From an uncultured Eubacteriales bacterium (GTDB lineage: Bacteria; Bacillota; Clostridia; Christensenellales; Aristaeellaceae): a DNA stretch of 64,000 nt. Shown here piece after piece: positions 1-64,000 of this stretch; positions within the stretch are counted from its first letter, which is position 1, and every line of letters starts with the position of its first letter. The notes under the pieces were generated by a model. The model was not told the origin of the DNA. It saw nothing but the letters and a program-made list of their open reading frames with translations, and ran no database searches. A program made the position numbers and the translations under genes. The stretch spans positions 62,001 through 126,000 of the forward strand of contig CADBZH010000010.1 of NCBI GenBank assembly GCA_902799045.1, in the 5' to 3' direction.

Positions 1-660
1 ACCGTGCCCGCCGTGGGCTACGCCATCAGCGAAAACGGCGGCTGTCTCTACGACGTGAAGGCGGGAAAGGTGCTCAGCCAGCTGACGATCGCGCCGGACC
101 GGGCCATGGCGATCCTGGAGAAGCTGCGCGGGTACGACGCCTGCGTCCAGTGCTTCATGAACGGCCAGAGCTACATCGAAAGCGCGGGCGGCGAGGCCCT
201 GAAGCCCTACCATGTCTACGACTTCGCGCCGGTGTTCGAGGAGGGCTCGGTCTTCGTGGCGGGCGTGCTGGCCCTGGCGCGGGAGAAGGGTCATGTAGAA
301 AAGATCGACGTCTACTTCGCCGACCCCGGCGACAAGGCGGCGTTCTGGCGGGAGATCGCCGACCGGGACCTGTTCATCGCGGATTCCCTGGGCTACGGCT
401 GCGAGATCTCCCCGCGCGAGGCCACGAAGTCCGGAGGGCTGATCCGCCTGTGCGAACACCTGGGCATCGACCTGTCCCGAAGCCTCGCCATCGGCGACGG
501 CGGCAACGACCTGGACCTGATGCGCGCGGCGGGAATGTCCATCGCCATGGGCAACGCCGACCCGCGGGTGCTGGCGGCCGCCGACGCCACCACCGAGGAC
601 TGCGACCACGACGGCGCGGCCAGGGCCGTGCTGAGGTACATGCTGGGGGAGGACACTTGA
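1..660 (+). CDS. HAD-superfamily (Cof-type) phosphatase, 5'-truncated by window edge
   Basis: The reading frame is open from base 1 and ends at 660, so the N-terminus, with the first HAD motif (DxDGT), lies upstream of the window. What remains shows the cap-domain entry AISENGG and the C-terminal HAD motif IV GDGGNDLDLM followed by AMGNAD, the hallmark of the Cof/YidA type of HAD phosphatases that hydrolyse sugar phosphates and other small phosphoesters in the cytoplasm. A conserved Lys upstream (EATKSGGL) fits motif III. The substrate cannot be told from sequence. The next gene starts 74 bases downstream with its own strong ribosome site. Confidence 0.85.
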   Translation, partial: TVPAVGYAISENGGCLYDVKAGKVLSQLTIAPDRAMAILEKLRGYDACVQCFMNGQSYIESAGGEALKPYHVYDFAPVFEEGSVFVAGVLALAREKGHVEKIDVYFADPGDKAAFWREIADRDLFIADSLGYGCEISPREATKSGGLIRLCEHLGIDLSRSLAIGDGGNDLDLMRAAGMSIAMGNADPRVLAAADATTEDCDHDGAARAVLRYMLGEDT

Positions 661-734
661 AGGCAGGTCAATGAGGTCGATTGGACCGCATTACTGACAA
701 TACGGAACGACATCAATAACAGGAGGCAAACCCC

Positions 735-1406
735 ATGAATGAGCAGCTGGAAATCAAGAGCCTGTTTGACCTGGAGCACACCATCGCCGCCGCGCTGTTT
801 GACGGAAAGACCTATCCCTGGGAGGTCCTGAAGGACATCAAGGGCTTCATCCTGGCCCTGGGCGCGACCCTGGACCCCGCCGCCTTCGACCATCCGGCGG
901 AGGACATCTGGATCGCCAGGGACGCCAAGGTGGCCCCGACGGCCTGCCTGAACGGCCCGCTGATCGTGGACAGCGGCGCGGAGATCCGCCACTGCGCCTT
1001 CGTGCGCGGCAGCGCCATCGTCGGCAAGAACGCCGTGGTGGGCAACTCCTGCGAGCTGAAGAACTGCGTGCTGTTCGACAACGTGCAGGTGCCGCACTTC
1101 AACTATGTGGGCGATTCCGTGCTGGGCTACAAGAGCCACATGGGCGCGGGCAGCGTCACCAGCAACGTCAAATCCGACAAGAAGAACATCGTCATCCATG
1201 CCGGCGCCGGCATCGAGACCGGCCTGAGGAAGATCGGCGCCATGCTGGGCGACCGCGTGGAGGTCGGCTGCAACAGCGTGCTGAACCCGGGCACGATCAT
1301 CGGCCGCGACTGCATCGTCTATCCCACCAGCTGTGTGCGCGGCGTGGTGCCGGAGAGGCACATCTACAAGCGCGGCGAGGGCTGCGTGGAGCGGATCATG
1401 GACTGA
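735..1406 (+). CDS. Left-handed beta-helix (hexapeptide repeat) acyltransferase-like protein
   Basis: A 223-residue protein whose residues about 60-200 are imperfect hexapeptide repeats ([LIV]-G-x4 type: IVGKNAVVG, MLGDRVEVG, IIGRDCIVY), the left-handed beta-helix fold of the C-terminal half of GlmU and related nucleotidyltransferases. It lacks the N-terminal nucleotidyltransferase (LxxGxGTRM) domain, so it resembles stand-alone 'UDP-N-acetylglucosamine pyrophosphorylase-like' proteins of Clostridia. An acyltransferase or sugar-nucleotide-related role is plausible but not shown. The ATG at 735 follows AGGAGG at 721-726, and an intrinsic terminator follows the stop. Confidence 0.75.
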   Translation: MNEQLEIKSLFDLEHTIAAALFDGKTYPWEVLKDIKGFILALGATLDPAAFDHPAEDIWIARDAKVAPTACLNGPLIVDSGAEIRHCAFVRGSAIVGKNAVVGNSCELKNCVLFDNVQVPHFNYVGDSVLGYKSHMGAGSVTSNVKSDKKNIVIHAGAGIETGLRKIGAMLGDRVEVGCNSVLNPGTIIGRDCIVYPTSCVRGVVPERHIYKRGEGCVERIMD

Positions 1407-1424
1407 TCCATCCCGCCGCGAAAG

Positions 1425-1454
1425 AAAGCCTTCCCCAGAGGGGAGGCTTTTTTT
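1425..1454 (+). terminator. Rho-independent terminator
   Basis: AAGCC(T)TCCCC / GGGGAGGCTT stem with a three-base loop, followed by a run of seven T. It closes the beta-helix gene and insulates the ECF promoter just downstream. Confidence 0.85.
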
Positions 1455-1462
1455 ATTCCCAT

Positions 1463-1495
1463 TGTAACCTCCGATCCCGCCGAACAGTCCTATAA
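1463..1495 (+). promoter_or_regulatory. Candidate ECF-sigma (autoregulatory) promoter
   Basis: TGTAACC at 1463-1469, 17 bases, then GTCCTATAA at 1487-1495. The AAC core of the -35 element with this spacing to a GTC-containing -10 is the usual layout of ECF-dependent promoters. It lies directly upstream of an ECF sigma gene, so autoregulation is the natural inference. No housekeeping -35/-10 pair is seen here. Confidence 0.55.
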
Positions 1496-1527
1496 GTGAA
1501 GCTTCAAGCACAAAGGAGCATGGTACC

Positions 1528-2004
1528 ATGACCAGCGAGGAATTTGCCCGCCGGGTGGAGGCGCTGAGGCCGACACTCTACCGGGTGTGCCGGGCGCAGC
1601 TGTCGGCGGAGGCCGACCGGGAGGACGCGATCCAGGAGGCGGTGTTTCGGGCGTGGCGCAAGCGGAAGAGCCTGCGGGACGAGCGATGCTTCAACGCCTG
1701 GTTCATCCGCATCCTGATCAACGCCTGCCGGGACATCCAGCGCCAGCACCGGCGCGTTCTGCCGGTGGAAGAGACGCCGGAGCCGCCGCCGAAGGACGAC
1801 GCGCGGCTTGCGGCCCTCCGGGACGCCATGGATTGTCTGGAGGAACGCCAACGGCTGTGCCTGGTGCTGCACCACATCGAGGGCTACTCCGTGAAGGAGG
1901 TGGCGACGATGCTGAACCTCGGCGAGAGCGCCGTGAAACAGCGCCTGTTGCGCGGGCGAAGGAAACTGAAGGAAATGCTGTCGGAGGAGGTGTTCGGGGA
2001 ATGA
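1528..2004 (+). CDS. RNA polymerase sigma factor, ECF (sigma-70 family)
   Basis: A 158-residue ECF sigma factor. Region 2 spans about residues 8-75 (DREDAIQEAVFRAW resembles the region 2.2 core-binding helix), and region 4 about 95-150 with a helix-turn-helix (GYSVKEVATMLNLGESAVKQ). It binds core RNA polymerase and redirects it to ECF promoters, probably including the TGTAACC site just upstream. The start ATG follows AAGGAG at 1512-1517. Its TGA overlaps the ATG of the next gene (ATGA, 2001-2004), so the two are translationally coupled, as is usual for ECF sigma/anti-sigma pairs. Confidence 0.93.
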   Translation: MTSEEFARRVEALRPTLYRVCRAQLSAEADREDAIQEAVFRAWRKRKSLRDERCFNAWFIRILINACRDIQRQHRRVLPVEETPEPPPKDDARLAALRDAMDCLEERQRLCLVLHHIEGYSVKEVATMLNLGESAVKQRLLRGRRKLKEMLSEEVFGE

Positions 2005-3266
2005 TTCGAAAGGAGGACTTTTTGGCCGCCTGGGGCGAGCCGGACGAGGGCTTCGACCGCGCCCTGGACGGCGCGCTCCGGCAGATCCGCGCGAAGGAGG
2101 CGCGACCTGTCATGAAAAAGAAGCTGTCTGTCGGATTGATCGCCGCGTTGATCGCGGTGCTGACCCTGACCGGCGCGGCGCTGGCGGTGGGGCTGAACCT
2201 GTTTGGAATCTTTGGAAGGTGGGACGAGCGGCTGGCCGGGCTTGCGCCCCAGTCGGAGCTTGAAGCGGAGACGCCCGGCGAGGTGGAGACGGAGAAGACC
2301 GGAAGGTCCGTGGTGGAGATCGTGAACGCCTGGTACGACGGCGAGTACCTGATCGTGGCCTATACGGACGACAACGCCCGGACCTTCGAGCCCTTCACCC
2401 CCACGGCGGAGGAATTGGCCCGGATGGAGAAGGCGGAGGGCTTCTACGAGGGCGTGGAGCCCTATGAGCTGGGGGGAATGGACCCCGTGGAGCAGGCCTT
2501 CATCGACGCGAAGCGGGCGGGAAAGCCCTGCGGCTTTGTGGAATACTCCGTGTTTGCCAGCGACCAGTTGTTTGCCGGTGAGGACGGCGAAATCGAGCTG
2601 CTTCCCAGCATGGGCAGCGAGACCACGCTGGAGGACGGAAGACGGGCGTATCTCATGGAATTCTCGGAGGGATTGCCAGCGGCAGCCAGGAACCGGGACG
2701 AGCTGACGCTGCGACTGCCCATACTGCGCCACGAAAGCCGCTGGTGGTTTGACGGAAAGGACACATACCTGCTGTCCGGCCCGCTGGACGCGGAGGGGAG
2801 GACCTATGAGTGGATCGACGGCGAGACCCACACCGACTATGCCAGTGGCCCGGTACAGATCGGCGAAGCCGTGGCCACGGTGAAGCGCTCGACCGCCGAG
2901 ACGCGCCGATTCACGGGGGAGGGCAGCTGCAACGGCGTGCCCGTGCATGTGGAGGCGGCGGCGTCCGCCGTGCGCGCCGAGGTGCGGCTCACTTCACAGG
3001 GCGCGGCGCTGGCCGATCCCTGTATCGTGCACGAGCATCCGGACGGCGGCGCGGAGATCGAATTGCGCTATGACTTTACCCTGACCGACGAGACCGGCGC
3101 GATCCTCCGGTGGGACGGCCAATGGGTCGGCGGGGACAGGCTCAGCGAAAGCGCCGCGCAGCTGGACTTCGAGGGCGTCGGCAGGCTCCCCGGATGGCTG
3201 AGCTTCTGCATCGACGATCAGGAGAGGGGGACCCTGGCGCGGATCACGCTGACGCCGGAGGAATAA
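2001..3266 (+). CDS. Membrane-anchored ECF partner protein (anti-sigma-like, DUF4179-type layout)
   Basis: A 421-residue protein with a short cytoplasmic N-terminus (MIRKEDFLAAW...), one transmembrane segment at about residues 38-60 (LSVGLIAALIAVLTLTGAAL), and a large extracellular beta-rich domain. This is the layout of clostridial anti-sigma proteins encoded after ECF genes; no zinc-binding HxxxCxxC motif is seen, so it would not be a ZAS-type anti-sigma factor. The start overlaps the sigma stop codon. A second ribosome site (AAAGGAGG, 2009-2016) could instead serve a TTG at 2022. Function as the sigma regulator is inferred from position and topology. Confidence 0.7.
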   Translation: MIRKEDFLAAWGEPDEGFDRALDGALRQIRAKEARPVMKKKLSVGLIAALIAVLTLTGAALAVGLNLFGIFGRWDERLAGLAPQSELEAETPGEVETEKTGRSVVEIVNAWYDGEYLIVAYTDDNARTFEPFTPTAEELARMEKAEGFYEGVEPYELGGMDPVEQAFIDAKRAGKPCGFVEYSVFASDQLFAGEDGEIELLPSMGSETTLEDGRRAYLMEFSEGLPAAARNRDELTLRLPILRHESRWWFDGKDTYLLSGPLDAEGRTYEWIDGETHTDYASGPVQIGEAVATVKRSTAETRRFTGEGSCNGVPVHVEAAASAVRAEVRLTSQGAALADPCIVHEHPDGGAEIELRYDFTLTDETGAILRWDGQWVGGDRLSESAAQLDFEGVGRLPGWLSFCIDDQERGTLARITLTPEE

Positions 3267-3321
3267 AGGGTCATCACGGAAACCCGGGGAACAAGCGATA
3301 TGCAGTAAACCAATCATGCGC

Positions 3322-3394
3322 ACAGATCCTTCGCTGCGCTCGGGAGGAAAGCGGGCCGCCATCCCTGTCATCCTGGGCGAAGCGAAGGATCTGT
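3322..3394. repeat. R1 dispersed palindromic repeat, copy a
   Basis: Begins acagatccttcgc and ends gcgaaggatctgt, a 73-bp imperfect palindrome that occurs seven more times in the window (one of them only a half copy). It fills most of the 318-base gap between the anti-sigma-like gene and the first ABC importer. The rest of the gap holds the importer promoter. Confidence 0.9.
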
Positions 3395-3520
3395 ATGTTG
3401 CGCCGGCGAACAGCGTGGAAGGAGAAAACCCGCGACCCCTCGTCTCATTCCCGGCTTTCTGTGAAGGACCCAATAGAGGCGCTTCACGGTCGCTTTTCTG
3501 TCGAAATTTCCTGTTAACGC

Positions 3521-3549
3521 TTTACATATTCTTGATATTGTGCTATAAT
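3521..3549 (+). promoter_or_regulatory. Housekeeping promoter of first ABC importer
   Basis: TTTACA (3521-3526), 17-bp spacer, TATAAT (3544-3549). The start codon is at 3586 with AAAGGAGG at 3571-3578. Confidence 0.85.
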
Positions 3550-3585
3550 TTCAGCGTCAAAATTAACATTAAAGGAGGTTTCCCC

Positions 3586-4797
3586 ATGAAAAAGCTGTTG
3601 ACTGTGGTGCTGGTGCTGGCGCTGGCCCTGTCGCTGGTGGCGGTCTCCGCCTCTGCCGAGGATTATTCCGGCTACACCATCCGCATCTATTCCAACTCCA
3701 ATTCCCCCGAGCGCGTCACCTGGCTGATTGACGCCGCCGCGAAGGCCGGCTTCACCATTTCCCTGGACGACAACTCCGTCATCTCCGGCGACACCGCCGC
3801 CGTGCAGGCCGCCAACGAGAACAAGGACGCCGACATCATCTTCGGCCTGAACGAGGTTCGCTGGTCCCAGCTGGTGAACGGCACCTATGAGAACCTGTCC
3901 GTCATGGACTGGACTCCGTCCTGGGCGGACAAGGTGGGCGAGTACAAGTTCGACGGCAAGGCCTACGGCCTGGTCATCCAGAACATCCTGATGCTCTATC
4001 GCAACGACGAGCTGGGCACCAACGGCGAGGCGCTGCACTTTGCGCACTGGGCCGACCTGGTGGACTGCGGCTTCACCTGGTATCGCCAGAACAAGGTGGG
4101 CGGCACCACCAACATGAACACCAACAACGCCCTGCTGTATGCCTACACGGATCCGGAATCCCCGGCGGGCGGCATCTCTGTGGACGGCTGGAAGATGCTG
4201 TGGAACTACTGCGCCAACGGCAAGGTGTTCCCGGATGACAAGTACGGCCTGGATCCGCTGATCCGCGGCGACGTGCAGGTTTCCACCTTCTACTCCTCCT
4301 CCCTCTACGGCAACATCGAGGCCGCCGAGGAGACCGCCGAGAATCCTCTGCGCGGCACCCTGGAGCCCGAAAACTGGGATCTGGTGGACATCGACGACGG
4401 CACCTACTACATCGCTGAGTACATTGGCGTGATCGACAACCCGAACCGCACCGAAGAGCAGACTGAGGCTGTCAAGGCCTTCGCCGACTGGTTCGGCTCC
4501 GCGGACGTGCAGATCGAGTGGTCTGACGAGTTCGACAGCTATCCCTGCAACGAGGATGCCGTGGCCGAGCTGTTCGACGAGGTTCCCGCGATCTACGCGA
4601 TCCCGAACTTCTCCCTGAACAAGGTGGAAGGCACCGAGATGACCTACGCCGAGTACGTGGGCGCCCACTCCTCCGAGTGGACCAACATCATGACCAACCT
4701 GGGCTTCTTCTGGGCCGACAGCGCCGCCGCGCCCGCCGAGCCGGATTGGGACAACCTGGATTGGGCGACCCTGACGCAGGCCGCGCCCGAGGCGTAA
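3586..4797 (+). CDS. ABC importer extracellular substrate-binding protein (iron/polyamine-type)
   Basis: A 403-residue secreted protein. The N-terminus MKKLLTVVLVLALALSLVAVSASA is a classic signal peptide with a signal peptidase I site (SASA|ED). There is no lipobox cysteine, which is unusual for a Gram-positive binding protein that must stay near its permease. The mature part has the two-lobe periplasmic-binding fold pattern of the spermidine/putrescine and Fe3+ binding families. The ATG at 3586 is chosen because of the signal peptide and AAAGGAGG; upstream in-frame starts lie before the promoter. It heads a three-gene importer with the ATPase and permease that follow. The substrate is not decidable from sequence. 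Confidence 0.85.
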   Translation: MKKLLTVVLVLALALSLVAVSASAEDYSGYTIRIYSNSNSPERVTWLIDAAAKAGFTISLDDNSVISGDTAAVQAANENKDADIIFGLNEVRWSQLVNGTYENLSVMDWTPSWADKVGEYKFDGKAYGLVIQNILMLYRNDELGTNGEALHFAHWADLVDCGFTWYRQNKVGGTTNMNTNNALLYAYTDPESPAGGISVDGWKMLWNYCANGKVFPDDKYGLDPLIRGDVQVSTFYSSSLYGNIEAAEETAENPLRGTLEPENWDLVDIDDGTYYIAEYIGVIDNPNRTEEQTEAVKAFADWFGSADVQIEWSDEFDSYPCNEDAVAELFDEVPAIYAIPNFSLNKVEGTEMTYAEYVGAHSSEWTNIMTNLGFFWADSAAAPAEPDWDNLDWATLTQAAPEA

Positions 4798-4807
4798 AGC
4801 CATCCCT

Positions 4808-4837
4808 GAAAAGCGGGCCCATATGGGCCCGCTTTTC
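4808..4837 (+). terminator. Perfect hairpin after binding-protein gene (attenuator / mRNA stabiliser)
   Basis: A self-complementary 30-base palindrome centred on CATATG with arms GAAAAGCGGGCC and GGCCCGCTTTTC, ending in TTTT. Placed between the binding protein and the ATPase, it probably gives partial termination or 3' protection, so that more binding protein than transporter is made. Confidence 0.75.
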
Positions 4838-4876
4838 AATCGGTGAGAACGCATAGCCACCAAAGGAGATTTTGCT

Positions 4877-5869
<993 letters not shown>

Positions 5870-5885
5870 GAAAGGGGGCCTTTTC

Positions 5886-7781
5886 ATGCAGCAAACCACG
5901 CGGCGCAGGGAGGGCTTCAATCTCTCCCTGCTGTGGAAGGTGTTTGGCGGCGTGCTGTTCGTCTACCTGTTCCTGGGCTTCATGGTGCTGCCCTGTATGA
6001 GCACGCTCACCTCCATCTTCACCACCAAGGACGCCGCGGGCAACCTGGACCCGCTGGCGGTGGTCCGCTTCTTCTTTGCCGGCAACATGCCCAGCTTCGT
6101 CATCAACTCGCTGAAACTGGCGGTGTGCCTGGTAGTGACGGTGAACGTTGTGGGCATCTCCATCGTGCTGCTCACGGAGTATTTTGACATCAAGGGCGCG
6201 AAGATCCTGCGCCTGGGCTACATGACCACGCTGATCTATTCCGGCGTGGCGCTGGTCACCGGCTACCAGTTCCTCTACGATTCCAACGGCATGCTCACCC
6301 AGTGGCTGGTACAGGTGTTCCCCGGCATGAACAAGCAATGGTTCACCGGCTTCAGCGCGGTGCTGTTCACGATGACCTTCGCCTGCACCAGCAACCACGC
6401 GCTGTTTTTGCGCAACGCCATCCGCGGCATCGACTACAACACCGTGGAGGCCGCGCGCAATCTGGGCGCGAAGCCCTTCAAGGTGCTCATGAAGGTGGTC
6501 ATGCCCACGCTGCTGCCCACGCTGTTCTCCCTGACGGTCATGACGTTCATCACCGGCCTGTGCGCCATGAGCGCGCCGACCCTGCTGGGCTACAACTCCA
6601 TCAACCCGGAGATCGTGCGCCTGGCGGGCTCCTCGGCCGCCGACGAGGCCTTCCCGCAGGCCAGGGCGGCGCTGCTGTCCATCATACTGGCGCTGTTCAC
6701 CATCGTGCTTTTGACGACGCTGAACCACTACGAGCGCAAGGGCCACTACCTGTCCGTCTCCAAGACCAAGGCCAAGCTTGTGAAGCAGAAGATCCAGAAT
6801 CCCGTCTGGAACGTGGTGGCGCACCTCTACGCCTACCTGCTGTTCCTGATCTACATGACGCCGGTGGTGATGATCATACTCTTCGCGTTCCAGAACTGGC
6901 CGGCCGTGCGCGCCAAGAGCCTGAACGTGTCCAGCTGGACGCTGATCAACTTCTTCGGCACCCAGGACTACAGCTACACCACCTCCCGCGGCAAGCAGCG
7001 CGTGCGCGAGGGCGTCATCTCCGGCGTGTTCTCCAACGCCGACACCGTGGGCGGCATCCGGCTCAGCTTTGTGCTGTCGGCGCTGGCGGCGGCGCTGGCC
7101 TGCGTGATCGTGGTCGTGGCGGTGAACTACATCTTCAAGCACAAGAACAAGAAGCGCTCCGTGATCGTGGAGGCCTGCCTGCTGTTCCCGTGGCTGCTGC
7201 CGACGATCCTGATCTGCTATTCCTTCCGCACCTACTTCAACAGCGAAGTGTGGTATGTGCTGGGGAAGAACATGTACTATCGCGAGAACGTGCGCTTCCT
7301 GATCGTGATGGCCTACACGGTGGTCAAGCTGCCATTCGCGCTGCGCATGGTGAAGGCGGCCTTCTACGCCATCGACGACGAATTGGAGGACGCGGCGCGG
7401 AACCTGGGGGCCAGCTCCCTGGTGACGTTCCTGCGGGTGAAGCTGCCAATCGTGCTGCCCAGCGTGCTGGCCGTGTTCGCGCTGAACTTCAACGCGCTGT
7501 TCACCGAGTATGACATGTCCGCCACGTTCCACTCCAGCTACGGAAAGAGCTACGCCATGGTGATCCAGTCCATGACGGCGGAGGAGGGGCGCGACGGCTA
7601 CAACATGAACGGCTCCGGCCGCCGCTGCGCGTCCACCGTGTTCATCATGGTGATTTCCGGCCTGATCCTGTACCTGGTCTATGGCGTCGGCGCCCGCGAC
7701 CTGGGCGAGCGCCTGGAGCGCCGCAAGAAGCGCCGGGAATTCTGGGCGAAGCTGACCGGGAGAAAGGCCAAAGCGGCATAG
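5886..7781 (+). CDS. ABC importer permease, double-length (FbpB-like)
   Basis: A 631-residue membrane protein made of two fused permease halves, each ending in an EAA cytoplasmic loop: EAARNLGAKPFKVLMKVV near residue 192 and EDAARNLGASSLVTFLRV near 500. About 12 hydrophobic segments are visible. This two-in-one layout is typical of Fe3+ (FbpB/AfuB) type importers, in which one polypeptide replaces a permease dimer. It follows the ATPase with AAAGGGGG upstream of the start. Its TAG stop coincides with the left end of an R2 repeat. Confidence 0.92.
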   Translation: MQQTTRRREGFNLSLLWKVFGGVLFVYLFLGFMVLPCMSTLTSIFTTKDAAGNLDPLAVVRFFFAGNMPSFVINSLKLAVCLVVTVNVVGISIVLLTEYFDIKGAKILRLGYMTTLIYSGVALVTGYQFLYDSNGMLTQWLVQVFPGMNKQWFTGFSAVLFTMTFACTSNHALFLRNAIRGIDYNTVEAARNLGAKPFKVLMKVVMPTLLPTLFSLTVMTFITGLCAMSAPTLLGYNSINPEIVRLAGSSAADEAFPQARAALLSIILALFTIVLLTTLNHYERKGHYLSVSKTKAKLVKQKIQNPVWNVVAHLYAYLLFLIYMTPVVMIILFAFQNWPAVRAKSLNVSSWTLINFFGTQDYSYTTSRGKQRVREGVISGVFSNADTVGGIRLSFVLSALAAALACVIVVVAVNYIFKHKNKKRSVIVEACLLFPWLLPTILICYSFRTYFNSEVWYVLGKNMYYRENVRFLIVMAYTVVKLPFALRMVKAAFYAIDDELEDAARNLGASSLVTFLRVKLPIVLPSVLAVFALNFNALFTEYDMSATFHSSYGKSYAMVIQSMTAEEGRDGYNMNGSGRRCASTVFIMVISGLILYLVYGVGARDLGERLERRKKRREFWAKLTGRKAKAA

Positions 7782-7880
7782 AGTGTGTTTCTAAAATCCC
7801 TGAAGCGCATTTTCGGCGTTTTTGACTGCATTTCTGTGTTGCTTTTCCTCGACTTGCAACCAGTAAGCCTTCGGAAATCA
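7779..7880. repeat. R2 dispersed repeat, copy a
   Basis: Begins TAGAGTGTGTTTCTAAAAT, where the TAG is also the stop codon of the permease. It continues with a segment (gcgcattttcggcg, then ctgcatttctg and gttgcttttcctcgactt) shared with copies at 14217 and 30404. The right boundary is uncertain. With an R1 copy it occupies most of the 357-base gap before the galactanase gene; I see no clear promoter there. Confidence 0.8.
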
Positions 7881-8001
7881 TCCGTCGTTTGCCTGCGCAG
7901 ATGCAGCCTTCCCGAAAGGGAAGGCTGAAACCGCGCGCCAGCAAAAGGTGTTCAACACGGAAGCCTGAGGAATAAGCGAAATGTCGTTGGCCTCTATGCG
8001 T

Positions 8002-8074
8002 ACAGATCCTTCGCAACGTTCAGGATGACAACACTTCGCGATCCGTGGCCTCCTGAGCGCGGCGATGGATCTGT
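8002..8074. repeat. R1 dispersed palindromic repeat, copy b
   Basis: acagatccttcgcaacg ... gcgatggatctgt, 73 bp, the same length as copy a but with more divergence in the right arm. Confidence 0.85.
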
Positions 8075-8138
8075 ACATTTTGTTGGCTGACGGATGAGGT
8101 CGCTTTCATACAACGACTGTTCAGTAAGAGGTGCTTCC

Positions 8139-9833
8139 ATGAAACGCATAGCCATCCTGCTTCTCATCGCGCTGCTGCCGGCTTTCGCCGTTCCCGCCCT
8201 GGCGGAGCCCCTTCCGACGGACTTCATGCTGGGCGTGGACGTGTCCGAGCTGATCGCCCAGGAGGCGAGCGGCGCGGTGTACTTTGACGCCGACGGAAAC
8301 GAGGCCGACGCCCTCACGGTGCTGGCGGAGCACGGGGTGGGGCACATCCGCGCGCGGGTGTGGAACGATCCCTTCGACGCGAACGGCCACGGCTACGGCG
8401 GCGGCAATTGCGACGTGCGCACCGCCGCGACGCTCAGCGCCCGTGCCGCGAAGCTGGGCCTGAAGACGCTGGTCGACTTCCACTACTCCGACTTCTGGGC
8501 CGACCCGTCGCGCCAGCTCGCGCCGAAGGCCTGGGCGGGCATGAGCGCGGAGGAGAAGGAAGGCGCCCTCTATGCCTTCACCCGCGAATCCCTGGCCGCC
8601 ATATTGGACTCCGGGGGCGACGTGGACCGCGTGCAGGTGGGCAACGAGACCAACATCGGCATGGCGGGCGAGGAGGACACCGACGCCGTGGCGCGGCTGA
8701 TCGCCGTCGGCTGCCGGGCCGTCCGGGACGAGGCGGCGGCGCGGGGCCTTGAGATCGCCACCGCCATCCACCTGACGAACATCCTCAAGTACTCCCGCAT
8801 CGAGGAGATCCTGGCCGCGCTCGACGCCGCCGGGGCGGACTGCGATTCCGTGGGCCTTTCCTACTATCCCTACTGGCACGGCGGCCTCGACAACCTGAAG
8901 CGGGTGATCGAAAGCATCCGCGCCGACTGGGGCAAGGACGTGTTTGTGGCGGAGACCGCCTGGCCCTTTACGCTGGAGGACGGCGACGGCTGGGGCAATG
9001 TGGTCGGCGAGGCGCAGAAGCCCTATGCCGCCACGCCCCGGGGCCAGATGAGCGCGTTCTGCAACGTCTGCCGCGCCGCCGGGGAAGCGGGCGCGATCGG
9101 CGCTTACTACTGGGGCGGCATCTGGACCCCTATCGGCCCGGACGCCGGGAAAAACCTCCCCGTCTGGGAGGCCTGCGGCAGCGGCTGGGCTTCAAGCTAT
9201 GCCGCCGGGTACGACCCGGACAACGTGGGGGAGGACTACGGCGGCTGCGCCTGGGACAACCAGGCCATGTTCGACTTCGACGGCCATCCGCTGGCCATCC
9301 TGGACGCCGTGCGACAGCTCTCCGAGGGAACCTTCCCGGAGGGCGTCGAAGCCCCGGACGAGGACGAGGCCGCGGAAGAGGTCGAGGGGGAGAATCTCGT
9401 CCTGAACCCCGGCTTTGAGGACGCGGAGAGGAGCATGTGGGTCGCCCGCTCCAACGTGGAGGACGTGCCCTTCGACTACCAGGACTACGCCGCCGACGCA
9501 CATGGCGGCAGCATCGCCTTCCACTACTGGTCCAAGGCCGACATGGACTTCACCCTGGAGCAGACGCTCACCGGCCTGGAGCCGGGCACCTACGAGGCCG
9601 GGGCATGGTCCCAGGGCGGCGACATGAAGGACGCGGAGCTGACCTTCTATGCCACGGCCGACGGCGAGACCTTCGAGGTCCCCTTCATGAACACCTCCTG
9701 GGCCAACTGGCAGCATCCGCTGCTCACCGGCATCGCCGTCACCGGCGGCGAGCTGACCGTCGGCGTGCACATCCGCTGCGCGGCCCTGGGCTGGGGTACC
9801 CTGGACGACTTCACCGTGATAAGGACGGACTGA
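8139..9833 (+). CDS. Secreted arabinogalactan endo-beta-1,4-galactanase (GH53) with C-terminal carbohydrate-binding-like domain
   Basis: A 564-residue extracellular enzyme. A signal peptide covers residues 1-22 (...ALAEP). A GH53 TIM barrel covers about 28-390: FMLGVDVSE, the acid/base Glu170 in VGNETN, and the nucleophile Glu272 in VAETAWP. GH53 enzymes cut beta-1,4-galactan side chains of pectin. After an acidic linker (about 405-430), a beta-sandwich domain (LVLNPGFED...) resembles a carbohydrate-binding module. The start ATG at 8139 is chosen because the signal peptide begins there. It lies between two importers of iron/polyamine type rather than sugar type, so its uptake partner is not evident. 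Confidence 0.93.
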   Translation: MKRIAILLLIALLPAFAVPALAEPLPTDFMLGVDVSELIAQEASGAVYFDADGNEADALTVLAEHGVGHIRARVWNDPFDANGHGYGGGNCDVRTAATLSARAAKLGLKTLVDFHYSDFWADPSRQLAPKAWAGMSAEEKEGALYAFTRESLAAILDSGGDVDRVQVGNETNIGMAGEEDTDAVARLIAVGCRAVRDEAAARGLEIATAIHLTNILKYSRIEEILAALDAAGADCDSVGLSYYPYWHGGLDNLKRVIESIRADWGKDVFVAETAWPFTLEDGDGWGNVVGEAQKPYAATPRGQMSAFCNVCRAAGEAGAIGAYYWGGIWTPIGPDAGKNLPVWEACGSGWASSYAAGYDPDNVGEDYGGCAWDNQAMFDFDGHPLAILDAVRQLSEGTFPEGVEAPDEDEAAEEVEGENLVLNPGFEDAERSMWVARSNVEDVPFDYQDYAADAHGGSIAFHYWSKADMDFTLEQTLTGLEPGTYEAGAWSQGGDMKDAELTFYATADGETFEVPFMNTSWANWQHPLLTGIAVTGGELTVGVHIRCAALGWGTLDDFTVIRTD

Positions 9834-9993
9834 TACTAAATTCCATCTAATCCATGCACATGTGCGTGCGTCTTTTCCGCCCTGGCTGTGCTTCGCTTCA
9901 GTCAACGATGCGCTGCATCGCCTCCTTCCGCTCAGCTTTGCCAGAACGAAAAATCCACTCCGCATTTGTACATGTTTTAGAAGGAATTTAGTA
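9834..9993. mobile_element. R2-type MITE-like element with terminal inverted repeats, copy e
   Basis: A 160-bp element bounded by TACTAAATTCCATCTAA (9834-9850) and TTAGAAGGAATTTAGTA (9977-9993), which are inverted repeats with one mismatch. It starts at the base after the galactanase stop codon. Its interior (gatgcgctgcatcgcctcc ... cagaacgaaaaatcc) recurs in the element at 24108-24293. It carries no open frame of note, so it would need a transposase from elsewhere. Confidence 0.8.
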
Positions 9994-10042
9994 TGAGCCG
10001 TTCGGTTGCCGCGTAACCGGCATAAATGATGTTAATTCCATA

Positions 10043-10071
10043 TTGACAACATAGGCTCAACATAGTATAAT
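10043..10071 (+). promoter_or_regulatory. Consensus promoter of second ABC importer
   Basis: Exact consensus TTGACA (10043-10048), 17 bp, TATAAT (10066-10071). One of the two perfect sigma-A promoters seen in the window. Confidence 0.93.
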
Positions 10072-10113
10072 GCTTATTGGTTGATTAACCCAACAGAAAC
10101 GGAGGTTTTATTC

Positions 10114-11196
10114 ATGAAGAAGCTGCTTGCTGTGCTGCTGGCCGCCCTGATGCTGCTGGCCTGCTGCTCCGCCTTCGCGGAGGAGATCGACGCGGATCTG
10201 ATCGCCGCCGCCCAGGAGGAGGGCGAGCTGGTGGTCTACGGCTCCTGCGAGGAGGACTATCTCGCGGCCGCGACCCGTCATTTTGAAGAGCTGTACGGCA
10301 TCAAGACCCAGTATCAGCGCCTCTCCACCGGCGAGGTTCCCACCAAGATCGAGGAGGAGAACGGCAACCCCTCCGCCGACGTGTGGTTCGGCGGCACCAA
10401 CAACCCCTATGACGAGGCCGCCGCGAAGGGCCTGCTGGACAACAGCTTTGTGCCCGCCAACGCCGCGCACCTCACCAGCGACATGTACAAGAATCCCGAT
10501 GGCTACTGGTATGGCATCTATACCGGCATCCTGGGCTTCATGGTGAACAAGGACGAGCTGGACCGCCTGGGCCTCGAGGCGCCCCAGACCTGGGACGACC
10601 TGCTGAAGGAAGAGTACAAGGGCCTGATCTGGCTGTCCAACTACAACACCGCCGGCACCGCCAAGCTGGTCGTGAACACCATGCTGCAGATGAAGGGCCA
10701 TGACGAGGGCATCCAGTATCTGGTGGCCCTGGACAAGAACATCCAGGTTTACACCAAGTCCGGCTCCGGCCCCTCCAAGAACGTGGGCACCGGCGAGTGC
10801 GTCATCGGCATCGGCTTCCTGCATGACGGCGTGGCGCAGATCGTGGACAACGGCTATGAGAACATCCAGCTGATCATCCCCGCCGACGGCACCTCCTGCG
10901 AGATCGGGCCGGTGGCCGAGTTCAAGGGCGCCAAGCACCCCAACGCCGCGCACCTGTTCATGGAGTACGCCCTGTCTCCCGAGTGCGTCGAGCTGGCCGC
11001 GCAGAACGGCTCCTACCAGTTCCTGGTGCTCGACAACGCGGCCCAGCCGCAGGCGGCCATCGACTTCGGCCTCGATCCCAGCCTGGTTTGGGACGGCTAT
11101 GACTTCGCCGACGCCGCGGCCAACACCGCCACCTACGTCGAAGAGGTCATGAACGCCCTGGGCGACGCCGCGGATGACCGCTTCCAGACGGAATAA
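10114..11196 (+). CDS. ABC importer substrate-binding protein (Fe3+/AfuA-like), probable lipoprotein
   Basis: A 360-residue secreted protein. The N-terminus MKKLLAVLLAALMLLACC contains a lipobox (LLAC), so it is probably a lipoprotein anchored by Cys17; a signal peptidase I site (AFA|EE) is an alternative. The mature part (EGELVVYGSCEEDY..., TGEVPTKIEEE, ADVWFGGTNN) follows the pattern of Fe3+ and 2-aminoethylphosphonate binding proteins. GGAGG at 10101-10105 serves the ATG at 10114. It heads an operon with permease and ATPase, in a different gene order from the first importer. Substrate unproven. Confidence 0.88.
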   Translation: MKKLLAVLLAALMLLACCSAFAEEIDADLIAAAQEEGELVVYGSCEEDYLAAATRHFEELYGIKTQYQRLSTGEVPTKIEEENGNPSADVWFGGTNNPYDEAAAKGLLDNSFVPANAAHLTSDMYKNPDGYWYGIYTGILGFMVNKDELDRLGLEAPQTWDDLLKEEYKGLIWLSNYNTAGTAKLVVNTMLQMKGHDEGIQYLVALDKNIQVYTKSGSGPSKNVGTGECVIGIGFLHDGVAQIVDNGYENIQLIIPADGTSCEIGPVAEFKGAKHPNAAHLFMEYALSPECVELAAQNGSYQFLVLDNAAQPQAAIDFGLDPSLVWDGYDFADAAANTATYVEEVMNALGDAADDRFQTE

Positions 11197-11226
11197 GCCC
11201 TGACGGGATCATTGAGCCCAATCCTC

Positions 11227-11256
11227 AAATCCCCGCCCCGACCGGGGCGGGGATTT
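11227..11256 (+). terminator. Hairpin after binding-protein gene
   Basis: Thirteen-base arms AAATCCCCGCCCC / GGGGCGGGGATTT with a four-base loop, T-poor tail. As in the first importer, it separates the binding protein from the permease and probably sets their expression ratio. Confidence 0.75.
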
Positions 11257-11296
11257 GATACTATTCAAGCCACATAAGTGAGGAAGGAGGCTGCTG

Positions 11297-13009
11297 ATGG
11301 CACGTGGACAAAGCGCGGCACTGGACCGCAAGAAGCTGATGGCCGACCCCATTATGATGACGACCATCGTGCTGCTGATCGCATTCCTGACGCTGTTCAT
11401 ACTCTATCCGTTGGCGATCCTGCTGGTGGACAGCCTCTACGGCACCAACGGCTTATCCATGGAAACCTTTACCCGCATCTTCCAGATGCGCACCTTCCGG
11501 CGCTCCATCACCAACACGCTGAAGGTGGGCTTCGTCGTGGGTATCTTCTCCACACTGATCGGCCTGCTGTTCGCCTATGTGGAGGTCTACGTGAAGATGC
11601 GCAAGGCCGTGGGCGGGCTGTTCAAGGTGGTTTCGATGCTGCCGGTGGTTTCGCCGCCGTTCGTGCTCTCGCTGTCCATGATCATGCTCTTCGGCAAGGC
11701 GGGCCTGATCACCCGGTTCGTGCTGGGCATCTACGACAACAACATCTACGGCTACTGGGGCATCGTCATCGTGCAGACGCTGACGTTCTTCCCGGTCTGC
11801 TACATGATGCTGAAGGGCCTGTTGAAAAACATCGATCCCTCCATGGAGGAGGCCTCCCGCGACATGGGCGCCTCCCGCTGGAAGGTGTTCACCACGGTGA
11901 CGCTGCCGCTGCTGCTGCCCGGCCTGGGCAACGCCTTCCTGGTGACGTTCATCGAATCCATCGCGGACTTTGCCAACCCCATGATCATCGGCGGCAGCTA
12001 TGACACGCTGGCCACCACGATCTACCTGCAAATCACCGGCGCCATGGACAAGCAGGGCGCGGCGGCGATGGCCGTGGTGCTGCTGTGCATCACGCTGGCG
12101 ATGTTCGCGGTGCAGAAGTACTATCTGGAGCGCAAGACGGCGGCCACCCTGACCGGCAAGGCCAGCCGCGCCAGGATGCTGATCGAGGACAAGTCCGTCA
12201 CCGTTCCGCTGACAGTGCTCTGCTCGCTGGCGGCCCTCTTCGTCATCATGATGTACATCTGCGTGCCCATCGGCGCCCTGTTCCCGACCTGGGGCTACAA
12301 GTTCACGCCGCTGACCTTCAAGTGGTTTGAGCAGGTGTTCACCAAGTATCGCGGCCTCCAGGCCTTCCGCGATTCCTTCGTGCTTTCGCTGATCGCCTCG
12401 CCGATCACGGCGCTCCTGTCCATGATCATCAGCTACCTGGTGGTGAAGCGCAAGTTCAAGGCCAAGGGCTTCATCGAGGCGGTGTCCATCCTGGCGATGG
12501 CCGTGCCCGGCACGGTGCTGGGCGTGGGCTACATCCGCGGCTTCGCCAACGGATTGTTCCACACGGGCTTCCTCAGCGGCATCTACGGCACGGCGCTGAT
12601 CCTGATCATCGTGTTCGTGGTGCGCTCGCTGCCCACCGGCACGCGCAGCGGTATTTCGGCGCTGAGGCAGATCGACAAGTCCATCGAGGAATCGGCCTAT
12701 GACATGGGCGCGGACAGTTTAAAGGTGTTCACCTCGGTCACGCTGCCGCTGATCAAGGATTCGTTCCTCTCCGGCCTGGTGACGGCCTTCGTCCGCTCCA
12801 TCACGGCCATCTCCGCCATCATCCTGCTGGTGACGCCCAGCTATCTGCTGATCACCGTGCAGATCAATGAATTCGCGGAGAAGGGCGCTTACAGCATCGC
12901 CTGCGCCTTTGCCAGCATACTGATTCTGATAACCTATGGCGCGGTGCTGTTGATGAACGTCGTCATCAAGTATTTCGGCACCAGCAGAAAGACAAAGGAG
13001 GCTGAGTGA
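11297..13009 (+). CDS. ABC importer permease, double-length (FbpB-like)
   Basis: A 570-residue protein with two permease halves, each with an EAA loop (EEASRDMGASRWKVFTTV near residue 190 and EESAYDMGADSLKVFTSV near 465) and about 12 transmembrane segments. It is the same architecture as the permease at 5886 but only distantly similar, so the two importers are not a recent duplication. AAGGAGG at 11284-11290 serves the ATG. Its TGA overlaps a GTG that could begin the ATPase gene. Confidence 0.92.
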   Translation: MARGQSAALDRKKLMADPIMMTTIVLLIAFLTLFILYPLAILLVDSLYGTNGLSMETFTRIFQMRTFRRSITNTLKVGFVVGIFSTLIGLLFAYVEVYVKMRKAVGGLFKVVSMLPVVSPPFVLSLSMIMLFGKAGLITRFVLGIYDNNIYGYWGIVIVQTLTFFPVCYMMLKGLLKNIDPSMEEASRDMGASRWKVFTTVTLPLLLPGLGNAFLVTFIESIADFANPMIIGGSYDTLATTIYLQITGAMDKQGAAAMAVVLLCITLAMFAVQKYYLERKTAATLTGKASRARMLIEDKSVTVPLTVLCSLAALFVIMMYICVPIGALFPTWGYKFTPLTFKWFEQVFTKYRGLQAFRDSFVLSLIASPITALLSMIISYLVVKRKFKAKGFIEAVSILAMAVPGTVLGVGYIRGFANGLFHTGFLSGIYGTALILIIVFVVRSLPTGTRSGISALRQIDKSIEESAYDMGADSLKVFTSVTLPLIKDSFLSGLVTAFVRSITAISAIILLVTPSYLLITVQINEFAEKGAYSIACAFASILILITYGAVLLMNVVIKYFGTSRKTKEAE

Positions 13010-13011
13010 GC

Positions 13012-14100
13012 ATGGCCGATATGCGCGTCAAAGAGCCCAAGGGCGTCAAGCTGGACCATATCTCCAAGATTTACAAAGACCCCAAGACCGGCAAGGATTT
13101 TTACGCCGTGCACGACGTGGACCTGACCATCGAGCCGGGCACGTTCGTGACGCTGCTGGGCCCCTCCGGCTGCGGCAAGACCACCACCCTGCGCATGATC
13201 GCGGGCTTTGAATCGCCGGACGAGGGCGAGATCTACCTGGGCGGCGAGCCGATCAACGCCCTCACGCCCAACAAGCGCGACACCGCCATGGTGTTCCAGA
13301 GCTACGCGCTGTTTCCACACTACAACGTGTTTGACAACGTGGCCTACGGCCTTCGGCTGCGCAAGGTGCCCAAGGAGGAGATCCAGCGCCGCGTGACGGA
13401 GATCCTCGCGCTGGTGGAGCTCTCCGGCATGGAGCAGCGCATGACCAACCAGCTCTCCGGCGGCCAGCAGCAGCGCGTAGCCCTGGCTCGCGCCCTGGTG
13501 GTGGAGCCGGGCGTGCTGCTGTTCGACGAGCCGCTGAGCAATCTGGACGCCAAGCTGCGCGTGCAGATGCGCACGGAGATCCGCCGCATCCAGCAGGCGC
13601 TGGGCATCACGGCCATCTACGTCACCCACGATCAGTCCGAGGCCATGTCCATCTCCGACAACATCATCCTGATGAAGGGCGGCGTCATCGCCCAGATGGG
13701 CACGCCCACGGAGATCTACTATCGCCCCAACAGCGAATTCGTGGCGGATTTCATCGGCGAGTGCAACTTCCTGAAGGGCCGCATTTCCGCCGTGAACCCC
13801 GGCGAGGCCGTGGTGAACGTGAACGGCCACGACGTGCCTGTGGCGACGGAGAAGGCCGTGAAGGTGGGTGACGAAGGCGAGATCGTGCTTCGCCCCGAGG
13901 CCATCGTCATCGCCGACGAGGGGCTTCTGCCCTGCAAGGTGGAGCTGAGCTGCTTCATGGGCTCCTATCAGAACTACCACGTCCGCGTGGGCGATACCCT
14001 CGTCAAGATCACCGACAACTGCCCGATCAACAAGAAGATCTTCCACGTGGGCGACAATGCCTGCATCTCCTTCGAAAAGGTCTGCGCGCATCTGCTGTAA
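13012..14100 (+). CDS. ABC importer ATP-binding protein (PotA/FbpC type)
   Basis: Counted from ATG 13012 the protein has 362 residues: Walker A GPSGCGKT at 50-57, Q-loop Gln96, LSGGQ at 148-152, Walker B with FDEP at 171-174, the YVTHDQ switch histidine near 206, and a C-terminal TOBE-like domain. Start choice: AAAGGAGG at 12994-13001 is ten bases before this ATG, but only four before a GTG at 13006 that would overlap the permease stop; ATG is preferred. It powers the second importer. A weak GC-rich hairpin without a T run lies at about 14110-14145. Confidence 0.93.
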   Translation: MADMRVKEPKGVKLDHISKIYKDPKTGKDFYAVHDVDLTIEPGTFVTLLGPSGCGKTTTLRMIAGFESPDEGEIYLGGEPINALTPNKRDTAMVFQSYALFPHYNVFDNVAYGLRLRKVPKEEIQRRVTEILALVELSGMEQRMTNQLSGGQQQRVALARALVVEPGVLLFDEPLSNLDAKLRVQMRTEIRRIQQALGITAIYVTHDQSEAMSISDNIILMKGGVIAQMGTPTEIYYRPNSEFVADFIGECNFLKGRISAVNPGEAVVNVNGHDVPVATEKAVKVGDEGEIVLRPEAIVIADEGLLPCKVELSCFMGSYQNYHVRVGDTLVKITDNCPINKKIFHVGDNACISFEKVCAHLL

Positions 14101-14216
14101 GCGCGGATATGGCGCGGTCACCGAAAACATAGTGGCCGCGCCGCTGTCTTCGAATGATCGATACGGCATTGGGGGTCGGGTGAAGGCGTATGGGAATCTA
14201 TGACAGGGATTAGTAC

Positions 14217-14300
14217 AAGAGTGTGTTTCTAAAATCCCCGAAGCGCAATTTCGGCGGATTTGGCTGCATTTCTGCGTTGCTTTTCCTTGATTTACCTAGC
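14217..14300. repeat. R2 dispersed repeat, copy b
   Basis: AGAGTGTGTTTCTAAAATC then aagcgcaatttcggcg, ctgcatttctgcgttgctttt. It is the first part of a 640-base gap that carries no credible gene. The rest holds an R4 palindrome and the promoter of the EAL gene. Confidence 0.8.
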
Positions 14301-14477
14301 CCCCGGGGAACGCGGTTTTTTGGCGGCCTGTCCGTAAAATCCGGAAACATCGCTTTTGCACACGATGCGTGCAACGCGCTCGTTATGAGCGCCGAGCGCA
14401 GCGAGGGGCGTATCCAGGGTTTTCGGTTGCAGACCGCCTTTTCCGGTGGGAAACAGCGACAGAGGTAGTAGAGAATC

Positions 14478-14522
14478 GTAGGGGCGGCGTTTCTGCCCCT
14501 ACATCTGCTTTATGCACGCATA
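14478..14522. repeat. R4 palindromic repeat, copy a
   Basis: A GTAGGGGC ... GCCCCTAC hairpin followed by atctgctttatgcacgcata. The same hairpin-plus-tail design recurs at 39807-39860 (aggggcggcg ... cgccgcccct, then tttgctttatacatgcgta). Confidence 0.65.
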
Positions 14523-14589
14523 AAAACATTATGGCAGTTCCTTTTGATGTTTTGGATGAAGTCCCGAAACTTTTCGCATGGAAAAAATA

Positions 14590-14618
14590 TGGACAAATCG
14601 ATCGGATTGTGATACAAT
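14590..14618 (+). promoter_or_regulatory. Probable promoter of the EAL-domain gene
   Basis: TGGACA (14590-14595), 17 bp, TACAAT (14613-14618). The transcript would have a leader of about 115 bases before the ATG at 14742; no c-di-GMP riboswitch-like sequence was recognised in it. Confidence 0.65.
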
Positions 14619-14741
14619 ACGCTTGTAAATTTATGACGCGCAACATAACATTCGGTCATGCCGCGGCGTTGATGGCGGTAGAACCGACCATCAAGCGATT
14701 CATGCGGCGGAGCACTGCCGCCGGACTACGGGAGGAAGACC

Positions 14742-16955
14742 ATGCAGTCAAGCACCAAGCATTTCACGCCGATGGACGAGGCACGGCGGCAGATATTGAT
14801 CGTGGCCGGCGAGGCCGAATGCCGGGACGGGCTTCGGTCGATGCTGGAGGATCAGTATGAGCTGATCCCGGCCCAAACCGAAGCCCAGGCCCTGGAGATG
14901 CTCTACGAGCGAAAGGATTCGCTGGCCCTGATGCTGCTGGAGCTGAGCCTGCCGGACGCGAAGGGCATCGACATCATTCGCCAGGTGAACGAGGACCCGC
15001 AGCTGATGCGCATCCCCGTGATTGCGCTGAGCGCCCTGCGCGAGGCGGAGGCTTTCGCCCTGAACAACGGCGCGATGGATTTCATACTCGAAGGCGACGT
15101 GCTGCCGGACGCCCTGCTGGCGCGGGTGCGCCATGCCATCGAGCTGTCTGAAAACCGCAACATCATCCGCTCCACCGAGCGCGACCAGCTGACCGGCCTG
15201 TACAACAAGGATTTCTTCTTCTCTTATGCCATGCAGTACGACACCTATCACAAGGACCTGGCGATGGATGCCATCGAGGTGAACATCAGCCACTTCCACA
15301 TGATCAACGAGCGCTACGGCAAGGCCTACGGCGACGACGTTCTGCGCCGCATCGGCACGCGCATCGCCGAATACGTCAGCGGCGACGGCGGCATCGTCTG
15401 CCGTCGGGACGGCGACACGTTCCTGATCTACTGCCCCCATCGCGAGGACTATGAGCGCATCCTGCACAACGCCTGCTGCGGCATGGACAGCCGCGTGCGC
15501 CTGCGCATGGGCGTCTATCCCAACGCCGACAAGAGCCTTGAGATCGACCAGCGCTTCGACCGGGCCAAGCTGGCCTCCGACACGCTGCGCAACAGCTTCA
15601 CCCGCACCGTGGCCATCTACGATGAAAAGCTGCACAACGCCGAGGTGTATGTCGAGCAGCTGCTGGAGGATTTCCCGAAGGCCATCGAGGAAAACCAGTT
15701 CGTGGTCTACTATCAGCCCAAGTTTGAAATCCAGTCCACCATGCCGGTGCTGAACAGCTCCGAGGCGCTGGTGCGCTGGAAGCATCCGAAGCTGGGCATG
15801 ATCAGCCCCACCGATTTCATTCCGCTGTTTGAGAGCAACGGCCTCATCCGCACACTGGACAGCTATGTCTGGCGCAAGGTGGCCGCCCAGATGCGGGACT
15901 GGAAGGATCGGCTCGGCTTCTGCCTGCCGGTGTCGGTGAACGTCAGCCGTGTGGATATCTTCGACTATGACCTCGTGGATCACATGAAGAAGCTGATGGA
16001 GGAATTCGGCCTGACGCCGGAGGAGTTCCTGCTGGAGATCACCGAATCCGCCTACACCCAGGATTCCGCGCAGATCATCGAAACCGTGAAGCGCCTGCGG
16101 GACGCGGGCTTCCACATCGAGGTGGACGACTTCGGCAGCGGCTATTCCTCACTGAACATGATCGCCTCGCTGCCGATGGACGCGCTGAAGCTGGACATGG
16201 AGTTCATGCGCAACGCCTTCAAGGAGCGCAAGAACACCAAGATGCTGGACGCGGTGATCGACATCGCCTATTCCCTGGAGGTGCCCACGATCGCCGAGGG
16301 CGTGGAGACCGCCGAGCAGATGTTTGCGCTGAAGGAGATGGGCTGCGACCTGGTGCAGGGCTATTACTTCTCGCGCCCGGTGCCCGCCGAGGAATTCGAA
16401 CGCTTCCTGATCGAGCGCATGGGCCGCGAGAGCAAAGGCAGCCCCATCCGGGAGAACAAGGTCAAGCCGGCGGAGCAGTTCGCCTACGAGGCGCTGCACG
16501 ATCCGCTGACCGGCCTGTACAACCACAGCGCCTACAAGATGCTGATGAAGGACGCGGACCAGCGCAACATCGCGCTGCTGATCGCCAACGTGGACGGTTA
16601 CGACCAGATCCTGGCCGAGCACGGCGAGGAGACCGCCAATCGCGTGGCGGAGCTGGTGGCCGACGTGCTGCATCACAACTTCCGCTCGGTGGACTTCATC
16701 TGCCGCATCAGCGCGGACGAGTTCGCCGTGATCATGACCCGCGCCAACAGCACCCTCAAGCCGCTGATCTCCGAGAAGGTGGAGCGCATCAACGCCATGC
16801 TGAAGGAGCGCCAGGGCGATCTGCCGCCCATTGAGCTCAGCGTGGGCGTGGCCTTTGCCGACCGCGAGAATCCCCAGGGAGACATCTTCCACGATGCCGA
16901 CATCGCCCTGAACCGCATGAAGAGCATCAAGGCATCCGGCTGGGCGATCTATTGA
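14742..16955 (+). CDS. Pseudo-receiver / GGDEF / EAL / GGDEF protein, predicted c-di-GMP phosphodiesterase
   Basis: A 737-residue soluble protein. Residues 15-135 are a receiver-like domain, but the phospho-acceptor position is Glu67 (LLELSLP) instead of Asp. Residues about 145-295 form a GGDEF-like domain with RDGDTF in place of GGDEF. Residues about 305-555 form an EAL domain with intact motifs: EALVRW (Glu341), Asn400, EITE (Glu432), DDFGSGYSSL (Asp462/Asp463), Lys483, Glu519 and Gln539. Residues about 580-735 form a second GGDEF-like domain with SADEF. So cyclase activity is unlikely at both sites and c-di-GMP hydrolysis is expected. It sits alone between repeats, behind its own promoter. 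Confidence 0.92.
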   Translation: MQSSTKHFTPMDEARRQILIVAGEAECRDGLRSMLEDQYELIPAQTEAQALEMLYERKDSLALMLLELSLPDAKGIDIIRQVNEDPQLMRIPVIALSALREAEAFALNNGAMDFILEGDVLPDALLARVRHAIELSENRNIIRSTERDQLTGLYNKDFFFSYAMQYDTYHKDLAMDAIEVNISHFHMINERYGKAYGDDVLRRIGTRIAEYVSGDGGIVCRRDGDTFLIYCPHREDYERILHNACCGMDSRVRLRMGVYPNADKSLEIDQRFDRAKLASDTLRNSFTRTVAIYDEKLHNAEVYVEQLLEDFPKAIEENQFVVYYQPKFEIQSTMPVLNSSEALVRWKHPKLGMISPTDFIPLFESNGLIRTLDSYVWRKVAAQMRDWKDRLGFCLPVSVNVSRVDIFDYDLVDHMKKLMEEFGLTPEEFLLEITESAYTQDSAQIIETVKRLRDAGFHIEVDDFGSGYSSLNMIASLPMDALKLDMEFMRNAFKERKNTKMLDAVIDIAYSLEVPTIAEGVETAEQMFALKEMGCDLVQGYYFSRPVPAEEFERFLIERMGRESKGSPIRENKVKPAEQFAYEALHDPLTGLYNHSAYKMLMKDADQRNIALLIANVDGYDQILAEHGEETANRVAELVADVLHHNFRSVDFICRISADEFAVIMTRANSTLKPLISEKVERINAMLKERQGDLPPIELSVGVAFADRENPQGDIFHDADIALNRMKSIKASGWAIY

Positions 16956-16980
16956 TGCGTTGACGCCCTCGCCAATGAAA

Positions 16981-17048
16981 AGATCCTTCGCTCCGCTCAG
17001 TATGACAGAACTTGATTGCGCTGTCATCCTGAGCGAAGCGAAGGATCT
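16981..17048. repeat. R1 dispersed palindromic repeat, copy c
   Basis: agatccttcgctccgctcag ... tgagcgaagcgaaggatct. It lies between the convergent EAL and ECF S-component genes, where its hairpin could serve as a bidirectional terminator. Confidence 0.88.
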
Positions 17049-17065
17049 TCGTTTAGCCGCCGGAG

Positions 17066-17638
17066 TTACGCCTCTTCCTCCCGGGCGTACATCCGCTTCA
17101 GCAGCCCGCTGGAGCGCAGCGCCGGCAGCACCGCGTGGTAGAACAGCGGCGCGGCGACCACCGCGACGGCGGCGTTGATCAGCGAGGGAATCACCTTGCT
17201 GACCACCGTGGCCCAGACCGTGTCCATCGGGAAGCCGTAGACGAAGCGCTGGTAGATGAACGTCTTCAGCGCGTAGAGGAACACGTAGGTCAGCGCCCCC
17301 AGCACGCAGGCCAGCGCCGTGCGGTCCAGCCGGTGGGGCTTGTTGCCGCCGTGCAGCAGCGCGCCGCAGACCCAGGCCATGGCGAACTTGCTGACGAGCG
17401 TGATCGCCACGTTCACCAGGTCGTAGCCGGCCACCGCGTCATACAGCGCCGAGCCGATGCCCGCCGCCAGGCCGCCCTGCAGCGGCCCCAGCAGGATGCC
17501 GCTCAACAGGCACACGGCGTTGGCAAAGTGCACCTTCGAGCCCAACAGCGGAAAGCGGAACAGCGTCACCACATAGACCATGGCTGCCATCATCGCCATG
17601 AAGGTGAGGTTGAATATCGTAAAGCGTCGGTTGCTCAT
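17066..17638 (-). CDS. ECF transporter S component (vitamin uptake)
   Basis: A 190-residue integral membrane protein with about six hydrophobic segments and the N-terminal alanine-rich helix (FMAMMAAMVYVV) that S components use to dock on EcfT. S components bind vitamins or their precursors and share a common EcfA/A'/T module encoded elsewhere. It is divergent from a MocR-type regulator with a shared operator region; in Firmicutes MocR regulators of the PdxR kind often sit beside B6 genes, so a B6 vitamer is a reasonable but unproven substrate. AGGGGGG precedes the ATG on the minus strand. Confidence 0.82.
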   Translation of the reverse strand: MSNRRFTIFNLTFMAMMAAMVYVVTLFRFPLLGSKVHFANAVCLLSGILLGPLQGGLAAGIGSALYDAVAGYDLVNVAITLVSKFAMAWVCGALLHGGNKPHRLDRTALACVLGALTYVFLYALKTFIYQRFVYGFPMDTVWATVVSKVIPSLINAAVAVVAAPLFYHAVLPALRSSGLLKRMYAREEEA

Positions 17639-17662
17639 TTGAATCCCCCCTGAAACAGTCGG

Positions 17663-17693
17663 TTGACTTTGAACGCCTAACAGTATATACTGT
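17663..17693. promoter_or_regulatory. Divergent promoter region with 14-bp palindromic operator
   Basis: Plus strand: TTGACT (17663-17668), 17 bp, TATACT (17686-17691) toward the MocR gene. The -10 lies inside the perfect palindrome ACAGTATATACTGT (17680-17693). By symmetry the palindrome also offers TATACT to the minus strand, 17 bp from a weak TTTTCA, toward the S-component gene. A regulator bound here would block both promoters. Confidence 0.75.
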
Positions 17694-17741
17694 ATCTGAC
17701 ATTATGAAAAGTGCCAGAATAGGAGAAAATAATAAGACCAG

Positions 17742-18821
17742 ATGAGAACCGATAAACCGGAATACCTGAAGCTGTACGAATTCATGCGGGATGAGATCGT
17801 CCGCGGCGCCTGGCCCCGCGGGTCGCGCCTGCCGTCTCGCCGCCAGATGGCCCTCGACCACGGCTTGAGCGTCATCACCGTGGAGCACAGCTACGAGCTG
17901 CTCTGCCAGGAGGGCTACGCCGAGGCGAGAGCGCGCAGCGGCTATTACGCCATCTACCGCGCCGGAGACGCCTTTGCCGCGCCGGAGAGCGCCCTGCGCG
18001 CAGAGGCGGCGCCGCTGCCGCTGCCCCAGCCGCCGGGAGAGGTGGACGCGTTCCCGTTTTCGGTGCTGGCGAAGTCGATGCGGCGGGTGATTGCCGACTA
18101 CGGCGAAGCCCTGCTCGAGCGCTCGCCCAACGCCGGCTGCCTGCCGCTGCGCCGCGCCCTGTCCGGCTACCTGGCCCGCAACCGCGGCATTGCCGCCGAC
18201 GAGAGCCAGATCGTCATCGGCGCGGGCTCGGAATACCTGTACGGGCTGGTGGTGGAGATGCTGGGCCGCGATCGCGCGTTCGCCATCGAGGACCCCTCCT
18301 ATGAACAGATCGAGCGCGTCTACCAGGCCAAGGGCGTCGCGGTGGAGCCGCTGCCCCTGGGCCGAGACGGCATCCGCAGCGCCGCCCTGCGCGCCACGTC
18401 CGCCACGGTGCTGCACATCACGCCCTTCCGCAGCTTTCCCACCGGCGTCACGGCCTCCGCCTCGAAGCGGGACGAATACCTGCGCTGGGCCGCCGAAGGC
18501 GATCGCTACATCGTCGAGGACGACTTTGAATCGGAGTTTTCGCTGCTGCGCAAGCCGGAGGAGACGGTGTTTGCCCGCGCTGCCCGGGGAAACGTGCTCT
18601 ATATGAACACCTTTACGCGCACCGTTTCGCCCGCCCTGCGCGTGGGCTACATGGTGCTGCCCCAGCGGCTCGTGCCCCTCTTCGAGGCGCGGGTGGGCTT
18701 CTATTCCTGTCCCGTCCCCGCGTTTGAGCAGTATCTGCTCTCAGACTTGATCGTCAGCGGCGATTTCGAGCGCCACATTAACCGCGTTCGCCGCCGGAAG
18801 CGCCGGGACGCGGGGAAGTGA
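17742..18821 (+). CDS. MocR/GabR-type GntR regulator, C-terminally short and lacking the PLP lysine
   Basis: A 359-residue protein: a GntR winged-helix domain at about 5-70 (RLPSRRQMALDHGLSVITVEHSY), then an aminotransferase-fold domain (about 100-350). Two departures from the family: the stretch that normally holds the PLP-binding lysine (TFSKT) reads NTFTRTVSP, with Arg293 at the Lys position; and the protein stops about 100 residues short of the usual 450-470, just after the HIRRMR-like motif (HINRVRRR). The PLP-contacting EDDF is still present (259-262). It may be a non-PLP repressor or a decaying gene. A ribosome site (AGGAGA) is distant, about 16 bases upstream. Confidence 0.82.
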   Translation: MRTDKPEYLKLYEFMRDEIVRGAWPRGSRLPSRRQMALDHGLSVITVEHSYELLCQEGYAEARARSGYYAIYRAGDAFAAPESALRAEAAPLPLPQPPGEVDAFPFSVLAKSMRRVIADYGEALLERSPNAGCLPLRRALSGYLARNRGIAADESQIVIGAGSEYLYGLVVEMLGRDRAFAIEDPSYEQIERVYQAKGVAVEPLPLGRDGIRSAALRATSATVLHITPFRSFPTGVTASASKRDEYLRWAAEGDRYIVEDDFESEFSLLRKPEETVFARAARGNVLYMNTFTRTVSPALRVGYMVLPQRLVPLFEARVGFYSCPVPAFEQYLLSDLIVSGDFERHINRVRRRKRRDAGK

Positions 18822-18907
18822 CGGCTGCGGCGAGCGCCGCAACGGCGGTTCGCTCAATCGTTGAATCGTAACTCATGCGTTTGCCCCGCGCCGAACGGAA
18901 ATAGCGG

Positions 18908-18936
18908 TTGCATTTTCCGGTTACATCCTGTATAAT
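18908..18936 (+). promoter_or_regulatory. Promoter of LacI-family gene
   Basis: TTGCAT (18908-18913), 17 bp, TATAAT (18931-18936). AGGAAGG lies upstream of the ATG at 18983. Confidence 0.8.
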
Positions 18937-18982
18937 TGTAAAAGAATAAGTGTTGAAACGCTCATAGAGAGGAAGGTGACCC

Positions 18983-19996
18983 ATGGCCGTTGCGATCAGG
19001 GAAGTGGCCGAGAAGTGCGGCCTGCCGATGTATGTGGTGGGCAAGGTTCTGGAGGACTACGCGGCGGTGGACGCCGGGACGCGGGAGAGGATCCTCGCCG
19101 CGGCGCGGGAGCTGGGCTATCCGCTGGAACAGTCCGGCAAGGCGCGACTGACCCACAATCTGGGCGTGCTGTTTGTGGACGAGAGCTACAGCGGCATCAC
19201 GCATCCGTTCTTCGCCTCGATGCTGAACGCCTTCAAGGCGGAGGTGGAGAGGTGCGGCTTCGACATCACCTTCATCAACCACAACATGGGTCTGGATCAC
19301 GCGACCTATCTGGAGCACTGCCGCTATCGCCACGTGGACGGCGTGTGCCTGGCATGCGTGGATTTCTATTCCGACGAGGTGCAGGAGCTGCTGGCGAGCG
19401 AGATTCCCTGCGTTACCGTCGACCATCCCACCGACCGACATGCCTGTGTGCTCTCCGACAACCACGACGGCGTGCAGCGGCTGGTGGAGTTCGCGCTGGA
19501 CAACGGCCACGAGCGCATCGCGTTCATCAGCGGCCAGCAGAATTCCGAGGTCACCGCCACCCGCATCCGCCAGTTCTACGACACCATGAAGGCCCACGGC
19601 CTGCCGGTGCCGGAGGGCTACTTCGTGGAAGGCCGCTACGGCGACGCGGAGGTGGTGCGCGAGATCGTGGGGCGCCTGATGGACCGCGAGGACCGGCCAA
19701 CCTGCATCCTCCTGCCGGACGACACCACCTATTTCGCCGCCCAGGAGGCCATTCGCGAGCGCGAGCTGCGCATCCCGGCGGACGTCTCCGTCGCGGGCTA
19801 CGACGGCATCGGGATGACGCAGTCGCTGCGGCCGCAGCTCACCACCATCCGGCAGGACAGTGCGGAGATGGGGCGCATGGCCGCGGAGCTTCTGATCGAG
19901 CGGCTGGAGCACCCCGAGACTGCCAGGACCGGAAACGTCACTATCCCCGTCGAGCTGATCAAGGGCGGCACGCTGGGCTGGTGCAACAACTGGTAA
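18983..19996 (+). CDS. LacI-family transcriptional regulator
   Basis: A 337-residue repressor: an N-terminal LacI helix-turn-helix (AIREVAEKCGLPMYVVGKVL; the recognition helix departs from the usual VSxxTVSR) and hinge (residues 1-45), then a periplasmic-binding-protein-like effector domain (about 55-330), with LGVLF, ERIAFISG, and VSVAGYDGIG at the usual spacings. It binds a sugar or nucleoside-type effector. No obvious target operon adjoins it: downstream lies convergent murI, so its regulon is probably elsewhere. Confidence 0.9.
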   Translation: MAVAIREVAEKCGLPMYVVGKVLEDYAAVDAGTRERILAAARELGYPLEQSGKARLTHNLGVLFVDESYSGITHPFFASMLNAFKAEVERCGFDITFINHNMGLDHATYLEHCRYRHVDGVCLACVDFYSDEVQELLASEIPCVTVDHPTDRHACVLSDNHDGVQRLVEFALDNGHERIAFISGQQNSEVTATRIRQFYDTMKAHGLPVPEGYFVEGRYGDAEVVREIVGRLMDREDRPTCILLPDDTTYFAAQEAIRERELRIPADVSVAGYDGIGMTQSLRPQLTTIRQDSAEMGRMAAELLIERLEHPETARTGNVTIPVELIKGGTLGWCNNW

Positions 19997-20003
19997 AGGA
20001 AGC

Positions 20004-20035
20004 GGCGCGGGGCCGGCAAATGCCGACCCCGCGCC
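20004..20035. terminator. Shared hairpin between convergent genes
   Basis: GGCGCGGGG(C)CGGC, AAAT loop, GCCG(A)CCCCGCGCC. It lies just after the LacI gene and just after the end of murI on the other strand. No T run, so its strength as a terminator is uncertain. Confidence 0.6.
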
Positions 20036-20045
20036 ATCGTTTGGG

Positions 20046-20804
20046 TCATGAATCCAGCTCCTCCATCAGCGCGCGCATCAGCCGGATGGACTTATCCCCG
20101 CCGGAGCTTTGATACTCCACGCTGCCCTCAGCGCCGCCGGAGCGCAGGCCCCGTTCCTCCAGCAGGGACTTGAGGCGCTGGGCCGTGCCGTCCAGGCCGT
20201 CGAAGATTTGCGCCCGGGGGAATAGCCGCGCGACGGGCTCCCGCAGGAAGGGGAAGTGGGTGCAGCCCAGCACAATGGCGTCGATCTGGCTGTCCCGATA
20301 GGGCTTCAGCAGCTTCTCCACCTGGGCGCGCGCCTCCGGGGAGCGGCTCCTGCCGCTCTCCACCAGCTCCACCAGCCCTTCGCCCACCACGCAGATCACG
20401 TCGCTGCCGTACTGGGCCATCAGGCGTTCGAACTTGGACAGCCGCAGAGTCGCGTCCGTCGCCAGCACGATCACCTGGCCGCCGTGGCGCGCGAAGTGGG
20501 CCGGCTTCAGCGCCGGCTCCATGCCCACGATGGGCAGCTCCGGCCGCTGGGCGCGGATGATCTCCGCATAGGCGGAGGTGGCGGTGTTGCAGGCGATCAC
20601 CACGGCCTTCACGTCGCGCTCCAGCAGCTTCGCGATGCCCGCCGCGCTCAGCCGGCGGATCTCCTCCAGGGGGCGCGGGCCGTAGGGCGCGTTTTTGTTG
20701 TCGCCATAGAACAGAAAATGCTCGTTGGGCAGCAGCCTGCGCGCCGTGTGCAGCACGCTGATGCCGCCCACGCCGCTGTCAAAAAAGCCAATCAGGTCAT
20801 TCAT
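20046..20804 (-). CDS. murI: Glutamate racemase
   Basis: A 252-residue enzyme that interconverts L- and D-glutamate to supply D-Glu for peptidoglycan. It has both catalytic cysteines in their family motifs, Cys72 in ACNTATS and Cys181 in GCTHFPF, plus the N-terminal FFDSGVGG with Asp9. The length matches the family. It begins a group on the minus strand with genes at 20837 and 21874 lying upstream; the 32-base gap suggests co-transcription. Confidence 0.96.
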   Translation of the reverse strand: MNDLIGFFDSGVGGISVLHTARRLLPNEHFLFYGDNKNAPYGPRPLEEIRRLSAAGIAKLLERDVKAVVIACNTATSAYAEIIRAQRPELPIVGMEPALKPAHFARHGGQVIVLATDATLRLSKFERLMAQYGSDVICVVGEGLVELVESGRSRSPEARAQVEKLLKPYRDSQIDAIVLGCTHFPFLREPVARLFPRAQIFDGLDGTAQRLKSLLEERGLRSGGAEGSVEYQSSGGDKSIRLMRALMEELDS

Positions 20805-20836
20805 GTTGAACTCCCGTCGCGTTCCATAATAGATGT

Positions 20837-21877
20837 TCAGCGCAGCAGCGCGTGCAGATCCTCGATCAGGCGATCAACGTCCGTCTGGCGCGTGGCCCAA
20901 CTGGTGCAGAAGCGCACGGCGGTGTGGTCGGCGTCCACGGCCTGGATCGTGGCGTAGCTGTACTTCTGCGAGAGCAGAGGCAGCACCACGTTCGGCAGGA
21001 TCGGGAACTGCTGGTTGGTGGGGCTGTCCACCAGGAAGGGCACGCGCAGGTCCGTGAACGCGGCCTTCAGCTGCATCGCCAGCACGATGGCATGGCGGCT
21101 CAGCTCCATGTACAGCCCGTCCTTCAGCATCTCTTCAAACTGGATGCCCAGCAGCCGGCCCTTCGCCAGCATGCCGCCGCGCTGCTTGATCATGTAGCGG
21201 AAATTCTGCTTAAGCCGCGGGTTGCGGATCACCACGGCCTCGCCGAACAGCAGGCCCTGCTTGGTGCCGCCGATGGAGAACACGTCGCACACCCGCGCCA
21301 GGAACGGCAGATCCAGCGTGTTGCCCGGCGCCGCCAAGCCGTAGCCCAGCCGCGCACCGTCCAGATACATAAGGAGGTTCCACTCGTCGCACACGCCGCG
21401 GAGGGCCTGCAGCTCGTCGCGGCTGTAGAGCGTCCCCACCTCGGTGGGGTTGGAGAGGTACACCGCCCCGGGCATCACCATATGTTCGTGGGATTCGTCG
21501 GAGAAGTGGAGGCGGCAGCACTCGGAGACCTGGCCCGCGTCCAGCTTGCCGTCGCGGTTTGGCAGGGCGATCACCTTGTGGCCGCCCGCCTCGATGGCGC
21601 CGGATTCGTGCACGGCGATGTGGCCGGTGTCCGCGCTGACGACGCCCTGATAGGGCAGCAGCGCCGCCGTTAAAACCGTGGCGTTGGTCTGGGTGCCGCC
21701 CACCAGGAACTGCACGTCCGCGTCCGGCGCGCCGCACAGGCGGCGGATGGTGTTCCGGGCCTGCTCGCAGAAGCGATCCTCGCCATAGCCGGGGGTCTGC
21801 GCCATGTTGGTGTCCGACAGGCGATCCAGGATCCTCGGATGCGCGCCCTCCAGATAGTCACTGTTGAAGCGAATCAT
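20837..21877 (-). CDS. Low-specificity L-threonine aldolase-family PLP enzyme
   Basis: A 346-residue fold-type I PLP enzyme. It has the aldolase-family motifs HIAVHESGA (His86/His90), YLDGARLG (Asp173 for the PLP nitrogen) and SIGGTKQGLL with Schiff-base Lys206. These enzymes cleave L-threonine or L-allo-threonine to glycine and acetaldehyde; stereo-preference cannot be told here. The ATG overlaps the stop of the DUF523 gene by four bases (21874-21877), so the two are translationally coupled. Confidence 0.9.
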   Translation of the reverse strand: MIRFNSDYLEGAHPRILDRLSDTNMAQTPGYGEDRFCEQARNTIRRLCGAPDADVQFLVGGTQTNATVLTAALLPYQGVVSADTGHIAVHESGAIEAGGHKVIALPNRDGKLDAGQVSECCRLHFSDESHEHMVMPGAVYLSNPTEVGTLYSRDELQALRGVCDEWNLLMYLDGARLGYGLAAPGNTLDLPFLARVCDVFSIGGTKQGLLFGEAVVIRNPRLKQNFRYMIKQRGGMLAKGRLLGIQFEEMLKDGLYMELSRHAIVLAMQLKAAFTDLRVPFLVDSPTNQQFPILPNVVLPLLSQKYSYATIQAVDADHTAVRFCTSWATRQTDVDRLIEDLHALLR

Positions 21878-22329
21878 AGGTCATTTCCTTTCAGCTTTTC
21901 AAACAGCTCGTCCAGCTGTGTCTCGTCGAATATTTCGATGCCCGCGCCGCGAAGCGCCTCCGCAGCGACGCCCGCGCCCGGGACGATCCTTCCGGTGAAG
22001 CTGCCGTCGTAGATTTCCCGGTTCCCGCAGGAGGGGCTTCGCGCCTTCATCAGCGCAAACCGGACCCCGTACAGCTTCGCCAGCCGCAGCGCTTCCTCCG
22101 CGCCGCGATGAAAGGCGTCGGTCACGTCCGCGCCGTCCCGGCTGCATACGCGCCTGTCGACGCGCTCGGAGGGCACGCGGGGCGTGGACAGCCCGCCCAG
22201 CTGCTCCGGGCAGACGGGGATCGGCTCGCAGCGCTCCAGCAAGGCCTGCAATCGCGAAACGCCCTGGGCCTTGCCGTCGTAGCGGCAGGACACGCCCAGC
22301 AGGCATGCGCTCACCAGCACCCGTTCCAT
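21874..22329 (-). CDS. DUF523 family protein
   Basis: A 151-residue protein with the DUF523 signature: VSACLLGVSCRYDG at the N-terminus, CPEQLGGLSTPR in the middle and KARSPSCG near residue 115. Three conserved Cys-containing motifs suggest a metal or Fe-S site, but the molecular function of the family is not established. The ATG at 22327-22329 is preferred over longer upstream frames because GGGAGGAGA precedes it and the family motif begins at residue 6. It is first in the run leading to the threonine aldolase and murI. Confidence 0.85.
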   Translation of the reverse strand: MERVLVSACLLGVSCRYDGKAQGVSRLQALLERCEPIPVCPEQLGGLSTPRVPSERVDRRVCSRDGADVTDAFHRGAEEALRLAKLYGVRFALMKARSPSCGNREIYDGSFTGRIVPGAGVAAEALRGAGIEIFDETQLDELFEKLKGNDL

Positions 22330-22392
22330 GCCGTCTCCTCCCTCCCACACCAGTTTAGCATGGATTGGCGGGTTTGTAAATGGAAAGATGGC

Positions 22393-22422
22393 TTTACAAC
22401 GGGGTGGATTCGATGCTATAAT
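22393..22422 (+). promoter_or_regulatory. Promoter of GNAT gene
   Basis: TTTACA (22393-22398), 18 bp, TATAAT (22417-22422), with the start codon 28 bases after the -10. Confidence 0.78.
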
Positions 22423-22449
22423 ACCCAAAAACCGACAGGAGCGCTGGAC

Positions 22450-22980
22450 ATGGCCAATGAACAAACCCTCTTCCGACGCGCGCGGGTGGAGGACATCGAC
22501 GAGATCATGCGCGTGGTGAGCGAGGCGCGCGCCTTCATGCGCGGGCTGGGGATCGACCAGTGGCAGGACGGCTACCCGGAGCGGGAGCTGCTGCTGGAGG
22601 ACATTGAGATCGGGCAGCTGTACGTGTTCGAGGAGCATGGGCGCGTTCGCGCCATGGCGGCGCTGTCGCTGCTGCCGGAGCCGGTGTACGACGCCATCGA
22701 CGGGGCCTGGCGCACCGGGCCGGGGGAGAGGTACCTCACGATCCACCGCATGGCCCTGGACGACGCCAGCCGCGGCAAGGGCCTGGCGGGCGCCATGGCG
22801 CTTGAGGCCGAGCGCCTTGCCCGCGAAAACGGCTGCGCCAGCGTCCGCGCGGACACCCATCGGGGAAATGCGGCCATGAGGCGCTTCCTCCAGAAGCGCG
22901 GCTTTGAGAATTGCGGCCTGGTCTGCTACTCCGTCAAGACCGGCGACCCGCTGCGCGTGGCCTACGAGAAGCACCTCTAA
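22450..22980 (+). CDS. GNAT-family N-acetyltransferase
   Basis: A 176-residue single-domain acetyltransferase. The acetyl-CoA loop reads DDASRGKGLAGAM (R/Q-x-x-G-x-G/A pattern, about residues 99-111), preceded by IHRMALDD, and followed by the RADTHRGNAAMRRFLQKRGF helix-and-turn typical of motif B. The acceptor substrate is unknown. It has its own promoter and is divergent from the DUF523 operon, with AGGAG upstream. Confidence 0.9.
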   Translation: MANEQTLFRRARVEDIDEIMRVVSEARAFMRGLGIDQWQDGYPERELLLEDIEIGQLYVFEEHGRVRAMAALSLLPEPVYDAIDGAWRTGPGERYLTIHRMALDDASRGKGLAGAMALEAERLARENGCASVRADTHRGNAAMRRFLQKRGFENCGLVCYSVKTGDPLRVAYEKHL

Positions 22981-23033
22981 TGTAAATATAAGAATTCTTT
23001 TGTTAAAAAGGATAAATTTCAGTAAAAAACCTG

Positions 23034-23062
23034 TTGACAAACGGTTTTTCGTGTGGTATTAT
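23034..23062 (+). promoter_or_regulatory. Strong promoter of the structured RNA gene
   Basis: TTGACA (23034-23039), 17 bp, TATTAT (23057-23062). Transcription should start near 23069. Confidence 0.9.
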
Positions 23063-23068
23063 ATACCC

Positions 23069-23366
23069 AGAAAGAGGGAGAACACAGAAACCTCTTCGGA
23101 GATAGCAGATCTCCAATCAAACAGAACGGGAGGCGATGCCATTGTACTATAGCGAAGCACAGTCCTTGGCCTGCATTTCCCGAAGGATTCGTAAATGACA
23201 ATTCATCGGGACCGGATTTCAAGTGAAGCACAGGTCATCATGTGAAGTGGAAATGATTGCTCACGGGAAATGCAGGCACCCTTTGATACTCCGGGCAGGG
23301 AGTTTCAAATAGAAAAACTCAATACAGGTTCCAAGTCCCGCCGGCAGCAGATGCCGGCGGGTTTTT
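23069..23366 (+). ncRNA. Probable stand-alone structured RNA, about 300 nt, class not identified
   Basis: It is bounded by a near-consensus promoter and a strong intrinsic terminator, with no sensible open frame. Visible helices: AAGAGG/CCTCTT, GGAGAT/ATCTCC, a perfect 13-bp stem CCTGCATTTCCCG/CGGGAAATGCAGG enclosing about 85 bases, ACTCC/GGAGT, GAGTTT/AAACTC, then the terminator. The following gene has its own promoter, so this looks like an independent RNA rather than a riboswitch. I looked for tmRNA, RNase P, SRP, T-box and common riboswitch signatures and recognised none; a divergent 6S RNA or another clostridial RNA class remains possible. Confidence 0.7.
23337..23366 (+). terminator. 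Intrinsic terminator of the RNA gene
   Basis: CCCGCCGGCA / TGCCGGCGGG stem with a five-base loop and a TTTTT tail. Confidence 0.93.
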
Positions 23367-23439
23367 GCGCCCAAGACCGCGCCTTGAGCGCAGAATATGA
23401 CGCGATTCGCGCGAAATGGGTCCGTTTTTGCGCCGCGTA

Positions 23440-23468
23440 TGGACTTTTCTTTCCGCCGCCCCTATAAT
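23440..23468 (+). promoter_or_regulatory. Promoter of small secreted protein gene
   Basis: TGGACT (23440-23445), 17 bp, TATAAT (23463-23468). Confidence 0.75.
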
Positions 23469-23519
23469 ACAATCAAACATTATGATCCGACCAAACCGAC
23501 CGGGAAGGGAGCGATCCAC

Positions 23520-24083
23520 GTGAAAAAACAGCGCGTCCTCGCGGCGCTTCTGGCGCTTGTGCTGATGCTGACCGCCGCGGCTTTCGCGGAAGCGGAGGAG
23601 GATTTTGGCTTTGACTTCGACGACGAGGGCTACACCGGCGAATGGATGCTGATCGACGCGCTGGGGCTGGAGCTGTGCCTGCCCGACGGCTGGTCGAGAA
23701 CGGACCCGGAGGCAGGCGCGGACTTTGCCGCCGCGAAGGACGACGGTGCGGCGCGGCTTGAGATCCGCGTGGCGGACCAGTCGGTGGAGGACATGGTGGC
23801 CTGGGGCGACGCGCACCTGGAGAGCTATGAGATCGATGACTCCGGCTTCTTTGATACGCTGGTGGTCGAGGAGGCGCAGGCCGTTCAAATCTACCGGCTC
23901 GACGGGGACGGGCAGGTGCTGGCCTATGCGTTCACCCGCGATTCCGCCGACGCGCTGAGCGCGGATTTTGCCCTGGAGATCGTGGACAGCGTGAACGAGG
24001 CCTGGATCGACGAGGGCGATTCCCTCGAGGATGAGGCAGACCTCCTTGCGGAGCTGGAGGCGCTGGTGGCCGCCGACGATTGA
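23520..24083 (+). CDS. Small secreted acidic protein of unknown function
   Basis: A 187-residue protein beginning at GTG 23520, preceded by AAGGAG. The signal peptide is VKKQRVLAALLALVLMLTAAAFA with cleavage near residue 23. The mature part is strongly acidic (FGFDFDDEG; C-terminal DSLEDEADLLAEL). The central LCLPDGWS ... VVEEAQAVQIYRLDG resembles short secreted clostridial proteins that share an 'LPDGW' motif, but I recognise no named family. An upstream in-frame ATG at 23397 is rejected because it precedes the promoter. Confidence 0.7.
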   Translation: MKKQRVLAALLALVLMLTAAAFAEAEEDFGFDFDDEGYTGEWMLIDALGLELCLPDGWSRTDPEAGADFAAAKDDGAARLEIRVADQSVEDMVAWGDAHLESYEIDDSGFFDTLVVEEAQAVQIYRLDGDGQVLAYAFTRDSADALSADFALEIVDSVNEAWIDEGDSLEDEADLLAELEALVAADD

Positions 24084-24107
24084 TCGTTTCGGGCGCTTTC
24101 TATCTTA

Positions 24108-24293
24108 TACTAGAGTGTGTTTCTAAAGTCGAGGATGTGCAGTTTCGAGGGTATCAGGCTGCATTTCAAGGCGCTTTTCCGAAGGCTTACTGGCTGCAAG
24201 TCGAGACGATGCGCTGCATCGCCTCCCTCCGCTCTGCTTAGGCAGAACGAAAAATCCGCTCCGCATATGTTCACTTTTAGATTGAGTTTAGTA
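24108..24293. mobile_element. R2-type MITE-like element, copy c (186 bp)
   Basis: Left end TACTAGAGTGTGTTTCTAAA, right end TTAGATTGAGTTTAGTA, so the termini are imperfect inverted repeats of the TACTA...TCTAA type. The left half matches copies a, b and d. The right half (gatgcgctgcatcgcctcc, cagaacgaaaaatccgctcc) matches the element at 9834-9993. It fills most of the 329-base gap before the tRNA cluster. Confidence 0.82.
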
Positions 24294-24344
24294 TTAAAAC
24301 ACACGACAATGATCGGTTAACGCAAAAAAAGCCGTTCAAAGGTA

Positions 24345-24373
24345 TTGACAAACGCCGGAATTTGTTGTATTAT
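24345..24373 (+). promoter_or_regulatory. Promoter of tRNA cluster
   Basis: TTGACA (24345-24350), 17 bp, TATTAT (24368-24373), 40 bases before the first tRNA. It is the same -35/-10 pair as the RNA gene at 23034. Confidence 0.9.
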
Positions 24374-24412
24374 ATTTCATGTCGCCGCGAGAAGGCGGTA
24401 TGTGGAACAATT

Positions 24413-24488
24413 GGGAGCATAGCTCAGCTGGGAGAGCATTTGCCTTACAAGCAAAGGGTCACAGGTTCGAGCCCTGTTGTTCCCACCA
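24413..24488 (+). tRNA. tRNA-Val (anticodon TAC)
   Basis: A 76-base cloverleaf with acceptor GGGAGCA / TGTTCCC, anticodon loop CTTACAA, T-loop GGTTCGAGCC, and an encoded CCA end. First of five tRNAs in one transcript. Confidence 0.96.
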
Positions 24489-24492
24489 ATGT

Positions 24493-24569
24493 GGTGCGGT
24501 AGTTCAGTTGGTTAGAATGCCAGCCTGTCACGCTGGAGGTCGAGGGTTCGAGCCCCTTCCGCATCGCCA
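24493..24569 (+). tRNA. tRNA-Asp (anticodon GTC)
   Basis: A 77-base cloverleaf with acceptor GGTGCGG / CCGCATC, anticodon loop CTGTCAC, T-loop TTCGAGC, and an encoded GCCA end. Confidence 0.96.
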
Positions 24570-24572
24570 TTT

Positions 24573-24648
24573 GCCCAGGTAGCTCAGTCGGTAGAGCAGT
24601 AGACTGAAAATCTACGTGTCGATGGTTCGATTCCGTCCCTGGGCACCA
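24573..24648 (+). tRNA. tRNA-Phe (anticodon GAA)
   Basis: A 76-base cloverleaf with acceptor GCCCAGG / CCTGGGC, anticodon loop CTGAAAA, T-loop GGTTCGATTCC, and an encoded ACCA end. Confidence 0.96.
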
Positions 24649-24651
24649 TTT

Positions 24652-24727
24652 GCGGTAGTAGCTCAGTTGGTAGAGCGCCACCTTGCCAAGGTGGAGGTCG
24701 CGAGTCCGAGTCTCGTCTACCGCTCCA
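24652..24727 (+). tRNA. tRNA-Gly (anticodon GCC)
   Basis: A 76-base cloverleaf with acceptor GCGGTAG / CTACCGC, anticodon loop TTGCCAA, and an encoded TCCA end. A spacer with the hairpin CGGCGAACGC / GCGTTCGCCG (about 24735-24757) separates it from tRNA-Cys and may guide processing. Confidence 0.95.
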
Positions 24728-24762
24728 TTTTTTACGGCGAACGCCTGCGTTCGCCGCAATTT

Positions 24763-24837
24763 GGTGCCATAGCCAAGTGGTAAGGCAAAGGTCTGCAAAA
24801 CCTTCATTCCCCGGTCCGAATCCGGGTGGCACCTCCA
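24763..24837 (+). tRNA. tRNA-Cys (anticodon GCA)
   Basis: A 75-base cloverleaf with acceptor GGTGCCA / TGGCACC, anticodon loop TCTGCAAAA, T-loop GGTCCGAATCC, and an encoded TCCA end. Confidence 0.95.
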
Positions 24838-24838
24838 C

Positions 24839-24866
24839 AACCTGCTGCGAAAGCGGCAGGTTTTTT
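24839..24866 (+). terminator. Intrinsic terminator of tRNA operon
   Basis: AACCTGCTGC-GAAA-GCGGCAGGTT stem-loop followed by TTTT. Confidence 0.92.
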
Positions 24867-24868
24867 GA

Positions 24869-24910
24869 TTAAAACAGACCGAAGTCTTTAAAGACTTCGG
24901 TCTGTTTTAA
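24869..24910. terminator. Perfect bidirectional terminator hairpin
   Basis: A self-complementary hairpin with arms TTAAAACAGACCGAAGTC and GACTTCGGTCTGTTTTAA. A-rich and T-rich ends make it work in both directions, including for the zinc-ribbon gene that ends within it. A near copy closes the DUF4867 gene at 59807. Confidence 0.9.
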
Positions 24911-25167
24911 TCCGTCCACTGATCGTCGCCCCACTTGTCGGGGGAGGGGTCCTTTTCCGGACCCTCGTCGGGATCGTCGAAGGCGGTGAAGATATCCTGC
25001 ATCAGCTGGGTGTTGAACACCAGGTCCTTCAGCCCCTTGCGGCTGACGACGCTGTCGGTGCCGAGACAGGCCTTGCAGCGATAACCGCAGTTGGGGCAGA
25101 CGCAGCCCAGCTCCAGCCCTTCGGACTGGTTCATATAGGTGTCACACACATGGCAGCTGCAGCGCAT
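24907..25167 (-). CDS. Small zinc-ribbon-like protein, function unknown
   Basis: An 86-residue protein with seven cysteines in its first 35 residues (MRCSCHVCDTYM, CVCPNCG, CKAC), enough for one or two treble-clef or ribbon zinc sites, followed by an acidic, proline-containing tail (DDPDEGPEKDPSPD). No named family was recognised. The ATG at 25167 lies 14 bases after the Nudix gene, with GGGAGG upstream, so the two form an operon. Confidence 0.7.
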   Translation of the reverse strand: MRCSCHVCDTYMNQSEGLELGCVCPNCGYRCKACLGTDSVVSRKGLKDLVFNTQLMQDIFTAFDDPDEGPEKDPSPDKWGDDQWTD

Positions 25168-25181
25168 ATTGTAGCCTCCCG

Positions 25182-25652
25182 TCAGATTTCCAGCGGCATG
25201 CCGTCCAGCGAGGCGCTTTCCAGCGTCTCGCCGCGATAATTGAGGGTGAGGTCGAAGAAATCCTCGCGGGTGTCCAACAGCCGGAGGAAGATCCTGTCGC
25301 CCTCCCAGAGGGTCAGGCGCAGCAGATCGCCCTTGTCGATCCAGGCGAGGTCGCCCTCGTCGCAATCGATGATCTCGCCGGTGAAGCGGCTGGCGCTGAA
25401 CAGGTGCATGTCCTCGTCCTCGTATTCGTCCGAGCGGAAGCGCACGATGCCGCGATAGGCGCAGTCGGAAAGCCGGAGCCCCGTCTCCTCCCATACCTCG
25501 CGCAGCACGCAATCCTGAGGGGTCTCATCCGCTTCGATGTGGCCGCCGATGCCAACCCACTTGTCGTGGTTGTAGTCATTCGCCTTTTTGGTGCGGTGCA
25601 GCATCAGGTATTGATGATCGCGTTCGATGTAGCACAGCGTGGTCTGTTTCAT
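25182..25652 (-). CDS. Nudix hydrolase (8-oxo-dGTP diphosphatase / MutT-like)
   Basis: A 156-residue protein with an intact Nudix box spanning about residues 37-59 (GGHIEADETP ... REVWEETGL), the site that binds Mg2+ and hydrolyses nucleoside diphosphate-X bonds. The N-terminus (TLCYIERDHQYLMLHRTKK) is that of the 8-oxo-dGTP diphosphatase group of Firmicutes. It is first gene of a two-gene operon. Confidence 0.92.
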   Translation of the reverse strand: MKQTTLCYIERDHQYLMLHRTKKANDYNHDKWVGIGGHIEADETPQDCVLREVWEETGLRLSDCAYRGIVRFRSDEYEDEDMHLFSASRFTGEIIDCDEGDLAWIDKGDLLRLTLWEGDRIFLRLLDTREDFFDLTLNYRGETLESASLDGMPLEI

Positions 25653-25682
25653 AGAATCCTCTCCATGGGGGTTATTGGATCA

Positions 25683-25711
25683 ATTATAGCACATTATAGG
25701 CAAATTTGCAA
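25683..25711 (-). promoter_or_regulatory. Promoter of Nudix operon
   Basis: On the minus strand TTGCAA (25711-25706), 17 bp, TATAAT (25688-25683). A second TATAAT ten bases upstream is an alternative -10. Confidence 0.7.
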
Positions 25712-25832
25712 ACTGTCTTTCAAAATGGTTACAGAATGGCTACAAATGGCAAACACCCCGGCGCAAAATCGGAAAAATTAACCTTGTCGGACTATAATAT
25801 TATCAGATATTTATGCGATTTCGGAGGCAAGC

Positions 25833-27791
25833 ATGGCTAAGACATATACGGCGCAGGACATACAGGTGCTGGAGGGCCTGGACGCGGTGCGCATGCGCCC
25901 GGGCATGTACATCGGCTCCACCGGCTCCCGCGGCCTGCATCACATGATCTGGGAGATCCTGGACAACGCCATCGACGAGGCCACCAACGGCTACGCCACG
26001 GAAATCTCCGTGACGCTGAAGAAGGACGGCAGCTGCGAGGTGACGGACAACGGCCGCGGCGTGCCGGTGGACATCCACCCGAAGCTGGGCGTCTCCGCCG
26101 TCGAGGTGGTCTATACCCAGTTGCACGCCGGCGGCAAGTTCTCCGACAAGAACTACGCCTATTCCGGCGGCCTGCACGGCGTGGGCGCCTCGGTCGTCAA
26201 CGCGCTTTCCGAATGGATGACCGTGGACGTGTACAAGGACTACAGCCACTACTTCATCCGCTTTGAATCCATCGTGGACCGGAAGACCGGCAAGATCCTC
26301 TCCGGCCACACCATGGCCCCGCTGGAGAAGGTGGGGAACACCCGCAAGCGCGGCACCGTGGTCTGCTTCAAGCCGGACGCCCGCGTGTTCGAGGACGTGC
26401 GCTTCCAGTCGGACCTGGTGCGCCGCCGCGTGCGGGAGCTGGCGTACCTGAACAAGGGCGTGCGCTTCATCTTCACCGACGAGCGCATCAAGGAAGCCGA
26501 AAAGCGCACCCACGAGTATTGCTATGACGGCGGCATCTCCGACTTCGTGAAATACCTGAACACCGACAAGACCACCATCACGGACCCGATCGTGTTCGAG
26601 GCTGTTCGCGACGGCACGCTGGTGCGCGTGGCGATCCAGTACACCGACAGCTACACCGAGAACATCTATTCCTTCGTCAACAACGTGCCCACGGCGGAGG
26701 GCGGCAGCCACGAGACCGGTTTCAAGGCCGCCGTCACCAAGGCGTTCAACGACTATGCCCGCCGCGCCGGCATCCTGAAGGAGAAGGACAACAACCTCGC
26801 CGGCGACGATTTCCGCGAGGGCATGACCGCCGTGGTCTACGCCGGGGTGAAGAACCCGCAGTTCGAGGGCCAGACCAAGGGCAGGCTCGGGAACACCGAG
26901 GTGCGCCCGATCTTCGAGGCCGTCTGCCAGGAGCAGCTGTCCATCTACCTGGACGATCTGAAGAACCAGGATTTCGCGGGTGCCATCGTCGCCAAGGCTG
27001 TGAAGGCCGCGAAGGTGCGCGAGGCGGCCCGGAAGGCGCGGGATATCGCCCGCCAGGCCAACCAGCTGGAGGCCGCGCCCCTGGTGGGCAAGCTGTCCAG
27101 CTGCACCGGCAAGAAGGCGGAGCTGAACGAGCTGTTCATCGTGGAGGGCGATTCCGCAGGCGGCAGCGCCAAGCAGGGCCGGGACCGCCGCTTCCAGGCG
27201 ATCCTGCCGCTGCGGGGCAAGCCGCTGAACGTGGAGAAGAAGCGCCTGGACCAGGTGTTGGCGAACGAGGAATTCCGCAGCATCATCACGGCGCTGGGCA
27301 CCGGCATCGGCGAGGATTTCGACATCACCCGCCTGAAGTACAACAAGGTGATCATCCTCTCGGATGCCGACCAGGACGGCGCGCACATCCGCGCGATCCT
27401 GCTCACGTTCTTCTTCCGCTACATGCGCCAGCTGATCACCGAGGGCCACGTCTACATCGGCATGCCGCCGCTGTACAAGGTGGCCAAGGGCGACAAGACC
27501 ATCTACTGCTACGACGACAACGCCCTGCCGCCCGCCATCCAGAAGATCGGCCGCGGCTATACCCTCCAGCGCTACAAGGGCCTGGGCGAGATGAACCCGG
27601 AGCAGCTGTGGGAGACCACGATGAACCCGGACGGCCGAAAGCTGATGCAGGTGGGCATCGAGGACTTCGTGGAGGTGGAGCGCCGCGTCACCATCCTGAT
27701 GGGCGACAAGGTGGAGCCGAGGCGGGAGTACATCAGCCAGTTCGCCAACTTCAACAAGGAAGACAACTTTGTGCCCGTAGCGGGGGAATAG
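25833..27791 (+). CDS. Type IIA DNA topoisomerase subunit B (ParE/GyrB)
   Basis: A 652-residue ATPase/TOPRIM subunit. The GHKL motifs are EILDNAIDEA, DNGRGVPVD and GGLHGVGASVVNAL. The QTKGRLGN lysine loop lies near residue 350. The TOPRIM parts are VEGDSAGGSAKQGRDR, PLRGKPLNVEK and DADQDGAHI. The C-terminal QRYKGLGEMNPEQLW is present. Its length matches Firmicutes ParE/GyrB. It is followed by the A subunit, with an R1 repeat in the 182-base gap. Gyrase or topoisomerase IV cannot be settled from this subunit alone. Confidence 0.93.
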   Translation: MAKTYTAQDIQVLEGLDAVRMRPGMYIGSTGSRGLHHMIWEILDNAIDEATNGYATEISVTLKKDGSCEVTDNGRGVPVDIHPKLGVSAVEVVYTQLHAGGKFSDKNYAYSGGLHGVGASVVNALSEWMTVDVYKDYSHYFIRFESIVDRKTGKILSGHTMAPLEKVGNTRKRGTVVCFKPDARVFEDVRFQSDLVRRRVRELAYLNKGVRFIFTDERIKEAEKRTHEYCYDGGISDFVKYLNTDKTTITDPIVFEAVRDGTLVRVAIQYTDSYTENIYSFVNNVPTAEGGSHETGFKAAVTKAFNDYARRAGILKEKDNNLAGDDFREGMTAVVYAGVKNPQFEGQTKGRLGNTEVRPIFEAVCQEQLSIYLDDLKNQDFAGAIVAKAVKAAKVREAARKARDIARQANQLEAAPLVGKLSSCTGKKAELNELFIVEGDSAGGSAKQGRDRRFQAILPLRGKPLNVEKKRLDQVLANEEFRSIITALGTGIGEDFDITRLKYNKVIILSDADQDGAHIRAILLTFFFRYMRQLITEGHVYIGMPPLYKVAKGDKTIYCYDDNALPPAIQKIGRGYTLQRYKGLGEMNPEQLWETTMNPDGRKLMQVGIEDFVEVERRVTILMGDKVEPRREYISQFANFNKEDNFVPVAGE

Positions 27792-27830
27792 CGCCCGTCG
27801 AAATCGAAATCCTGCGAGAAGGCGAAAGGG

Positions 27831-27901
27831 ACAGATCCTTCACTGCGTTCAGGTTGACATACGACGCGACGCTGTCATCCTGAGCGAAACGAAGGATCTG
27901 T
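27831..27901. repeat. R1 dispersed palindromic repeat, copy d
   Basis: acagatccttcactgcgttc ... tgagcgaaacgaaggatctgt, inserted between the two topoisomerase subunit genes. A hairpin here could uncouple their expression. Confidence 0.9.
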
Positions 27902-27973
27902 ACGGTGCGACGATGAGCGACGTGTCAGCGGAACGCGGGACGGATCGCTGATCGTCACGATAAGGAGAAGCAT

Positions 27974-30406
27974 ATGGCCAGAAAGAAGAAGGAAGAGCCG
28001 GTCGTCCGTAAGCCGGAGGAGATCATCCAGCGCACCATGGAGGACGTGATGCACGAATCCATGATGCCCTATTCGGAGCACGTCATCCTGGAGCGCGCGC
28101 TGCCCCGGGTGGAGGACGGCCTGAAGCCCGTGCAGCGGCGCATCCTGTTCACGATGCACGAGCTGGGCAACACGCCCGACAAGCCCCACCGCAAGTGCGC
28201 CCGCATCGTGGGCGACTGCCTGGGCAAATACCATCCCCACGGCGACAGCTCCGTCTATGACGCGCTGGCCCGAATGGCGCAGCCCTTTGTGATGCGCGCC
28301 ATGCTGGTGGACGGCCACGGCAACTTCGGCTCCATCGACGGCGACAGCCCCGCCGCCATGCGATACACCGAGGCCCGCATGACCGAGGCGGCCATGGCGA
28401 TGCTGAAGGACATCGAAAAGGACACGGTCGGCTTCCATCTGAACTTCGACGACACCCAGAAGGAGCCGGACCTGCTGCCCGCCCGCTTCCCGAACCTGCT
28501 GGTGAACGGCGCGAACGGCATCGCCGTGGGCCTGGCGACGAGCATCCCGCCCCACAACCTGGGCGAGGCCATCGACGCCACCATCGCCCAGATCGACAAG
28601 CCGAGGATCACCACGGAAGAGCTGATGCAGATCATGCCCGCGCCGGATTTTCCCACCGGCGGCGTGCTGGCGCGGGATAGCGAGCTCGTCCAGGCCTATG
28701 AGACGGGACGCGGCAAGCTGAAGGTGCGCGCGAAGGTGCACATCGAGGACGGCGCGGCCGGCCGAAAGCTGATCGTGGTGGACGAGGTGCCCTATCAGGT
28801 GAACAAGGCCGCCATGCTGGAGAAGGTGCTGCGCGTCAGCGAAGAGAAGAAGGGCGTGTTCACCGGCATCTACGATATCCGCGACGAATCCGACCGCATG
28901 GGCATGCGCGCCGTGGTGGAGGTCCGCAAGGACGCCGACCCGGAGAAGATCCTCAACGCGCTGTACAAATACACCGACTTCCAGGTGACGTTCGGCGTCA
29001 ACATGGTGGCCATCGCCGAGGGCAAGCCCCGCCAGATGGGCATCAAGCAGATGATCGGCTACTACATCGACCACCAGAAGGACGTGGTCACCCGCCGCAC
29101 GAAGTATGAGCTGCAACAGGCCGAGGCCCGCGCCCACATCCTGGAGGGCCTGATCATCGCCGTGGACAACCTGGACGAGGTCATCCGGCTGATCCGCGGC
29201 TCCAAGACCCCGAAGGAGGCCCGGGAGAAGCTGATGCAGCGCTTCGCGCTGACCGAGATCCAGGCCCAGGCCATCCTGGACATGCGCCTGCAGCGGCTGA
29301 CGAACCTGGAGGTGCTGTCGCTGCGCAGGGAATACGAGGATCTGACGAAGCTGATCGCCAATCTGAAGGCCATCCTGTCCAGCGAGCGCAAGCTGATGGG
29401 CGTCATCAAGAAGGAGCTTTCCGAGGTGCGGGAGCAGTTCGCCGATCCGCGCCGCACGGAGCTGGTGGATTCCTTTGAGGAGATCGTCATCGAGGACGAG
29501 AAGGCCGTGGCCGACGAGACCGTGGTGATCCTCACCCGGGCGGGCTTCATCAAGCGCATGCCGCCGAAGGCCTTCGACAAGGCGATGGCGGGCGGCGAGT
29601 TCAGCGATCCGCCGCGCCAGGCCATTCGCACGATGACCGACGCGAAGCTGCTGTTCTTCACGGATGTCGGCAACTGCTACGGCCTGCTGGCCGAAAAGCT
29701 GGCCGATACCGCCAGGGCCAAGGAGCGCGGCCTGCCGCTGGGCGGCGTGCTGGCGGGCCTGGAGAACGACGAGAGCCTGGTGGCGCTGATCGAGGCGGGC
29801 AACTGGGAGGGCGAGCTGCTGTTCTTCACCCGCAAGGGCCTCGCCAAGCGCACGGCGCTGAACGAGTACAACGTGCGCAAATCGAAGTTCGCGGCGCTGA
29901 ACCTGAAAAACGGCGACCGGCTGCTGGACGTGAAGCGGCCGGAGGGCTTCGAGGGCGCGCTGCTGCTGACCCGGCAGGGCATGGCGATCCACTTTGCCAT
30001 CGAAGAGGTGTCCGTCATCGGACGCGCCGCCGCCGGCGTCAAGGCCATGTCCCTGGGCGCGGACGACGAGGTGGCCTTCGCCTTCACCCACAACAGCGAG
30101 GGCGAGATCGTGCTGATCTCCGACATGGGCTACATGAAGCGCTGCCTGCTGATCGACTTCGATCGTCAGGCCCGCGGCGGCAAGGGCGTGAAGGCCTTCA
30201 ACTTCCTGAAAAACGGCTCCAACGGCAATGTCCTCGCCGGAGCGCTGGACGTGCGCGAGGCCTACGACTTCAGCATCCTCCAGAAAAACGGCGCCGTCAC
30301 CACCTTCAATACCGAGGACGTGGCCATCGAGCCGCGCACCGGTCGCGGCCAGCCCTACGCGGTGGTCGTGATGGACGACGTGGTCACCGGCCTGGTGAGG
30401 GCTTAG
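27974..30406 (+). CDS. Type IIA DNA topoisomerase subunit A (ParC/GyrA) with a GyrA-box-like motif
   Basis: An 810-residue breakage-reunion subunit. The catalytic Tyr131 lies in [10 protein letters not shown], and the quinolone-region residues are [13 protein letters not shown] (Ser92, Asp96 equivalent to E. coli Ser83/Asp87). The C-terminal beta-pinwheel repeats run from about 510. It contains QARGGKG at 732-738, close to the GyrA box (QRRGGKG) that lets gyrase wrap DNA and supercoil it; canonical ParC lacks this. So the pair may be a gyrase or a gyrase-like paralogue despite ParE-like neighbours. AAGGAG precedes the ATG, and the TAG stop is the first triplet of an R2 repeat. Confidence 0.92.
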
Positions 30407-30585
30407 AGGGTGTTTCTAAAATCTTGAACGTGCATTTTCGGCGTCTAAGGTGCATCGCCCCAATCCTACGGATTGCAACGATGCAGTCAGCGCAAGCGCT
30501 GACCGGAAAACCCTTCGGGTTTCCCGCCCGGGCTGCATTTCTGCGTTGCTTTTCCTCGACTTGCGTAGGCCTGGGGACGGGGTCG
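30404..30585. repeat. R2 dispersed repeat, copy d, with internal palindromes
   Basis: Begins TAGAGGGTGTTTCTAAAATC, the TAG being the topoisomerase stop codon. It has the gcattttcggcg and ctgcatttctgcgttgcttttcc blocks of copies a and b, here split by an insertion with palindromes (GTCAGCG / CGCTGAC; AAACCC / GGGTTT). Confidence 0.8.
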
Positions 30586-30593
30586 CCTGCCCC

Positions 30594-30651
30594 TTGCGTA
30601 TCTTTATATTTCCTGTTACAATAAACATGACACTCTGCTGTCATGTTTATT
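30594..30651 (+). promoter_or_regulatory. Promoter plus 13-bp inverted-repeat operator of WYL regulator gene
   Basis: TTGCGT (30594-30599), 17 bp, TACAAT (30617-30622). The perfect inverted repeat AATAAACATGACA - CTCTGC - TGTCATGTTTATT (30620-30651) overlaps the -10 and the expected start of transcription. A dimer of the downstream regulator bound here would shut off its own gene. Confidence 0.78.
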
Positions 30652-30677
30652 ATTGTACAATGAAAGCGTGATCGCCC

Positions 30678-31580
30678 ATGAAGATTGACCGCATGATCGG
30701 GATCCTCGCCCTCCTCCTGCAAAGGGACAGCGTCTCCGCGCCGGAGCTGGCGGCGCGATTCGAGGTCTCGCGCCGCACGATCCTGCGCGACGTGGACGCG
30801 CTCTGCCGCGCGGGCATCCCCATCGTCTCGCGGCAGGGCGCGGGCGGCGGGTTCGCCATCATGGAGGGCTACCGGGTGGATCGCGCGCTGCTCACCGGCG
30901 CGGACATGCAGGCCATCCTGGCGGGGCTTCGCAGTTTGGACAGCGTCAGCGGCACCCGGCGCTACGCGCAGCTGATGGAGAAGCTCAGCGCCGGCTCCAG
31001 CGAGGTGCTGCCCGCCGACGGGCGCATCCTGATCGACCTGGCGTCCTGGTACAGGGAGCCGCTGTCGGAGAAGATCGAGGCGATCCACGCGGCCATCGCC
31101 GCCTCGCGCACGGTGCGCTTTCGCTATTACGCGCCCGACGGCGAGTCGCGAAGGGAGATCGAGCCCGCGTACATAGCCTATCGATGGGCGGGCTGGTACG
31201 TCTACGGCTGGTGCCGGACGCGTAAGGACTGGCGGCTCTTCAAGCTGAACCGCCTGACGGAGCTGGAAACCGGCGCGCCCTTTCCGCCGCGGGAAGCGCC
31301 CTGGCCGGATTTTCCCAACGAGCGCGTCTTTCCGGATCGCATGCGCGTGAAGGCCCTCGTCGAGCCGCGGCTTCGGTGGCGGCTGATCGAGGAATTCGGC
31401 CTGGATTGCTATGTGGAGCAGGCCGACGGCCAGCTGCTCTTTGAACACGGCTTTGCGAATCGAAACAATGTGATCCAATGGATCCTGTCCCTGGAGGACG
31501 GCGCGGAGCTGCTGGAGCCGCCGGAGCTTCGGGAGGAAATGGGAAGGATCGCGAGGCGGCTGACGGAGCGATACGAATGA
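30678..31580 (+). CDS. YafY-type HTH/WYL-domain transcriptional regulator
   Basis: A 300-residue protein: an N-terminal HTH_11 winged helix (SVSAPELAARFEVSRRTILRDV, about residues 18-40), then the GGGFAIMEGYRVDR linker and a WYL domain (about 130-215; AYRWAGWYVYGWCR is the W-x-Y-L-like core) and a C-terminal extension. WYL domains sense small ligands or nucleic acids. The ATG has no good Shine-Dalgarno upstream. It leads an operon with the next gene and a broken GyrI-like gene. Confidence 0.9.
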   Translation: MKIDRMIGILALLLQRDSVSAPELAARFEVSRRTILRDVDALCRAGIPIVSRQGAGGGFAIMEGYRVDRALLTGADMQAILAGLRSLDSVSGTRRYAQLMEKLSAGSSEVLPADGRILIDLASWYREPLSEKIEAIHAAIAASRTVRFRYYAPDGESRREIEPAYIAYRWAGWYVYGWCRTRKDWRLFKLNRLTELETGAPFPPREAPWPDFPNERVFPDRMRVKALVEPRLRWRLIEEFGLDCYVEQADGQLLFEHGFANRNNVIQWILSLEDGAELLEPPELREEMGRIARRLTERYE

Positions 31581-31593
31581 AAGGAGCACACCC

Positions 31594-32223
31594 ATGCGCT
31601 ACGACTGGATGGATGAATACCTGCTTTCCAAGCGGGCGGTGACGAAGGACCTGCAGGCGGAATGGAACTGGATCCGCTACAAGATCGGCGACAGGATGTT
31701 CGCGGCGATCCTGCTGGACGATGACGACCGGCCTTACTATATCAACGTGAAGCTGGACCCTGCCGAGGGCGAGTTTCTGCGCGGCCAGTACGCCGACATC
31801 ATCCCGGGCTACTATTCCGACAAGCGCTGCTGGAACTCGGTGATGCCGGACGGCGCGGTGCCGGACGAGCTGCTTCGCGGCCTGCTGGACAAGTCGTATC
31901 AGCTGGTTTTGCGGGGCTTCCCCAAGAAGAAGCAGCGGGAGATCCTCGGCCTTTCCGTCTGCGGCACGGACTGTGCCGCCTGTCCGCTGCACGGGGAGAC
32001 GTGCGCCGGCTGCAACGCGCTGTGCGGGAAGGTGTTCCACGCGCCCGAAGGCAAACCCTGCCCGCTGTACGCCTGCTGCGCCAACAAACACCGATACGCC
32101 ACCTGCGGCGACTGCCCGGACGTGCCCTGCGATCTCTGGCGCGCCGCCCGGGACCCCAGCTATTCCGACGAGCAGTTTGAGGCGTCTATTGTGGAGCGGG
32201 TGCGGAACCTGAAGGGGGAATGA
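31594..32223 (+). CDS. MmcQ/YjbR-family domain fused to cysteine-rich DUF3795 domain
   Basis: A 209-residue two-domain protein. Residues 1-115 match the MmcQ/YjbR fold (WMDEYLLSKRAVTKDLQAEW; YYINVKLDP; DKSYQLV). Residues about 120-200 form a cysteine-rich DUF3795 module (CGTDCAACPLHGETCAGCNA; CCANKH; CGDCPDVPC), likely metal-binding. YjbR proteins have a DNA-binding-like fold but no proven reaction. It follows the WYL gene by 13 bases with AAAGGAG, and its TGA overlaps the next ATG (ATGA). Confidence 0.85.
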   Translation: MRYDWMDEYLLSKRAVTKDLQAEWNWIRYKIGDRMFAAILLDDDDRPYYINVKLDPAEGEFLRGQYADIIPGYYSDKRCWNSVMPDGAVPDELLRGLLDKSYQLVLRGFPKKKQREILGLSVCGTDCAACPLHGETCAGCNALCGKVFHAPEGKPCPLYACCANKHRYATCGDCPDVPCDLWRAARDPSYSDEQFEASIVERVRNLKGE

Positions 32224-32352
32224 GGGTGCCGTTTGACTTCAAGAGGGAATATGCCGCGCTCTACCGGCCCAAGGAAAAGTCGGCGCTGGTCGAGGTGCCC
32301 CCGATGAACTATGTAACGGTGGCGGGCCGCGGCGACCCCAACGACCCGCAGG
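32220..32352 (+). pseudogene. Truncated GyrI-like domain protein gene
   Basis: The first 40-odd codons (FDFKREYAALYRPKEKSAL, VPPMNYVTVAGRGDPN) match the N-terminus of GyrI-like small-molecule-binding proteins, which are often encoded next to WYL regulators and are normally about 200 residues. At about 32353 the homology stops, and the frame runs through a half R1 repeat and terminator DNA to a stop at 32495. It is therefore a 3'-deleted remnant, starting in ATGA overlap with the gene before it. Confidence 0.75.
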
Positions 32353-32359
32353 GTAATGC

Positions 32360-32380
32360 ACAGATCCTTCGACGAACGGC
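32360..32380. repeat. R1 repeat, half copy (e)
   Basis: The left arm only, acagatccttcgacgaacgg. The right arm is missing. It lies about ten bases after the break point of the GyrI-like pseudogene. Confidence 0.65.
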
Positions 32381-32443
32381 GTTGAAAAAGAACGCTTTCA
32401 ATGCGCTTTGTCTCATCCCTCAAGTTTTCGTGAAGCGCCAAAT

Positions 32444-32469
32444 GAAATCCCCGCCGAAGCGGGGATTTC
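32444..32469 (-). terminator. Intrinsic terminator of Nudix-like gene
   Basis: GAAATCCCCGC - TTCG - GCGGGGATTTC, read on the minus strand, directly after the stop at 32471. Confidence 0.8.
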
Positions 32470-32470
32470 G

Positions 32471-32896
32471 TCATGCCGTCAGGCTCTGCTTATAGATCTC
32501 GTAGGCCGCGTCCAGCACGGGCCGGTCGCCGTCGTAGGTCAGCATCTGGCGAGCCTTTTCGACGGGATAGTAGTTTCCGTTCAGGAAGCCCTGGTCGTAG
32601 GACACGTGAAAGCCCTTGTCCAGCGCGCGCATGGCGAACCACTGGATGCGATTGCTGATCTCGCGTCCCCGGCTCTCGGAGAAGAAGTCATAGCGGGTGT
32701 TTCCGGCGATGCCGATGATCTCGGCGTGGATGCCCGCCTCATCCTCCACGCGCCAGAGCGCCACGTCGTTGGAGCGGTTGCAATTGCGGATCACGCCCTT
32801 GGGCATCACCCACTCGCCGCGGTCGCTCATCAACAGGAAAACCTCGTCGTCAAAAAACACAATGCCACCCGCACAGCTGCGAATCGCGCCTGCCAT
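32471..32896 (-). CDS. Nudix-fold protein with a degenerate Nudix box
   Basis: A 141-residue protein with the Nudix framework (SCAGGIVFFDD at the start, EWVMPKGVIRN before the box). The box itself should read GxxxxxExxxxxxxREUxEExGU, but here it is GVIRNCNRSN ... WRVEDEAGI: the first Glu is Asn, and the RE is WR. Metal-dependent hydrolysis is thus doubtful; a ligand-binding or regulatory role is possible. It is divergent from the sirtuin operon and has a promoter TTGCAT (32954-32949), 17 bp, TATCAT (32931-32926) on the minus strand. Confidence 0.75.
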   Translation of the reverse strand: MAGAIRSCAGGIVFFDDEVFLLMSDRGEWVMPKGVIRNCNRSNDVALWRVEDEAGIHAEIIGIAGNTRYDFFSESRGREISNRIQWFAMRALDKGFHVSYDQGFLNGNYYPVEKARQMLTYDGDRPVLDAAYEIYKQSLTA

Positions 32897-32994
32897 AGTG
32901 AATCACCTTCCTTTGAGACCCAGTAATGATACCACAAACCGGCCCAAAATGCAAATGCTAATCTCTGGCACGCGCCAAAAGACCGCTTTTTGGG

Positions 32995-33023
32995 TGGACA
33001 GACGGATTAAAAAATGGTAAAAT
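32995..33023 (+). promoter_or_regulatory. Promoter of sirtuin operon
   Basis: TGGACA (32995-33000), 17 bp, TAAAAT (33018-33023). Leader of about 60 bases and AGGAGG before the ATG at 33089. Confidence 0.78.
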
Positions 33024-33088
33024 GAAAGAGGCGGCGGCATGCCACCGACGGCTTTTGTCGACCAGCGCGTACACAGGAGGGACGATCT

Positions 33089-33799
33089 ATGAACGAAACC
33101 CTGGCAAAGTGGATCACCGAGAGCAAGCGCATCGTGTTCTTTGGCGGCGCGGGCGTCTCCACCGAGAGCGGCATCCCGGACTTTCGCAGCGTGGACGGCC
33201 TCTACAACCAGCAGTACCAGTATCCGCCGGAGACGATCCTCAGCCACACGTTCTTCATGCGCCGCCCGGAGGAGTTCTTCCGCTTCTATCGCAACAAGAT
33301 GCTCTTTCCGAACGCCGAGCCGAACGCGGCCCACGTGAAGCTGGCCCAGTGGGAGAAGGAGGGCAGGCTCACCGGCGTGGTGACGCAGAACATCGACGGC
33401 CTGCACCAGAAGGCGGGCTCGAAGAAGGTGTTCGAGCTGCATGGCTCGGTGCTGCGCAACCACTGCATGCGCTGCGGCAAATTCTACGACATGGAATACG
33501 TGATGAACTCGACCGGCGTTCCCAGGTGCGATTGCGGCGGCACTGTCAAGCCGGACGTGGTGCTCTACGAGGAGCCGTTGGACGACGCCGTGGTGGCGGA
33601 CGCCTGCACGGCCATCGAACAGGCCGACATGCTGATCATCGGCGGCACGTCGCTGAGCGTCTATCCCGCCGCGGGGCTGATCGACCTGTACCGCGGGCAC
33701 AGGCTGGTGCTGGTCAACAAGAGCGCCACGCCAAGGGACAGCCGCGCCGACCTGATCGTGCGCGACCCCATCGGCCAGGCGTTCTCCGAGCTGCCGTAG
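33089..33799 (+). CDS. NAD-dependent protein deacylase, SIR2 family
   Basis: A 236-residue sirtuin with all key motifs: GAGVSTESGIPDFRS (20-34), TQNIDGLH (99-106), catalytic His118 in ELHGS, zinc cysteines Cys126/129/147/149, and GTSLSVYPA for NAD ribose binding. It removes acyl groups from lysines, using NAD+ and releasing nicotinamide. Its stop is immediately followed by the ATG of a DNA glycosylase gene, and that in turn overlaps a nucleoside phosphorylase gene, so the three form one transcription unit. Confidence 0.95.
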   Translation: MNETLAKWITESKRIVFFGGAGVSTESGIPDFRSVDGLYNQQYQYPPETILSHTFFMRRPEEFFRFYRNKMLFPNAEPNAAHVKLAQWEKEGRLTGVVTQNIDGLHQKAGSKKVFELHGSVLRNHCMRCGKFYDMEYVMNSTGVPRCDCGGTVKPDVVLYEEPLDDAVVADACTAIEQADMLIIGGTSLSVYPAAGLIDLYRGHRLVLVNKSATPRDSRADLIVRDPIGQAFSELP

Positions 33800-34288
33800 A
33801 TGGCGGGCCGGATCGTCGCCTTTGAGCCCGTCGCCCCGCCGGGGGCCCGGGTCCTGATCCTCGGCAGCATGCCCAGCGTGGAATCGCTGAACCAGGGCTT
33901 TTACTACGCCCATCCGCGCAACGCCTTCTGGCGCATCCTGGCCGAGGTGTACGGCGAGCCCTTCCCGCAGGACGTTCCGGCGCGGATCGCGCTGCTGTGC
34001 CGCCACGACCTGGCGCTCTGGGACGCGCTCTGCAGCTGTGAGCGCGAGGGCTCGCTGGACAGCGCCATCCGACAGCCGATGCCCAATGATTTCTCGGCGC
34101 TGTTTTCGCGCTGCCCCGGAATCGGGCGCGTGCTGTTCAACGGCGGCGCGGCCCACCGGCTGTTCATGAAGTATAACAAGGGCGTCCTCGCGGGACGGGA
34201 TTGGGCAAGACTGCCCTCCACCAGCCCCGCGTACACACTGAAATATGAAAGGAAGCTCGCGCTCTGGCGCGAGGCATTGAAACCATGA
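33800..34288 (+). CDS. Uracil-DNA-glycosylase superfamily, family 6 (hypoxanthine/deoxyinosine glycosylase)
   Basis: A 162-residue protein. GSMPSVESL (residues about 22-30) and YYAHPRNAFW (35-44) are the family-6 UDG/HDG motifs, and PSTSPAY near 140 is the DNA-clamp loop. Family 6 enzymes excise hypoxanthine (from adenine deamination) and sometimes uracil from DNA. It begins on the base after the sirtuin stop codon and overlaps the next gene by ATGA (34285-34288), so it is tightly coupled to both. Confidence 0.9.
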   Translation: MAGRIVAFEPVAPPGARVLILGSMPSVESLNQGFYYAHPRNAFWRILAEVYGEPFPQDVPARIALLCRHDLALWDALCSCEREGSLDSAIRQPMPNDFSALFSRCPGIGRVLFNGGAAHRLFMKYNKGVLAGRDWARLPSTSPAYTLKYERKLALWREALKP

Positions 34289-35595
34289 GCATGAATCCCT
34301 GTGACATCATTCGAAAGAAGCGGTTCGGCGGCGAGCTGACCGAACAGGAAATCCGCGCGTTCGTCTCCGGCGTGGTGGACGGCAGCTTTGCCGACTACCA
34401 GATTTCGGCGCTGCTGATGGCCATTTGCATCCACGGCATGAGCGACCGGGAGACCCTCGCGCTGACGCTGGCGATGGCGAAGTCCGGCGACACGCTGATG
34501 CTGGACGACATCCCCGGCGTGAAGGCCGACAAGCACTCCACCGGCGGCGTGGGGGACACCACCTCGCTGATCCTGGTGCCGCTGGTGGCCGCCTGCGGCG
34601 TGAAGATGGCGAAGATGTCCGGCCGGGGCCTCGGCTTCACCGGCGGCACGCTGGACAAGCTGGAGTCCATCCCCGGCATGAGCATCGACAAGGATATCGA
34701 GGGCTTCAAGCGCCAGGTGCGCGAGGTCGGCTGCGCCATCATTGGCCAGACGGCGGAGCTGGCCCCGGCGGACAAGGTGCTCTACGCGCTCCGGGACGTG
34801 ACCGCCACGGTGGACTGCCTGCCGCTGGTGGTGTCGTCCATCCTCTCCAAGAAGCTGGCGGCGGGCTGCGACGTGGTGGTACTGGACGTGAAGACCGGCA
34901 GTGGCGCGATTATGGACACGCCGGAAAAATCCCGGCAGCTGGCCGAGACAATGGTGCGCATCGGCAACATGAGTGGCAAGCGCTTCTCCGCGCTGCTCAC
35001 CGACATGGATCAGCCGCTGGGCAACTACATCGGCAACGCCTTGGAGGTGGAGGAGGCCATCGACGTGCTCGCGGGCCGAACCGAGGGCGAATTGAAGCGC
35101 GTGGCGCTGACGCTGGGCGCGCACATCCTGCGCAACGCGGGGGCTGCCGAAAGCGTAGAGGCCGGCGTTGAGATGCTGGAGGAAAAGATCAAAAGCGGCG
35201 AGGGCCTCAAGACCTTCGGCGACATGATCGAGGCCCAGGGCGGCGACCGGCGCGTGGTGGAGGACACCTCCCTGCTGCCGAAGGCGCCGACGCGGATCGA
35301 CCTGAAAGCCGACCGGGCGGGCTACGTGACGCGGATGATCACCAGCGATATCGGCAACGCCGCGAAGCTGCTGGGCGCGGGCCGGGAGCGCAAGACCGAC
35401 GTGCTGGACCTGTCCGTGGGCATCGTGATGAAGAAGCGGGTGGGCGAGGCTGTGAAGCGCGGCGACGTGCTGGCGACGCTGCACGTGGGGCCGAAGTCCG
35501 ACAGGATCGGGGCGTTCAACCTGCTGAAGAAGTCCATCGTCATCGGGGATGAAAAGCCCGAGGCGAAGCCGCTGATCCAGGCGGTCATCGAGTGA
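34285..35595 (+). CDS. Pyrimidine-nucleoside phosphorylase
   Basis: A 436-residue enzyme of nucleoside salvage. It phosphorolyses uridine, deoxyuridine or thymidine to the base and (deoxy)ribose-1-phosphate. The family signature SGRGLGFTGGTLDKLE is at about residues 112-127, the phosphate-binding KHSTGGVGDTTSL at about 83-95, and the C-terminal lobe carries the AGYV ... GADR-type motif ADRAGYVTRM. Length is normal. Whether it is pdp or deoA (thymidine-specific) cannot be told. Being coupled to a DNA glycosylase and a sirtuin is unusual for this enzyme. Confidence 0.93.
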   Translation: MSMNPCDIIRKKRFGGELTEQEIRAFVSGVVDGSFADYQISALLMAICIHGMSDRETLALTLAMAKSGDTLMLDDIPGVKADKHSTGGVGDTTSLILVPLVAACGVKMAKMSGRGLGFTGGTLDKLESIPGMSIDKDIEGFKRQVREVGCAIIGQTAELAPADKVLYALRDVTATVDCLPLVVSSILSKKLAAGCDVVVLDVKTGSGAIMDTPEKSRQLAETMVRIGNMSGKRFSALLTDMDQPLGNYIGNALEVEEAIDVLAGRTEGELKRVALTLGAHILRNAGAAESVEAGVEMLEEKIKSGEGLKTFGDMIEAQGGDRRVVEDTSLLPKAPTRIDLKADRAGYVTRMITSDIGNAAKLLGAGRERKTDVLDLSVGIVMKKRVGEAVKRGDVLATLHVGPKSDRIGAFNLLKKSIVIGDEKPEAKPLIQAVIE

Positions 35596-35598
35596 TCC

Positions 35599-36531
35599 AT
35601 GAGCAGGAGCAAGCGCACGCCCGGGCAGAGCTTCCCCGCGCCGGGGGAGAGCCTCCCCGCGCGGCGTGAAAAGAGAGCGTGGGTTCGTCAAACGGGCTGG
35701 CTGCTGGCGGTCAGCCTGGTTTGCTATGGGCAGATCGCCATCGGCCTGCGGCTGGCGCTGGACGCGCTCTTTGCCGCACTGTTCCGGGCCTGGGGCGTCA
35801 ACGCCGCCACCGCCGTCCGAGCGCCGCACTGGGCGCAGCTCGTCTGGCGCTGGCACGGAAGCCTGGTGACGGTCGCCGTGGCGATCCTCGCCATCCTGCT
35901 TTCCCGCTGGCTGAGGAGACTGTGGCGGCTCGATCCGGCGCCGGCAGTGAATGCCCGTGAAAATGCCAAAGCCGCGCAATGGTGGCGCGGGCTGGGCGTC
36001 GGCGCGCTGATCGGCCTGGCTGCGGCCGTGGCGCTGCTCCTGGCCGGCCTGATCCCGGACAGCCTGCGCATGGAGAGCCCGCCGAGGCTCACCGCCGGCT
36101 TTTTCGCACTGCTGGCGGTGAGCCTGGCGGCGGTGCTGTCCGAGGAGGCGTTCACCAAGGGCGTGCTCTACGACGGCCTCGCCGGGCGCTGGGGACGGCT
36201 ATGGGCGACGATTGCGGCGTGTGCCGTGTTTTTCGTCATGAACGGAGGACTTGCCGGCACCGTCGTCAGCGGCGTCAACGTGCTGCTGTTGGGGCTGTTG
36301 TGCTGCGCGATCCATGAGCGGCGCGGGCTGTGGACGGCCGTGGGCCTTCGCTGGGGCTGGAGCGCCGCGACGGTGCTGGGAATGGGCTTCGGCGGCGGCG
36401 AGGCGAGCCTGACGCGCTTCTACGGCGTCTCCGAGGGCCTGCTCACCGGCGGCGATGCCGGGCCGGTGTACGGGCTGTACATGACGGCGGCGCTGGCGCT
36501 GGGGCTGGTATGGCTGCATAGAAAAAGATAA
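35599..36531 (+). CDS. CPBP-like intramembrane protease homologue, active site degenerate
   Basis: A 310-residue membrane protein with about eight hydrophobic segments. Residues about 176-185, SEEAFTKGVLY, align with CPBP motif 1 (EExxxR), with Lys for Arg. The positions where the family has catalytic or metal-binding histidines read FFVMNGGL (normally FxxxH) and GLRWGWSAA (normally Hxxx[ND]), so both His are lost. It is probably a non-proteolytic member. It starts three bases after the nucleoside phosphorylase stop and may be the last gene of that operon. Confidence 0.68.
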   Translation: MSRSKRTPGQSFPAPGESLPARREKRAWVRQTGWLLAVSLVCYGQIAIGLRLALDALFAALFRAWGVNAATAVRAPHWAQLVWRWHGSLVTVAVAILAILLSRWLRRLWRLDPAPAVNARENAKAAQWWRGLGVGALIGLAAAVALLLAGLIPDSLRMESPPRLTAGFFALLAVSLAAVLSEEAFTKGVLYDGLAGRWGRLWATIAACAVFFVMNGGLAGTVVSGVNVLLLGLLCCAIHERRGLWTAVGLRWGWSAATVLGMGFGGGEASLTRFYGVSEGLLTGGDAGPVYGLYMTAALALGLVWLHRKR

Positions 36532-36533
36532 AA

Positions 36534-36594
36534 CGCTCCTCCTCTTCCGTCGGAAAGACGCTGTTTTCGTCGTCCCGGGGAAAGAGGAGGAGCG
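36534..36594. terminator. Bidirectional terminator between convergent genes
   Basis: Thirteen-base arms CGCTCCTCCTCTT and AAGAGGAGGAGCG enclose a loop that has its own hairpin; T-rich on the right (CTGTTTT) and A-rich on the left (AAAAAGATAAAA). Confidence 0.85.
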
Positions 36595-36604
36595 CTGTTT
36601 TCCC

Positions 36605-37480
36605 TCACGGCCGGTACATATTCAATCCGCCGGGAACCAGCTGCACGTCAAAGGGCAGATCCTCGTAGATTTCCCCGTCGATCTGGATGGGCATCGGCGC
36701 GTCGGCCGCGAGCCGCAGCCGGGAATCCCGCCGGAACACGGTGGTGGGCACCTCCAGGATCCTGCGCTTCATCAGCTTCGCAAACGCGCCGGGGATGCCG
36801 GGACGGGAGATGTCGTCCACGAACACGATGTCCATCAGCCCGTCGTCGATCACCGCCTCGGGGCAGATGGGGATGCCGCCGCCGATGCGCTGGCCGTTGC
36901 CGCAGCAGGCGATCATGGCGCGGTGGGTCCGGTCGACGCCGCCGATGCGCTCCCGGAAAACCTTCGCTTTGAAGGTGAGCAGCGTGATGACGAGCGACGC
37001 CAGGTAGGCTGCCGAGCCCTTCAGCAGCTTCATGCCTTCATAGCGGCGCAGGATGTCCACGTCGATGCCGGTGCCGATGACGTTGATGCCCCGAACGCCG
37101 CCGCACTCCAGATAGTCGGTGGGCTTCGCACTGCCGTGCAGCAGCAGCTCCAGCGCCCCGTCCGGCGTGTCCGGGATCCCGGCCACGGCGGCGAAGTCGT
37201 TGCCGCTGCCGCAGGGCATCACGCCCAGGCGCACCTTCGCGGGATCGGCCAGCCCGTTCAGCACCTCGTTCAGCGTGCCGTCGCCGCCCATGGCCACGAT
37301 GTCCAGCGGTTCGCGGGCGTCCTCGGTCAGGCGGCGGGCGATGTCGGTGGCGTCGCGGCGGCCCCGCGTTTCGTAAAAGGCGTGGCGCACGCCCGCCTCC
37401 TCCAGCTTCGACCGCAGCGCGGCGCGAAACCGGGCGGACCTGCCCTTTCCGGCGATGGGGTTGTAGATGAAGTGGAGCAT
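36605..37480 (-). CDS. Diacylglycerol kinase-family lipid kinase (YegS/DagK type)
   Basis: A 291-residue cytoplasmic kinase. It opens FIYNPIAGKG, has GGDGTLNEVLNGL (about 60-72), the catalytic-domain glycine-rich motif, and GVMPCGSGNDFA (about 85-96). It phosphorylates diacylglycerol or undecaprenol-like lipids for recycling. The start at 37480 is chosen because the family sequence begins there and GGAGG is eight bases upstream; longer in-frame extensions run into a structured RNA leader. Reads toward the terminator at 36534. Confidence 0.92.
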   Translation of the reverse strand: MLHFIYNPIAGKGRSARFRAALRSKLEEAGVRHAFYETRGRRDATDIARRLTEDAREPLDIVAMGGDGTLNEVLNGLADPAKVRLGVMPCGSGNDFAAVAGIPDTPDGALELLLHGSAKPTDYLECGGVRGINVIGTGIDVDILRRYEGMKLLKGSAAYLASLVITLLTFKAKVFRERIGGVDRTHRAMIACCGNGQRIGGGIPICPEAVIDDGLMDIVFVDDISRPGIPGAFAKLMKRRILEVPTTVFRRDSRLRLAADAPMPIQIDGEIYEDLPFDVQLVPGGLNMYRP

Positions 37481-37506
37481 GCCATGGCCTCCGCAAAATG
37501 AGCATA

Positions 37507-37617
37507 AGAAAAGCAGACCGCGCTTGCGGGAGACGCGTTTAGGGGGGCGCGTCATCCTTCCGATGGGTGTGGGGGAGAAATCAGAGGGAGATCGTAGGTT
37601 CGGAAGCGCGGTCTGCC
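37507..37617 (-). ncRNA. Candidate C-rich structured RNA or attenuated leader upstream of lipid kinase
   Basis: On the minus strand a 13-bp closing stem (GCAGACCGCGCTT at 37616-37604 with AAGCGCGGTCTGC at 37525-37513) encloses two hairpins, CTTCCG/CGGAAG and GACGCG/CGCGTC, so it forms a three-way junction, and is followed by TTTTCTT. The large first loop is pyrimidine-rich (CTCCCTCTGATTTCTCCCCC), complementary to Shine-Dalgarno sequences. It could be a leader that terminates before the kinase gene, or a Gram-positive C-rich small RNA. No clear promoter was found. Confidence 0.5.
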
Positions 37618-37682
37618 CTGTGATTTCATGATAGTCCGTTTATATCAACTGAATATAAACTTGCCACACATAATTAATATAA

Positions 37683-37850
37683 CATGATTGTCGCCGTGCT
37701 GCGCAATTCGCTTCGCTCGCTTGCCCGGCGACCCGGAAAAACGCTGTTTTTCCTAATCACAATTATCCCATGATTGTCGCCGTGCTGCGCAACTCGCTTC
37801 GCTCGCTTGCCTGGCGACCCGGAAAAACGCTGTTATTTCCTAATCATTAT
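37683..37850. repeat. Two tandem copies of an 86-bp unit
   Basis: catgattgtcgccgtgctgc begins at 37683 and again at 37769; the second copy has a few substitutions and one insertion. Each unit contains a self-complementary part (gcgaagcgagcg/cgcttcgctcgc) and ends gaaaaacgctgttt...cctaatca. With the RNA candidate it fills the 481-base gap between lipid kinase and PatB genes. Confidence 0.88.
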
Positions 37851-37896
37851 ACCACATCCTGTGTTCAATTTACACTATAAATTTCCACAGGTGGGC

Positions 37897-37925
37897 TTGA
37901 ATAATGGAACGGGGAGGGGTATAAT
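37897..37925 (+). promoter_or_regulatory. Promoter of C-S lyase gene
   Basis: TTGAAT (37897-37902), 17 bp, TATAAT (37920-37925). Confidence 0.82.
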
Positions 37926-37961
37926 AGCCGTAATGTGCGCTCAAACGCGGAGGTGGAAGCT

Positions 37962-39140
37962 GTGAATGAAGCCATGCGGGCCTGGTTGGACGCGCCGATG
38001 GATCGACGGGGCACCCACTGCGAAAAGTGGGACGGCCTGAAGACGTACTTTGGCCGCGACGACCTGATCGCCATGTGGGTGGCGGACATGGATTTCCCCA
38101 CGGTTCCCCAGGTGCGCGACGCGCTGGTGGAGCGGGCGAAGCATCCCATCTACGGCTATACCGATCTCTCCGGCGAGACGCGCCGGGCAGAGGTTGGCTG
38201 GCTGGCCCGTCGCCACGGCCTGAGGGTGGAGGAGGACTGGATCCTCTACAGCCCCGGTGTGGTGGACAGCCTGTTCTTCTGCGTGGACGCCTTCACCGAC
38301 GCCAGCGACGCCATACTGGTCCAGCCGCCGGTGTACGGCCCCTTCTACCGGGCCGCGGAGTTGTATGGCCGCAGGCTGGTCCGCAATCCGCTCCGGCTGG
38401 ACGAAAACGGCTGGCACATGGACTTTGAGGACCTGGAGGCCAAGCTGAAGGCCGGCGTGAAGCTGATGATCCTGTGCAGCCCCCACAACCCGGTAGGCCG
38501 CGTCTGGACGCGGGAAGAGCTCCAGCGGGTGGTGGACCTGACGAACCGCTATGGCACGATCCTGGTCTCGGACGAGATCCACGCGGATTTCACGCTTGGC
38601 GGGCGCCGACAGGTGCGCATCCTGGCGCTTGAGAACGCCGAACGCTGCGTGATGCTGACCTCGGCCACGAAGTCCTTCAACCTGGCGGGGCTGCGCCAGT
38701 CCAGCGCCATCGTGCCGGACGCGGGGCTGCGCAAGGCGCTGAGGGCGACGATGGAGCGCGCCCACGCCACCGAAGCGAACCTCTTCGGGGCCGTCGCCCA
38801 GACCGCCGCCTACACCCATGGCGACGAATGGATGGACGCCGTCAACGAATACGTGCGCGAGAACCGCGACTTCGCCGTGGCATACCTGGGCGCCCATCTG
38901 CCGGAGATCGGCTGCCGTCCCCAGGAGGGCACCTACCTGATGTGGATGGACTTCACCGGCCTCGGGCTGGACCACGACGAGGTGAAGTTGCTGCTGATCA
39001 ACGAGGCGCGCGTGGCGATCAACGAGGGCACGTTCTTTGGGCCGGAGGGCCGCGGCTGGTTCCGCATGAACCTGGCCACCCAGCGCTCGAACGTCGAGCA
39101 GACCCTCGAGAATATTCAAAATGCGATACGGAGTCGGTAA
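37962..39140 (+). CDS. PatB/MalY-type pyridoxal-phosphate C-S lyase (aminotransferase class I/II)
   Basis: A 392-residue fold-type I PLP enzyme: WVADMDFPTVP (39-49), YGYTDLSGE (64-72), SPHNPVGRVW (173-182), Asp204 in VSDEIHADF, and Schiff-base Lys237 in TSATKSFNLAGLRQS. These motifs are those of PatB/MalY cystathionine beta-lyases, which split cystathionine or cysteine conjugates to homocysteine or thiols, pyruvate and ammonia. The GTG at 37962 is chosen over ATG 37935, because GGAGG (37949-37953) serves it and 37935 lies at the expected transcription start. The next gene follows after three bases. Confidence 0.9.
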   Translation: MNEAMRAWLDAPMDRRGTHCEKWDGLKTYFGRDDLIAMWVADMDFPTVPQVRDALVERAKHPIYGYTDLSGETRRAEVGWLARRHGLRVEEDWILYSPGVVDSLFFCVDAFTDASDAILVQPPVYGPFYRAAELYGRRLVRNPLRLDENGWHMDFEDLEAKLKAGVKLMILCSPHNPVGRVWTREELQRVVDLTNRYGTILVSDEIHADFTLGGRRQVRILALENAERCVMLTSATKSFNLAGLRQSSAIVPDAGLRKALRATMERAHATEANLFGAVAQTAAYTHGDEWMDAVNEYVRENRDFAVAYLGAHLPEIGCRPQEGTYLMWMDFTGLGLDHDEVKLLLINEARVAINEGTFFGPEGRGWFRMNLATQRSNVEQTLENIQNAIRSR

Positions 39141-39143
39141 ACC

Positions 39144-39746
39144 GTGAAGAACTTCTTCAAGAATCTGTTCAAAAAGCCGGAGAAGCAGATCGCGATGGAC
39201 GTGGAGCTGGACGGCATGCACCCCAGCCACATCATCCAGCTGTCCTATCTGGTGATCGAGGGCCGCAGGGTGAAGGGCAAAAACTTTTACTTTGCCGCCA
39301 AGGCCATCAACCGCTATGCCCGCCAGGTGCACGGCCTCAGCGTCTACCAGCTGCGCAAGCTGTCCGGCGGCAAGGGCTTTATCGACTACGCGGATGAGAT
39401 ATACCGCGATTTCGCGGACTGCAAGCTGATCATCGGCCACGACGTGGCGGGGGACATTCGCTATCTGCGCAGGGAATTTGAACAAATCGGCGTAAAGCTG
39501 CCGAATTACCCGATATTCTGCACCCTGAAGCACTATACCCAGGAGGCCCACATTCCCCTGAAGCAGAACCCCAAGGTGATGAAGCCGCCGAAGCTGACGG
39601 AGCTGACCGAGCACTTCGGCCTCTCCGAGGAGCTGATTGCCGCGAAGTGCCACAAGTGGTACGGCGGCGGCGACCATCCCCACGACGCGCGCTACGACGC
39701 CGCGGCCGCCTACCTCTGCATGCTGGTGGGCGAGGAAATGGCCTGA
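39144..39746 (+). CDS. DnaQ-like 3'-5' exonuclease (DEDDh)
   Basis: A 200-residue protein with the three exonuclease motifs: AMDVELDG (Asp19/Glu21) as Exo I, IIGHDVAGDIRYL as Exo II, and HDARYDAAAAYLCM as Exo IIIh. It belongs to the superfamily of the polymerase III epsilon subunit, but is a stand-alone protein that probably trims DNA or RNA ends. GTG start, in tandem with the C-S lyase gene; the metabolic link is not obvious. Confidence 0.87.
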   Translation: MKNFFKNLFKKPEKQIAMDVELDGMHPSHIIQLSYLVIEGRRVKGKNFYFAAKAINRYARQVHGLSVYQLRKLSGGKGFIDYADEIYRDFADCKLIIGHDVAGDIRYLRREFEQIGVKLPNYPIFCTLKHYTQEAHIPLKQNPKVMKPPKLTELTEHFGLSEELIAAKCHKWYGGGDHPHDARYDAAAAYLCMLVGEEMA

Positions 39747-39806
39747 TCCGCAGGCCGCCCGGAAAGACTGCGAAAGGACCGTTTAAAACTGTTATGCTGT
39801 GGATAT

Positions 39807-39845
39807 GCAAATGCAGGGGCGGCGTTGCGCCGCCCCTGCATTTGC
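39807..39845. repeat. R4 palindromic repeat, copy b
   Basis: Perfect 18-base arms GCAAATGCAGGGGCGGCG and CGCCGCCCCTGCATTTGC separated by TTG, then tttatacatgcgta, as in the copy at 14478. It may also end transcription of the exonuclease gene. Confidence 0.8.
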
Positions 39846-39905
39846 TTTATACATGCGTATTCCGTTTGATACAGCCCTTTTTCGGCGGATGAGTGTTTAC
39901 GGTTA

Positions 39906-39934
39906 TTGACAGAAATGAAACAAAATGGTAAAAT
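39906..39934 (+). promoter_or_regulatory. Promoter of BIG2/NlpC-like secreted protein gene
   Basis: TTGACA (39906-39911), 17 bp, TAAAAT (39929-39934). AGGGGAGG at 39951-39958. Confidence 0.88.
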
Positions 39935-39967
39935 CATGTCAGAGTTTATAAGGGGAGGATCGGGCGT

Positions 39968-42274
39968 ATGAAAAAACTGGCGCTGCTGCTGGCGCTTGCC
40001 CTGTTGGCGGGGATGCTGCCCGCCGGGGCCTTCGCCGAGGAGATAGAGGAGGAATACGTCTGGGAGGAGCTGCCTGGCGAGGCCGTGGGCTTCACCGGCG
40101 CGGAGGGCCTGTATGCCGAGCCCGAGGGCGACGCCCCGGAGGATCCGGAGGACCTGGCCGCGTATGAGGCCGGCGAGCCGGTGATGGGCGACGCCGACCT
40201 GCAGATGGAGGAGCCCGAGCCCCACCCGGAGGAGACCGTGGGCGAACAGATGGTGGAGCCCGCGCCCCACGTCGATCCCAACGGCCCGCAGCTGGCTTCC
40301 AACCAGCTTGTGCTGGGCGTGGGCGAGGCCTTCGCGCTCAACGGCACGCTGCCGGAGGGCCAGACGGGCGCGATCACCTACAGCTCCACCGACGCCGCCG
40401 TCGCCTCCGTGGCCGCAGACGGCAGGGTGACCGCCGTCGCCGTGGGCGACGTGACCGTCACCGCCCTCGCCGAGGGCGGCGCTTACGCCGAATGCTTCGT
40501 CTCAGTGCGCAAGGCGCCGGACGCTGTGAAGTTCGCCGTGAAGACGTTCTCCGTCGGCAAGGGCGAGACCGCCGTCGCCCCCGGGGTGATCCTCGGCGAC
40601 GGCAGCAGCGAGTACGCCGGCGGATGGACGCTGAAGAGCTCCAAGCCCAAGGTGCTGACCATCGACGCCAGCGGCGCGCTGGTCGGCAAAAAGACCGGCA
40701 AGTCCGTGCTCACCGTCACCACCTACAACGGCAAGACCGCCAAGCTGAACGTCACCGTGGTGAAGCCGCCGAAGAAGGTCACCATCGCGGTGGACAAGAC
40801 GCTGATGGGCGTGGGGGAGACCGGCCAGGCCGGCTTCACGCTGACGAAAAAGACGGCCAGCCAGGTGAAATTCACCAGTGACGCTCCCGGCGTCGTGACG
40901 GTGGACGCCGTCAGCGGCCAGATGAAGGCCGTGGCCGAGGGCACCGCGAAGATCCACGCCACCACCTTCAACAACCGGGACGACGCCGTGGAGGTGACCG
41001 TCAAGGCCGCGCCCACCTCGCTGAGCTTCGGCTCGTCGCAGTTTGTGATGGGCGTCGGCATGACCACGGCTTCCGCCGCCTTCGTCAACGACGGCGCAGG
41101 CGCGGGCATCGCCTATGCCATCGCCAACCCCAAGGTCGCCAGCTATGACAAGGGCGTCATCAAGGCGCTCTCCATCGGCGAGACGGACCTGACCGCCACC
41201 ACCTACAACGGCCTGACCGCCACCTGCAAGCTGGTGGTGAAGCCCAAGCCCGCCTATGTGAAGCTGCCCTACACCTCGCTGACCATCGGCGTGGGCGACA
41301 CCGTGCACCTCACGCCGGACGTGGGCGACAGCGCCAGCACCTATACCTACACGACCAGCGCCAAGAAGAAGGTCTCCGTCACCCAGGAGGGCGTGATCCA
41401 GGGCCTGGCGAAGGGCAAGGCCACCATCACGATCAAGACCTACAACAAGAGAAAGTGCAAGCTGAAGGTGGTCGTGCAGGACAAGCCCACCCCGCCGGGC
41501 AATCCCGACAACGAGCTGCCGGTGAACCTGGCCTCCGTGGTGCTGACGATCCCCGCCAGGACCACCGACATCGCCGGCATCCCCGGGAACCTGAAGAAGA
41601 TCGGCGATCTGCGCGTCTCCGCCATCGGCCAGATCGAGGCCATGCGCGTGGCCGGCATCATCGGCGACGCTGACGCCGCCAAGCGCAAGAGCATCGTGAA
41701 CAACGCCTTCGCGGACTACGCCTTCCCCTGGATGACGCCGGCGTTCCAGGCCTACTGGAAGGCCGCCAACAGCGATAACGGCGCGAAGGACTTCAAGCCC
41801 GGGATCGTCTACTATGGCATGCCCTACATCTCCGGCTCCGGCAACAACCGCCTCTACAACGCCGCCCGGGCGCTGAACGAGTCCCGCTACACCAACAGCG
41901 GCGCGGGCTACTACCTGCTGAACCAGAAGAAGCTGCTGAACAAGAAGTACTGCGGCAACGACTGCTCCGGCTTCGTGGACGCGGCCATCTGGGGCTACGG
42001 CAAGACCACCGACCGCACCACCGAGATCGCCAGCTCCAAGAAGTACCGCACCATCGCGGACTACGGCTGCCTGCGCACCGGCGATTTGATCTGCAAGTCC
42101 GGCGCGCACGTGGTGATGTTCCTCTACTGGGCCAGCACCGACAAGTCCAAGATGATGATCCTCGAGAACGGCGGCGTGGAGTATGGCTCCAACACCGTGC
42201 ACTGCATCATCATGGACACCGCCTACTACCAGATGAAGGGCTACAGCGTCCGCCGACTGGCCACGCTCGGGTAG
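39968..42274 (+). CDS. Secreted multi-BIG2 protein with C-terminal NlpC/P60-like domain
   Basis: A 768-residue exported protein. Signal peptide 1-24 (...AGAFA|EE), an acidic Glu/Pro-rich stretch (25-100), then five bacterial Ig-like (BIG2) repeats of about 80 residues between 105 and 510, each with the V-x-x-G-x-A-T/V-I-T-xxTYN pattern. The C-terminal 200 residues contain NDCSGFVD with Cys666 and GAHVVMFLY with His714, spaced as in NlpC/P60 or CHAP-type cysteine hydrolases that cut peptidoglycan stem peptides. Wall attachment would be by the BIG2 repeats, as no LPxTG or SLH is seen. Confidence 0.85.
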   Translation: MKKLALLLALALLAGMLPAGAFAEEIEEEYVWEELPGEAVGFTGAEGLYAEPEGDAPEDPEDLAAYEAGEPVMGDADLQMEEPEPHPEETVGEQMVEPAPHVDPNGPQLASNQLVLGVGEAFALNGTLPEGQTGAITYSSTDAAVASVAADGRVTAVAVGDVTVTALAEGGAYAECFVSVRKAPDAVKFAVKTFSVGKGETAVAPGVILGDGSSEYAGGWTLKSSKPKVLTIDASGALVGKKTGKSVLTVTTYNGKTAKLNVTVVKPPKKVTIAVDKTLMGVGETGQAGFTLTKKTASQVKFTSDAPGVVTVDAVSGQMKAVAEGTAKIHATTFNNRDDAVEVTVKAAPTSLSFGSSQFVMGVGMTTASAAFVNDGAGAGIAYAIANPKVASYDKGVIKALSIGETDLTATTYNGLTATCKLVVKPKPAYVKLPYTSLTIGVGDTVHLTPDVGDSASTYTYTTSAKKKVSVTQEGVIQGLAKGKATITIKTYNKRKCKLKVVVQDKPTPPGNPDNELPVNLASVVLTIPARTTDIAGIPGNLKKIGDLRVSAIGQIEAMRVAGIIGDADAAKRKSIVNNAFADYAFPWMTPAFQAYWKAANSDNGAKDFKPGIVYYGMPYISGSGNNRLYNAARALNESRYTNSGAGYYLLNQKKLLNKKYCGNDCSGFVDAAIWGYGKTTDRTTEIASSKKYRTIADYGCLRTGDLICKSGAHVVMFLYWASTDKSKMMILENGGVEYGSNTVHCIIMDTAYYQMKGYSVRRLATLG

Positions 42275-42372
42275 CCCGCGGGATTCCCGGGAGGCTGGAC
42301 CGAAGGACTCATATTCCGGCTCTTCACGGAAAACCGTGCAACAAGTGTGAATAGTTCGCTGGTAATGCGTAA

Positions 42373-42464
42373 AGATCCTTTGCTGCGCTCAGGATGACAA
42401 CGAACCGGAGCCCCGGTCATCCTGAGCGCAGCGCAGCCGAAGGCCCGCGAAGCGCAGGATCTGT
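42373..42464. repeat. R1 dispersed palindromic repeat, copy f (expanded)
   Basis: agatcctttgctgcgctcaggatgac ... gcgaagcgcaggatctgt. It is about 20 bases longer than other copies because of gcgcagccgaaggcccgc in the right arm. The 322-base gap also contains an R4-like GGGGCGG/CCGCCCC stretch at about 42563-42596, and no gene. Confidence 0.82.
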
Positions 42465-42596
42465 CCATTCTGTCAAGTAACCGCATAGAAGGAGAAAACT
42501 TGCGAGTCGCTTGTCTTGTGACGCTGTTTTCCGCGAAAAGCCAATCCATTCTCGAACAACGGTGTCGGGGCGGAGTTGTGCCGCCCGCCCCGACTT

Positions 42597-42989
42597 CTAC
42601 GCGTGTTCCCGCTTCCGTCCCTGTTGAACGGCCTCGTGCTCCCGCGCCAGCTCGTCGCGCAGCTGCCGGGAGGTCCAGGTCACGTTGTGCGGCGTCAGGA
42701 TGGCCTTCAGCGCGATCCGCGGCACTTTGTGATCCCGCATACCCTGAAGGAAGGCGTCCAGCTGAGGGCTCAGCAGGTGGCACATCAACAGCATCGGGTC
42801 GCCAAAGCCCACGCCAGGGCCGTTTTCCGGCTGCCTGGCGACGGGGATCCCCGCCAGCGCCCCGACGGGCGCGCCGTATTCCCAGGGCGATACCACGCGC
42901 AGGGTCAGCCCCTGGGCGTCGCACAGCCCCCGGAGCCGGTCCAGCGCCTCCCCATCCAGATTGTACGCAAGTATCAACGGTCCAGCCAT
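42597..42989 (-). CDS. DUF3783 domain protein
   Basis: A 130-residue protein. The C-terminal half (MLLMCHLLSPQLDAFLQGM ... VPRIALKAILTPHNVTW) matches the DUF3783 pattern, with conserved 'F...L...KALKTPTN'-like strand. Function unknown. The N-terminal half looks like a small alpha/beta domain. Single gene, divergent from the M18 peptidase gene. Confidence 0.75.
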   Translation of the reverse strand: MAGPLILAYNLDGEALDRLRGLCDAQGLTLRVVSPWEYGAPVGALAGIPVARQPENGPGVGFGDPMLLMCHLLSPQLDAFLQGMRDHKVPRIALKAILTPHNVTWTSRQLRDELAREHEAVQQGRKREHA

Positions 42990-43052
42990 ACGCGCAGCCT
43001 CCTCAGCTATGATTATAGGCCGGTGAAAGGCCCGCTGTCAACCGTCCGCAGC

Positions 43053-43081
43053 TTGAATTATTCGCCGCGGGCGTGTATAAT
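43053..43081 (+). promoter_or_regulatory. Promoter of M18 aminopeptidase gene
   Basis: TTGAAT (43053-43058), 17 bp, TATAAT (43076-43081). Same hexamers as at 37897. Confidence 0.82.
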
Positions 43082-43114
43082 TTCATACGGAGTATCGAGA
43101 CGGAGGCATATCAA

Positions 43115-44413
43115 ATGGACGCAATCAAAGGCATGATGGATTTTATCGACCGCGCCCCGACGGCCTTTCACGCGACAGCGCAGATCGCCGCGGCGCTGGA
43201 GGCGGCGGGCTATGTGCGGCTGAACGAGCGCGATCCCTGGCGAATGGCGCCGGGTGGGCGCTATTATTGCACGCGCAACCGCTCGTCGCTGGTCGCCCTG
43301 CGGATTCCCGAGGCGGGCTTCGCGCCGTTCCAGATCGTCGCCAGTCACGGCGATTCCCCCTGCTTCAAGCTGAAGCCCAACGCGGACCGGACTGCCCAGG
43401 GGCTGGCGCTTTTGAACGTGGAGAAGTACGGCGGCATGCTGCTGTCCACCTGGTTGGACCGGCCGCTGTCCGTGGCGGGCCGGCTGATCGTGGCGGGGGA
43501 GAAGGGCGTCGGCACGCGCCTGGTGAACGTGGAGCGCGACCTGGCGCTGATCCCGAACCTGCCGATCCACTTCAACCGAAGCGCGAATGACGGCGTGGCT
43601 CTGAACGCCCAGACGGACATGCTGCCCGTCGTGGGCATGGAGGGCGCGGACCTGATGGCGGCGGTGGCGCAGAGCGCGGGCGTCCGGAAGGAGGCTGTCG
43701 TGGGCTGCGACCTGTTCCTTTACAACCGCGACCCGGCCCGGCGCTTCGGCGTAAACGGGGAATTCATCGCTTCTCCCCGGCTGGACGACCTGGCCTGCGC
43801 CTACGCCTCGATGCAGGCGTTCCTCGCCGCGAGGCCCTCGGGGCACATCGACGTGCTGTGCGTGTTCGACAACGAGGAGGTGGGCTCCGGCAGCAAGCAG
43901 GGCGCGGATTCCACGCTGCTGATCGACGCGCTCCGCCGCACCGCCCTGGCGCTGGGCGCCGGGCCGCAGGCGCTGGAGGCCGCCGTGGCGGGCAGCTTCA
44001 TGGTGTCCGCCGACAACGCCCACGCCGCCCATCCGAACCACCCGGAGAAGTATGACGAGCAGAACCGCGTGCGGATGAACGGCGGCGTGGTGATCAAGAG
44101 CAACGCCAACCAGAAGTACACGAGCGACGGCCTGTCCCTGGCCGTGTTCGAGCGCCTGTGCGAGGGCGCGGGCGTGCCGACCCAGCGCTTTGCCAACCGC
44201 TCCGACATCGCCGGCGGCTCCACCCTCGGCAACATCGTCAGCGCCCACGCCTCGATGAACGCCGTGGATATCGGTCTGGCGCAGCTGGCCATGCACTCCG
44301 CCTGCGAGACCATGGGCGCGGAGGACGTGGGGCACATGATCCGCGCGCTGACGGCGTTCCACGAGGCGGAGATCCGCGTGTTGGAGGACGGCACGGTTGA
44401 AATCGAGGCGTAG
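43115..44413 (+). CDS. M18-family aminopeptidase
   Basis: A 432-residue metallopeptidase of the aspartyl-aminopeptidase/LAP4 family. It has IVASHGDSPCFKLKP (zinc His), the metal-bridging Asp in SPRLDDLACAY, catalytic NEEVGSGS, and the late GSFMVSADNAHAAHPNH metal-binding stretch. It removes N-terminal acidic or hydrophobic residues from cytoplasmic peptides. ATG 43115 is preferred because GGAGG is at 43102-43106, and the family starts there (MDAIKGMMDFI). An R5 repeat follows. Confidence 0.93.
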   Translation: MDAIKGMMDFIDRAPTAFHATAQIAAALEAAGYVRLNERDPWRMAPGGRYYCTRNRSSLVALRIPEAGFAPFQIVASHGDSPCFKLKPNADRTAQGLALLNVEKYGGMLLSTWLDRPLSVAGRLIVAGEKGVGTRLVNVERDLALIPNLPIHFNRSANDGVALNAQTDMLPVVGMEGADLMAAVAQSAGVRKEAVVGCDLFLYNRDPARRFGVNGEFIASPRLDDLACAYASMQAFLAARPSGHIDVLCVFDNEEVGSGSKQGADSTLLIDALRRTALALGAGPQALEAAVAGSFMVSADNAHAAHPNHPEKYDEQNRVRMNGGVVIKSNANQKYTSDGLSLAVFERLCEGAGVPTQRFANRSDIAGGSTLGNIVSAHASMNAVDIGLAQLAMHSACETMGAEDVGHMIRALTAFHEAEIRVLEDGTVEIEA

Positions 44414-44469
44414 AGCTTTCGCTCCGCGCCTCAAAATGATCGGCTCATCACGTTTTTCCGGGGAATGCC

Positions 44470-44568
44470 CCTCTCAGTCAGCCTGCGGCTGACAGCTCTC
44501 CCCCTCGCGGGGGGGGCGAGCCAGACACTGAAAAGATCCTTGCCTCGCCCCCGTGAGGGGGAGAGGGT
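44470..44568. repeat. R5 palindromic repeat, copy a
   Basis: cctctcagtcagcctgcggctgacagctctcccc, then an inverted pair CTCTCCCCCTCGCGGG / CCCGTGAGGGGGAGAG. The 'cagtcagcc-gcggctgacagctctccc' module recurs in reverse at about 51665-51706. The 274-base gap holds nothing else that I can recognise. Confidence 0.72.
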
Positions 44569-44687
44569 TCGAGCGCCCGGAAAACAGTCCTGTGGACTGT
44601 TTTCAGCGAGAACGGGCCGGCAGGCCCATGGAGCCCCGGAGAGGGGGTTCTCTATTCCCCAGGTTTCCGTGAAGAACCAAAGGATCC

Positions 44688-46832
44688 TCATGTTTCCTGC
44701 CCGAAAGCGGCATCGGGCGTTTCTGTGGCGGGCGGCTCCGCCCTCGGCGGAAGCAGCTCGAAGTTGATCTCACCCAGCGGGACGTTCGCGCGCTCGATGC
44801 GCACGCGCACCCGGTCGCCCAGCTTGAACACGGTGCCGGTGGCGCTGCCGACCAGGCGGCCGCGCTCCCGGTCAAACTCATAGTAGTCGTCCAGGCCGGA
44901 GATGTGCACCAGCCCTTCGGCACGATTCGGCAGGGCCACGTACAGGCCCCAGCCGGTCACGGAGCTGACCACGCCGTCGAACTTCCGGCCGATCTGCCTG
45001 GAGGCCCAGGCGGCGGCCATGATGCCGTCGGCCTGCCGCTCGGCGGCGACGGCCGCGGCTTCCCGCTCGGAGGTATCAGCGGCGATGTCCGCCATGCGGC
45101 CCGACATCCGACCGGCGCTGTCCAGCCGGCCCTCCAGCATCAGCTTCAGCATCCGATGCACCACCAGATCCGGATATCGCCGGATGGGGGAGGTGAAGTG
45201 GCAGTAGTCCGACAGCGCCAGCGCGTAGTGGCCCAGAGGACGCTCGCAGTAGCGAGCCTTTTTCAGCGCCCGAAGCAGGTCGTGGCGGATCACGTCCCGG
45301 GCGGGATGATCCTTCACGGCCTCCAGAATGCCCTGCAGCACGCCGGAATGGGGCTGCGGGCCGATGTGGGTATACAGGTCCAAACTGCCAAGGAACGCCT
45401 CCAGCGCCATCAGCCGGTCGCTGTCCGGCGCCTCGTGGACGCGGTAGACGAAGGGCAGCTCCACGCTTCGCGCCAGCGCCGCCACGGTCTCGTTTGCGGC
45501 CAGCATGAAGTCCTCGATGATGCGCTCCGCCTCGCCCCTCGGCTGGCACAGGATCTCCTCCGGCTCGCCATTCTCGTTCAGAACGAACTCTGGCTCGTCG
45601 ATCTCAAAATCGATGGCGCCCCGGGCCTGCCGTCGGGAGCGCAGCACGTGCGACAGCTCGCGCATGTCGAACAGGGCCTTTCGCACCTCGGGCGCGATGT
45701 CGCTTTCGCCGCCTTCAAACAGCCGGTTCACCGCCTCGTAGGTCAGCCGCGCGTGGGAGTGGATCACCGATTTCGACAGCTGGTGATCCACGACCCTGCC
45801 GTTCTCGATCTGCATGAACAGGCTCACGGCCAGCCGGTCCACGTCCGGCATCAGCGAGCAGAGGTGGTTCGACAGGCATTCCGGCAGCATCGGCACCGTC
45901 AGCCCCGGCAGGTAGAGGGACGTGCCCCGGAGATAAGCGTCGTCGTCGATGGCGGTGCCCGGGCGCACGTAGTGGCTCACGTCCGCGATGTGCACGCCCA
46001 GCTGCCAGCCGCGTTCGGTGCGCTCGATGGACACGGCGTCGTCGAAGTCCTTGGCGGTGGCCCCGTCGATGGTGAAGGTCAGGACGCTTCGCAGATCCTC
46101 GCGGCCCGCAAGGTCGGCCTCGCGCACTTCCTCCGGCATGGAAGCCGACTCGCGCTCCACGTCCGTCGGCAGCTCTGTGGCAAAGCCGTGGTCCTCCGCC
46201 ACGGCCCGCATCAGCGCCGGGAGGCTGCCCTCGTTGCCCAGCACCCGCTCGACCGTGGCGTAGATGGGCCGGTTCATCTCGGGATAGCGCTCGATCCTCA
46301 GCAGGGCGATCTGGTCGTTCTTCACGAAGGAGAGGTCGCCGGTCAGCACCACGTCGTAGGGGATGCGCAGGTCGCAGGGCACGGCGGTGGCCACGGTGCG
46401 GATCTCGGCGCGGCGCTTCGGGCTTCCCTTCGGGGCGCGGTGTTCCACGCGCACGTAGGCGGCAAACGTCTCCCGATTGCGCTGCAACAGGGCGTTCAGC
46501 TGGCAGCGCTCGCCCTGGGGCCGCACCAGGATCAGGTCGCCGGGCATCGTGCGGGTCGCGCCGGTGGGGATCAGCGTCATCGTTGGGCCGCCGCCCAGCG
46601 GCGTGGCCAGCGGCGTGCCGTTGCGCTGAAAGCCCGCCCTGGCCGCCGTGAGGCCGATGGTCTCGGGAATCGCCCAGCCGCCCTTTCGGGTCTCGGCGAC
46701 CGACCCCGCCCGGGCCAGCGCGTCCAGGGCTTCCTGGACCTCCGGAAGCGGCGCCTCCAGCGCCTCCGAGAGCGCCCTGGGCGTCATCGGCGCGCGGGCT
46801 TCGCGAATGCGGTTCAGCACTTGTTCCTTCAT
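44688..46832 (-). CDS. rnr: Ribonuclease R
   Basis: A 714-residue 3'-5' exoribonuclease. An N-terminal winged helix (1-55) and cold-shock-like OB domains are followed by the RNB catalytic domain, with TIDGATAKDFDDAVSIE (about 255-271) holding the metal-binding aspartates, and YCHFTSPIRRYPDLVVHR near 560. A C-terminal S1 domain (IGRKFDGVVSSVTGWGLYV) spans about 615-690. It degrades structured RNA and takes part in rRNA and tmRNA quality control. The tail is short, without a long basic extension. It is last in the minus-strand run manA - CNNM gene - rnr. Confidence 0.96.
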   Translation of the reverse strand: MKEQVLNRIREARAPMTPRALSEALEAPLPEVQEALDALARAGSVAETRKGGWAIPETIGLTAARAGFQRNGTPLATPLGGGPTMTLIPTGATRTMPGDLILVRPQGERCQLNALLQRNRETFAAYVRVEHRAPKGSPKRRAEIRTVATAVPCDLRIPYDVVLTGDLSFVKNDQIALLRIERYPEMNRPIYATVERVLGNEGSLPALMRAVAEDHGFATELPTDVERESASMPEEVREADLAGREDLRSVLTFTIDGATAKDFDDAVSIERTERGWQLGVHIADVSHYVRPGTAIDDDAYLRGTSLYLPGLTVPMLPECLSNHLCSLMPDVDRLAVSLFMQIENGRVVDHQLSKSVIHSHARLTYEAVNRLFEGGESDIAPEVRKALFDMRELSHVLRSRRQARGAIDFEIDEPEFVLNENGEPEEILCQPRGEAERIIEDFMLAANETVAALARSVELPFVYRVHEAPDSDRLMALEAFLGSLDLYTHIGPQPHSGVLQGILEAVKDHPARDVIRHDLLRALKKARYCERPLGHYALALSDYCHFTSPIRRYPDLVVHRMLKLMLEGRLDSAGRMSGRMADIAADTSEREAAAVAAERQADGIMAAAWASRQIGRKFDGVVSSVTGWGLYVALPNRAEGLVHISGLDDYYEFDRERGRLVGSATGTVFKLGDRVRVRIERANVPLGEINFELLPPRAEPPATETPDAAFGQET

Positions 46833-46849
46833 TGTAACACCTCGCCGTC

Positions 46850-46878
46850 AAAAACCGGCTGTCATTCCGCAGCCGGTT
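46850..46878 (-). terminator. Terminator-like hairpin between CNNM gene and rnr
   Basis: On the minus strand AACCGGCT - loop - AGCCGGTTTTT; the 5' arm lies in the last codons of the CNNM gene. It should lower read-through into rnr. Confidence 0.75.
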
Positions 46879-48100
46879 CTGTTTTCACCACTTTGATCGT
46901 TTCCACCCGTCGGTTCTCCACGGCCTCCACCGTCACGCGCAGGCCTTCGTAGTCAAAGGCGTCGCCCACCTCGGGCAGGTGGCCCAGCACCTCCAGCACC
47001 CAGCCATTCACGGTGACGGAATCGAAGCCCTCCCCGATGGGGAAGCGTTCGCGCACGTCGTCCAGGCTCGCGCCGCCGCTGATCCGCCAGCCGCCCTCCG
47101 GCAGCTCGACGATCTCCTCCACCACCTCGTCGTGCTCGTCCCAGATTTCGCCCACCAGCTCCTCCAGGATGTCCTCCATGGTGACGATGCCGACGGTGCC
47201 GCCGTACTCGTCCACCACCACGGCCATGTGGTTCTTCGTCTTTTGCAGCAGCTTGAGCAGCACGCCCAGCTGCGTTGACGGGACGACGCACAGCGGCGGG
47301 GTCATCATCTCGCGCACGCCGCGCTTGCCCCTTTGGCGGTAAAAGTCCTTCTCGTGCAGGATGCCCACGATGGTGTCCACGCTCTCCTCATACACCGGCA
47401 GGCGCGATCGCCCGCTCTCCTCGAAGGCCCGGGCAATCGCCTCCTCGCTGTCTTGCACGTCCACGGCCGCCAGGTTCACCCGGGGCGTGAGGATATCCTC
47501 GGCGGTGAGGTCGTCAAAGCCGATGGCGGAGCGGATCAGCGCGCTCTCGTGCGCGTCGATCTCGCCCTCGTTCTCGGCCTCCTCCACGATGGTGATCAGC
47601 TCCTCCTCGGTGATGCCGCGATCCTCCGCGGGGCGGAACACCCGGTAGACCAGCTTTTGCCAGCAGCTGGTGAGGAATATAATCGGCGTGAGCAGCTTCA
47701 GTATGGCGTTCAGCGCCGGGTAAAAAGCCAGCGCCACCTTCTCCGGCCGCTCCTTGGCGATGCTCTTCGGGGCGATCTCGCCGAACATCAGCACCCCCAC
47801 GGTCATCACCGCGGTGGAGACGGAAACGCCCCCGTCGCCGATCAGCCGCACGAAAAGCACCGTCGCCAGCGAGGCTGACAGGATGTTCACGATGTTGTTC
47901 CCCACCAGGATGCCCGAAAGCAGCCGGTCATAGTCCTCCGCCAGCCTGAGCGCCTTTTCCGCGCGCCGGTTTCCGCCGGACGCCATGCTCTTCAGCCGCG
48001 CCCGGTTCAGGCTGGTGTAGGCCGTCTCCGAGGCGGAGAAGAACGCGGACAGCGCCACGAGGGCGATCAGGGAAAGCACCAATATGCCGTTGTTGTCCAT
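46862..48100 (-). CDS. CNNM/CBS-domain membrane protein (hemolysin C / CorC-like)
   Basis: A 412-residue protein: a DUF21/CNNM transmembrane domain with four hydrophobic segments (1-150; SASETAYTSLNRARLKSMA, GNNIVNILSAS, GEIAPKSIAKE), two CBS domains (about 195-315), and a C-terminal CorC_HlyC domain (about 330-405; GGWRISGGASLDDVRERF). The family is linked to Mg2+/Co2+ efflux or homeostasis; the 'hemolysin' label is historical. 28 bases after manA on the same strand. Confidence 0.93.
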   Translation of the reverse strand: MDNNGILVLSLIALVALSAFFSASETAYTSLNRARLKSMASGGNRRAEKALRLAEDYDRLLSGILVGNNIVNILSASLATVLFVRLIGDGGVSVSTAVMTVGVLMFGEIAPKSIAKERPEKVALAFYPALNAILKLLTPIIFLTSCWQKLVYRVFRPAEDRGITEEELITIVEEAENEGEIDAHESALIRSAIGFDDLTAEDILTPRVNLAAVDVQDSEEAIARAFEESGRSRLPVYEESVDTIVGILHEKDFYRQRGKRGVREMMTPPLCVVPSTQLGVLLKLLQKTKNHMAVVVDEYGGTVGIVTMEDILEELVGEIWDEHDEVVEEIVELPEGGWRISGGASLDDVRERFPIGEGFDSVTVNGWVLEVLGHLPEVGDAFDYEGLRVTVEAVENRRVETIKVVKTEPAAE

Positions 48101-48128
48101 TAAGGACGTTCACGCTCCTTGCTATGAG

Positions 48129-49145
48129 TCAGTCCACAAGCCCCGCGACATTCTCCGCCCGGTAGCCCAGCGCCTCGCGCAGCTTTTCCCGGTTCGGCAG
48201 GCTGCTCATCAGCACCTTCGTCTCGCCCACGAGGGACACGCCCTCCAGCCCGGCGGGCACCAGCACGGTGTCGAAGGCGTTGAGGGTCATGCGCTCCTCG
48301 CCCCAGCGCAGCTCGCAGGGGGAAAGCGGCGTCAAAAACAGCATCCGCCCGCTCTCCAGCGGCATCGTTCCGGCCAGGTTCAGGCGGCACAGCTCAAAGT
48401 GGGCGTCGGAGATGTAATAGGTGCGGCTGCCGCCCTTGCAGAGCATCGTGGTGCCCTCGATCTTGTCCAGGCGCAGCTCCGGCCGGCACACGTCGAGCGC
48501 CTTTGCAAGGTGCAGCTCGCGGCTGTTGCCCTGGGCGTCCACGCGATCCCAGTCCCAGAAGCGATAGGTCAGATCGCTGCTCTGTTGGATCTCGTAGACC
48601 ATCACGCCCTCGCACAGCGCGTGGATCATGCCGCTGGGGATATAATAGACGTCGCCGGGGCGCACGTTCTGCCAGCGCAGGCAGTCCTTCATGCGGCCCT
48701 CCGAGATCATCTTTTCCAGCGATTCGCCCTGCGTATCCACGCCGTAGATGATGCGTCCGCCGGGTTCGGCGTTGAGGATGATCCAGGCCTCGGTCTTGCC
48801 GCGGCGGCCGTTTTCATGCTCCGCGGCATAGGCGTCGTCCGGGTGCACCTGCACGGACAGCGGCATCACCGGGTCCAGCAGCTTTAAAAGCAGCGGGAAA
48901 CCGCCCTCGCAGGGGCCGGTCAGGGCCTCGCCCCAAAGCTCCACCATCTTGCCGAGCGGCTTTCCGGCGTGAACGCCGTTGGCGACCACGCTCTCGTGGC
49001 CCTCCAGCGCAGAAACCTCCAGGCTCTCGCCGGTCGCGTCCTCGGGCGCGTCCTTCATCAGCGCGTCGCGCAGCATGTGCCCGCCCCAGGGGGTTTCCGC
49101 GCCGTGGCGGAAGCTGGGCGCCATCAACAGGGGATAAAGCTCCAT
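48129..49145 (-). CDS. manA: Mannose-6-phosphate isomerase, class I (short, Firmicutes type)
   Basis: A 338-residue zinc enzyme converting mannose-6-phosphate and fructose-6-phosphate. Zinc ligands are in QVHPDDAYA (Gln/His), KTEAW (Glu) and YIPSGMIHAL (His). The 310-340 residue length matches the ManA/Pmi of Bacillus. The ATG at 49145 follows AAGGAGG; an in-frame upstream extension has no family similarity. First gene of the manA - CNNM - rnr run. Confidence 0.93.
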   Translation of the reverse strand: MELYPLLMAPSFRHGAETPWGGHMLRDALMKDAPEDATGESLEVSALEGHESVVANGVHAGKPLGKMVELWGEALTGPCEGGFPLLLKLLDPVMPLSVQVHPDDAYAAEHENGRRGKTEAWIILNAEPGGRIIYGVDTQGESLEKMISEGRMKDCLRWQNVRPGDVYYIPSGMIHALCEGVMVYEIQQSSDLTYRFWDWDRVDAQGNSRELHLAKALDVCRPELRLDKIEGTTMLCKGGSRTYYISDAHFELCRLNLAGTMPLESGRMLFLTPLSPCELRWGEERMTLNAFDTVLVPAGLEGVSLVGETKVLMSSLPNREKLREALGYRAENVAGLVD

Positions 49146-49298
49146 GATTTCATCCTCCTTCGTTATGAGAACGCTTCCGACCCTGTCGGAAACGCTCTTG
49201 CAAAAGCCGCCGTCCTGGGATATACTGGTTAGGAATACAACGGCCCAAACATAATTTAACATGATCGTGCCGCGCTGTCAAGGGAAGGAGGCCCGTCC

Positions 49299-51605
49299 GT
49301 GCAAAAAATCCACTCGGTCAGCGCCCGTGCGCTGGCGGAATTTGCCTTTGAAAAGGGCGATCTCATCCCCGCGGCGCGGGCGGCCTCCCGGATGCGCGAC
49401 GGCGTTCGGGGGCACCAGGCGCTTCAGACGCTGCTGCCCGTCAGCTGGCGGCCCGAGGTGGCCGTCAGCCGCGACATCCCCATCGGCGATCGCGTCCTGC
49501 GGGTGCACGGCCGGGCGGACGCGCTGTACATTGACCGGGAGATCGTGCGGGTGCAGGAGATCAAGACCACGACGAAGGACCCCGCGACCATTCTGAAATA
49601 CGACTACCCCGCCCACTGGGCGCAGGGGGAGATCTACGCGGCGCTCTTCTGCCTGAACGAGGGAGTGAGCCGGGCCGAGGTGCGGCTCACCTACGCCCGA
49701 CTGGACGGCAGGATGCGCGAGTACACCGAGGAATACAACGCCTGGGAGCTTCAGGAGCGCCTGATCGCCTACGCGGGCCCTTATCTGGAGTGGATCAGCC
49801 GCGTGGACGACTGGAAGGACGCCTCAAAGCACACGCTGGACGCGCTGCCCTTTCCCTTCGACAGCTACCGAGAGGGCCAGCGGGAGATGGCAAAGGCCGT
49901 GTATCTGGCCATGAAGAACCACGCCAGCGCCCTGATCGAAGCGCCCACCGGCATCGGCAAGACGGCGGCGGCGCTGTTCGGCGCGCTGAAGGCGCTGGGG
50001 CAGGGCCACGTCACGGCGATCTTTTACCTCACCGCCCGCACCACGGGCCGACGCGCCGCCGAGGACGCGCTGGATCTGATGCGCGACAGGGGGCTGGCGA
50101 TCCGCAGCCTCACCATCACCGCCAAGGAGAAGATCTGCCCCTTCGGCAAGGCGGGCTGCATGGGCTGCCAGTACGCCGCGGGCTACTACGACCGGCGGCG
50201 CGAGGCGCTGAAGGAGGCCATGGGCGTCCAGAAGCTGGACGCGGAGCGCCTGCTCCGGCTGGCGGAGAAGCACGAGCTGTGCCCGTTTGAGCTGTCGCTG
50301 GATGCCTCCGAGACGGCGGACGTGGTGATCTGCGACTACAACTACGCCTTCGACCCGAAGGTGCGCCTGAAGCGCTATTTCGAGGGCAGATCCCGCGCCG
50401 GGCTGCTGGTGGACGAGGCGCACAACCTGGCCGACCGCGCCCGGGACATGCTGTCGGCGGAGCTGTCCGGGGCGCGGCTTGCCGAGCTGCGCCGGCAGGC
50501 GGCCCGCTTCGAGGGCAGGGACAGCCCGATGGTGCGGCTGATGGGCGAGCTGCTGGCGGCCTTCGATGGCCGCGAAGCGGAGCAGGAGAGCCTCTCCGGG
50601 CTTCCGGAGGGCATCGCCGAAGCGGTGCGGCGCTTTGCGGAGATCGCGGACGAGCTGGAGCCGGTGGAGCCGGAGATCGTGGACTTCGTCTACGAAGCCC
50701 AGTGGTTTTCGCGCGTGGCGAAGCGGTTTGACGAGGAAAGCTATCGCGCGCTGATCGCGCCGGGGGAAAGGTACCTCGACGTGCGCCTCTGGTGCTTCGA
50801 TCCGTCGAAGTGGCTGAAGAAGGCGCTCTCGCGCGTGGGCGGCGCGGCGCTCTTTTCCGCGACGCTGACCCCGATGGAATACTATGCCGAGACCCTCGGC
50901 GCGGATGGCGAGGCAGACTCGCAATTGCGGCTGGAATCGCCGTTCCCGCGGGAAAACCTGCTGGCGCTTCGGATGCCGCTGGCCGTGGGCATGAAGGACC
51001 GGGAGCGCACGCTGACTGCCGCCTGCCAGATCATCCACGCCATGGCCGCGGCCCGCGCGGGCAACTACCTGGCCTGCTTTCCCTCCTATGCCTACATGAC
51101 CCAGGCGTTCCGGCGCTATCGCATGCTCTGGCCGTATGACGACGTGATCTGCCAGGAGAGCCAGATGCCGGAGCGGGCCAGGCAGGCGTTCATCGAGCGC
51201 TTCCAGCCCGCGCCGCAAAGGAGCCTGGTGGCGTTCATCGTGCTGGGCGGGGTGTTTGCCGAGGGCGTCGACCTGCCGGACGACCGGCTCTCCGGCGCGG
51301 CCATCGTCTCCACCGGCATCCCGCAGCTCAGCTTCGAGCGGGAGCAGCTGCGCGAGCTGCTGGACGACGCCGACGGCGGCGGCTATGACGCGGCCTACAC
51401 CTATCCGGGCCTGAGGCGGGTGCTCCAGGCCGCGGGCCGCGTGATCCGTACCGAGAATGACCGCGGTGTGGTGCTGTTGATGGACATGCGCTACAGGCAG
51501 GAGAAATACCGCGCCCTGATGCCGCCCCACTGGGACGTCGTGGACGTGAAGAAGATGAGCGAGCTGAACGAGGCGCTGAGGCGCTTTTGGAGCGAAGGCG
51601 GATGA
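49299..51605 (+). CDS. PD-(D/E)XK nuclease fused to XPD/DinG-type Fe-S helicase
   Basis: A 768-residue protein. Residues 1-110 look like a PD-(D/E)XK nuclease (GRADALY, Asp74; QEIKTT, Glu87 and Lys89), as in Cas4/AddB-type domains. Residues 185-760 are a superfamily 2 helicase: Walker A EAPTGIGKT (214-222), cysteines Cys280, Cys287, Cys290 and Cys328 placed for a 4Fe-4S cluster, DEAH (372-375), SATLTP, and AGRVIRTENDRG (motif VI). XPD/DinG enzymes unwind DNA 5'-3'; the nuclease suggests end processing in repair. GTG start with AAGGAGG. Divergent from manA; no CRISPR genes nearby. Confidence 0.88.
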   Translation: MQKIHSVSARALAEFAFEKGDLIPAARAASRMRDGVRGHQALQTLLPVSWRPEVAVSRDIPIGDRVLRVHGRADALYIDREIVRVQEIKTTTKDPATILKYDYPAHWAQGEIYAALFCLNEGVSRAEVRLTYARLDGRMREYTEEYNAWELQERLIAYAGPYLEWISRVDDWKDASKHTLDALPFPFDSYREGQREMAKAVYLAMKNHASALIEAPTGIGKTAAALFGALKALGQGHVTAIFYLTARTTGRRAAEDALDLMRDRGLAIRSLTITAKEKICPFGKAGCMGCQYAAGYYDRRREALKEAMGVQKLDAERLLRLAEKHELCPFELSLDASETADVVICDYNYAFDPKVRLKRYFEGRSRAGLLVDEAHNLADRARDMLSAELSGARLAELRRQAARFEGRDSPMVRLMGELLAAFDGREAEQESLSGLPEGIAEAVRRFAEIADELEPVEPEIVDFVYEAQWFSRVAKRFDEESYRALIAPGERYLDVRLWCFDPSKWLKKALSRVGGAALFSATLTPMEYYAETLGADGEADSQLRLESPFPRENLLALRMPLAVGMKDRERTLTAACQIIHAMAAARAGNYLACFPSYAYMTQAFRRYRMLWPYDDVICQESQMPERARQAFIERFQPAPQRSLVAFIVLGGVFAEGVDLPDDRLSGAAIVSTGIPQLSFEREQLRELLDDADGGGYDAAYTYPGLRRVLQAAGRVIRTENDRGVVLLMDMRYRQEKYRALMPPHWDVVDVKKMSELNEALRRFWSEGG

Positions 51606-51706
51606 ACTCCCTCCGGCCCTTCGGGCCGCCTCCCTCGAAGAGTAAGGCACAATAAGGCTCCCTCCCTGAGGGAGCTGGCTGGCCGTCAGGCCGGACTGAG
51701 GGAGTT
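51605..51706. repeat. R5 palindromic repeat, copy b
   Basis: The outer ends AACTCCCTC (51605) and GAGGGAGTT (to 51706) are inverted. Inside are gagggagctggctggccgtcaggccggactgagggag and a GGCCC/GGGCC hairpin. It starts within the helicase stop codon region. Confidence 0.72.
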
Positions 51707-51749
51707 TGCCATACAAGGATTCTCAATACAGATACGGGAGGAATGCGAA

Positions 51750-52406
51750 ATGAGGAGGGTATTCGCACTGGCCCTGGCGCTGCTGATTTGCGGTTGCGCC
51801 CTGGCGGAGGGGAATTGGTATGTGGAGGAGGGACAGGCGCTGGCCCTGCGGATGCAGGCGCTGGCGGCGGACGAGGCCTACTTTCACGTGTATGCGACGG
51901 GCAACGACGGGATGAACGCGCTGCGCGAGGCGTTTGGCCAGGCGGACCTGGCAAAGCCCACGGGCGCGTGGTTCCTGGCCCTGCCGGAGGCGGAAGAGCT
52001 GCGCTCGGCACTGGAGAGGATGGCTTCCATGGGCGGGGCGGAGGCCGACATGAGCGCGATCAACGAGCTGTCGGACGTGGGGTGGGAGGAGCTGGTCAAG
52101 CGCCTGCCCGCCTCGGCGGCGACCATCCTGACCGCGCAAAGCGGCGTCGAATGGGTCGCGCTCTCCAGCGTGTTGACGGTGAGCGCGCCCATGGAGGAGC
52201 CGGAGGACTTCACCCCCGGCTATCTGCTGCTGGAGTACCCCGGTGAGTTTGGCGCGCTGATCACTTTTTCGCGGCCCCTGCCCGGCTTCGTCAGCGTCTC
52301 GGCTCTGTCGGTTCCCGCGAACAGCCTGGAAACGGTGCGGCCCATGCTGAGTTACGCGAAGGTTCTGGGCCTGGAGCTGGAGCTCGAGGCGCTGTCGCTG
52401 GAGTGA
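51750..52406 (+). CDS. Secreted protein of unknown function
   Basis: A 218-residue exported protein. The N-terminus MRRVFALALALLICGCALAEGN is a signal peptide that contains a possible lipobox (LICGC), so it may be a lipoprotein on Cys14 or Cys16, or be cut at ALA|EG. The mature part is about 200 residues of mixed alpha/beta without recognised motifs. GGGAGG precedes the ATG. It stands between repeats with no partner on the same strand. Confidence 0.65.
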   Translation: MRRVFALALALLICGCALAEGNWYVEEGQALALRMQALAADEAYFHVYATGNDGMNALREAFGQADLAKPTGAWFLALPEAEELRSALERMASMGGAEADMSAINELSDVGWEELVKRLPASAATILTAQSGVEWVALSSVLTVSAPMEEPEDFTPGYLLLEYPGEFGALITFSRPLPGFVSVSALSVPANSLETVRPMLSYAKVLGLELELEALSLE

Positions 52407-52467
52407 CCCCGAAAAGGAGCTTCCCGGGATTTGCGGGACGGGCACAACGCGGCCTGTCGACGCGACA

Positions 52468-52542
52468 TACAGATCCTTCGCCCCGCTCAGGATGACAGCG
52501 CGGCGAAATCCCTGTCATACTGAGCGAAGCGAAGGATCTGTA
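52468..52542. repeat. R1 dispersed palindromic repeat, copy g
   Basis: tacagatccttcgccccgctc ... gagcgaagcgaaggatctgta, 75 bp. With an R3 repeat it fills the 312-base gap between convergent genes. Confidence 0.92.
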
Positions 52543-52572
52543 GGCCATACCGGTTGACTGCGTTATCCTATA

Positions 52573-52710
52573 AGTAGCCGCTGATTTATTCCCGCACCGA
52601 TTCTGCGGCGCCTTTTCCGGCATCTGTCTCATGCAAATTTCTCGATTTACCTCCAGTAAACCTTCGAAATCTGCAAGGCCACCTGCCGAAAAATGCACTC
52701 GCAGCCTCGA
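52573..52710. repeat. R3 dispersed repeat, copy a
   Basis: The first ~78 bases (agtagccgctgattt ... ctcgatttac) match the copy at 54967 with five differences by eye. The right part (ccagtaaaccttcg ... gaaaaatgcactcgcagcctcga) resembles R2 sequence in reverse, so R3 and R2 share modules. Confidence 0.8.
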
Positions 52711-52718
52711 TGCTCGAA

Positions 52719-53693
52719 TTAATCATCGTCCGTCAGCACCTGTCCGTCCTCGAGGATCGGCGCGTCGTAGTTGTGGGTGAAGAAGCCCTTTTCCACGTAG
52801 GCCTTTTTAAAGCCCAGCTTCTCGTAGAAGGGCACGTTCGCCGGGCTGGTGCCCACGTAGAGCGCCTCGCAGCGGCCGGCGCACAGCTTGACCAGGTGCT
52901 CCAGCAGCTTCCTTCCGTAGCCCCGGCCGCGCAAATCTTCCGCGATGGCGAGGTTTTTGACCTCCATCGCGCCGTCCTCACGCGCCGCGATCACCCCGAC
53001 GCCGACGGTCTGCCCGTCCGCCAGCAGGGCGTAGAGCTCCCCGGCTTCAAGGTACCGGTCGATCATTCCCTCGCTGGGATCAGCCTCCAGCAACAGCGGC
53101 AGATAGGCCTCTTTCCCAGCGACGATGCGGCGGATCTCCAGCGGGGAGAGCTTTCCCTCCGCCCAGTGCCTGCGGCAAAGCGCCACATAGCTCTCGTTGC
53201 CGCCCAGCACGATCTGCTCGCCGGACTTGACCACCCTGCCGCCGGAGACGCGGGCGTTCATGATGGCCTTGCGGCCGCACCAGCACACGGTCTTGATCTC
53301 CTCGATGGAATCCGCCCAGGCCATCAGCCAGTGGCTGCCCTCGAAGAGATTGCCCATGAAGTCGGCCCGCAGGCCGTAGCAGATCACCGGGATATCCATG
53401 CCGTCCACGATGTCCACCAGCCGCTGCACCTGCGCCTTGGTGAGGAACTGTGCCTCGTCCACGATCAGGCAGTCGTAGACCGACAGGTCGATCTCATCCA
53501 GCTCCTCCACGAAGCGGCAGGAGGCGCTCAGGCCCGAGCGGGAGCCCACCACGCGCTCGCCGTCGCGGTTGTCCAGCCTCGGCTTGAGCATCAGCGCGTT
53601 CTGGCCGCGCTCCTGGTAGTTGTACTGCACCATGATGGCGTTGGCCGTCTTGGAGGAGCCCATCGCCCCGTATCGGAAATATAGCTTTGCCAC
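52719..53693 (-). CDS. Thymidine kinase fused to a GNAT acetyltransferase domain
   Basis: A 324-residue single frame. Residues 1-180 are a type II thymidine kinase: P-loop GAMGSSKT (9-16), catalytic Glu80 in VDEAQF, CYGLRADF (105-112), zinc-site residues Cys137/Cys139 and Cys173/His176. Residues about 185-310 are a GNAT domain: LRGRGYGRKLL (254-264) for acetyl-CoA and SPANVPFYEKLGFKK (283-297). Ordinary thymidine kinases end near 190-200. The frame is continuous through the junction (about 178-190), so this is a true fusion, not two genes. GTG start at 53693, with GAGGG upstream. Confidence 0.92.
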   Translation of the reverse strand: MAKLYFRYGAMGSSKTANAIMVQYNYQERGQNALMLKPRLDNRDGERVVGSRSGLSASCRFVEELDEIDLSVYDCLIVDEAQFLTKAQVQRLVDIVDGMDIPVICYGLRADFMGNLFEGSHWLMAWADSIEEIKTVCWCGRKAIMNARVSGGRVVKSGEQIVLGGNESYVALCRRHWAEGKLSPLEIRRIVAGKEAYLPLLLEADPSEGMIDRYLEAGELYALLADGQTVGVGVIAAREDGAMEVKNLAIAEDLRGRGYGRKLLEHLVKLCAGRCEALYVGTSPANVPFYEKLGFKKAYVEKGFFTHNYDAPILEDGQVLTDDD

Positions 53694-53723
53694 TGTGATA
53701 CCCTCTTTTTTGCGATTGAAATC

Positions 53724-53774
53724 ATTATACGACAACCGGGACGTCTTGTCAAAAGGAGCCGTCTTCGGTAAAAT
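53724..53774. promoter_or_regulatory. Back-to-back promoters sharing their -35 region
   Basis: Minus strand: exact consensus TTGACA (53752-53747), 17 bp, TATAAT (53729-53724), toward the thymidine kinase-GNAT gene. Plus strand: TTGTCA (53746-53751), 17 bp, TAAAAT (53769-53774), toward tmcAL. The two -35 hexamers overlap almost completely, so only one polymerase can bind at a time. Confidence 0.88.
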
Positions 53775-53797
53775 GATGGGGGAAGGAGAACTGCGCC

Positions 53798-54967
53798 ATG
53801 AAGATCGCGGGCATCATCGCCGAATACAACCCGTTCCACAACGGCCACGCCTGGCACGTCGATGAGACGCGGCGGCGTACCGGCTGTGATTCTGTCGTCG
53901 CCTGTATGGCGGGCCACTTCACCCAGCGGGGCGAGCCCACGCTCTGGAGCAAGTGGGACCGGGCGCGGATGGCGCTGGCGGGCGGCGTGGACGCCGTGTT
54001 CGAGATGCCGGCGCTGTTTGCCGTGCGCACGGCGGACGCCTTCGCCAGCGGCGGCGTGGCGATCCTCGGCAGGCTCGGCTGCGACGCGCTCTCCTTCGGC
54101 AGTGAGACGGCGGACCTTGCGCTGCTTTGGACGCTGGCGGATTGGCGCGCGGAGGAGCCGGAGGCCCTCTCAAGGGCCGTTCGCGCCAACCTGGACGCCG
54201 GGATGTCCCACGCGAAGGCGCGGGGCGAGGCGGTGGCGGCGCTGCTGGGCGTCGAGCCGGAGGCCGTCAATCGGCCCAACCTGATCCTCGCGGCGGAATA
54301 CCTGCGCGCCATCGCCGGGGGCGGGTTTGCCATGGAACCGGTGGCCGTCGAGCGCCGGGGAGGCTATCATGACGCGGCCGTGGGGGAATACGCCTCCGCC
54401 GGCGCCATTCGCGTGGCCATCGCCCGGGGCGACGCGGCCTCGGCCAGGGCCGCCATGCCCGATTGGACCGAGCCGGACGCGATGCACCCGATGGACGATC
54501 TGCTGCTGGCCGCGCTCCGCCGGATGGACCTTGAACAGCTGGCCGCTTTGCCGGACGTTTCCGAGGGGCTGGAGCACCGGCTGTACGCCGCCTGTCGGGA
54601 GGCCTCCGGGCGGGAAGACCTGCTCGATCGGCTGAAGTGCAGGCGCTATACCCGCGCGCGGCTCAGCCGCCTGTTGACCCACGCGCTGCTGGGGGTCGAC
54701 CGCGCCTTTGTCGAGGCCCATTCCGCGCCGGCCTATGCCCGCCTGCTGGGCGCCCGCGAGGGCGCCGGGCCGCTGCTTAAGGAGCTGAGCGCCCGCGCCG
54801 CGATCCCCATCGTCACCCGCGCCACGGCGCTGCGGGGAGACCCCGTCTTTGACCTGGAGTGCCGCGCGACGGACGCCTGGGCGCTGCTTCACGACGCGCC
54901 GGAGTGCCGCCGCATGGGCCGGGAATTCACCGCGAAATTCGTGAAGGAGAGCGCAGGGTCAGTCTGA
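53798..54967 (+). CDS. tmcAL: tRNA(Met) cytidine acetate ligase
   Basis: A 389-residue protein of the TmcAL family, which uses ATP and acetate to form N4-acetylcytidine at the wobble base of elongator tRNA-Met. The nucleotidyltransferase motif is IIAEYNPFHNGHAWHV (6-21), then MAGHFTQRGEPTLW (37-50), FEMPALFAVRTADAFASGGV and FGSETADL. GGAAGGAG precedes the ATG. Its TGA ends at the first base of an R3 repeat. Confidence 0.94.
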   Translation: MKIAGIIAEYNPFHNGHAWHVDETRRRTGCDSVVACMAGHFTQRGEPTLWSKWDRARMALAGGVDAVFEMPALFAVRTADAFASGGVAILGRLGCDALSFGSETADLALLWTLADWRAEEPEALSRAVRANLDAGMSHAKARGEAVAALLGVEPEAVNRPNLILAAEYLRAIAGGGFAMEPVAVERRGGYHDAAVGEYASAGAIRVAIARGDAASARAAMPDWTEPDAMHPMDDLLLAALRRMDLEQLAALPDVSEGLEHRLYAACREASGREDLLDRLKCRRYTRARLSRLLTHALLGVDRAFVEAHSAPAYARLLGAREGAGPLLKELSARAAIPIVTRATALRGDPVFDLECRATDAWALLHDAPECRRMGREFTAKFVKESAGSV

Positions 54968-55046
54968 GTAGCCGCTGATTCATTCCCGCACCGATTCTGC
55001 GGCGCCTTTTCCGGGATCTGTCTCTTGCAAATCTCTCGATTCACTT
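54967..55046. repeat. R3 dispersed repeat, copy b
   Basis: agtagccgctgattcattcc ... tctctcgattcac. It begins at the last base of the tmcAL stop codon and extends about 65 bases into the 3' end of the convergent tlyA gene. Confidence 0.85.
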
Positions 55047-55864
55047 GAGCGCTGCGCGCCCTTCCCGTGCGCCTCCCTGACGAGCCTCTCGATCTCCGCC
55101 TCCGTCACGCTGACCGTCGCGCCGTCGTCTGGCACCAGGTCCGCGAGGAATTCCACGTTGCCGTCGCCGCCGGTGATGGGGGAGACGTCCAGCGCCCGGA
55201 CGCGCCAGCCCAGCGTCGGCGCGAAGCCGGTCAGCGCCGCGAGCACGTCCCGGTGCGCCTTCGCACTGGTGACGATGCCGCCCTTGCCGATGGCGGCGCG
55301 TCCCGCCTCAAATTGGGGCTTGATGAGCGTGACCATGTGCCCCTGGTCGCCCAGGATCGCGAGCGCCGCCGGCAGGATCAGCCGGATCGATATGAACGAC
55401 ACGTCCATCACGGCCAGCGTCGGCGCCTCGTCAAACATCGCCGCCTCCAGTGCCCGGGCGTTGACGCGCTCCATGCACACGACCCGCGGGTCGCGCCGCA
55501 GCTTTTCGTCCAGCTGGCCGGTGCCCACGTCGATGGCGTAGACCTTCCGCGCGCCGCTCTGCAGCAACACGTCGGTGAAGCCGCCGGTGGACGCGCCGAT
55601 ATCCATGCAGACGCGGCCCGTCGCGTCCACGCCAAAGACCCGCAGAGCCTTCTCCAGCTTCAATCCGCCACGGCTGACGTAGGGATGGGCTTCGCCCAGC
55701 ACCGCCAGCGCGTCCGACCCGCTCACCTTCTGGGCGGGCTTTTTGATGACCGTGCCGTTCACCGTCGCCAGTCCCAGCTCGATCAGCACCCGCGCCTTCT
55801 CCCGGCTGCCGGCCAGGCCCCGGGCCGCCAGCGCCGCGTCCGCGCGCATCAACCTGTCCTCCAT
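54980..55864 (-). CDS. tlyA: TlyA-family rRNA methyltransferase, C-terminus encoded by a repeat
   Basis: A 294-residue protein: an N-terminal S4 RNA-binding domain (1-60; MRADAALAARGLAGSREKARVLI, VNGTVIKKPAQKV), then an FtsJ-like Rossmann methyltransferase (about 75-250; CMDIGASTGGFTDVLLQ for S-adenosylmethionine, VMDVSFISI, LIKPQFE). TlyA 2'-O-methylates 16S and 23S rRNA. Start ATG 55864 has GGAGGG upstream. The last ~22 residues (SRDLQETDPGKGAAESVRE) and the stop codon lie inside the R3 repeat, and make it longer than the usual 270. Confidence 0.92.
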   Translation of the reverse strand: MEDRLMRADAALAARGLAGSREKARVLIELGLATVNGTVIKKPAQKVSGSDALAVLGEAHPYVSRGGLKLEKALRVFGVDATGRVCMDIGASTGGFTDVLLQSGARKVYAIDVGTGQLDEKLRRDPRVVCMERVNARALEAAMFDEAPTLAVMDVSFISIRLILPAALAILGDQGHMVTLIKPQFEAGRAAIGKGGIVTSAKAHRDVLAALTGFAPTLGWRVRALDVSPITGGDGNVEFLADLVPDDGATVSVTEAEIERLVREAHGKGAQRSSESRDLQETDPGKGAAESVRE

Positions 55865-55925
55865 GCTCCCTCCTCTGGCAAATGCTGCCGTGACTGCCAA
55901 TTTATGCAAAATAGCCAGTATTCGT

Positions 55926-55954
55926 TTGACATATTTAGAGAATAATTATAAAAT
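55926..55954 (+). promoter_or_regulatory. Promoter of CAP-domain protein gene
   Basis: TTGACA (55926-55931), 17 bp, TAAAAT (55949-55954), in an unusually AT-rich stretch between divergent genes. Confidence 0.82.
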
Positions 55955-56001
55955 TACATCGAAATATATTTCAAAACTATTGCAAAAGGATGTGTATTTC
56001 G

Positions 56002-56829
56002 ATGAAGTTCAAGCGATGGACGTATCTGATGCTGGTGGTCGCGCTGCTGGTCTGCGGCGCGGCCCATGCCGAAGCCGGGTTGAGCGCCCGCATTGAGGGC
56101 GACACGCTGAAGGTCGCCTGGAGCACCGCCGGGGCGGGAGAGTGCACCCTCACGCTCTCGGTGGACGGCTGGCCGATGGAGGTGCTGCGGGTGCAGCCCA
56201 GCGGCAGCCTGGAGCGGCGCGTCGATGCCTCGAAGGACTACAGCGTCCGCCTCAAGACGGCCCACGGCTGTCTGACGGCCCAGGCGACCGATGTGCGGCC
56301 GACCGCTGAACCGACGCCGGTCCCGACAGTCGCACCCACGGCGGAACCCACGCCCGTGCCGACGCCGGTCCCGACAGTCGCGCCCACACCCGTTCCGACG
56401 GCGATGCCGATGCCGGTTCACACGCCAAAGCCCACCGCCGCGCCGACGGTGAAGCCCGCCACCGGGGATCCTCGCGGCGATCTTGCCGCCCAGGTGGTCG
56501 AGCAGGTGAACCAGGAGCGCGCGAAGGCCGGCCTCGGCACGCTGCGGGTGGATTCCGAGCTGACCCGCGCCGCCCAGGTGCGCGCGCGGGAGATTGTGCA
56601 GTCGTTCAGCCACACCCGCCCGGACGGCACGTCCTGGTCCACGGTCAGCGGCAGCGCCTACGGCGAGAACATCGCCATGGGCCAGAAGACCGCCGACAAG
56701 GTGATGGCCGCGTGGATGACCTCTCAGGGTCATCGCGAGAACATCCTGCGCCCCGGCTTCGGGAGCATCGGCGTGTGCGCTTACATCTCCGGCGGCGTCA
56801 CCTACTGGGTGCAGCTGTTCGGGAAATAG
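56002..56829 (+). CDS. Secreted CAP-domain (SCP/PR-1/Tpx-1) protein
   Basis: A 275-residue exported protein: signal peptide 1-24, a beta-rich module (25-95), a Pro/Thr linker with 'PTPVPT' units (about 98-155), and a CAP domain (about 160-275) with VVEQVNQERAKAGLGTL, SFSHTRPDGTSW, YGENIAMG and GHRENIL. Bacterial CAP proteins are common in spore-forming Clostridia; their activity is unsettled. ATG 56002 is preferred over an in-frame ATG at 55990, since AAAGGA ends directly before the latter. Confidence 0.88.
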   Translation: MKFKRWTYLMLVVALLVCGAAHAEAGLSARIEGDTLKVAWSTAGAGECTLTLSVDGWPMEVLRVQPSGSLERRVDASKDYSVRLKTAHGCLTAQATDVRPTAEPTPVPTVAPTAEPTPVPTPVPTVAPTPVPTAMPMPVHTPKPTAAPTVKPATGDPRGDLAAQVVEQVNQERAKAGLGTLRVDSELTRAAQVRAREIVQSFSHTRPDGTSWSTVSGSAYGENIAMGQKTADKVMAAWMTSQGHRENILRPGFGSIGVCAYISGGVTYWVQLFGK

Positions 56830-56880
56830 GGCCTTCGCGGAGCAGTTGAGGGAACGAAACCATGCGGCCTGTGATGCCGC

Positions 56881-56958
56881 ATGCAGATCCTTCGCTTCGC
56901 TCAGGATGACAGGGTTCCGATTGGTTGTCATCCCGAGCAAAGCGAAGGATCTGTGCAT
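56881..56958. repeat. R1 dispersed palindromic repeat, copy h
   Basis: atgcagatccttcgcttcgctcaggatgac ... gcaaagcgaaggatctgtgcat, with arms extended to ATGCAGATCC / GGATCTGTGCAT. Confidence 0.9.
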
Positions 56959-56999
56959 ATATCGGACGAACCCTGCCACCCCCTCACGGCGCAAAGGAA

Positions 57000-57070
57000 A
57001 CCGGATTGCCGCGGCCCGTTGCCCCGCAACGCGTTTTATTGCGTGGGAGGCAAGACCGTGGCAATCCGGT
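57000..57070 (-). terminator. Terminator-like hairpin of L,D-transpeptidase operon
   Basis: Arms ACCGGATTGCCGCGG and CCGTGGCAATCCGGT (one mismatch) with an inner GTTGCCCCGCAAC hairpin. On the minus strand it is followed by TTTCCTTT. It lies 16 bases after the stop of the gene at 57087. Confidence 0.7.
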
Positions 57071-57086
57071 CGTGAGATCCAAAGTG

Positions 57087-58394
57087 TCAGTCGATCACCT
57101 TGACCACGATCGTCGCCTTTCTCTTGTTGGCGGTGCGCACGGTGATCTTCGCGGTGCCCTTCTTCACGGCGGTGACGAGGCCGCTGCCGTCCACGGTGGC
57201 GATCCTGGCCTTGTTCGTCGTCCAGGTGAAGCCGGTCTTGCTGGTCGCGGGGGTGGGGACGGCGGTGAGCTGCGCGGTCTCGCCCACATGCAGCGTGATC
57301 GGCCCCTTCTGGGCGATGTCCACCCGCGCGGGTGCGTAGGGATCCAGCACCTTCACGGTGATGGTGGACTTCTTTTTGTTGGCCGTCAGCACGGTGATCT
57401 TGCAGCTGCCCCTGGCGACGGCGGTGACGAGACCGCTGGCGTCCACGGTGGCGACCTTCGCCTTGCCGGTCTTCCAAGTCAGCGCGCCGGCGGCGGTGGC
57501 GGGAACGACGGTGGCGCTGAGCTGCAGCGTTTCGCCCACGTTCACATACTGCGTGCCCTTCTGGTCGAGCTTGACGCTCTTGGCGACGGTCGGGTCCACC
57601 GAATCCACCTTCACGGTCGCCTTGACGCCGTTGGAGGCGGTGACGGTGATGGTGGCGACGCCGCTGCCCACGGCGGTGACGAGGCCGCTGGCATTCACGG
57701 TGGCGCGCTTGGAATTGCTGGATTTCCAGGTCAGTTTGGTCTCGGCGTTGGCGGGGAAGACGGTGCAGACCAGCGGGAGCGTCTCGCCCTTTCCGAGGGT
57801 GACGGTGCCGGTCTTATCCAGCGCCAGCGACTTGACGGTGGGCGGCTCGGGCAGCGACGGCGTGGTGGCCAGCTCCGCGTTGTGGCCGAGCACGCCGGTG
57901 ATGCGCTTGTCGTCCACGCCCTTGTGGATGATGACCTTCGTGCCGGGGGCGCAGTTGTCGCTGATCCACTTCGCGTGGGCCACCTGCAGGCGGATGCAGC
58001 CGTGGCTGGCCGGATGGCCCAGCAGCTTCAGCGTGCGCTGCTGGAGGCTGTTGTCGTTGCGCGAGGAGAACAGTATGGAGTGGAAGTAGTAGCCGCCGTG
58101 GATTTTCGTGGCCCACTTCACATAGACGCTGCCGAATTTGTTCCACTCCTTGCGGCTGGAGTTGGGCAGCGTGTAGGTGCCGGTGGGCGTGGGGGTGCTG
58201 CTCGTGCCGGCGGAGCAAAGCCAGCGGTGGATGACGCCGTTGTCGGCGGTGGAGTAGACCGTGACGCGCTGGTTTTTGACGTCCACGCCGATCCAGTAGG
58301 GCAGCGACTCGCCCTCGGCATGGGCGAAGGCGGGCAGCAGGCCCGCCAGCAGCGCGAGGACCAGCAAAACAGACAGGCTTCTCAGCTTCTTCAT
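57087..58394 (-). CDS. L,D-transpeptidase (YkuD) with three BIG2 domains
   Basis: A 435-residue exported enzyme: signal peptide 1-26, an L,D-transpeptidase catalytic domain (about 33-165) with HSILFSSR and SHGCIRL (catalytic Cys133), then three BIG2 Ig-like repeats (about 185-270, 275-350, 355-435), each with the 'SGLVTAV...A.ITV' pattern. It would form 3-3 peptidoglycan cross-links or attach proteins to the wall. ATG 58394 follows AAGGAG. It is the second gene of a tandem pair, 12 bases after its paralogue. Confidence 0.92.
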   Translation of the reverse strand: MKKLRSLSVLLVLALLAGLLPAFAHAEGESLPYWIGVDVKNQRVTVYSTADNGVIHRWLCSAGTSSTPTPTGTYTLPNSSRKEWNKFGSVYVKWATKIHGGYYFHSILFSSRNDNSLQQRTLKLLGHPASHGCIRLQVAHAKWISDNCAPGTKVIIHKGVDDKRITGVLGHNAELATTPSLPEPPTVKSLALDKTGTVTLGKGETLPLVCTVFPANAETKLTWKSSNSKRATVNASGLVTAVGSGVATITVTASNGVKATVKVDSVDPTVAKSVKLDQKGTQYVNVGETLQLSATVVPATAAGALTWKTGKAKVATVDASGLVTAVARGSCKITVLTANKKKSTITVKVLDPYAPARVDIAQKGPITLHVGETAQLTAVPTPATSKTGFTWTTNKARIATVDGSGLVTAVKKGTAKITVRTANKRKATIVVKVID

Positions 58395-58406
58395 GGAAAA
58401 CACTCC

Positions 58407-59726
58407 TTAATCGACGACATTGATGACGATGGTCGCCCGCTTCTTGTTGGCGGTCTTGACGGTGATCCTGGCCTTGCCCTTTTTCACGGCGGTGATGACC
58501 CCGTCGTTCACCTGCGCGACGGATTTCCTGGACGAGGACCAGATACAGGCGCTCCTGGCGGTGCCGGGGAACAGCACGGGCGTCAGCGTCAGGGCCTCGC
58601 CCACGTGCATCGTGATCGGGCCCTTCTCGTCGAACGACACGCTCTGGGGGGCGTAGGGATCCACCACCTTCACGGTGACGGTGGCGCGCTTGCGGTTCGA
58701 GGTGAGGACGGTGATCTTTGCCGTGCCCGGGGCGATGCCGGTGACGCGGCCGCTTTCATCCACGGCGGCGTATTTCGTCCGGCTGCTCTTCCAGGTCAGC
58801 GCCTTGGCGGCGGGGGAGGGATCGGTGGTCGCAGTCAGCTGGAGCGTCTCACCGACGTTCACGGTCAGGGGACCGGCGGGGCTCAGGCTGACGCTTCGGG
58901 CGATGGTGGTGTCTACCGATTCCACCTTCACGGTGGTCCTGACGCCGTTGGAGGCGGTGACGCTGACGGTGGAGATGCCGTTGCCCACGGCGGTGACGAG
59001 GCCGGTATTGTCCACGGTGACGAACTTCGGCTTGCTGCTCTTCCAGGTCAGCGTGGTCGGGGCGTTGGCGGGCTCGACGGCGCAGTTCAGCTTCAGCGTC
59101 TGCCCCTTCTCCAGCCGCACGGGCTCGGTCTTGTCCAGCACCAGGCCCGTCACGAACGGCGGCGCGGGTAGCGAGGGCGTGGTCTCGATGCTGGCGCTGT
59201 GGCCCAGGATGCCCGTGATCCGCGGGTCATCCACGCCCTTGTGGATCACCACCAGCGTGCCGGTGGGGCAGTTGTCGCAGATGAACTTCGCGTGGGCGAC
59301 CTCCAGGCGCACGCACCCCGCCGAGCCGCGATGGCCGAGGCGGCGCAGCGTGGACAGCTTCATGGCGTTGTCGTCCCTCTTCTTGAACAGCACGGAGTGG
59401 AAGTAGAGCCCCCGGGTGTAGCGCACGGCGTACTTGACCCAGGTGGCCGTGAAGGCGAACCACTCCTTGCGCTCGCTGCCGCGGGCCTCGGGCAGGTGAT
59501 AGATGCCCTGGGGCGTGGGCGTTCCGGACGCGCCGGTGGTGCAGAGCCAGCAGTGCACCACGTGGTTGTCGGCAGTGGAATAGATCGTGCAGCGCTGGTT
59601 GGCCACATCCACGCCGATCCAGTATTTCAGGTTTTCCTCGGCCCTGGCCGGGGCGGCCGTCATCGGCATCAGCCCGACGAGCAGGGCGACCGCCAGCAGC
59701 AGCGCAAACAGGCGTCTTGTGAACAT
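58407..59726 (-). CDS. L,D-transpeptidase (YkuD) with three BIG2 domains, paralogue with SAGC motif
   Basis: A 439-residue exported protein with the same architecture as the gene at 57087: signal peptide 1-29, YkuD domain (about 34-170), three BIG2 repeats. The catalytic motif reads GSAGCVRLE (Cys138), with Ala where the neighbour and most YkuD enzymes have His (SHGC); HSVLFKKR is kept. The pair clearly arose by duplication. ATG 59726 follows GGAGGAAGG. First gene of the two-gene operon. Confidence 0.91.
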   Translation of the reverse strand: MFTRRLFALLLAVALLVGLMPMTAAPARAEENLKYWIGVDVANQRCTIYSTADNHVVHCWLCTTGASGTPTPQGIYHLPEARGSERKEWFAFTATWVKYAVRYTRGLYFHSVLFKKRDDNAMKLSTLRRLGHRGSAGCVRLEVAHAKFICDNCPTGTLVVIHKGVDDPRITGILGHSASIETTPSLPAPPFVTGLVLDKTEPVRLEKGQTLKLNCAVEPANAPTTLTWKSSKPKFVTVDNTGLVTAVGNGISTVSVTASNGVRTTVKVESVDTTIARSVSLSPAGPLTVNVGETLQLTATTDPSPAAKALTWKSSRTKYAAVDESGRVTGIAPGTAKITVLTSNRKRATVTVKVVDPYAPQSVSFDEKGPITMHVGEALTLTPVLFPGTARSACIWSSSRKSVAQVNDGVITAVKKGKARITVKTANKKRATIVINVVD

Positions 59727-59763
59727 TGTCCTTCCTCCCAAATACATGATCCACTACCATATT

Positions 59764-59792
59764 ATTCTAGCAAATCCGGGGTACTCTGTCAA
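59764..59792 (-). promoter_or_regulatory. Promoter of L,D-transpeptidase operon
   Basis: On the minus strand TTGACA (59792-59787), 17 bp, TAGAAT (59769-59764). Confidence 0.85.
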
Positions 59793-59806
59793 CGGTTGGA
59801 CTGCAT

Positions 59807-59844
59807 AAAACAGACCGAAGTCTGTATAGACCTCGGTCTGTTTT
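59807..59844. terminator. Bidirectional hairpin, near copy of 24869 terminator
   Basis: AAAACAGACCGAAGTCTGT / ATAGACCTCGGTCTGTTTT. It ends the DUF4867 gene on the minus strand. The AAAACAGACCGAAGTC arm is identical to that at 24871. Confidence 0.88.
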
Positions 59845-59856
59845 GGCGGCAACCGA

Positions 59857-60480
59857 TCAGGCGATGTCGATGTTTTCGCCCTTCAGGCCGATGTGCGCGC
59901 CGCCCTTGGCCTCGGAGGAGTCGGGATGGGCTAGCAGCCACTTGTTGCGGGCGGTCATCCAGGTGTCCTCTTCGCTCCCGGGCTTAAAGTCGGGCTTTTC
60001 GGTGTTGGTGCCCTTCGGCAGCACCACGGCCACGCGGAAGCCGTCGGCGGCGTTGATGTGGCAGGGGGCATAGTGCAGGCTGGTGGCGTACACCTCCACC
60101 GGCACGCCCGCGGGCACCCTGAACGCCTTCACCAGCGCGGTGTCCAGCACGCCGTCCACGATCTCTCCCTGCTTGGCCAGCAGCAGCACAAAGTCATGGG
60201 TGCCGATGTTCACTTCGCTGTCGCGGTGATACTCCAGGCAGTTCAGCTTCGTGTTGTGGCCCCAGCACATGCCCAGCTGGATCGGCATGCCGCCGTAGGC
60301 GCGGTCGGAGAGGGGCTTGAAGATTGCGCAGGCCTCGAGGGAATCGATGCCGGGCTCATAGGCGGTGCCCTCCGGCAGGTCGATCTTCATCATGGCCTCG
60401 CAGAGCTCCTTCGTGTCGTAGCCCTGAAGCACCTGGCCGTAGGGCTTGAATTCGGCGTCGTAGATGGAATGGATCTTCAT
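59857..60480 (-). CDS. DUF4867 family protein
   Basis: A 207-residue cytoplasmic protein that matches the DUF4867 pattern (IYDAEFKPYGQVLQGYDTKEL; IQLGMCWGHNTKLNCLEYHRDSE; LHYAPCHI). The cupin-like spacing of conserved His and Glu (CLEYHRDSEVNIG) suggests a metal-binding beta-barrel, possibly a sugar isomerase or lyase relative, but no function is established. The ATG at 60480 follows GGGAGG. Confidence 0.8.
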   Translation of the reverse strand: MKIHSIYDAEFKPYGQVLQGYDTKELCEAMMKIDLPEGTAYEPGIDSLEACAIFKPLSDRAYGGMPIQLGMCWGHNTKLNCLEYHRDSEVNIGTHDFVLLLAKQGEIVDGVLDTALVKAFRVPAGVPVEVYATSLHYAPCHINAADGFRVAVVLPKGTNTEKPDFKPGSEEDTWMTARNKWLLAHPDSSEAKGGAHIGLKGENIDIA

Positions 60481-60514
60481 GGATATGCCTCCCTGTCGTT
60501 TATTGGCTGAGTAT

Positions 60515-60580
60515 AGAATACAATGGTTTTGGCGGGGTGTCAACATAAAGTTGGACAAACGCAACGCATTGTAGTATAAT
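60515..60580. promoter_or_regulatory. Divergent promoters of DUF4867 and MBOAT genes
   Basis: Minus: TTGACA (60543-60538), 17 bp, TATTCT (60520-60515). Plus: TGGACA (60552-60557), 17 bp, TATAAT (60575-60580). The -35 elements are only eight bases apart. Confidence 0.85.
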
Positions 60581-60617
60581 GGATAATAGTTGATTATGCT
60601 CTCAAGGAGTGCGCGAG

Positions 60618-62024
60618 ATGGTCTTTTCCAGCATCGAGTTCCTGTTTTACTTCCTGCCGGTGGTGCTGATCGGCTATTACATATTGAAGAAGTGGCGCAA
60701 GGCGGCGAACGTGTTCCTGTCGGTGATGAGCCTGAGCTTCTATGCCTTCGGCGCGCCTAAGTTCTTCCCGATCATGATGGCCTCCATCGTCGTGAACTGG
60801 CTGTTCGGCCTGTGGGTGGACAAGGTGCGCGACGACCGGAAGAAGGCGAAGCTCGCGCTGACGCTGATGGTGGTGTTCAACCTGGGGCTGCTGGGCGTGT
60901 TCAAGTACCTGATGTTCCTGATGAACAGCCTGAACGCTTGGTTCAGCCTGCGCCTGCCCGTGCCGCAGATCACGCTGCCCATCGGCATTTCCTTCTTCAC
61001 CTTCCAGGCCATGAGCTATGTGATCGACGTGTATCGCGGCAACGGCAGGGTGCAGAAGAACCTGATCAACGTCTGCCTGTACATCTCCTTCTTCCCGCAG
61101 CTGATCGCCGGCCCCATCGTGCGCTACCAGACCGTGGCGGACGAGATCGACCATCGCCGAGAGAACCTGGACGATTTCATCGAGGGCACCGTGCGCTTCA
61201 TGCGCGGCCTTTGCAAGAAGATGCTGCTGGCCAACAACCTGGGCCTGCTGGTGGACACGGCCTTCGCCCTGGAGACCAGCCAGCTCTCCGTGGTCAGCGC
61301 GTGGCTGGCGGCCTGCGCGTATCTGATGCAGGTGTACTACGACTTTTCCGGCTATTCCGACATGGCCATCGGCCTGGGGCGCATGTTCGGCTTCCACTTC
61401 CTGGAGAACTTCACCTATCCCTTCATCTGCAAGAGCGTGGGCGAGTTCTGGAAGCGCTGGCACATTTCCCTGGGCAGCTGGTTCACCGACTACCTCTACA
61501 TCCCCCTGGGCGGCAGCCGGGTGAAGACGCCGCGGCTGGTGCTGAACATGATGATCGTCTGGACGCTTACCGGCCTGTGGCACGGCGCGGCCTGGACCTA
61601 CTTCCTCTGGGGCTTCGGCTTCGGCGTCTTCCTGGTGATCGAGCGCCTGACCGGCATGGGCAAGTGGATGAGCAGGCACGCCGTGGGCCACTTCTACGCC
61701 ATGTTCGTGGTGGTGACGATCACGGTGATGATCCGCTCGGATAACCTGCACGTGGCGCGCATATTCTATGGATCGATGTTCGGCCTCGGCGGCGCGCCGT
61801 TCTGGAACGGCCTGACGGGGGCGTTCCTGCGGGAGTACGGGCCGTTCCTGGCGGCCGGCGTGCTGTTCAGCCTGCCCGTGCCGGAGTTCCTGCGCGACCG
61901 GCTGCATGTGCCCGCGAACCTGATGAAGGTCGTTGGCGCGGCGGCCCTGCTCGGCCTCACGTTCATCGCCATCAGCTATGTGGCCGTGGGAAGCTACAAT
62001 CCGTTTATCTATTTCAATTTCTGA
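60618..62024 (+). CDS. MBOAT-family membrane-bound O-acyltransferase (AlgI/PatA-like)
   Basis: A 468-residue protein with about ten transmembrane segments. It opens FSSIEFLFYFLPVVL, has LPIGISFFTFQAMSYVIDVYRG, FFPQLIAGPIVRY, YYDFSGYSDMAIGLG and FWKRWHISLGSWF, and the catalytic His322 in TGLWHGAAW. Such proteins pass acetyl groups across the membrane to cell-surface polysaccharides. They usually need a partner (AlgJ/AlgX/DltD-like) to complete the transfer; none follows here. ATG 60618 is chosen, eight bases after AAGGAG; a GTG at 60609 overlaps that site. Confidence 0.93.
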   Translation: MVFSSIEFLFYFLPVVLIGYYILKKWRKAANVFLSVMSLSFYAFGAPKFFPIMMASIVVNWLFGLWVDKVRDDRKKAKLALTLMVVFNLGLLGVFKYLMFLMNSLNAWFSLRLPVPQITLPIGISFFTFQAMSYVIDVYRGNGRVQKNLINVCLYISFFPQLIAGPIVRYQTVADEIDHRRENLDDFIEGTVRFMRGLCKKMLLANNLGLLVDTAFALETSQLSVVSAWLAACAYLMQVYYDFSGYSDMAIGLGRMFGFHFLENFTYPFICKSVGEFWKRWHISLGSWFTDYLYIPLGGSRVKTPRLVLNMMIVWTLTGLWHGAAWTYFLWGFGFGVFLVIERLTGMGKWMSRHAVGHFYAMFVVVTITVMIRSDNLHVARIFYGSMFGLGGAPFWNGLTGAFLREYGPFLAAGVLFSLPVPEFLRDRLHVPANLMKVVGAAALLGLTFIAISYVAVGSYNPFIYFNF

Positions 62025-62060
62025 TCCTGCAATGGGGGATGCCAGTCTGCGCCGCCCGCC

Positions 62061-62136
62061 AAAAGCCTTCCTCTTTGGGGAAGCAAATCGCAGTCCCGGG
62101 GGGGGTTCAGGGCCATCCCCTTCAGGGGAGCTCTAA
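62061..62136. repeat. R5-like palindromic repeat
   Basis: aaagccttcctctttggggaag ... ccatccccttcaggggagctc, a degenerate relative of the R5 pairs. The 315-base gap before murB has no other feature I can support; no clear promoter for murB was seen. Confidence 0.5.
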
Positions 62137-62339
62137 AAACTAACGCGTCGCCCGACGAGATGAATTTTGGTCAGATTTGGCTTGCAAAAGGCGTAGGCTG
62201 CCTGGCGGGCAGTCAAGGTTTTGGCGAAGCCGTGACGGAAGAGGTTGTTTCCCATCGAGAATCAGTGATTACTCCATACTGCGGACAGGCGTCAGCCGTG
62301 GCTCATTTCTGCTTCCATTGATCGATTGAGGAGGACGAC

Positions 62340-63242
62340 ATGCAAGCGTTAGTCGATGTCATAAAGACCTTTGCCCGACCCGACCAAATCCTTCTGAACG
62401 AGCCCATGTCCCGCCACACCACGTTTCGCGTGGGCGGGCCGGCGGACGTGTTCTTCCTGCCGGAGACCGGCGGGCAGGTGGCCCGGGCGCTGGAGGCGGC
62501 GCGGCAGCGCGGCGTCGAGGCCCATGTGATCGGCAATGGATCGAACCTGATCGTTCGGGACGGCGGCGTTCGCGGGCTGGTGATCTGCCTCGGCGAGGGC
62601 ATGTCGGCAATCGCCCGGGAGGGGAATACCGTCACGGCCCAGGCCGGCGCGACGCTGGCGAAGGTGGCGGCCTTTGCCCAGGCGGAGGGCCTCTCCGGGC
62701 TGGAATTCGCCTCCGGCATCCCCGGCACGCTGGGCGGCGGCTGCGCCATGAACGCGGGCGCCTACGGCGGGCAGCTCTCGGACTGCCTGATCGACGCCGA
62801 AGTGCTGCTGGACGGCCAGACGCGCTGGATGGCCGTGGATCAGCTCGGGATGGGCTATCGCACGTCGCTGCCCCTTCGACAGGGCGGCGTGGTGCTGTCG
62901 GCGCGGTTTGAATTGAAGGAGGACGATCCGGCGGCGATCCTCGTGCGGATGAAGGAATTGAACGCCCGCCGACGCGACAAGCAGCCGCTGAACTACCCCA
63001 GCGCGGGCAGCACCTTCAAGCGCCCGGAGGGCCATTTCGCCGGCGCGCTGATTGAGGGCGCGGGCCTCAAAGGCCGGCGCGTGGGCGGCGCGCAGGTCAG
63101 CGAGAAGCACGCCGGCTTTATCGTCAACGCCGGCGGGGCCACGGCCTCGGACGTGCTGGCACTGATCCGCGTGGTGCAGGACGCGGTGCTGGCCAGGGAC
63201 GGCGTGCGGCTGGAGACCGAGGTGCGCGTCATCGGGGAATGA
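62340..63242 (+). CDS. murB: UDP-N-acetylenolpyruvoylglucosamine reductase
   Basis: A 300-residue flavoenzyme that makes UDP-N-acetylmuramate, the second committed step of peptidoglycan synthesis. The FAD-binding part includes HTTFRVGGPAD (26-36), VIGNGSNLIVRD (63-74) and GIPGTLGGGCAMNAGAYGGQ; the proton donor Ser is in YPSAGSTFKRP, and the C-terminal Glu in ETEVRVIGE. The length is that of type II MurB of Gram-positives. GAGGAGG lies before the ATG. It is followed by whiA without the rapZ and yvcK genes that often lie between. Confidence 0.96.
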   Translation: MQALVDVIKTFARPDQILLNEPMSRHTTFRVGGPADVFFLPETGGQVARALEAARQRGVEAHVIGNGSNLIVRDGGVRGLVICLGEGMSAIAREGNTVTAQAGATLAKVAAFAQAEGLSGLEFASGIPGTLGGGCAMNAGAYGGQLSDCLIDAEVLLDGQTRWMAVDQLGMGYRTSLPLRQGGVVLSARFELKEDDPAAILVRMKELNARRRDKQPLNYPSAGSTFKRPEGHFAGALIEGAGLKGRRVGGAQVSEKHAGFIVNAGGATASDVLALIRVVQDAVLARDGVRLETEVRVIGE

Positions 63243-63333
63243 ACGCCCTCAAGGCGGGAGCCGCATTGGGTTTCATTCGGAACAGAGCCTCCATTTTTGA
63301 GGGAAGTGGCCTGAAGGACCGGAGGGAGTTTGC

Positions 63334-64000
63334 ATGTCGTTTGCCTCGGATGTGCGCGGGGAGCTGGCCCGCCAGGGCGTGACGGACGCCTGCTGTGCCC
63401 GCAGCGAATTGACCGCCGCGCTGCTCTGCGGCGGGGGCATCGCCTGGCGCGGGCGCGGGCGCTACGCCCTGTCCATCACGGCGGGGGAGGCCGCCACCGT
63501 GCGCCGCTATTTCGCCATGCTCAAGCTGTTCTACGGCATCATCAGCCAGATCCGCACCCTCAGCGGCGACGCGCTGAACAACCAGACGCGCTATCAGCTG
63601 GCCGTGGCCGACGGGGACGCGGCGAACCTGCTGGACGCGTTGGGGTTGCTGGACGAAGGCAGCCTGTTCGGCGTGCGCCCCGTGCCGCCGGAGGAGACGG
63701 TGCGCTTCGCCTGCTGCAAGAAATCGTTCGTCCGCGCGGCCTTCCTGATGTGCGGTGCGGTGAGCCATCCGGACAAGGCCTATCACCTCGAGATCGCCGC
63801 GCCAACGGAATCCCTGGCGGATTTCATCGCGGCTCAGCTGGCGTATTACGAGATCCGCGCGAAGCGGACGAACCGGAAGTCGAAGCACGTGGTCTACCTG
63901 AAGCAGGCCGAGGCAATCTCCGACGCACTGTCGCTGCTGGGGGCCAGCAGCAGCATGCTGGCCTTTGAGAACGTGCGGGTGAAGAAGGAGGTCAGCAACC
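63334..64000 (+). CDS. whiA: DNA-binding protein WhiA, 3'-truncated by window edge
   Basis: The first 222 codons of a frame that is open at base 64000. The N-terminus MSFASDVRGELARQ and the following CCARSELTAALLCGGGI match WhiA, whose LAGLIDADG-like domain (FACCKKSFVRAAFLMCGAVSHPDKAYHLEIA) is visible at about residues 125-160. WhiA regulates cell division and chromosome segregation in Gram-positives. GGAGGG precedes the ATG. The C-terminal helix-turn-helix lies outside the window. Confidence 0.93.
   Translation, partial: MSFASDVRGELARQGVTDACCARSELTAALLCGGGIAWRGRGRYALSITAGEAATVRRYFAMLKLFYGIISQIRTLSGDALNNQTRYQLAVADGDAANLLDALGLLDEGSLFGVRPVPPEETVRFACCKKSFVRAAFLMCGAVSHPDKAYHLEIAAPTESLADFIAAQLAYYEIRAKRTNRKSKHVVYLKQAEAISDALSLLGASSSMLAFENVRVKKEVSN

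Follow-up and report, generated by a model that had tools for sequence, protein, structure and literature searches.

Ribosome-dependent attenuator leaders of the trp, erm and tna type carry a leader peptide, and for the dual-function RNAs RNAIII, SgrS, SR1 and VcdRP the peptide is known as a product. We have analyzed a structured RNA gene that is like these RNAs in some respects, found in a window (the whole stretch of DNA that was analyzed, 64,000 nt) from an uncultured Eubacteriales bacterium. Such attenuator leaders, the uORF candidates of PMC11109978 included, share with this RNA a short ORF that has a good start site and pairs in part with RNA downstream, and an intrinsic terminator at the end; the present RNA, however, was found without a constant downstream gene, its terminator lies outside the predicted switch, and its ORF has no run of one amino-acid codon. 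According to PMC7298713, rnTrpL of Sinorhizobium, which encodes the peptide peTrpL, is likewise short, contains a mini-ORF and has a terminator at its end; it comes from the cis attenuator of the trp genes, begins at its ATG and acts in trans, whereas the present gene stands alone and has a 5' leader and a long-range helix. The dual-function RNAs (PMC8672173) are also structured regulatory RNAs and contain a small ORF, but in the present gene the length and place of the ORF are kept rather than the peptide; within the genus, its promoter, ORF and terminator are conserved.

Positions 23034-23366 of the window are a real structured RNA gene with a near-consensus promoter and a strong terminator. 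The sigma-70 type promoter, TTGACA-N17-TATTAT with a TG before the -10 box (23034..23062, + strand, as are all features of the gene given below), has 11 of the 12 consensus bases, and its TTGACA hexamer is identical in 27 of the 27 sequences of the genus alignment. With the start placed from the -10 box and the end at the T run of the terminator, the gene extends over ~300 nt (23067..23366) and contains, in order, a 5' hairpin GGAGAT-AGCAG-ATCTCC (23098..23114; predicted fold and covariation), a Shine-Dalgarno sequence GGGAGG (23128..23133) 8 nt 5' of a TTG codon, a small ORF starting at this TTG (23142..23198; peptide MYYSEAQSLACISRRIRK, stop TGA at 23196-23198), a long-range helix with its 5' arm in the ORF, a third hairpin predicted from the fold alone (23282-23309), the element AAAACTCAATA (23314..23324) and an intrinsic terminator (23337..23366), which consists of a 10-bp stem-loop (23337-23361) followed by TTTTT and has a stem sequence highly conserved in the genus. 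The 5' arm of the long-range helix, GCCTGCATTTCCCG (23169..23182), corresponds to ORF nt 27-40, and the 3' arm, CGGGAAATGCAGGC (23264..23277), lies 81 nt beyond it; both were assigned by pairing and covariation, and together they form 14 perfect pairs. The fold energy of the RNA (23069-23369) was -105.5 kcal/mol against -81.8 +/- 5.25 kcal/mol for 100 shuffles (z -4.5), and 0 of the 100 shuffles folded as low.

A previous reading made from the letters of the DNA, here called the sequence-only reading, had proposed that this place holds the gene of a structured RNA of no identified kind, equipped with a promoter and a terminator of its own. Both signals are present as it described them, and the perfect long-range stem exists, although with 14 pairs instead of the 13 bp that it gave. 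Its remark that the hexamers are common to the tRNA operon downstream was also correct, since the operon promoter at 24345 has identical hexamers and spacing. Judged from the promoter, the RNA would be transcribed at a high, growth-linked level. The operon itself contains tRNAs Val, Asp, Phe, Gly and Cys at 24413-24837 (ARAGORN), and the whole or a part of it is located near the RNA gene, in either orientation, in many of the congeners listed.

The gene is widely distributed in the genus. A DNA search of 120 relatives gave matches in 29, namely in 26 of the 28 genus genomes searched and in 3 others; genus genomes G006 and G023 gave no match by this search or with the covariance model described below, and the three matches outside the genus (G035, G097 and G104) are pieces of 20-33 nt. 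The locus in G035 (L030) was read and rejected as a member, with none of the plan present. Genome G005 supplies two diverged copies to the genus set of 27 sequences and is the only genus genome in which two were seen; the genome of the window has one. These two copies (L027 and L031) both lack the Cys codon described below, and the stem is kept in both save for a few unpaired cells. Exact core matches were found in 15 named records with the titles Clostridia or Clostridiales bacterium, and those with a named source are from roe deer or sheep gut (RUG in such names means rumen uncultured genome).

Covariation was counted over the 27 sequences for 28 pairs in three helices, namely the hairpin at the 5' end, the long stem (12 of its pairs) and the terminator. 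Paired cells make up 97.9% of 756, and the cells with both sides changed number 21, against 4.0 +/- 1.7 in shuffles, a control that leans towards the counted structure because this structure came from RNAalifold. Two-sided changes are seen in 7 pairs, some of them in the long stem, for which the sequence-only reading had suggested a covariation test; in the 5' hairpin, two of six pairs show them in 6 of the 27 sequences. When the structure was slid along the alignment, the paired fraction dropped to 33-50%, and RNAalifold by itself predicts the three helices among others. The promoter and terminator, the covariation and the presence in 26 of 28 genus genomes thus support the proposed RNA gene.

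For assignment to known RNA families, the whole window was scanned with cmscan (Rfam 15). At gathering scores only the five tRNAs were found, with no match at 23034-23366, and at E up to 10 the RNA region gave a single match, Pseudomon-groES, which was rejected as chance with 14.5 bits (gathering 50) on the opposite strand over the terminator; the Rfam scan that the sequence-only reading had proposed therefore produced no credible match. Ten loci that hold relatives, drawn from nine genera, likewise gave no Rfam match. The tmRNA, raiA RNA and 6S RNA are alike structured, of roughly similar size and encoded in the same genome, but each is a separate gene. The tmRNA (RF00023) and raiA RNA (RF03072) models have no match in the RNA region, and both identities were rejected, the tmRNA of the genome being located at G000:C31:2994-3344 (160.5 bits) and its raiA RNA at L170:1526-1744 (196.1 bits). 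A divergent 6S RNA, one of the two suggestions of the sequence-only reading, is not supported either, because the 6S model (RF00013) gave no match in the RNA region at E up to 10 and the 6S RNA of the genome lies at G000:C10:127407-127583 (58.6 bits), 1.4 kb past the window end.

It might still be a divergent second 6S RNA, since some Firmicutes carry two 6S genes and the size range and the presence of structure would suit. With no match at E up to 10, a genuine 6S RNA elsewhere, and a plan of an ORF plus a long-range helix that is unlike the bulged rod of the 6S RNA fold, we regard this as extremely improbable. The other suggestion, an undescribed RNA class, is supported within the range of Rfam 15 and open-licence papers, among whose listed matches no title on such an RNA was found.

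The statement of the sequence-only reading that there is no open frame was mistaken. The frame that begins at TTG 23142 behind GGGAGG is open in 27 of the 27 genus sequences, with 18 codons in 22, 20 codons in four and 16 codons in one, while the ends in frame +1 are scattered and frame +2 meets a stop at codon 2 in 22 of 27. In the genus alignment there is one gap run inside the ORF, of 6 nt, and outside it there are 61 distinct gap runs, 16 of which are multiples of 3. The ATG at 23136, two codons 5' of the TTG, is not conserved and is replaced by GTG, TTG or GTT in some congeners. Coding could not be inferred from substitutions, because the pN/pS of frame 0 (1.00) lies within the values of the shifted frames (0.73-1.45), which makes this ratio unusable as coding evidence; the codons past the stem change freely (pS 0.59, pN 0.58). 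The data thus speak for translation of the frame at 23142-23198 but do not point to a conserved peptide, and the peptide is probably mostly a by-product. The non-coding reading of the RNA is contradicted, as far as sequences can tell, by the conserved start, stop and frame.

Relatives in other genera of the family were collected in two ways. A covariance model (R1) built from the 27 genus sequences was run over 300 family genomes and matched 58 of them at E <= 0.1, 26 in the genus and 32 in other genera. For 20 of these 32 genomes the places were fetched, and 14 members (L062-L069, L071 and L075-L079) were kept and six dropped; L070, L073, L074 and L080 have only the tail (by eye), L072 is a BFD-like gene and L081 a DUF1292-like gene. 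The start-site pattern was also searched in 160 family genomes. It occurs at 63 places, which are spread over 56 genomes and 26 genera, whereas the reversed pattern matched 15 times, and 57 distinct rows were obtained by leaving out six more of the genus. A TTGAC promoter is present within 320 nt upstream in 25 of the 57 rows, and the ORF has 16-22 codons in all of these 25, which belong to 11 genera (g1, g2, g6, g7, g10, g17, g18, g31, g35, g38 and g45). Among the 32 rows without this promoter, the ORF has 16-22 codons in two, L131 (g6) and L117 (g39, with TTTACA), and the genera with the plan number 12 when g39 is counted. The remaining 30 rows have longer or shorter frames, the long ones including seven DUF1292-like genes and one BFD-like gene.

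In 11 further genera of the family, the relatives have a very different sequence but follow the same plan, in which the start site GGRGG-N8-UUG/AUG opens an ORF 16-22 codons long. Two relatives from g31 and five from g7 use ATG to start. That UUG serves as a start codon in this setting is separately indicated by the DUF1292-like genes and the BFD-like gene, which begin at a very similar site (30.1 bits at a cut-off of 24 for the L126 protein, and 60.7 bits for the BFD-like gene). When one representative of each of the 12 genera was taken, the ORF had 16-22 codons in every one, and the product of the shuffle probabilities was 5e-11, a value for which L117 was picked with knowledge of its ORF and L131 was dropped as the promoter filter had found none. 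As a control, among 14 representatives, frame +1 has 16-22 codons in 6 and frame +2 in 0. A script found the terminator in 16 of 20 representatives, the exceptions being L068, L069, L071 and L115, and in L068 and L069 it is seemingly present by eye. A structured RNA with no credible Rfam 15 match is thus spread over 12 genera of one family, and the named records are gut metagenome assemblies.

A purely non-coding structured RNA, in which the frame is a coincidence of conserved sequence, should be considered against these data. The uninformative pN/pS and the 6 of 14 in frame +1 agree with it, and the strong sequence conservation around the start site could represent a binding site. We judge it quite improbable, however, because 12 genera that differ in sequence have retained the frame, its length and its stop, TTG and ATG are exchanged at the start, and the DUF1292-like and BFD-like genes are headed by a very similar start site.

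When 396 genomes of the order were searched with the model under strict filters, 14 from other families matched at E <= 0.01. Three of these matches (L098, L100 and L101) were read and look spurious, resembling gene ends followed by a terminator, and seven of the other 11 cover only model positions from 240 on. As far as seen, the RNA gene is family-restricted and autonomous.

The long-range helix is tied to the ORF across genera. Helices were searched without restriction to the ORF, with the 5' arm allowed anywhere between 60 nt upstream and 150 nt downstream of the start, the 3' end at most 420 nt from the 5' end of the helix, and G-U pairs and one mismatch tolerated, and each representative was compared with 40 shuffles. 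For 17 of 20 representatives, the best helix obtained in this way has 11-19 bp and is located at ORF nt 22-48, and in 14 of these 17 it is better than 40 of 40 shuffles; for L078, L069 and L117, respectively, 4, 1 and 2 of the 40 shuffles were as good. This search did not recover the helix at ORF nt 22-48 in L071, L151 and L154, and in the MFE fold of L154 it is present with a bulge. The partner segment lies 81-176 nt beyond the 5' arm, and the stop codon follows the end of the 5' arm by 2-19 nt (9-13 nt in 13 of the 17). Six genes that have the same start site but a longer ORF served for comparison, and in each of them 10 or more of the 40 shuffles equaled the real sequence; the best stems of two of these controls, L125 and L072, are still within the interval of ORF nt 22-48. 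The arm sequences differ widely among genera and are still complementary (e.g., GCCGCCCGCCTT/AAGGCGGGCGGC and GGTTCATCTGCTTTGCCC/GGGCAAGGCAGATGAACC); the start site, the ORF of 16-22 codons, the TTGAC promoter, the helix and the stop distance co-occur across genera with divergent arms.

The RNA may alternatively be the mRNA of a small protein, with the peptide of 16-22 residues as its product and with a helix and a terminator that do no more than protect or tune this message. The start site, length and stop are conserved in agreement with this, and, by eye, several genera have in common a Met-Tyr/Asp start and a Cys that precedes a hydrophobic residue and, in many cases, Arg. The peptides are barely alike between genera, however (e.g., MYYSEAQSLACISRRIRK, MDQETLVTFFKAARLEPKA and MYNEETHQVSPVLAAK), pN/pS is 1.00 in the genus, and a long structured part 3' of the ORF is retained; furthermore, the Cys sits in a helix arm, and its conservation is therefore explicable by base pairing. 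We consider this reading unlikely, though worth keeping in mind. A type I toxin mRNA silenced by its own fold would account for the small ORF, the strong folding and the long-range pairing. The peptides look polar and charged by eye, not hydrophobic as expected for such toxins, the genome of the window has one copy and two were seen only in G005 among the genus genomes, and no antisense promoter-like site was detected within the RNA by a consensus scan, which cannot exclude one; such a toxin is very improbable here.

To the reading that this is an autonomous structured RNA with its fold gated by a ribosome on its own mini-ORF, which is drawn from the sequence features above, we give about an even chance. 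The start site would be accessible and load ribosomes; a ribosome on the last codons or in termination would cover the 5' arm and open the helix, which would close when there is no translation. To judge from the known ribosome footprint, the end of the 5' arm would be covered when a ribosome stands at the stop codon, and therefore translation and the helix should exclude each other. Whether or not its frame is being translated would then decide between two states of the RNA, in the manner of an attenuator leader and with no gene behind it. Because there is no gene behind this leader-like RNA, its output would be in trans, via the 3' arm once it is freed or via a refolded middle part, or would depend on RNA stability.

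The gating was modeled in silico by holding the start site, the ORF and 15 nt beyond it single-stranded during folding. In these predictions, opening the ORF costs 25-40 kcal/mol and necessarily removes the long helix, and the terminator is retained in nine of nine RNAs (W, L003, L020, L023, L025, L062, L064, L068 and L154; for L062 and L068 the folded sequence also included a part of the promoter at its 5' end). No single alternative structure shared by the nine ORF-open folds was apparent, and since the terminator also stays formed, the change that the switch would bring about is not visible in these predictions.

The classical counterpart of the gated RNA, a cis-acting attenuator or leader of a downstream gene, has a leader-peptide-like ORF, a helix and a terminator in the same order, and by sequence the ORF overlaps one helix arm as it would in such a leader. 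By eye, the g31 relatives have a gene that begins no more than about 100 nt past the terminator. When the neighbors were compared in flanks of at most 1.5 kb (only 165 nt for L017), a relative of the next gene of the window was co-oriented at 12 of 26 congener loci but opposite at 3 and not found at 11, so that the 26 loci have no constant co-oriented downstream gene. Listing of downstream ORFs gave no discrimination in this G+C-rich DNA. In addition, a separate promoter-like site at 23440 belongs to the gene that comes next in the window, the terminator is still formed in the predictions when the ORF is held open, and no mutually exclusive terminator and antiterminator were predicted. A cis attenuator is thus a poor candidate, with a small probability.

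The plan of a helix in a mini-ORF, a stop at a set distance and no constant gene behind is known from attenuators and here stands alone. If the ribosome gating is true, an attenuator-like sensor works as a free RNA, and, on this plan, RNAs catalogued as non-coding could depend on their translation. A further proposal, which we offer tentatively and hold to be rather unlikely, is a class of free-standing, ribosome-gated RNAs, in which the mini-ORF would be a sensor and not a message; the ORF length and stop position would be selected so that a translating or terminating ribosome holds open one arm of the long helix, and the RNA would act in trans in one of its states, reporting translation capacity or Cys supply. 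Cys supply is named as a candidate signal because many members, though not all, have a Cys codon within the arm; a cysteine sensor is therefore only a guess.

Several leaders and elements resembling parts of the RNA were observed elsewhere. The DUF1292-like genes L112-L114, L125-L128 and L081 (g14, g15 and one more genus) have a long leader that begins much like the RNA, e.g., with GAGCCAAAGGGA in L081, and in L159 (g9) such a leader was noted about 200 nt before the DUF1292-like start. These leaders contain TGACACGGCG in L112-L114, L126-L128 and L081, not in L125 and L159, and end in a start site like GGGGCGATTCCATTGTAC; perhaps the DUF1292-like leader is a structured, autoregulatory leader of its own. 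A derivation of the RNA from DUF1292, or a control of DUF1292 by it, would fit the shared start site, but the DUF1292-like genes that were read in g1 (L169), g2 (L164), g6 (L163) and g7 (L166) are without this site. In L072:1064-1230 (g3), which is a BFD-like [2Fe-2S] gene, the 5' end CCAGAAAGAGAGAGAA, the hairpin and the start site resemble those of the RNA. By a scripted pattern, a AAAACTGAATA-like element similar to the one 5' of the terminator is present in 11 of 20 representatives. AAAACTGAATA was considered as a possible rRNA-type element; of its four genomic sites, one precedes tRNA-Ser and another the raiA RNA, and no link to rRNA was seen. The sequence standing before the raiA RNA (L170:1526-1744) is AAAACTCAATA.
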